DNA from: a virus
Length of the DNA: 24,383 nucleotides
Reading direction: 5' to 3' (one strand)
IMG/VR virus record: IMGVR_UViG_3300001460_000198
Location: 1 to 24,383 of that record
The notes beneath the pieces were generated by a model that saw only the letters and a program-made list of their open reading frames with translations, searched no databases and had not been told where the DNA came from. This document shows, piece after piece, positions 1 through 24,383 of the stretch. Every line of letters begins with the position of its first letter. Position 1 is the first letter of the stretch. A program made the position numbers and the translations under genes.

Positions 1-129
1 CCTAATGAAACATTTAAAGTTACTAAAATTAATAGTAAAAATATTAAAGTTCAAGGTGATAGAGGTTCATATACAGTAGCACCAAGTTTATTAGTTAAGA
101 AAACATTCACAACAGAAGTTTACAGTTAA
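1..129 (+). CDS. 3' end of an unknown phage gene (partial)
   Basis: The first base is in frame with an open reading frame that ends at TAA 127-129, leaving the last 42 residues. The visible part alternates short beta-strand-like runs with basic and polar residues (FKVTKINSKNIKV, then GDRGSYTVAPSLLV), which suggests a small beta-barrel or SH3-like C-terminus. No family can be named from so little. A strong hairpin follows at 146-171, so this gene probably ends a transcription unit. The frame is well supported by codon pattern and the absence of stops; the function is unknown. Confidence 0.65.
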   Translation, partial: PNETFKVTKINSKNIKVQGDRGSYTVAPSLLVKKTFTTEVYS

Positions 130-145
130 TTTAAAAGTAATGTAC

Positions 146-171
146 AGGTAGCTTGGCTTCCCAGGCTACCT
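146..171 (+). terminator. Stem-loop, probable terminator or mRNA 3' end
   Basis: AGGTAGCTTGG (146-156) pairs with CCAGGCTACCT (161-171) across a CTTC loop. This gives 11 pairs with a single T-G wobble, very stable for such AT-rich surroundings. The following TTCGTATATTT is only moderately T-rich, so termination may be incomplete, or the stem may be an RNA 3'-end stabiliser. Its place between a stop codon and a promoter-like box fits a boundary between transcription units. Confidence 0.6.
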
Positions 172-185
172 TTCGTATATTTAGG

Positions 186-193
186 TATAAATA
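186..193 (+). promoter_or_regulatory. TATAAATA box, T4-type late promoter candidate
   Basis: TATAAATA at 186-193 is identical to the T4 late promoter -10 consensus. It lies 24 nt before the ATG of the DUF932-type gene and just after a stem-loop. No -35 element is apparent. TATTTA (178-183) and TAAATA (188-193) form a short inverted repeat, so the box can be read in both directions. A gp55-type sigma gene further along the window makes a late promoter plausible, but AT-rich DNA can give this octamer by chance. Confidence 0.45.
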
Positions 194-217
194 AATAATT
201 AATTAAATAAAGGTCAT

Positions 218-1027
218 ATGTTAAATTTAGAAAGTAGTAAGTTTTTAAGCAAAGAAGAGTTAAATGAGATCGCTCCAAGTATCTTCACAATGAAACCTTC
301 AAATGAAGTTTCAGAAAAATATACCCACATTCCAACTGAACAAGTTATTGATGATATGGAATTAATGGGTTGGAAACCAGTTGACGCTAAAGAAGTTAAA
401 GCAAGAACTAAAGGTACACAAGGTGTTCAAAAGCATTTAGTTGTATTTAGAAACGATGAAGTTGTTATTAATGGTCAAGATGGTGATGTTGTTTATCCTC
501 AAATATTAATTACTAATTCTCATGATGGTAAGAATGCTTTTCAATTTACAGCAGGATTATTTAGGATGATTTGTGAAAATGGTTTAGTTGTAGCTACAGA
601 TGAATTTGAAGATTTAAAAATGCGTCATATGGGTTATACATTTGAAGATTTGCAAGTACTAATTAGAGGTATGGTTGAAAAATTACCTTTAACAGTAGAA
701 GCAATGAATAAAATGAAAAATGTTGAATTGCAAGAAGAGCAAATGTTTAATCTTGCTAAATCATTTTTAGATATTAGAGTAGAAGGTACTAACAATACTT
801 ACGATAATCAAGCAATTGATGATGTTTTAGAAGCACAACGTTCAAAAGATGAAGGTAATATGCTTTGGGAAGTGTTTAATAGAGTTCAAGAAAATATTAT
901 TGAAGGTAATTTTGAATACAAAACACCATCAGGAAAAGTTCGTCAAGCTCGAATTATAAAAAATTTCAAACAAGATCAAGACGTAAATAAAAAAATGTTT
1001 AATAAAGCATTAGAATTAGTAGCATAA
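218..1027 (+). CDS. DUF932 family phage/plasmid protein
   Basis: This 269-residue protein matches the DUF932 (phage/plasmid-related TIGR03299-like) pattern. The central block has a conserved N-S-H-D-G, then an aromatic/small stretch and FRMICENGLVV around residues 105-130. The late LWEVFNRVQENIIEG block is also typical. The family is common on phages and plasmids and its biochemical role is not established. The start is preceded by AAAGG at 209-213, one of the few Shine-Dalgarno-like sites here, and by the TATAAATA box. Its stop overlaps the next ATG by one base (TAATG), implying translational coupling to the lipoprotein gene. The protein is soluble with no signal peptide. Family assignment is fairly secure; function is not. 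Confidence 0.8.
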   Translation: MLNLESSKFLSKEELNEIAPSIFTMKPSNEVSEKYTHIPTEQVIDDMELMGWKPVDAKEVKARTKGTQGVQKHLVVFRNDEVVINGQDGDVVYPQILITNSHDGKNAFQFTAGLFRMICENGLVVATDEFEDLKMRHMGYTFEDLQVLIRGMVEKLPLTVEAMNKMKNVELQEEQMFNLAKSFLDIRVEGTNNTYDNQAIDDVLEAQRSKDEGNMLWEVFNRVQENIIEGNFEYKTPSGKVRQARIIKNFKQDQDVNKKMFNKALELVA

Positions 1028-1659
1028 TGAAAAAGTTTATTTACATAACCTTAATAAGTTTCTTCTGGGCATGTAGCCCAGAGGAGCTTATTGAAAATTA
1101 TCCATGTATAGGGGATTGTGATACAGCTTTTTATATAGACCCCTTAGTATCGCCTGGTGTTTTTCAAGATAGTAATGGATATTGGCATATTAGTCACCAA
1201 GGTATACAGTATTTTACTATAAAAGGTAATACTAGTGAATTACACCCTGATTATGTTATTAATGGAGTTCCATTAATTGAAACTGTATTTGATTCAAATT
1301 ATTGGGTATGGATAGACAGTATAACATTTACAGTACCATTATTTAGTGCATTAGGATATTTTACTAATGGTAATTTTACAAACCCAATTCCAATTGGTAA
1401 TTTAACGTATACTATTGAAGATATGGCTGATGTATTTCCTCCTTTAAATATAGCGGGGTATTCAGTGAATCCTAACCAATGTTTAGATTGCCCTTATTCA
1501 CAAACATTACTAGGAACTTATAGTAAATATAATACTCACCCCCAACAACAATTATTTTTTGATAATCAAATGGTTGGAGATACAGCAACAATATTTATTA
1601 AAACAAAATTTCCTAATAACATAAAAATAGAAAAAGAATTTAAAATTATATTTGAATAA
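1027..1659 (+). CDS. Predicted phage-encoded lipoprotein
   Basis: The 210-residue product begins MKKFIYITLISFFWAC, a basic N-terminus and hydrophobic run ending in a cysteine at residue 16, as in a lipoprotein signal peptide. The lipobox (F-W-A-C) is imperfect. The mature start C-S-P-E-E carries acidic residues just after the cysteine, which resembles the export signal of surface lipoproteins in Bacteroidota. The rest is aromatic and beta-rich, with cysteine pairs C-I-G-D-C and C-L-D-C that could form disulphides. Start and upstream stop overlap by one base, so it is probably translated after the DUF932-type gene. A role in the infected cell envelope, for example blocking superinfection, is inference only. 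No specific family is recognised. Confidence 0.7.
   Translation: MKKFIYITLISFFWACSPEELIENYPCIGDCDTAFYIDPLVSPGVFQDSNGYWHISHQGIQYFTIKGNTSELHPDYVINGVPLIETVFDSNYWVWIDSITFTVPLFSALGYFTNGNFTNPIPIGNLTYTIEDMADVFPPLNIAGYSVNPNQCLDCPYSQTLLGTYSKYNTHPQQQLFFDNQMVGDTATIFIKTKFPNNIKIEKEFKIIFE
1061..1085 (+). promoter_or_regulatory. 10-bp hairpin inside the lipoprotein signal-peptide coding region
   Basis: TCTTCTGGGC (1061-1070) pairs with GCCCAGAGGA (1076-1085) over an ATGTA loop, giving ten pairs with one wobble. It is among the most stable stem-loops seen in the window. It begins about 32 nt after the ATG and covers the codons around the lipidated cysteine. A role in translation or RNA processing is inferred, and the codons alone may explain part of it. 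Confidence 0.45.
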
Positions 1660-1661
1660 TT

Positions 1662-1799
1662 ATGGACGCAAACACTAAAGAAAGTTTATATTATAAAGTA
1701 AATAAAATGATAGATTTATTAACTGATAATGACAAACACACAGTATTATTAATGTTAGAGGGTTTAAGAAAAGAAATCCAAGATAATATTTACGATTAA
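1662..1799 (+). CDS. Small hypothetical protein, 45 residues
   Basis: An ATG two bases after the lipoprotein stop opens a 45-residue frame (MDANTKESLYYKVNKMIDLL ... IYD) ending at TAA 1797-1799. It fills an otherwise empty 150-base gap, keeps the + strand and AT-rich codon style of its neighbours, and is predicted largely helical and charged. The next gene begins ten bases later. Small helical proteins like this are common in phage early or middle operons. No homology is recognised. Support is the packing and the sensible amino-acid composition. Confidence 0.6.
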   Translation: MDANTKESLYYKVNKMIDLLTDNDKHTVLLMLEGLRKEIQDNIYD

Positions 1800-1809
1800 A
1801 TTTAAAATT

Positions 1810-2001
1810 ATGACTCAAGAAGAAAAAGATTACCAAAAATCCGAATTAGTATCTGATTTATTAGCCACTACTACAGTAATGGAAGAAATTTGGTATTACC
1901 ACCCAGAAAACCCTAATAAAAAAGATATTATTAAAGAATACAATACACTTAAACAAATTCAATCTGATATCGAAAAAGAATTAGCAGAGTTAGATAAATA
2001 G
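1810..2001 (+). CDS. Small helical hypothetical protein, 63 residues
   Basis: The product is rich in Glu and Lys. It has two likely helices, one near residues 3-28 and one near 38-63, joined by a short aromatic Pro/Asn loop (WYYHPENPNKKD). The C-terminal helix has heptad-like hydrophobic spacing (IKEYNTLKQIQSDIEKELAEL), so a helical hairpin or coiled-coil dimer is plausible. It sits between another small protein and the nuclease gene. The final G of the neighbouring hairpin's first base pair starts at its stop codon. Nothing in the sequence reveals its partner or role. Confidence 0.65.
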   Translation: MTQEEKDYQKSELVSDLLATTTVMEEIWYYHPENPNKKDIIKEYNTLKQIQSDIEKELAELDK

Positions 2002-2032
2002 TACATATTTATAACCAAACGTTATTATGTAC
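2001..2032 (+). promoter_or_regulatory. Hairpin enclosing promoter motif and nuclease start codon
   Basis: GTACATA (2001-2007) pairs perfectly with TATGTAC (2026-2032). Inside it, ATAAC (2011-2015) pairs with GTTAT (2021-2025) around a CAAAC loop, with TTT (2008-2010) bulged. The twelve pairs put the nuclease ATG (2027-2029) in the 3' arm. The ATATTTATAA motif forms most of the 5' arm. RNA reading through from upstream could fold and hide the start. RNA starting from the motif itself would lack the 5' arm and leave it free. The pairing is visible; the regulatory role is inferred. Confidence 0.55.
2005..2014 (+). promoter_or_regulatory. ATATTTATAA element, putative late promoter
   Basis: ATATTTATAA ends 12 nt before the ATG of the nuclease gene. 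Near-identical elements lie before four other gene starts or blocks in the window, three of these elements with the same 12-nt spacing counting this one. No shared -35 sequence is seen. Read on the - strand it contains TATAAATA, so its direction needs an experiment. Confidence 0.5.
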
Positions 2033-2371
2033 ATTTATAAAGCAAAATGTGAAAGAGTAGTTGATGGAGATACCATAGATGCTACTATTGACCTTGGTTT
2101 TGATACTTGGAAAAAAATTAGAATTAGGTTAGTTGGAATTAATGCCGCTGAATCTCGCACTAGAGATTTAGAAGAAAAAGCAAGAGGGCTAGCTGCTAAA
2201 CAGTTTGTAAAAGATATTTTGGTAAAACATAAAAATGAATTTATATTACATTCACAAGGTGTTGGTAAATATGGAAGATGTTTAGGAGACATATTTTTAG
2301 GAGATGTAAAATTAAATGAATTATTAATTACAGAAGGACATGCTGTAGAATACTTTGGAGGTAAAAGATGA
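2027..2371 (+). CDS. Staphylococcal nuclease-like (TNase) protein
   Basis: The 114-residue product is one compact SNase domain, a calcium-dependent phosphodiesterase fold acting on DNA or RNA. Early VVDGDTIDATI supplies the metal-binding Asp (D15). RIRLVGINAAE gives the catalytic Arg (R34) and Glu (E42). GKYGR gives the second catalytic Arg (R84). LNELLITEGHA is the usual C-terminal helix. The Asp normally second in the G-I-D-A-P-E motif is Asn here (N39), a ligand change that could lower activity. There is no signal peptide, so it should act in the infected cell, perhaps in host DNA or RNA breakdown. Its start lies in a hairpin with a promoter-like element, and it overlaps the next gene by ATGA. 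Confidence 0.85.
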   Translation: MYIYKAKCERVVDGDTIDATIDLGFDTWKKIRIRLVGINAAESRTRDLEEKARGLAAKQFVKDILVKHKNEFILHSQGVGKYGRCLGDIFLGDVKLNELLITEGHAVEYFGGKR

Positions 2372-2793
2372 TAGATAAAGATAAAATATTCCAATTATTT
2401 GTTGATGGTAAAGAAATTAACGATGAAAAAACTAAATCCGAGATAAAGGAATTTATGAATGGTCCCTTTGCTAAAATAGGAATGTTTGTCAAATTAATTC
2501 AAAATCATCATGTATTCCATCAAAAATTAGAAAAATTTCTTAAAAAAGAACAACCAAATTATAATGTAGAATCTACTAAAGAAGCATCAGAGTTTACTGT
2601 ATATAATAGGGCTTGGAGTTATATTAAAAATATTAGTTTAGATGATCATGATGACGTTAATGCTATTATAAATTTTGATAATAAAATATTTTCAACATCA
2701 TTAGGTAGTGCTATTTTGTTTTTTCAAAACTATGAAGAATATGAAAAATGTGCACATCTTTTTAAGATACAAGAAGTAGTTAAAAGAATTTAA
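2368..2793 (+). CDS. Hypothetical protein, 141 residues
   Basis: The ATG overlaps the nuclease stop in an ATGA arrangement, so the two are probably co-translated. The protein is soluble, charged and mostly helical, with Lys/Glu-rich segments, a His-rich patch (IQNHHVFHQKLEKFL) around residues 49-63 and an acidic D-D-H-D-D cluster near 92-96. No signal peptide, membrane segment or catalytic motif of a family I know is present. Adjacency to the nuclease could mean a partner or inhibitor, but that is speculation. It is followed by the structured non-coding gap. Confidence 0.7.
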   Translation: MIDKDKIFQLFVDGKEINDEKTKSEIKEFMNGPFAKIGMFVKLIQNHHVFHQKLEKFLKKEQPNYNVESTKEASEFTVYNRAWSYIKNISLDDHDDVNAIINFDNKIFSTSLGSAILFFQNYEEYEKCAHLFKIQEVVKRI

Positions 2794-2816
2794 AAAATAA
2801 TTAGGCTATACAAAAA

Positions 2817-2908
2817 ATCCCTCGTACCTTAGGATTACAGGTTTGTGAGAAAAAAGGTAATAAGAAGGGATGGGAATAAAGGTAATAAAGGGGTTTAAGG
2901 AACACCCT
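2817..2908 (+). other. GC-richer structured island, candidate non-coding RNA or leader
   Basis: The 134-base gap between genes (2794-2927) contains nested pairing. ATCCCT (2817-2822) pairs with AGGGAT (2866-2871), and TACCTT (2825-2830) pairs with AAGGTA (2854-2859). A second stem, AGGGGTT (2889-2895) with AACACCCT (2901-2908), has one bulged A and a TAAGG loop. TACCTT could instead pair with a second AAGGTA at 2879-2884, and CCCT with AGGG at 2889-2892, giving a competing fold. Base composition and codons differ from neighbouring genes, and only tiny reading frames cross it. It may be a small RNA, a regulatory leader for the 54-residue gene, or a terminator region. Confidence 0.45.
2853..2888 (+). 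repeat. Direct repeat AAAGGTAATAA, two copies
   Basis: AAAGGTAATAA occurs at 2853-2863 and again at 2878-2888, 25 bases apart, each followed closely by a G-run (GAAGGG and AGGGG). Both lie in the structured island, and both contain the AAGGTA that can pair with TACCTT at 2825-2830. They could be alternative pairing partners or protein-binding repeats. Confidence 0.6.
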
Positions 2909-2927
2909 GTTAATCAATAAATTAAAT

Positions 2928-3092
2928 ATGAAAAATAAAGAATACGTTATTAGATTACTTGAAAGGTTAGAAGGTAAATTATCACAATTAGATTTTATTA
3001 CTACCAGACAAGAACCATTAGAAACTTATAAAGGAGTTATTAATGAAAGTAGAGAAATTATAGCGGACGTAAAATCAGCAATAGAAAGATAA
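2928..3092 (+). CDS. Small helical hypothetical protein, 54 residues
   Basis: ATG at 2928 opens a 54-residue frame ending at TAA 3090-3092. The sequence (MKNKEYVIRLLERLEGKLSQ ... SAIER) has regularly spaced hydrophobic residues on a Lys/Glu background, typical of an antiparallel helical hairpin. It fills the gap between the structured island and the HD-domain gene, with codon style matching the rest of the genome. It begins about twenty bases after the last island stem, so the island could act as its leader. No family is recognised. Confidence 0.65.
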   Translation: MKNKEYVIRLLERLEGKLSQLDFITTRQEPLETYKGVINESREIIADVKSAIER

Positions 3093-3105
3093 ATAAATAA
3101 AGGTT

Positions 3106-3882
3106 ATGGTACTTACAGCAGAACAAATTCAAGCAAATTGGGAAATATTTTTAGACAATATAAATACCCACATCCCAGGAAATAGAGGAGAGCAATTATC
3201 TAGTTTTTATAAACGCTATGAAGAACGTGTTATATTAATGCCCGCTGCTCATAAAAAAGAATATCATGGAGCATTTCCAGGTGGTTATGTTGCTCATGTA
3301 AATAGAGTAGTTGAAGGATCCCTTAAATTATATGATATGTGGGAAGAAATGGGTTGTGATATGACTACATTTACTAAAGAAGAATTAGTATTTTCTGCTA
3401 TTAACCATGATTTAGGTAAAATGGGTGATAAAGAACACGAATCTTATATACCTCAGACAGATAAATGGAGAAAAGATAAACTAGGTGAAGATTATATGTT
3501 TAATAAAAAATTAGCATTTTGCTCTGTCCCAGATCGTGGATTATTTTTACTTCAACAACATGATATTTCTTATTCATTTAATGAAATGGTAGCAATTCAA
3601 ATTCATGACGGTTTATATGATGTTGCTAATGAGAAATATTTAAAAGCATTTATGCCTGAACAAAAACCTCGCACATCTTTACCATATATTTTACATCAAG
3701 CCGATTTAATGGCCGCACGTATTGAATTTGAACAAGAATGGCTTCCAAAGTTTTCTAAAAATAACGTGGATAAGCCAAAATCTCAATTTACCTTATCGAC
3801 GAATAAGAAATCAAACCCAAAATCTAAGGCCCTTAATTCAGTTTCAAGCCCCGGATTAAAAAATATGTTAGATAGTTTATGA
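3106..3882 (+). CDS. HD-domain phosphohydrolase-like protein
   Basis: The 258-residue protein has the ordered metal-binding residues of the HD superfamily: H64 in GGYVAHVNRV, the H101-D102 pair in NHDLGKMGD, further histidines H152 (QQHD) and H167 (IHDG), and D200 in LHQADLMAARIEFE. HD enzymes remove phosphate from nucleotides or cleave cyclic or nucleic acid phosphodiesters; the substrate here cannot be read from sequence. Residues from about 215 form a Ser/Lys-rich tail ending in PGLKNMLDSL, which may be a flexible linker with a short docking motif. AAATAAAGGT stands just before the start. The stop overlaps the membrane protein gene by ATGA, and the sigma gene follows, so the three probably form one unit. 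Confidence 0.8.
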   Translation: MVLTAEQIQANWEIFLDNINTHIPGNRGEQLSSFYKRYEERVILMPAAHKKEYHGAFPGGYVAHVNRVVEGSLKLYDMWEEMGCDMTTFTKEELVFSAINHDLGKMGDKEHESYIPQTDKWRKDKLGEDYMFNKKLAFCSVPDRGLFLLQQHDISYSFNEMVAIQIHDGLYDVANEKYLKAFMPEQKPRTSLPYILHQADLMAARIEFEQEWLPKFSKNNVDKPKSQFTLSTNKKSNPKSKALNSVSSPGLKNMLDSL

Positions 3883-4154
3883 TTTTAGAAATAATTTCCA
3901 TAGTATTAGGTTTATTAGTCGTTATCCTTGGATATACGACTTTCAACCTTCTCAGAAAAAATGAGGGGGCAGAAGATATAATAGTACAATATAATAATTA
4001 CTTAACAGAACTTAATAAACAAATAAAATTTACTAGTGATCGCTTAAAAAAGATAGACGAAAAAGGTACTTTTGAAAGTGATGATGAAATTGGTTGGTTT
4101 TTTAAACAAATTAAAAATTTACAAGAAGGAATCGATAGATTTCGAATTAACTAA
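3879..4154 (+). CDS. Small single-pass membrane protein with coiled coil
   Basis: The 91-residue protein starts with a strongly hydrophobic helix (residues 2-25, EIISIVLGLLVVILGYTTFN) followed by Arg-Lys, implying an N-terminal anchor with the rest in the cytoplasm. Residues 30-62 look like a coiled coil, and the end carries an acidic-aromatic motif (FESDDEIGWFF, 65-75) that reads like a conserved functional patch. It overlaps the HD gene by four bases and lies three bases from the sigma gene. I recall similar anchored proteins in T4-like marine phages but cannot name one. Function is unknown; possible membrane tethering of a partner is inference. Confidence 0.75.
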   Translation: MILEIISIVLGLLVVILGYTTFNLLRKNEGAEDIIVQYNNYLTELNKQIKFTSDRLKKIDEKGTFESDDEIGWFFKQIKNLQEGIDRFRIN

Positions 4155-4157
4155 CTA

Positions 4158-4862
4158 ATGGTAAGAAAAAGGAGAAAAAAGAGTAAAAACTACTTTACTC
4201 AGGAGACAGAGGACTATATTGTAAAATACAATAATGAACCTGATCCTGAAATAAGAAGTAAAGTATATGAAACTCATATTCATTATCCTTTTTTTAAACT
4301 TACACAAAATATAATTCATACATTTAAATTTTACCATACTGAAGTTGAAAATCTAGAACATCTTCAACATGAGATAATTACATTTTTATTGTCAAAAATG
4401 CATTTATTTGATCCTACAAGAGGAGCTAAGGCATATTCATATTTTGGTACTATAGTTAAACGTTGGTTAATTTTATATAATACTAAAAATTATAAAAAGA
4501 AAATCAAGAAAGTTGGGGTTGAAGTATTAACTGGAGAAAATTCAAGCCATGTTTATAATCAAGGTGATGATAAAGTTAAAAGTGATTTAGATAAATATGT
4601 TGATTTATTTGTAGCACATACCAGTGAAAATATATTAGAATTATTTCCTAAAAAAAATGATGCTCAAATAGCAGATGCCATTTTAGAATTATTTAGAAAA
4701 AGAGAATCACTAGAAGTTTTTAATAAAAAAGCGTTATATATCTACATTAGAGAAATGGTAGATGTAAAAACACCCAAAATTACTAAAATAGCGGATAAAC
4801 TTCATGATATATTTAAATCACAATATATATTCTATTTAGAAAACGGTTACGCTAGATTCTAA
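4158..4862 (+). CDS. 55: gp55-like late-transcription sigma factor
   Basis: The 234-residue protein has a basic N-terminus and a region-2-like sigma core. NLEHLQHEIITFLLSK (65-80), then HLFDPTRGAKAYSYFGTIVK (82-101) and RWLI match the E/D-rich helix and 'FDP-RG-FSY' block by which sigma factors bind the polymerase clamp and melt the -10 box. A Lys-rich stretch (YKKKIKKVG, 112-120) follows. There is no recognisable region 4, as in T4 gp55, which reads a -10-only late promoter and depends on the sliding clamp. Position just ahead of the structural genes and the repeated ATATTTATAA elements fits control of late genes. The remaining C-terminal half is helical and unassigned. The gp55 equivalence is by motif and context, not alignment. 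Confidence 0.8.
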   Translation: MVRKRRKKSKNYFTQETEDYIVKYNNEPDPEIRSKVYETHIHYPFFKLTQNIIHTFKFYHTEVENLEHLQHEIITFLLSKMHLFDPTRGAKAYSYFGTIVKRWLILYNTKNYKKKIKKVGVEVLTGENSSHVYNQGDDKVKSDLDKYVDLFVAHTSENILELFPKKNDAQIADAILELFRKRESLEVFNKKALYIYIREMVDVKTPKITKIADKLHDIFKSQYIFYLENGYARF

Positions 4863-4877
4863 TTTTTTTCTATATCC

Positions 4878-4887
4878 ATATTTATAA
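4878..4887 (+). promoter_or_regulatory. ATATTTATAA element, putative late promoter
   Basis: The element lies in the 37-base gap after the sigma gene and ends 12 nt before the ATG at 4900, the same spacing as at the nuclease gene. It would drive the spike/hub block. A weak ATAAT/ATTAT pairing (4884-4888 with 4897-4901) touches the start codon but is too AT-rich to weigh much. Confidence 0.5.
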
Positions 4888-4899
4888 TAAAATAACATT

Positions 4900-5256
4900 A
4901 TGGGATCATTAGATAATATTGTATTTAAGAAAAAGAAATTCTCGGATATATTAAGTGAGATTTACGACAATCAAAAGAAAAAAGAAACCCAAATTACAGG
5001 GTTAATTTCAGAATTAAAACCCCTTATAAATGACATAGGTGATGCTACTTTAATTGTTCCACTTATTAAAGAATATATGGAAATTGGTGTTCGTAACGAT
5101 GAACAATTAATTAAAATGGCTACTATAGTACAACGTGCGCTTAATAATAGTAGTGGTGAAGATTCACTTGGAATAACGGAACAAGAAAAAGCAGAATTAT
5201 TACAAGAATTAGATAAGCTTAATACTAATTTCGAGGAAAATAAAAATGATAAATAA
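4900..5256 (+). CDS. Hypothetical helical protein, first gene of the spike block
   Basis: The 118-residue product is soluble, with a Lys-rich start (FKKKKFSDILSEIYDNQKKK) and several amphipathic helices (LISELKPLINDIG; ATLIVPLIKEYMEIG; AELLQELDKLNTNFEE). The last helix looks coiled-coil capable. It is the first gene after a putative late promoter and overlaps the start of the spike/hub gene by 11 bases in another frame. It is therefore likely made late and in balance with that protein, perhaps as an assembly chaperone or a small virion component. No family is recognised. Confidence 0.7.
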   Translation: MGSLDNIVFKKKKFSDILSEIYDNQKKKETQITGLISELKPLINDIGDATLIVPLIKEYMEIGVRNDEQLIKMATIVQRALNNSSGEDSLGITEQEKAELLQELDKLNTNFEENKNDK

Positions 5257-6586
5257 GCAAGGATTTGCAGGATTAAATCAACAACTTAATAACGCTAATT
5301 TAAATAAGGATAATATAAATTCCCAATTAGCAACATTAAATGCCCAATTTATTACTGCTAGGGTAACGGATATTATAATAAGTAACACACACCCTCTTTT
5401 TTTAGATTATGGTGGATGGAATGGTTTAGGAACTATATTTTTTGAACCAATGGGTAATTTATCATCATCATCACAAACAGTTACTAATCCTATAGCAACC
5501 CCACTTTTACCTTATTTAAAAAATTATCCTCTAGTTAATGAGATAGTAGTATTATTTAACTTACCTGGAAAAAATACTAGTACCGTTAATAATAAAGCTA
5601 ATTTAAATCAATATTATTATTTAAATCCTATTGGAGTTTGGAATCATCCCCACCACAATGCTTACCCTAATTTATTAGATCTTTCTCAAAATCCATCTCA
5701 AGATATTGATTATGAACAAATTGAAAATGGTATAGTAAGAAGAGTAACAGATTTTTCAACTGAAATAAATTTAAATAGCCCCTTAACAGATGCTGGATCT
5801 TTTGTAGAAAAAACAAATATTCACCCTCTTTTACCTTTTGCAGGTGATAACATATATGAAGGAAGATGGGGTAATTCTATTAGATTCGGTAGTACTGTAC
5901 CCCCAACTTCAATATCAGGTTCTTCAAATACCCCTAATTACCAAAATAATTGGTCATCTTTAGGGCAAAATGGAGATCCAATCACTATATTAAGAAATGG
6001 CCAACCCCAAGATTCATCTGAATCAGGTTGGTTACCTATTATAGAAAATATAAAAAAAGATTTATCTTCAATTTATTTAACATCATACCAACAAATTCCA
6101 CTAAAAGCATCTAGTGAAAATTTATCAGCTTTATCACCGGAACCGTTATTAGCTAGAGAATATTCTTCTCCCCAAATAATTTTAAATTCTGGTCGTTTGG
6201 TATTTAATGCGTCCAGTGATAGTATATTAGCCAGTGCACAAGATTTAATTTCATTATCATCAAATAACCAAATAGGACTAACATCCAAAAATATTAATAT
6301 AGTAGGAGATAGTATTAAAATAGGAGGAACAACATCTGACCAACAAGTTATATTGGGAAATGCTTTTATAGAACAATTTGCAATATTGGTTGATCAAATT
6401 AAAGTATTATCATTTGCTTTATCTGGTTTAGAAGGATATGACAGTGAATCCACAAATATTGAATCATCAGGTGTAGCTGTAGCAGGTGAAAATTTACAAA
6501 CTATATGTGAAAATTTACTTGATTTATTACCTAATGATGAAAAAATAACATCTCCATTATTATCTAATACTATAAGAATTAAATAA
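5246..6586 (+). CDS. Baseplate hub/spike-like protein (gp5/VgrG type, no lysozyme)
   Basis: This 446-residue protein has an N-terminal part with OB-fold-like strands (YPLVNEIVVLFNLPG near 94-108 and YYYLNPIGVW near 124-133). A conserved-looking EGRWGNSIRFGST segment follows near 205-217. From about 307 to 372 come short repeating strands (IILNSGRLVFNA; ILASAQDLISLS; IGLTSKNINIVGDSIKIGG) like the beta-helical needle of gp5 and VgrG. Such proteins cap the tail tube and pierce the outer membrane. The lysozyme domain found in T4 gp5 is absent. A helical C-terminal domain of about 70 residues follows the needle, so the needle may not be the tip. GAGG precedes the start. A tail-fibre role is the main alternative. 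Confidence 0.6.
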   Translation: MINKQGFAGLNQQLNNANLNKDNINSQLATLNAQFITARVTDIIISNTHPLFLDYGGWNGLGTIFFEPMGNLSSSSQTVTNPIATPLLPYLKNYPLVNEIVVLFNLPGKNTSTVNNKANLNQYYYLNPIGVWNHPHHNAYPNLLDLSQNPSQDIDYEQIENGIVRRVTDFSTEINLNSPLTDAGSFVEKTNIHPLLPFAGDNIYEGRWGNSIRFGSTVPPTSISGSSNTPNYQNNWSSLGQNGDPITILRNGQPQDSSESGWLPIIENIKKDLSSIYLTSYQQIPLKASSENLSALSPEPLLAREYSSPQIILNSGRLVFNASSDSILASAQDLISLSSNNQIGLTSKNINIVGDSIKIGGTTSDQQVILGNAFIEQFAILVDQIKVLSFALSGLEGYDSESTNIESSGVAVAGENLQTICENLLDLLPNDEKITSPLLSNTIRIK

Positions 6587-8085
6587 TGGAAATATCTAAT
6601 TCAAATCCAAATAATGTAGGTAGTCTTGGAGCTCAAACTTATTTAGCTTCATCTTCAAATATTTTTGAAGGTGTAAATGAAATAGCTGTTATTAATCTAT
6701 TATCATTAAATGATGGTGCTTTAAAAACAGAAACAGTTACTACCAAAGATAATGGAGAAAAAGAAACAGTAATATCTGAAGCTAAATTTAGTGTCCCAAA
6801 TGATCAATTAATAGGTGATGCTATTAAACAATTAGAAATTAAAAATAATGTAGTACCATCTACATACCAAATTAAAAATACAGTATATTTTGCTGTTCCA
6901 AACACTATCCAAAAAGAATTTATCATTAAAGGTAAATTAATTGATTTTAAAACATTAAACCCAATAGTAGGGGCAAACATATTACTACCACTCCCAGGAA
7001 CCCAATTTAAAAATAAAACAAATTCAAATGGGGAATTTAAAATTAAAGCAATATTTCCTGTAGATAAAGATACTGAAAAAGCATCTTTACGACCTTCAAT
7101 ACTTATTACTGCAAAAGGTTATATTCCTAAAAAATTAACTCCTTATGCTCTGGATCAAACAGTTAGAGAAGATTTAAGTACTACACAATTAAAATCTTTA
7201 AAGGGGCTAATACAAAGTGAAAAAAATAAAATATTAGCATTAAAAGCTCAAACAATATATTTAATACAAAGATTAAAGCCAACAAAGGCAGGCTTAAAAA
7301 TATTACTAAAAAAATCAGTAAAACTTATAAAAACAAAACTATTACCCTATTTATTAGTTTTATTACAAGCTTATTTAGTAGGTAGATTATTTGATTATTT
7401 AAATAATAAAATGTCGAGAGAAGAAATAGAAGGACCATGTCCTTCACCAGAACAAGTTGCTAAAGATAAATCAAAAAGAAATAAAATAGTAAGACAATTA
7501 AACCAAATTTATAGAGTAGTAAATACTGCTTTAGCTGTAGCAGGTCTTCTTGGTGGGTTAGCCGCTATAATAAAAATAGCAGCAAGTATAATTAAAGCAA
7601 TACCACTACCTACAGCAGTACCTCCGGGAATAGGTTTTCCTACTAGTGTGATATTAAAATTTCAAGAGTTAATAACAAAATTAGAAGTCTTAGCTGAAAA
7701 AGTATTTACAAAATCACTAGGTGTAAGTTCAGTATTATTAGTATTATCTGCTTTATTATTACAAGTATTACAAATATGTAAAATACTTGATGCTCAATTA
7801 GAAAGATGTAGTGATGATAGTGATTTAGAAGATATAGAATTTGAAGTCACATTAGAGGATGAAGAGGAAGAAGATCAAGATATAAATTTAGTTAATGGGT
7901 TTACTTTAGCTGTTGTAGATGATAAAAAAGGAATAGTAGGTTCTTTAATTAGAAGATATGCTACTGCTACTAATACACAAGGGGTAGTAGTTTTAAAAGG
8001 AGAACCTTCATTTAGCGCAAGCTCTGAAATTTTAAAAAATGAACTTGCATTTTATATACGATCAAATAATTTAAAAGCTAACTAG
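6586..8085 (+). CDS. Structural protein with carboxypeptidase-regulatory-like domain and hydrophobic helices
   Basis: The 499-residue product starts where the spike gene stops (TAATG). Residues about 112-185 match the carboxypeptidase-regulatory-like beta-sandwich: IKGKLIDFKTLNPIVGANIL, then T-N-S-N-G-E-F-K-I-K. It is followed by a basic helix and three hydrophobic stretches (252-268 LLPYLLVLLQAYL; 312-339 with AVAGLLGGLAAII; 378-397 SSVLLVLSALLLQVLQI). A run of acidic residues (about 406-425) comes next, then a beta-rich C-terminus. There is no signal peptide. The position between spike and gp25 suggests a hub or tape-measure-like tail part whose hydrophobic helices could insert in the host membrane. 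That role is inference, and the domain combination is unfamiliar to me. Confidence 0.65.
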   Translation: MEISNSNPNNVGSLGAQTYLASSSNIFEGVNEIAVINLLSLNDGALKTETVTTKDNGEKETVISEAKFSVPNDQLIGDAIKQLEIKNNVVPSTYQIKNTVYFAVPNTIQKEFIIKGKLIDFKTLNPIVGANILLPLPGTQFKNKTNSNGEFKIKAIFPVDKDTEKASLRPSILITAKGYIPKKLTPYALDQTVREDLSTTQLKSLKGLIQSEKNKILALKAQTIYLIQRLKPTKAGLKILLKKSVKLIKTKLLPYLLVLLQAYLVGRLFDYLNNKMSREEIEGPCPSPEQVAKDKSKRNKIVRQLNQIYRVVNTALAVAGLLGGLAAIIKIAASIIKAIPLPTAVPPGIGFPTSVILKFQELITKLEVLAEKVFTKSLGVSSVLLVLSALLLQVLQICKILDAQLERCSDDSDLEDIEFEVTLEDEEEEDQDINLVNGFTLAVVDDKKGIVGSLIRRYATATNTQGVVVLKGEPSFSASSEILKNELAFYIRSNNLKAN

Positions 8086-8089
8086 TTTA

Positions 8090-8099
8090 ATATTTATAA
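8090..8099 (+). promoter_or_regulatory. ATATTTATAA element, putative late promoter
   Basis: The element lies in the 28-base gap before the baseplate wedge block and ends 14 nt before the ATG at 8114. It is followed by AATAAATCAATGTAAT, which holds a start-stop ATGTAA immediately upstream of the real start. It would transcribe the 113-residue protein, gp25, gp6 and beyond. Confidence 0.5.
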
Positions 8100-8113
8100 T
8101 AAATCAATGTAAT

Positions 8114-8455
8114 ATGAAATTAAGTCAATTAAAAAAAATAGTAAAAGAAGCTGTAAAAGAGGCAATACAAGAAGAAATGAAAGAAATTCTTATTGAGGCT
8201 GTTCGTGCACCTAAACAAGTAGTACATGAAACTATGACATCTTCATCTAACCTATTACCCGAAAATGATAGAGCAACATTAAGAGAAAATATGATGAATG
8301 TTTTAGATGGTATGAGGCCTGGAGCTAATGGTACATTAAATGCTAATACAAATAATGTCCCATTACAAGTTACAAGTACTGATACAATGAATGGTTCTTT
8401 ACCTCAAGGAGAAGTAAATATGGACCAGATAATGGGATTAATGAATAAAAAATAA
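8114..8455 (+). CDS. Small helical protein ahead of gp25
   Basis: Residues 1-32 form a long amphipathic, charged helix (KLSQLKKIVKEAVKEAIQEE then MKEILIEAVRAP). A flexible Asn/Thr/Met-rich middle follows, and a short C-terminal segment (MDQIMGLMNKK) looks like a docking helix. The pattern resembles small scaffold or assembly proteins found in T4-like phage structural operons, but no named family is recognised. It is the first gene after a putative late promoter and four bases before gp25. Start choice: the ATG two bases downstream of the ATGTAA minimal frame is the only one that gives the long reading frame. Confidence 0.7.
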   Translation: MKLSQLKKIVKEAVKEAIQEEMKEILIEAVRAPKQVVHETMTSSSNLLPENDRATLRENMMNVLDGMRPGANGTLNANTNNVPLQVTSTDTMNGSLPQGEVNMDQIMGLMNKK

Positions 8456-8459
8456 TTAA

Positions 8460-8867
8460 ATGGCATTTGGAGCTCAAAGAATATTTCCAAACGATTTACG
8501 ACCTAGTGTTGCAATCGGTTTTAACCTTCCTATGAATGAAGGTGGGGTATTTACTCCTAATTATCAAACAAAAGAAGCAATTAAAAATAATTTAATTAAT
8601 TATTTCTTAACAAACCCAGGAGAAAGACCAGGAAACCCAACATTTGGTGCGGGATTAAGAGCTTACATATTTTTACAGATTGATTCACAAGATTTAAATT
8701 ATATAAAAGAAGATGTACAAACAAAATTATATACTTTTTTTCCAAATGTACTAATTCAAAATTTAGAAGTTGTTGAAACAGTTGCATCAAATACAATAAA
8801 AATAGACATAACATATAGTGTAAAAGATACAGGAATAAATGATGCACTATCATTAAGCTTTAACTAA
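8460..8867 (+). CDS. 25: Baseplate wedge protein gp25 (GPW/gp25 family)
   Basis: The 135-residue length and layout match the GPW_gp25 family of contractile tails. The hallmark is P-G-E-R-P-G-N-P-T-F-G-A-G-L (residues 53-66), the E-P-R-like core by which gp25 locks the sheath-initiating beta-sheet at the baseplate. It is followed by the ILQ-like YIFLQIDSQDLNYIKEDV helix and a final beta hairpin with IKIDITYSVKDT. In T4 and related systems gp25 joins the gp6 and gp7 wedge core and starts sheath polymerisation. Its stop overlaps the gp6 start by one base (TAATG), so the two wedge proteins are probably made in step. Confidence 0.93.
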   Translation: MAFGAQRIFPNDLRPSVAIGFNLPMNEGGVFTPNYQTKEAIKNNLINYFLTNPGERPGNPTFGAGLRAYIFLQIDSQDLNYIKEDVQTKLYTFFPNVLIQNLEVVETVASNTIKIDITYSVKDTGINDALSLSFN

Positions 8868-10768
8868 TGGCAACAGTAAGAAGAGATATAGATTATTTAA
8901 ATAAAAATTTTAGTGATTATAGATCACAACTAATTAATTATTCACAAACTTATTTCCCACAGACATATACAGATTTTTCTGAAACGTCCCCAGGAATGAT
9001 GTTTATAGAACAAGCTGCTTATATAGGAGATGTTTTATCTTTTTATCTAGATAATCAAATTCAAGAAAACTTTTTACAGTATGCAAGACAGACAAGTAAT
9101 TTGTATGATTTATCTTATATGTATGGTTATAAACCTAAAACAACAGGTTTATCATCAGTAGATTTATCATTTTATCAATTAGTTCCTTCTTTACAAGAAA
9201 CAGATAGTGAGGGTAATATTGTTTTTTTACCTGATTATAATTATGCTTTACTTGTGGGTGCTAATACAGTAGCCCAAACAGAAACAGGTGTTTCTTTTAC
9301 TATAGAAGACCCAATAGACTTTACAGTCTCAAATTCTTTAGACACTACAGAAGTAAGTGTAGCCCAAATTTCAAATAATAATCCAAGTTTTTATTTATTA
9401 AAAAAGACTAGAAATTCACTGTCAGGAACTATTGCATCAACATCATTCCCTTTTACAACACCAGAAGAATTTCCAACAGTTGTAATAGAGGATGAAAATA
9501 TAGGTGGTATAATTGATTGTTATGATGAAAATGGTAATAGATGGTATGAAGTAGATTATTTAGGACAAGAATTAATATTTGATAATATTAAAAATACAAA
9601 TGTAAATGACCCAAATAATTCTACAGATAGCGATAATGCTCCTTATTTATTACAAACAAAACAGGTACAAAGAAGATTTAATAGTAGATTTTTAAGTACC
9701 AATAGATTACAATTACAATTTGGGTCAGGTAACCCATTAGATACAGATGAAGAAGTTATTCCAAATCCTATGAATGTTGGATTAGGATTACCTTTTGAAA
9801 GAGATAAATTAACAACTGCTTATAGTCCTACTAATTTTATTTTTACTAATACTTATGGTATTGCTCCTAGTAATACTACATTAACTGTTAGGTATTTAAA
9901 AGGTGGTGGGGTAAGTTCTAATGTAGCAGCTAATACAATAATTCAATTAAATACTTCCTTAACTGGTTTCCAAAAACAAACACTAAACTCTACAGTTGCC
10001 CAAACAGTATTTGATTCCTTAGAAGTTAATAATGAAACAGCAGCATCCGGAGGTAATAATGGAGATACAGCTGAAGAAATAAGACAAAATACTATATCAA
10101 ATTTTTCTTCACAATTAAGAAATGTTACTGCTGATGATTATTTAGTTAGAGCTTTAAGTATGCCCCCAAAATTTGGAATAATATCAAAAGCAATAACACA
10201 AAAACCAACAGTTAGACAATCGGATTCAACTTTATGTATTTATGTGTTATCTCAAGATATAAATGGTAATTTAACAACAGCATCAACTGCATTAAAAAAT
10301 AATTTAAAATCATATATTAACCAATATAGAATGATTGGAGATTCAATTGATATAAAAAATGCATTTGTTATAAACATAGGTATTAATTTCGAAATAGTAA
10401 CATTACCTAATTTTAATAATAGTCAGGTTTTAACAAATTGTATATTAGCTATTCAAAACTTCTTTAATATTAATAAGTGGCAAATTAATCAACCCATTAT
10501 TTTAAGAGATCTTAGTACTTTATTAGATAATGTAAATGGAGTTCAAACTGTAAATAATATTTCTATAAGTAATAAAGCGGGAACAACATCTGGATATTCA
10601 CAGTATGCATATGATGTTACCGGAGCTTTACAAAATGGAACAATATTTCCTTCTATAGACCCTATGATTTTTGAAGTAAAATACCCAAATACGGATATAA
10701 CTGGTAGAGTAGTAACAATTGGACAAGGAGGAGGAAGCACAACAAATGGTGGGGGTAGAAATTATTAA
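8867..10768 (+). CDS. 6: Baseplate wedge subunit gp6 (baseplate J-like)
   Basis: The 633-residue protein carries the gp6 N-terminal signature. FSDYRSQLINYSQTYFPQTY is followed by TDFSETSPGMMFIEQAAYIG, DVLSFYLDN and LYDLSYMYGYKPK, all within about 90 residues, as in T4-like phages. A J-like middle and C-terminal half follow (TAEEIRQNTISNFSSQLRNV, TADDYLVRALSMP). Gp6 dimers form the ring that holds the wedges together. The length is close to T4 gp6 (about 660). An oddity is the Gly-rich tail ending G-G-G-R-N-Y, which resembles the tail of the 166-residue protein two genes on. Location directly after gp25 is canonical. Confidence 0.93.
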   Translation: MATVRRDIDYLNKNFSDYRSQLINYSQTYFPQTYTDFSETSPGMMFIEQAAYIGDVLSFYLDNQIQENFLQYARQTSNLYDLSYMYGYKPKTTGLSSVDLSFYQLVPSLQETDSEGNIVFLPDYNYALLVGANTVAQTETGVSFTIEDPIDFTVSNSLDTTEVSVAQISNNNPSFYLLKKTRNSLSGTIASTSFPFTTPEEFPTVVIEDENIGGIIDCYDENGNRWYEVDYLGQELIFDNIKNTNVNDPNNSTDSDNAPYLLQTKQVQRRFNSRFLSTNRLQLQFGSGNPLDTDEEVIPNPMNVGLGLPFERDKLTTAYSPTNFIFTNTYGIAPSNTTLTVRYLKGGGVSSNVAANTIIQLNTSLTGFQKQTLNSTVAQTVFDSLEVNNETAASGGNNGDTAEEIRQNTISNFSSQLRNVTADDYLVRALSMPPKFGIISKAITQKPTVRQSDSTLCIYVLSQDINGNLTTASTALKNNLKSYINQYRMIGDSIDIKNAFVINIGINFEIVTLPNFNNSQVLTNCILAIQNFFNINKWQINQPIILRDLSTLLDNVNGVQTVNNISISNKAGTTSGYSQYAYDVTGALQNGTIFPSIDPMIFEVKYPNTDITGRVVTIGQGGGSTTNGGGRNY

Positions 10769-10779
10769 AATATAAAAAA

Positions 10780-11934
10780 ATGGCAGTATATAAAATTTTT
10801 CCATTACAAGATTCAACACTATATTCAAGATACCCAGCTATGAATACAGGTATAGATGCTATTCTAGAAGTATCAAATACTTTTCCTTCTATAGTTTCTA
10901 ATCCTATTGTAGCAAGACCGCTTATTAAATTTGATCAATCTCAAATTGATAGTGTTATAGACACATATGTTAAAGGTGAAACAGCAATTTCATCTAGTTT
11001 AAAAGCATTTATAGCAGATGCTAGTGGAATTGTAATGGAATCTAAATTAGAAATATTCCCAGTTTCTGGGTCTTGGAATAATGGTAGTGGTGAGTATTTA
11101 GATAATCCTAATACAACAAATGGTGTAAGTTGGGAATTTAGATTATATTCTGGATCAGATGAAAAATGGTTAACTGATAATTTTACTGAAAATGTTACTG
11201 GTTCTTATATAGATTCTTCATTAGGGGGTTGTAATTGGTATACAGCTTCAGCGGATGCTAGAATGAATTTAAATTATTCCCAATCTTTTAATCTTAGGAC
11301 AACAAAAGATATAAGTACAAATGTAACTGATATAGTTAAAACTTGGTATTCAAGTTCTAAAGGAGAAATAGGTACTTACACTCGAGTAGAAAATAATGGA
11401 TTTTTATTAAAATGGAATGATGATATTGAATTTAATACTAGTTTAGCTATTCAACCTAATATGCAATTTTACTCAGTAGATACTAATACAATATATCCAC
11501 CTGTTTTAGAAATTAAATGGAGAGATTTCACATACAACCCAGTAGGATTACAAGAAATTACATCATCTGATTTATATTTAGCTATTGATAACAATCCAGG
11601 GGTATTTTATAGTGAAAGTATTAATCAATTTAGAATAAATTGTAGACCAGAATTTCCTGTTAGAACATTTGAAACAAGATCAATATACACTGCAAATGAA
11701 GCATTACCAACTTCTTCTTATTATGCTATAAAAGATTTAGATACAAATGAATTTGTAATTGATTTTGATGAAGAATTTACTCAAATAAGTTGTGATGGAA
11801 TAGGAAGTTATTTTACAGTTTATATGAATGGTTTAGAACCAGAAAGATATTATGAAATATTAATACAAACTACTATTGATGGTAATACTATAGTAAAAGA
11901 TGATCAATATTATTTTAAAGTTGTTAATGGTTAA
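10780..11934 (+). CDS. Beta-rich virion protein with DNRLRE-like domain
   Basis: The 384-residue protein opens with YKIFPLQDSTLYSRYPAMNT, then GIDAILEVSN and RPLIKFDQSQID. This is the pattern of the DNRLRE-type beta-sandwich ('debris/strand' modules often attached to surface or binding proteins), here spanning roughly residues 1-250. The last 130 residues look like an Ig/Fn3-type domain (LEPERYYEILIQTTIDG). It lies where T4 has wedge genes 7 and 8, so a wedge or short-fibre component is likely. Gp8 (about 330 residues) is an alternative, but no sequence match to gp8 is evident. Spacing to gp6 is eleven A-rich bases without a Shine-Dalgarno. Confidence 0.65.
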   Translation: MAVYKIFPLQDSTLYSRYPAMNTGIDAILEVSNTFPSIVSNPIVARPLIKFDQSQIDSVIDTYVKGETAISSSLKAFIADASGIVMESKLEIFPVSGSWNNGSGEYLDNPNTTNGVSWEFRLYSGSDEKWLTDNFTENVTGSYIDSSLGGCNWYTASADARMNLNYSQSFNLRTTKDISTNVTDIVKTWYSSSKGEIGTYTRVENNGFLLKWNDDIEFNTSLAIQPNMQFYSVDTNTIYPPVLEIKWRDFTYNPVGLQEITSSDLYLAIDNNPGVFYSESINQFRINCRPEFPVRTFETRSIYTANEALPTSSYYAIKDLDTNEFVIDFDEEFTQISCDGIGSYFTVYMNGLEPERYYEILIQTTIDGNTIVKDDQYYFKVVNG

Positions 11935-11936
11935 TT

Positions 11937-12437
11937 ATGGCTCAAAGAGAAAACGTTGATTTACAAAAAGAAGTTTTTAATAAAGCTCAATATGAACAAG
12001 TAATTGATACTAATTTTAGTCAATTAGGTGTTGCTAGTATTAGTGCTAGTGCTGAGGACCAAATAAGTGTTGAAGAATTCTTTGGATATTACAATTCTCT
12101 TTTTTATGATATACCGGCTAATGGTGAAACTAATTCCCATGAATTTTTAGTAAAAAGTAGTGGTGAGTATATTAATTTTGATCAAATAGCAGAAGAAATA
12201 ATAGCATTACAACAAGAAATATCAGGGTTAAGAGAAGATTTATTAGCTGAACAAATTAAAGTAGTAGAACTAGAATCTGGAATATCTTTAAATACTGGAT
12301 CTTTAGATATAGGAACAAATACTGAATTAGAAACATCTATAGTAGGATCTAATATAGCATCAAGTGGATACACAAGCGCAATAGGTGGTGGTGGTGGTGG
12401 TTCTATGACAGGAGGAGGCGGCGGTAGCGGCTACTAA
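11937..12437 (+). CDS. Coiled-coil structural protein with Gly-rich tail
   Basis: The 166-residue protein has a conserved-looking first half (KAQYEQVIDTNFSQLG; VEEFFGYYNSLFYDIPANGE; THEF-like SHEFLVKSSGEYI). A coiled coil follows near residues 80-115 (FDQIAEEIIALQQEISGLRE). The C-terminus is an extreme Gly tail (IGGGGGGSMTGGGGGSGY). It starts two bases after the previous stop. The coiled coil suggests trimerisation, typical of baseplate-fibre connectors, while the Gly tail may be a flexible arm that anchors into a neighbour. No named family is recognised; a baseplate role is inferred from position between gp6 and the giant protein. Confidence 0.7.
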   Translation: MAQRENVDLQKEVFNKAQYEQVIDTNFSQLGVASISASAEDQISVEEFFGYYNSLFYDIPANGETNSHEFLVKSSGEYINFDQIAEEIIALQQEISGLREDLLAEQIKVVELESGISLNTGSLDIGTNTELETSIVGSNIASSGYTSAIGGGGGGSMTGGGGGSGY

Positions 12438-12447
12438 AATTTAAAAA

Positions 12448-15400
12448 ATGGAAGAAAACAATATTATAATATCGGCAGTAAATCCAGAAACATTCGAGTT
12501 TCAGGATTATTCAACTTCTGATCAGTCTTTGATAGCGGAAAATATTTTAGATACCGTATTTTCTGGGTCAACTGATTATATTGAAGCTTATGTTTATGAT
12601 GAAAACCAAAACCAAATATCTTCACAAGTACCTTTTACTAATTATTCTGTAACTGATGGAGATGTAGTATTAACTCCATCAAATGATTTAGAAAGATTAG
12701 GATTTAATGTAGGGTCTTATTTTATAACGTATGATTTCTTTAGACCAAGATTAGGATCTACTTTAAATTCACAATATTATATTAGTGAAATTAGTTCAGA
12801 TAGAACAGAAATTAGATTAGATAGTACTATAATTAGTAATGAATTATTAATAAGTTCTAGTTTAGAATTTATAGAATACAGAGATACAGCAGAATATTTT
12901 GTTGATTTTTTACTTAATTTTAATAATAACCAACAAATTATTGCTAATAATTTAGAATTATCATTAGAAGATGAAGATAATCCTACAATTTTAATTAAAC
13001 TATATGACCCCTTACCAGGACAATTTAACGAAAAATCTTTATGTTCAGTTGTAGAATCAATTTCAACACCCCAAGCTTATAATGTTAATTTTCCTCCATT
13101 AGAATTTAATGCAGATGATTTTACTTATATACTAGGTCCTAATTATAGTTTAGATGTTAAAAATCAATCTGGAACTCCTGGAATGGATCAATCTTATTCT
13201 ACATTAGTTTCCTCAGATTTAACAAGTTCATTTAACCAAGTTGATAGTTTATTAAATAGAAAAGAAATTGAAATAAGTATTAATTATGAAGATTATAATG
13301 ATTTTATATATTTTTCTTCAGCTCAAACTAGATTACAAAACTTTTATTATAAAGTTGGATTAATACAATCAGCTAGTTTACAATTAGGACAAATTACTTC
13401 TTCAACTACTGGTTCTCTTATATATAGTTCAAGTCAAGCTAATCTATCTTCAGTAATTTCAACAACAATAAAAAATTTTGATGGATATGAATATTTTTTA
13501 TACTTTGATAGTGGATCCAAGTATTCTTATCCTAAATCAAATAGTGAACCTCCATATACTTTATATCCTACAGGGAGTACAGAAACTTTAAATTGGCTAG
13601 GATCTCAGGATGGGACTAGTGCTTATTATGGGGGACAGACATTATCTGCATCTAATTATGATGAAACAAACCAGAATGCATTATATTATGCTATTCCAGA
13701 GTATTTAAGAAGTGATGTTCAAAATCAAAAATATGAATTATTTGTTGATATGGTTGGTCAACATTATGATAATATATGGTTATATACTAAAAATTTAACA
13801 ACTAAATTTGATGCGGATAATCGTTTAGATTATGGTATAGCAAAAGATATGGTTGCAGATGCTATTAGAGATTTTGGTGTAAAATTATACTCAAATAACT
13901 TTAATACAGATGATTTATATACTGCCTTCTTGGGATTAACTCCATCAGGAAGTAGTTTTCCATTTCCTTTTATGACTGGATCAGTTGTAGATAGTTTGGG
14001 TAAATTAGACGTACCTTCTGGGTATGAGTATGTGGATTCAATGATATCAGCTTCGGATGATATAATACCATTAGATGATGTTAATAAACGTTTATATAAA
14101 CGAATTTACCATAATATACCATATTTACTTAAAACTAAAGGTACAGTAGCTGGATTAAGGGCATTAATTACTTCTTATGGTATTCCTGATACTATATTAA
14201 GAATAGATGAATTTGGAGGTAAAGATAGAAATAATTCTCAAGATTGGGATTTAAAACAAGACTTTTATAATTTAGCTCTTAATACTACAAGTTCAGCATT
14301 TACATCTTCTTTTAATTTAAATACTGATTTTCAAGATGATTCAAAACATATTCCTGAAACAATACAATTTAGATTTAAAACTAATGGTATACCTTCGGGA
14401 TCTTCAAATCCAGTTAGTCAATCATTCTTCTATACAGATTCTTTTAATGGGAGTACTACAAATGTAGCTTTAGGTTTAGAATATAATGAGGGATTATTAA
14501 CAAAAGGAACATACTCAGGATCTGTAGAAAGTAGCTATAAACATTATGGTACATTAAAGTTTTATCCTAATGCTAATGTTAACCCAACTAACTTTTGTTC
14601 ATTATACTTACCTTTTTGGGATGGGGGATGGTGGTCTGTCCAATTAAATTATAATGATGCAAACGCTTCATTTACTTTATTTGCCGCTAATAAACATAGT
14701 GATAATTTATTATTTACAGGTAGTGATACAAAATCAGCAACTGTAGCTCGTTATAAAGAATCAACAGAAATATATTGGCTTCCACAATCAGGATTAAATA
14801 TAATTGGAAAAAATTATGAACCATTCTCAGGTTCATTCCAAGAAATAAGATATTATGGGGAACAAATAAGCGAAAGTATGTTTTTTGATTACACTATGAA
14901 TCCATATTCTTTTGAAGGAAATGGGATAAATGGTGCACCTGATCAATTAGCATTTAGACTCCCATTAGGTACAATGATTAAAACAGGTTCGGATTGGGAA
15001 AATTACCAAAATTATTCATCATCTATACACCCTAAAATTACAGGTTCTTGGGTTACTACTTCATCATTTTTTGGTCAAAGTACTGCATCTTTTGAAAACA
15101 CTCCAACTTGGTTAAATAATACAGAAGATATCTATTTAGATCAAACTCCTTCTGGGATGCGAAATAGAGTAACTGAAAAAATTCAAGTTGAAGAATTAGT
15201 TCTTCCTGAAGGAGATACTTTATCTGGATATAGATCTATACAACAAAGCTCTTATTCAAGTGGAAGTATGACTCCTAATATTAATTATTTAGAAGTAGCA
15301 TTTTCACCCCAAAATCAAATTAATAATGATATTATTGGTCAATTAGGGTATTTTAATATAGGTGAATACATAGGAGATCCTAGACTAATATCATCATCGG

Positions 15401-18400
15401 ATAAAAGCTATCCAGCATTAGATATTTTAAGGGATGCTTATTTTGAAAAATATATAACAAATTATAATTTAACAGACTTTATTAGGTTAATAAAATTCTT
15501 TGATAATTCATTATTTAAAATGATAGAAGATTTTACCCCAGCTAGAACAAGTTTATCATCAGGTGTAGTAATAAAACAACATTTATTAGAAAGAAATAGA
15601 CAGAGACCAGCTATAGTAACCTCATCATTTGAACAATTTTCAGGATCAGTAACTAATCTCCCAAAAGATTATTCTACTGGATCTAGTGATTTTCCACAAT
15701 ATGATTTTAGTGGTTCATCTATTTATGTATTTAAAGGAGGGACTGGAGGTTCTTTTGAAAATTATAATGGATTAAAAACATCAATATCTGGTTCCTTAGG
15801 TTTAGGACCAAATAATAGATTTAATTTAACTCAAAGTTGGGAAGAATCATGGGAAACATTTTCGGGTTCAGCTCCAATAGATAGATCAGATCAAAGAGAA
15901 TTTTATAATGGTGAATTTAGTGGTTCTAATATACAAATAGGATTAAATGATTTATGTAGTGCATATTTTAAACCATCAAATACTTTATATAGATTTATCC
16001 CCGTTTTCTTTAGTGTAGATGGTTTAAATCAAACTCAAGAAAGATCTTTATCTGAATTTCTAACCCCTTCATTTCAACCCAAAACGGGATTTGTTTATTT
16101 TTGGAGTGATGGGTCAAATATTAGATATATTAAAATGTCTTTAACAACCTATAATGGTGAAAATATTGCTGATTTTATAAGAAATGTAAGTTGGGTAAGT
16201 TTTTTATTTAATAGTCCAATTAATGCTCAAGGGCAATTTATAGTACCAAATACTGTACAAACATTCTATTTAGAATCAATTGTAATACAACCAGGAAATT
16301 TAGCAGCTGAACAACCTAATGTTGGAACTGCATTAGGTAATACAATTGTAGCAGAATCTTCTACGGTAATTTCATCTAATGATGGTGCATTTGCTAATTT
16401 TAACTTATCAGCAAGTGGAGACTTTCAATGGCATGCTACACAAAATACTGCAAATGATCCAAATCCTGTATTAGATACAGGTATATCATCATCAGTACCA
16501 CAAGGATATTTTCCTTTAACTAGTACTTACCCTACTGAATCATTTTTTAGAGGTTGGGCTAGTTCTAATTTTTACACAAATGGTACTTATAATGCTTATA
16601 ATGGAGTTTTATTTGATCCCTTAGATAATTTCAACACAGGATCACACGAAAAAGATAACACAGATACAACAATTCAAACTGGTATAGACCCTGCTAGTAA
16701 TTTCCCATGGTTTATGAATGCTGGATTAGAAGGAGAAGGTAAAAATTGGTTACAAATACCATCAGAATCCTTTTTAGATTATGCTAATATACCTGGTGCA
16801 TCAGTAGGTCCTACTTCAACTAATAATTACTTTAATTTAGCTTTTACTAGTGCAAGCTCAGTTGAACCTCAGGCAGTTCAAGGAGTAAATTATTATTATA
16901 ATGCTAGTAATAATGCTATTTATATGTCAGGTTCTGAATTTCAGAATGAAAATAAAATCCCTCAACCTTTATTTACTGGTAGTTTAGTATCAAAATTAAT
17001 AGATGTTAATAGTAATTTTACATCATATACTCCATATGGTCAAACAAGTTTAACAATTCCAATTGCCCCAGATAATCAATTATGGACATATACAGGTGAA
17101 GTTTCATCATTTCCAGTATTTAATTCTTTAACAGATCAATTTGTAACAGATGCATGGAGATATAATAGATACATACATAGACCTTTTCAAATATATTATT
17201 TAACAGAAACCGGATCAGGTTTACCAGCATTACCTTATGAACCCTTCTTACCCATGTCTTCATCAGATAGTTATGGAGGAGCAATTGGACTTGCTTTTAT
17301 AGGTCAACCAACCCAATATACACAAATTGCACAAGGAGGATTGCCTGATTTTGAAGACCAATCAATAAGAGGTACAGCTACAATGTTGGGTTCACAAACA
17401 GATGTGGTTTTTGACACAGAATTAACATTTAATAATAGATGGTTTCAAAAATATTTAGTTGATACACCCACTCCTCCACCCAGTGTGGAACCGGTTTCAG
17501 GTAGTTTTCAAGTATATAGAGAGGATAGACAAGTAAGACCATTTATATTTACATCTTATAAAAATACAGTTGGAGTACCTCCAGTAGGTGGGTATGTAGG
17601 ATCAGGTTCATATGTAGAAATATCAAAATCTGATGGTACTCCGTTTGCAAAATTACAGATGTTTCAGTATCAAGCTCCTCAAATCACAACCCAACAATGT
17701 GTTCAGTATTTATTTTATGTACCCCCTACTTTAAGTAATTATCAAATAAGGTTAAGACAATGTACTTCATTAGGTACTGATACCAGTGAGGTAGTAGTTG
17801 TCCAACCAGGAGATTTTCAGACATGGTGTACACCTTCACAAATGGACTTTGATAGTACTACTGATTATTTTCAAAACCAAGATTGGGTAGACGGTGCTTG
17901 GGCATATGAAAACAATATTATACCAGGAGCTATTTATGGTCCTAGAGATTCAGCCATATGGAATAGTTATCTAGCAACTCCAGGTTTTCCAACACCACTT
18001 AACTGTTTTTCAATTGAAGGAGGTGATTCAGGAGGAAGATTAAATACTGGTGGTCAACTTGCAAAAAATGGTATCCCATTCTTTTATGGTACTAATACAT
18101 CTAATCAAGTTGTTTCAAGTGGTGATATAGCTGATATAAATTGGAAAATACCTTATGGGTCAGCTTATGATGGTTTAAATACTTCATCATTATCAAATAC
18201 TGATGGGGACAGACCAAAAGGTAATACTACTACCCCAGCCATAGTTTTCCCAGCTGGTGATTATATATTTACTATGAGTGCCTTTGATACCAATCAATTT
18301 AGTAATGGGTTTACAGAATTTGGATTATATACAACATTTGGAGATTACGCAACTCATAATGTTGCAAATTTTGGAGAGACCAGTGAAGGAGACCCAACTC

Positions 18401-21400
18401 TAGAGTTTAAATATTTAGACACAGCACTAGAAGAGCAAACATTTTCTTTAACCCCTGGTAATTCCATTACTAAAAATGCCAAACTAAATTCAGTTGAAGT
18501 TACAACAGCAGTATTTGACCCTTCACTTGCAGTAACTAGTTCAATAGTTAATAATCAAAGATATATAGCTGGTGCAGAAATATTAGGTTTGTTTGCAACT
18601 AAAGTAGTTGATGCTTATGTAGTATATTCTAGTTCAATGTCTTCTAGTATAGCTGGAAGTTATAGATTTGATGTAGTTCCAAATTTAACAGATATATATG
18701 TAACAGCTTCAGTAGTAGTAAGTTCTTATACAGATGATGATTCTTCATTATATGGTAATGCAGAATATGGTACAGATGAGTATGGTGGTGGTGCTGCTGG
18801 TGGTGGAACTACATGGACAACAGCTTCCTTAAAAATATATACAGGTTCATTTGACAATTTCCCAACAAAAATGCCAGTTGTTGGTGATGGGAATGTTATA
18901 GCTGAAACTAGTTCTCACAGTACAACCCATAATACAGGGGAAAGAATAACTTTAATGTTTGAAATACCAGGTGGAACAGTTAAATTTAATGAAGCATTTA
19001 AAATGGCTTTAGAAGTAGGTAGTGGATCAGATGCATCTTCGGTAGTTCAAAATTCATTAGTTGTTACAGAATATAGTATGAGCTTTTCAAGTTCATTTAA
19101 TCCGAATGAAGACCCATCTATACCAGCAAATTTTGATAATGATTCAAATTTTGCATTAGCTTATGATTGTCAACCTTTATTAAATAATTACTCAAATCAA
19201 AGACAAAGTTCATGGTTATATGATGTTGATTATAATTTTGGAACAGTAATCCCAAGTAACTGGGCAGCAATAATTTCTCAATCAGCATTAAAAGCAGATA
19301 TTCCTGATTCTAATTATACTCAATTTTCATCAATATCACCAAGATATTTAGGAAAACAAGCGGAATCTGAAGAAATAAATATTTGGACTCCAGGTGATTT
19401 TGGTACATTTGGTAAGGTGCCAACTGTAGAAGTATCACGAGGGTATGCAACATATTTTAAAGAAATATATGATCCTTATCCTTTATTAAATAATAAAGTA
19501 CAATATGATTTAGCTTATGTTATTAGTCAAGATGGAGAAATAGTACAACCTAAATTAACAAGTACAGCTTTATATAATATACAAGGAACATTTGATGCTT
19601 TTCCTAATTTAGCAGGAGGGCAAGGAGATGGGGTTGTTTCATTAACTTCTACAGAAGAAAATACTTTATTACAATTACAAGGTTCTACAAGTATATACAA
19701 AATCGCCCAAAGACCTGTACCAGTATTATATACACAACAATCGGGAATATTTCCTAATGTAATACCAGGACCCGTTGGAAATGAAGGTGCTACGACAGCA
19801 TCATTAAGTTTAGTAGGTGCTCAACCTATTGATATCAATATTCAACCAGCTTTTAATAATTATTCTTTACAAGCAACAGATGTTAATATAGGTGCAGTTG
19901 AAACTAATGCAATTACTCAACAAACTTTTGTTGCAAGTCAAAAATCACCTGCCGTTCAAGGTGACCCTGCTTTAACTTCAATTACAAGAAATGTTACATC
20001 ATCTGCAACTTCTGGAGGAGATCAAATAACAGGTACAGGTAAAGATGTTTATGAACTTACAGGTGGAGATAATGTAGAAGGTGTATTATGGATTCCAGTT
20101 ACAGATGGTGATACTGGTTATGCTTCTGAAAATACTGCGGGTAATGGTCAACCAACTTCACAACCATATCATCTTAGATTTTCACTTGGTGTTGATATGA
20201 CCCCTTGTACCTATAGTCTTAGAACAGGAAATAATAATAAAGGTGGTGGATTTTCAACTACAAGCATATGGGGGTTTTTTGCTGCTGGTTTACAGTATGC
20301 TCCAAATGGTACTAATAACTGGACAACTTTTACACCTAGTCAAATTACAAATTTACAAGTAATTTGTGAAAACTTTTATGTAAATTCAGGAGGTGGATCA
20401 GCAAATACTACTAGATTTGATTATAGGGCAATAAGACCAGGCCAAATAGGTTTTGAACAAGGGGGTATTGTTGTTAATTTTAATTCAGATATAATAAGGA
20501 GTGTTGTAATAGGAGCTGGAGGATCAGCAGACCCAGCTAATCAAGGAGGACCTTTATTAAAACAAAGATGGACAATAAAAGGAACACTTACTGATTCAAA
20601 TGCTATAAAACAAGGATATAAATTTAGAGTAAGAGCTCAAGGAGATCTTTATAACTCAAATGCTTCTCAAGCAGCAGTTTTTGATAAACCTAAATTTTTC
20701 CCATCTACTCAAGATGGTTCATCTGTATACAATTTAGAATTAATTGGTTTATTATCAAATCCTATAGAGGATCCAATTGCCCCATTTTGGAAATTTTCTG
20801 GAAGTGGAGCTGGTTTAAGTACAAATACTTTAGTATGTACATCAGCGGCATTAAATAAATCTTATAATAGAGATTTTGTACAAAAAGATATTACTTATAC
20901 AGCTAGTGTAAATAAAAATTTCCCTGGTGGGTTAGAACCATTTTTTACAACTATACCAACAGTAAAACAACCATGGGTATTAGAACAAGGGGATGAAATT
21001 AGATTTACAAATGATGAAGAGTATTCATATACAATAACTCAAATTGTAGCACCAGATGCAAACTCAGATTCTAATACTTATGTAAATGCTACTGGTGATT
21101 TTAGTACTGGTGGTACACCTTCGTTAATAATTAGATTAGATGGAGATGTTCCTCCTGCATTTAATAATAGAGTTACTCAATCATTTGGAGACACAGAAAA
21201 TCCACTTATAGGTAGAGCTTTAGATCCATTGTATACAGCTTCTAGATTTGATGGGGATGATGAATCTGGAATTTTAGAACAGGCTTATAGAGAGGTTAAA
21301 GTTACTTCTGATCGTATATCAAGAAACTTAGATTTCTTTACAATAAGAAGATACGAATCAGATGCTGGAGTTATAATTACAAACCAGGAAATGCCTTATA

Positions 21401-21522
21401 ATAATCCACCTACTACAGCTTCATCAGCAGGATTTTTATTTCCAACATATCCTACAGAACCTCTGAAGGTTTCTCCGGATGAGTTACTAACAACACTTAG
21501 AAATAACAAACTAATTGAATAA
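12448..21522 (+). CDS. Giant 3024-residue baseplate/tail protein with gpI/gp7-like module
   Basis: One uninterrupted frame codes 3024 residues, over a third of the window. Around 548-590 is YKRIYHNIPYLLKTKGTVAG, then LRALITSYGIPDTILRIDEFGG, the 'LLKTKGT' pattern of P2 gpI/T4 gp7-type wedge proteins. A LamG/concanavalin-like sandwich follows (about 632-828, with SFQEIRYYGEQIS). Other recognisable blocks are FFDNSLFKMIEDFTPARTSL (about 1017), DQREFYNGEFSGS (about 1148), SALKADIPDSNYT with PRYLG (about 2275-2300) and a C-terminal RRYESDAGVI (about 2965). I recall these blocks from other phage tail proteins. The rest is Ser/Thr/Asn-rich beta sequence. It probably links the wedge to host-binding parts. 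Position after gp6 supports the wedge reading; exact domain borders are estimates. Confidence 0.75.
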   Translation: MEENNIIISAVNPETFEFQDYSTSDQSLIAENILDTVFSGSTDYIEAYVYDENQNQISSQVPFTNYSVTDGDVVLTPSNDLERLGFNVGSYFITYDFFRPRLGSTLNSQYYISEISSDRTEIRLDSTIISNELLISSSLEFIEYRDTAEYFVDFLLNFNNNQQIIANNLELSLEDEDNPTILIKLYDPLPGQFNEKSLCSVVESISTPQAYNVNFPPLEFNADDFTYILGPNYSLDVKNQSGTPGMDQSYSTLVSSDLTSSFNQVDSLLNRKEIEISINYEDYNDFIYFSSAQTRLQNFYYKVGLIQSASLQLGQITSSTTGSLIYSSSQANLSSVISTTIKNFDGYEYFLYFDSGSKYSYPKSNSEPPYTLYPTGSTETLNWLGSQDGTSAYYGGQTLSASNYDETNQNALYYAIPEYLRSDVQNQKYELFVDMVGQHYDNIWLYTKNLTTKFDADNRLDYGIAKDMVADAIRDFGVKLYSNNFNTDDLYTAFLGLTPSGSSFPFPFMTGSVVDSLGKLDVPSGYEYVDSMISASDDIIPLDDVNKRLYKRIYHNIPYLLKTKGTVAGLRALITSYGIPDTILRIDEFGGKDRNNSQDWDLKQDFYNLALNTTSSAFTSSFNLNTDFQDDSKHIPETIQFRFKTNGIPSGSSNPVSQSFFYTDSFNGSTTNVALGLEYNEGLLTKGTYSGSVESSYKHYGTLKFYPNANVNPTNFCSLYLPFWDGGWWSVQLNYNDANASFTLFAANKHSDNLLFTGSDTKSATVARYKESTEIYWLPQSGLNIIGKNYEPFSGSFQEIRYYGEQISESMFFDYTMNPYSFEGNGINGAPDQLAFRLPLGTMIKTGSDWENYQNYSSSIHPKITGSWVTTSSFFGQSTASFENTPTWLNNTEDIYLDQTPSGMRNRVTEKIQVEELVLPEGDTLSGYRSIQQSSYSSGSMTPNINYLEVAFSPQNQINNDIIGQLGYFNIGEYIGDPRLISSSDKSYPALDILRDAYFEKYITNYNLTDFIRLIKFFDNSLFKMIEDFTPARTSLSSGVVIKQHLLERNRQRPAIVTSSFEQFSGSVTNLPKDYSTGSSDFPQYDFSGSSIYVFKGGTGGSFENYNGLKTSISGSLGLGPNNRFNLTQSWEESWETFSGSAPIDRSDQREFYNGEFSGSNIQIGLNDLCSAYFKPSNTLYRFIPVFFSVDGLNQTQERSLSEFLTPSFQPKTGFVYFWSDGSNIRYIKMSLTTYNGENIADFIRNVSWVSFLFNSPINAQGQFIVPNTVQTFYLESIVIQPGNLAAEQPNVGTALGNTIVAESSTVISSNDGAFANFNLSASGDFQWHATQNTANDPNPVLDTGISSSVPQGYFPLTSTYPTESFFRGWASSNFYTNGTYNAYNGVLFDPLDNFNTGSHEKDNTDTTIQTGIDPASNFPWFMNAGLEGEGKNWLQIPSESFLDYANIPGASVGPTSTNNYFNLAFTSASSVEPQAVQGVNYYYNASNNAIYMSGSEFQNENKIPQPLFTGSLVSKLIDVNSNFTSYTPYGQTSLTIPIAPDNQLWTYTGEVSSFPVFNSLTDQFVTDAWRYNRYIHRPFQIYYLTETGSGLPALPYEPFLPMSSSDSYGGAIGLAFIGQPTQYTQIAQGGLPDFEDQSIRGTATMLGSQTDVVFDTELTFNNRWFQKYLVDTPTPPPSVEPVSGSFQVYREDRQVRPFIFTSYKNTVGVPPVGGYVGSGSYVEISKSDGTPFAKLQMFQYQAPQITTQQCVQYLFYVPPTLSNYQIRLRQCTSLGTDTSEVVVVQPGDFQTWCTPSQMDFDSTTDYFQNQDWVDGAWAYENNIIPGAIYGPRDSAIWNSYLATPGFPTPLNCFSIEGGDSGGRLNTGGQLAKNGIPFFYGTNTSNQVVSSGDIADINWKIPYGSAYDGLNTSSLSNTDGDRPKGNTTTPAIVFPAGDYIFTMSAFDTNQFSNGFTEFGLYTTFGDYATHNVANFGETSEGDPTLEFKYLDTALEEQTFSLTPGNSITKNAKLNSVEVTTAVFDPSLAVTSSIVNNQRYIAGAEILGLFATKVVDAYVVYSSSMSSSIAGSYRFDVVPNLTDIYVTASVVVSSYTDDDSSLYGNAEYGTDEYGGGAAGGGTTWTTASLKIYTGSFDNFPTKMPVVGDGNVIAETSSHSTTHNTGERITLMFEIPGGTVKFNEAFKMALEVGSGSDASSVVQNSLVVTEYSMSFSSSFNPNEDPSIPANFDNDSNFALAYDCQPLLNNYSNQRQSSWLYDVDYNFGTVIPSNWAAIISQSALKADIPDSNYTQFSSISPRYLGKQAESEEINIWTPGDFGTFGKVPTVEVSRGYATYFKEIYDPYPLLNNKVQYDLAYVISQDGEIVQPKLTSTALYNIQGTFDAFPNLAGGQGDGVVSLTSTEENTLLQLQGSTSIYKIAQRPVPVLYTQQSGIFPNVIPGPVGNEGATTASLSLVGAQPIDINIQPAFNNYSLQATDVNIGAVETNAITQQTFVASQKSPAVQGDPALTSITRNVTSSATSGGDQITGTGKDVYELTGGDNVEGVLWIPVTDGDTGYASENTAGNGQPTSQPYHLRFSLGVDMTPCTYSLRTGNNNKGGGFSTTSIWGFFAAGLQYAPNGTNNWTTFTPSQITNLQVICENFYVNSGGGSANTTRFDYRAIRPGQIGFEQGGIVVNFNSDIIRSVVIGAGGSADPANQGGPLLKQRWTIKGTLTDSNAIKQGYKFRVRAQGDLYNSNASQAAVFDKPKFFPSTQDGSSVYNLELIGLLSNPIEDPIAPFWKFSGSGAGLSTNTLVCTSAALNKSYNRDFVQKDITYTASVNKNFPGGLEPFFTTIPTVKQPWVLEQGDEIRFTNDEEYSYTITQIVAPDANSDSNTYVNATGDFSTGGTPSLIIRLDGDVPPAFNNRVTQSFGDTENPLIGRALDPLYTASRFDGDDESGILEQAYREVKVTSDRISRNLDFFTIRRYESDAGVIITNQEMPYNNPPTTASSAGFLFPTYPTEPLKVSPDELLTTLRNNKLIE

Positions 21523-21536
21523 AATAATAATTTAAC

Positions 21537-21546
21537 ATATTTATAA
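21537..21546 (+). promoter_or_regulatory. ATATTTATAA element, upstream copy
   Basis: First of two close copies in the 55-base gap after the giant gene. It ends 31 nt before the ATG at 21578. The second copy lies 19 bases further on. Having two may mean a strong or double start for the abundant structural proteins downstream. Confidence 0.4.
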
Positions 21547-21555
21547 CATATAACA

Positions 21556-21565
21556 ATATTTATAT
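21556..21565 (+). promoter_or_regulatory. ATATTTATAT element, downstream copy
   Basis: This copy differs only in the last base and ends 12 nt before the ATG at 21578, the same spacing as at the nuclease and spike blocks. AAAAAACACAAA lies between, with no Shine-Dalgarno. Confidence 0.45.
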
Positions 21566-21577
21566 AAAAAACACAAA

Positions 21578-22243
21578 ATGGGATACTTAAATAACGCAGT
21601 AATAACAGTTGATGCTATTTTAACTACTAAAGGTAGAGAATCATTAGCATCCAATGATGGTTCATTTCAAATCACCCAATTTGCATTAGCCGATGATGAA
21701 ATAGATTATACATTATATAATCCATCCCACCCCTCTGGTTCTGCATATTATGGTGAAGCAATTGTAAATCAACCATTATTAGAGGCCTTTCCTTTAGAAA
21801 GCCAAATAATGAAATATAAACTTGCAACATTACCTAGAGGTACAGCAAAAATGCCAATTTTAAATCTTGGATATGCTGCAATTACACTTCAACAAGGTGC
21901 ACAGTTAGCAATTACACCTCAAACTTTAAATTACTTAGGTAATGACCAAACATTTGAAACAAGCGGATATTCAGCAACAATTGCCGATATAAGAACTTTA
22001 TCAAATTTTGAAGGATTAGGAATTCAAACAACATCCGCAACAACTTCAAATGCAACTGCAACAACAACAATTGGAACTAATGTATCTTCAACAGTAACAG
22101 GAACTCAAATTAATTTAAGAGCTACTACTATTAATACATTATTTGGAACAAATTCAACTTTAACTACTACTTTAACAGTAACAGGTTTAGATAGTGGAGC
22201 AAGGTTAACAGTACCTGTAACAATAACTAAATCAACTACTTAA
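21578..22243 (+). CDS. Virion structural protein, conserved N-terminus and Thr-rich Ig-like end
   Basis: The 221-residue product begins with a motif that I recognise as recurring in phage structural proteins (AILTTKGRESLASNDGSF, then ITQFALADDEIDYTLYNP and HPSGSAYYGEAI, about residues 12-65). From about 150 the sequence is dominated by Thr, Ser and Ala, ending in a beta-sandwich-like TTTLTVTGLDSGARLTVPVT. The latter may be an Ig-like domain used for surface binding. It opens a new block after two promoter-like elements. Location after the giant baseplate protein suggests a tail or fibre part. The exact role is unknown. Confidence 0.65.
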   Translation: MGYLNNAVITVDAILTTKGRESLASNDGSFQITQFALADDEIDYTLYNPSHPSGSAYYGEAIVNQPLLEAFPLESQIMKYKLATLPRGTAKMPILNLGYAAITLQQGAQLAITPQTLNYLGNDQTFETSGYSATIADIRTLSNFEGLGIQTTSATTSNATATTTIGTNVSSTVTGTQINLRATTINTLFGTNSTLTTTLTVTGLDSGARLTVPVTITKSTT

Positions 22244-22254
22244 AAACTAAATAA

Positions 22255-23310
22255 ATGAGCTTTAAACAATTAGACCCAGAAGATTTTGTAGTAAGTGCTG
22301 ATGCTGTTTCATCAACAGTTTGGACTGGTAATGCACCAACCTTAACAACATTTTTTACATCTTCAACTCAGGAAGCGGAAGCATCAGGAGAATATTATTT
22401 AAATGTATTAAATACAGCATCTGGAGAAGCAAATTCTGAAATTCAATTTGCTATAGCATATGCAGATAATACAGGTGGAGGAGCTGCGGCTTATAATTAC
22501 TCTGTAAATTCATATTCTCCATCAACTACTATATATGGTTCTTATAGAACATTAGTATTAGAAGATGAAAATGCTACATTTAAATTTGGGGAATATGATG
22601 CAGCATATTTTTATGCTATTAGTGTTGAAAGAGCAAGATATAGAGAAACACTATTCCCAGGTTCTATGAACCTACAACTATCAAGTAGTGTAGATACAAT
22701 TACAAAAGCCTTAGAATTAACAGATAATTCTCAAGATGTTACTATACCTACTTATTATGGTACAATGAGAGCATATCAAGTTGTTAGTGGATCAAATGGA
22801 TCTGCGTATAATTTTAGTTCAGGAGGTACAGGATATACATCAACAGTTGGTTCATATGGTTTATTTTTACCAGATATTGGAACAATATTATTAAATGGAG
22901 CAGCTTTAGATTTAGATTCAGTTCAAGGTATTAATTTATCTACAGATAGAACAGAAAATATTGACGCAAATAATGCTCAAAAATTATTTATTCATATGTC
23001 GGGAAGCACAACAGATGCAGAAGCAATTGGTTCACAGTTTGCATTAAATTGTCAAGAAACAATTACATCTGATTTTGTTTTTGTAAGAGCAAGAAGTTCA
23101 GAATTTAATTATTCTGAAAACCCATCATTTATATCGGGTTCAACAGGTGAAGTAATTTACCCATATTTTATAAATAATCCTAATGTATTCCCAACAACAG
23201 TTGGTTTGTATAATAATAGTAATGATTTACTTGCAGTAGCAAAATTATCAAAACCAATTTTAAAAGATTTTACAAAAGAAGCTCTAATAAGAGTTAAACT
23301 AGATTTCTAA
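22255..23310 (+). CDS. Structural protein, first of a paralogous pair
   Basis: The 351-residue protein begins MSFKQLDPEDFVVSADAV and ends with SSEFNYSENPSFISGSTG, then FPTTVGLYNNSNDLLAVAKL and KEALIRVKLDF. The next gene shares both ends, so the two arose by duplication and diverged in the middle. The middle here has SYGLFLPDIGTILLNGAAL, a beta-rich stretch seen in tail-fibre-like proteins. There are no signal peptide or membrane segments. The C-terminal pattern recurs in structural proteins of aquatic phages as I recall them, but I cannot name it. The gap to the preceding gene is eleven A-rich bases. A virion role is inferred from context. Confidence 0.65.
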   Translation: MSFKQLDPEDFVVSADAVSSTVWTGNAPTLTTFFTSSTQEAEASGEYYLNVLNTASGEANSEIQFAIAYADNTGGGAAAYNYSVNSYSPSTTIYGSYRTLVLEDENATFKFGEYDAAYFYAISVERARYRETLFPGSMNLQLSSSVDTITKALELTDNSQDVTIPTYYGTMRAYQVVSGSNGSAYNFSSGGTGYTSTVGSYGLFLPDIGTILLNGAALDLDSVQGINLSTDRTENIDANNAQKLFIHMSGSTTDAEAIGSQFALNCQETITSDFVFVRARSSEFNYSENPSFISGSTGEVIYPYFINNPNVFPTTVGLYNNSNDLLAVAKLSKPILKDFTKEALIRVKLDF

Positions 23311-23315
23311 AATGA

Positions 23316-24293
23316 ATGGCGGCTTTCAAACAATTCAATTCACAGGATATAATTGTATCGCCATTAGAAGTAAATAAATCATTTACTTTTAAAGGTGATG
23401 GCGAGCTTTCTGCTTCTAATGCTGATGTTAATAGATTTTTAGGAAAAAATTTAAATTTTACAGCTTCAAATAATATAGCTACAGGATTTAATTCAGGTAG
23501 TTTAATTGTATCTCAATCTTCAATTTACAATTCAGTAAAAGAATTATATTATTCTAATTATTTAACTTCAAGTTTTGGTGATGATGCTGTAACTGCTAGT
23601 GTATTACTTGGATCTGAACCCTCTGGGGACGTATTTGTTGGTCCACTTGGATCTAACGGAAGATACGTAAATTATTTGCAATCTACATTAACACAATCTC
23701 GTTATTTCCCAACAAATTCAGGTGCTCAAATTTTAGTTATTTCTGTACCTTCTAAATTATATGGAGATTATATCCAACCAGAATCATTTGTATTAGAAAT
23801 TAATGTAGATGAAGGAGGTGGAGCTGTTGAAAAAAATGTTGGGCCAATTACAGATGATGGGGAAGGTAATTTAATATCTGCTAGTGTTAATGTAGGACAA
23901 ATTTTTTATCCTCATGGTATTGCTGTTTTAACACAGCAACTGTATACGGATTCATCCTTAGATCTAGAAAATTTATATGAAGGAAATAATATTACTGCCT
24001 CATTTTCAAGTTCTTATACAATTTATGAAACTCAATACAAATGTACAATAAATGAGAGTGAATTTAATTTTTCACAAAATCCTAGTATTATATCAGGTAG
24101 TGTAGAAAATAATATTATTACCTCAAGTGGAATACCTTACGATTTTGCAACTGGTTCATACTTTAGTCCTTATGTAACTACTGTTGGTATGTATAATGAT
24201 GATCATGAATTGTTAGCAGTAGGTAAATTAGCACAACCTTTACCTACATCACAAACTACTGATACAACAATTTTAGTAAATATAGATAGATAA
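23316..24293 (+). CDS. Structural protein, second of a paralogous pair
   Basis: The 325-residue product matches the previous protein at the start (FKQFNSQDIIVS against FKQLDPEDFVVS). It also matches near the end (ESEFNFSQNPSIISGS against SSEFNYSENPSFISGS, and VTTVGMYNDDHELLAVGKLA against PTTVGLYNNSNDLLAVAKLS). The middle differs and contains YFPTNSGAQILVISVPSKLY. Two overlapping ATGs lie at 23312 and 23316. The second is chosen because only it gives the frame that aligns with its paralogue. Its stop overlaps the following start by one base. A paired tail or baseplate component is likely. Confidence 0.65.
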   Translation: MAAFKQFNSQDIIVSPLEVNKSFTFKGDGELSASNADVNRFLGKNLNFTASNNIATGFNSGSLIVSQSSIYNSVKELYYSNYLTSSFGDDAVTASVLLGSEPSGDVFVGPLGSNGRYVNYLQSTLTQSRYFPTNSGAQILVISVPSKLYGDYIQPESFVLEINVDEGGGAVEKNVGPITDDGEGNLISASVNVGQIFYPHGIAVLTQQLYTDSSLDLENLYEGNNITASFSSSYTIYETQYKCTINESEFNFSQNPSIISGSVENNIITSSGIPYDFATGSYFSPYVTTVGMYNDDHELLAVGKLAQPLPTSQTTDTTILVNIDR

Positions 24294-24383
24294 TGGCATG
24301 TATACTTTCAAATACAGGAATACAAACAGGATGTATAATTCAAGCATCTCAAGTATCTCAATCAGTAGATGCCTTTACTAAAG
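24293..24383 (+). CDS. 5' start of a further structural gene (partial)
   Basis: ATG at 24293 overlaps the previous TAA (TAATG) and stays open to the window end, giving 30 residues: MACILSNTGIQTGCIIQASQ then VSQSVDAFTK. The Cys and small polar composition resembles starts of phage tail/structural proteins I recall, but the piece is too short to classify. It continues the co-oriented structural block. Confidence 0.6.
   Translation, partial: MACILSNTGIQTGCIIQASQVSQSVDAFTK

Follow-up and report, generated by a model that had tools for sequence, protein, structure and literature searches.

The window analysed here comprises 24,383 nucleotides of viral DNA, positions 1 to 24,383 of the IMG/VR record IMGVR_UViG_3300001460_000198, and all of the genes and promoter motifs described in it lie on the + strand. 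Near its beginning an early-type promoter motif (CTTGG ... TTCGTATATTTA, 152–183), recognised by motif counts, heads a unit that opens with a gene for a DUF932 protein (218–1027; Pfam DUF932, E = 3e-31) and runs into a gene for a 114-amino acid SNase-like nuclease (2027–2371). The label of nuclease, given to this gene in a preliminary description made from the DNA letters, is borne out by matches to Pfam PF00565 (SNase; 44.6 bits against a cut-off of 21, E = 2.2e-11) and to a PHROG endonuclease family (E = 5.5e-40). Directly upstream of the SNase gene lies an ORF of 63 amino acids (1810–2001), which is kept in most relatives and has a phage bS21 gene in its place in others (directly upstream of SNase in L013, L023–L026, L030 and L031; Pfam E of about 1e-13 in the two tested); bS21 helps to hide the anti-Shine-Dalgarno sequence in Bacteroidota ribosomes. 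A tRNA-Leu(taa) separates the upstream ORF from the SNase promoter in L009 (6145–6230) and L010 (243–328). Between two genes at 2794–2927 of the window, and at approximately 94560–94692 of the relative G001, there is a conserved noncoding stretch of 134 nt (CGTACCTTAGGATTACAGGTTTGT ... ACACCCTGTTAATCAATAAA) with no Rfam match and a fold z of −1.2.

Further down the SNase unit, the gene at 4158–4862 is a candidate for a gp55-like late sigma factor, on the strength of weak matches. Its identity was examined by Pfam, by PDB sequence search and by structure: there was no Pfam match to its product, hhalign against T4-type gp55 gave a weak, colinear match (E = 0.027, probability 1.8%) and Foldseek, run on a low-confidence model, returned sigma factors as its best matches with E of at least 0.15. 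This gene may encode the sigma that matches the late-type promoter motif described below.

No Shine-Dalgarno sequence is recognisable at the SNase start, which is instead occupied by a hairpin. The 12-pair stem of the preliminary description is reproduced by our folding, in which GTACATA (2001–2007) pairs with TATGTAC (2026–2032) and ATAAC (2011–2015) with GTTAT (2021–2025), the start codon (2027–2029) lies in the 3' arm and the element ATATTTATAA (2005–2014) lies inside the 5' arm, all as originally proposed. The stem is interrupted by a 3-nt bulge, TTT (2008–2010), and closed by a 5-nt loop, CAAAC (2016–2020), which is the expected start region of late transcripts if the geometry of T4 late promoters applies; of the bases of ATATTTATAA, the first three and last four are paired and TTT is bulged. 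The stem is, moreover, longer than was first described. Six more pairs, joining 1994–1999 to 2033–2038, are drawn from the last bases of the upstream ORF and from SNase codons 3–4, and bring the total to 18 pairs over 1994–2038, with a 5' arm of 1994–1999, 2001–2007 and 2011–2015 and a 3' arm within 2021–2038. The stop codon of the upstream ORF (TAG, 1999–2001) falls at the base of the inner 12-bp stem. Folding of 1990–2050 gives −11.1 kcal/mol (z = −3.5; 1 of 200 shuffles equally good), and in the wider segment 1950–2080, proposed at the outset for comparison with shuffled sequence, the local hairpin stays in the minimum-energy fold (−21.3 kcal/mol, z = −3.1, 2 of 200). An Rfam search of the window returned no match.

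The element within the 5' arm belongs to a class of sites that recurs through the window and its relatives. There are four copies of ATATTTATAA in the window, each 22–41 nt ahead of an ATG; besides the SNase copy, late-type motifs precede a 118-amino acid gene (4878–4887), a gene that lies 5' of the one for baseplate gp25 (8090–8099) and a 221-amino acid gene of the structural region, where two stand in tandem approximately 20 nt apart (21537–21566) and are kept in relatives. Strand counts over twelve contigs of relatives show a strong bias, and in G001 (119 kb), for example, the motif is distributed 22–23:0 and its reversed pattern 1:1, 17 of the 23 sites beginning in the intergenic 5% of the sequence. 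The genes behind the motif include the tail sheath gene (Pfam) and others in structural regions, and the metabolic and replication region of G001 (44–75 kb) is nearly devoid of it. The Flavobacterium phage immuto shares the motif, at 8:0 by strand and with one site at its sheath gene. We therefore predict, from the strand bias, the intergenic positions, the structural genes and the immuto sites, that ATATTTATAA is very likely the late promoter of this phage group. Because TATTTATA is the reverse complement of TATAAATA, the sites might also be taken for T4 promoters pointing leftward; this was ruled out, since nearly every site stands 5' of a gene and on its coding strand.

The motif at the head of the unit has the general form TTTGG...TTCGTATATTTA, with the pattern ATTTGGcTACCcagg...TTCGTATATT[TC]A. 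In 13 contigs it was found at 45 sites on one strand and at none on the opposite one, and nearly all of these sites are intergenic, most of them 18–65 nt ahead of non-structural genes. It resembles the −33/−7 consensus of the Bacteroidetes, TTTG/TANNTTTG (PMC6847099). Its timing is inferred to be early, the early and late labels used here resting on gene content and motif resemblance. In all ten contigs having enough upstream sequence, an early-type motif lies 1.6–2.5 kb upstream of SNase and neither a terminator nor a late motif was detected between the two, so that read-through of the SNase gene is to be expected. Such read-through is the condition under which a block by the hairpin would be useful.

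Since some bases of the hairpin arms also belong to the promoter and the start codon, both of which are fixed, plain shuffles mislead, and this is also the root of the most durable of the alternatives that we have considered: that an AT-rich promoter set beside codons of the form ATG-TAY-AT is inevitably in part complementary to them, the hairpin being a by-product from which no regulation follows. The promoter and the ATG with its Tyr codon 2 do partly pin both arms. Our null therefore kept the motif and the coding bases as they are and randomised just the spacer and the 12 nt upstream; under it the SNase start of the window still stands out (p = 0.0007). Among 25 distinct SNase starts, 64% exceed 95% of their own shuffles in sequestration (p < 0.05). 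Late promoters bearing the same motif elsewhere do not show the hairpin: the same shuffle applied to 47 of them gives 4%, the level of chance, and a promoter within a hairpin was accordingly rejected as a general property of late promoters in this group. For eleven lineage representatives, which are not fully independent of each other, the combined p is 1.5e-9 by shuffling and 1.7e-7 in a chimera control that places 71 contexts of other late promoters, from the same phages, before the same coding start. The helix over the SNase start in read-through RNA thus exceeds chance, and it is conserved in most, though not all, relatives.

A second hairpin, at the start of the 118-amino acid gene (4900; CCAT/ATGG), had appeared promising as the sequence TATATCC, directly 5' of the late motif of that gene (4871–4877 in the window), is widely kept in relatives. 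None of 40 distinct sequences beat shuffling, however, and for that reason it is not claimed; TATATCC is conserved there without a significant hairpin.

The predicted consequence of the fold can be expressed as the cost of opening the start codon. In the window this amounts to 5.8 kcal/mol for read-through RNA, represented by 40 nt or more of upstream sequence, and falls to 0.1–0.5 kcal/mol with leaders of 6–12 nt, where the late RNAs are assumed transcripts with an assumed start site in the loop. The same calculation on T4 gene e, used as a positive control, moves in the same direction, with 2.2–3.0 kcal/mol for read-through RNA against 0.6–1.1 kcal/mol. With 200 nt of context, the SNase start is the costliest to open among the 21 gene starts of the window. 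The median over the 25 distinct SNase relatives is 4.8 kcal/mol, as against 1.0 kcal/mol for the 47 other late-promoter starts, and in a 200-nt context the relatives show medians of approximately 4.0 kcal/mol for read-through and 1.6 kcal/mol for late RNA. In L008/G001 the hairpin is outcompeted by another fold at 200 nt of context, and the SNase start ranks 51st of 141.

Conservation bears on both the preferred reading and the by-product alternative. The promoter sequence ATAT[TG]TATAA is kept 21–24 nt before the SNase start codon in 32 of 33 relatives, the remaining one having ATATTTATCA. The hairpin itself occurs in two architectures, a bulged GTACATA/TATGTAC stem in one set of relatives and a near-continuous AATATGTATAATC/GATTATGTATATT stem, in which the 5' arm is rebuilt, in another, and the start codon lies within the stem in both. 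These architectures interleave on the SNase tree, requiring 3–4 changes of label (at least three), and the fold has therefore persisted while its sequence turned over. At the free bases 2001–2004 and 2015/2021, changes mostly preserve pairing. The hairpin is kept in most relatives, partly with other pairs, and of the compensatory changes asked for in the preliminary description, strict covariation is weakly present. Double changes occur at two pairs in one clade, where they do not exceed shuffles, and at one pair in the other; the covarying pairs, 2001–2032 and 2015–2021 (G-C/A-U and C-G/U-A), are statistically not strong. We attribute this weakness to the pinning of the arms by the promoter, the start codon and codon 2; weak covariation also speaks for the by-product alternative. 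That alternative draws further support from four lineages (L027/L028, L017, L013 and L025) without a significant hairpin in these tests, and from SNase homologues lacking the promoter (L032–L038, a separate clade), among which MYxY starts occur. It is nevertheless unlikely, being rejected even by nulls that hold promoter and coding bases fixed and being at odds with the absence of the hairpin from other late promoters, the pair-preserving changes and the rebuilt 5' arm.

The best explanation of the SNase start, and probably the correct one, is a timing switch consisting of a promoter placed within a hairpin, as predicted from sequence and folding. Early in infection, transcripts from 152–183 would cross the SNase gene carrying the full 1994–2038 sequence, which by folding forms a stem that buries the AUG, and translation would be blocked. 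At a later stage the promoter ATATTTATAA, which coincides at the DNA level with part of the 5' arm, would start RNA in the loop (at approximately 2018–2020), giving late RNAs with a leader of 7–9 nt that would stay unfolded because the 5' arm is absent from them, leaving the AUG open for translation. The likely purpose would be to keep an enzyme that degrades DNA and RNA off until late infection. The phage group probably infects marine Flavobacteria-like bacteria, and as the SNase gene lacks a recognisable Shine-Dalgarno sequence, a signal of which its likely hosts, Bacteroidota, make no use, it is the start codon itself that would be masked. Initiation in Flavobacterium proceeds without Shine-Dalgarno use, and RNA structure around the start codon modulates it (PMC6847099, PMC9976891); masking of the AUG would for this reason be effective in silencing.

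One point against the switch is that part of the 5' arm would lie under ribosomes as they finish the upstream ORF at 1999–2001. An alternative is translational coupling, whereby such ribosomes melt the 5' arm and pass to the SNase start; the yield of SNase from read-through RNA would then be proportional to that of its upstream neighbour, and the promoter would add a late supply. This reading would suit the stop-to-start gap, which is 20–27 nt long in almost every relative, and the position of the stop at the foot of the inner stem; the gap is, however, already accounted for by the fixed distance from promoter to ATG, and L009 and L010, with their intervening tRNA gene, still allow a similar hairpin, although their minimum-energy fold is a different one. 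Furthermore, T4 gene e begins 37 nt after the end of nudE, yet it is silenced approximately 100-fold in read-through RNA (PMC3014915). We regard coupling as distinctly improbable. Least credible of all is an element for RNA processing or stability, for instance one cut by a double-strand-specific RNase, in place of a translation block: the position of an 18-bp stem where two genes meet might invite it, but the stem is short, bulged and AT-rich, lacks a U-run and an Rfam match, and includes the start codon in both architectures.

The timing switch that we favour has well-studied counterparts. The T4 genes e (lysozyme), soc and 49 (endonuclease VII) are late genes within early-transcribed regions, in which a hairpin in the long RNA hides the start region and a late promoter in the 5' arm yields a late RNA unable to form it (PMC3014915). 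The SNase gene shares with them the embedded late-type gene, the hairpin at the start and the promoter in the 5' arm, which are known here from sequence and folding and were proven in T4 by experiment. The details differ: T4 gene e hides both a Shine-Dalgarno sequence and the AUG and uses TATAAATA, whereas the window has no Shine-Dalgarno sequence, a hidden AUG and the motif ATAT[TG]TATAA[TC], and the gene is an SNase homologue. Nuclease genes with a long-RNA hairpin over the ribosome-binding site and a promoter that makes a later, hairpin-free RNA are known in T4 I-TevI, I-TevII, I-TevIII and segB and in Aeh1 mobE, the late promoter being demonstrated for I-TevI and the arrangement being similar in the others (PMC2988022). 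Those are mobile homing endonucleases, whereas the SNase homologue is conserved, in a stable gene neighbourhood and with no intron. The proposal that T4-type logic governs this gene is therefore supported in silico, by the late-type motif, the early-type unit, the above-chance hairpin and the open AUG in the assumed late RNA, and in most relatives.

That the phage lies in a different group from T4, as was also suggested, agrees with its nearest named relative, Flavobacterium phage vB_FspM_immuto (Immutovirus), with 52% identity in the sheath and 48% in the sigma-like protein. No SNase gene was found next to the shared sigma-like gene of immuto, nor any immuto protein among the SNase matches listed. 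Whether T4-like phages of Bacteroidota have evolved, independently of T4, a Shine-Dalgarno-free switch that masks the start codon, with arms made of the late promoter and the first codons and with a structure rebuilt several times in one gene while its function was kept, is in our judgement evenly balanced.

Late-gene silencing inside early messages has its textbook example in T4, and to find support for it in a distant group of phages, mostly uncultured and with another class of promoter, suggests that this logic arises wherever early units embed late genes. In bacteria whose initiation does without Shine-Dalgarno pairing, the SNase hairpin is also a clean case on which to test masking of the start codon, and the analysis yields late-type and early-type promoter motifs for a group of marine phages. 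In two of the relatives, L002 and L005, SNase codons 2–5 (MYIYK) themselves contain a late-type motif, ATATTTATAA or ATATCTATAA, so that two motifs stand in tandem across the start.
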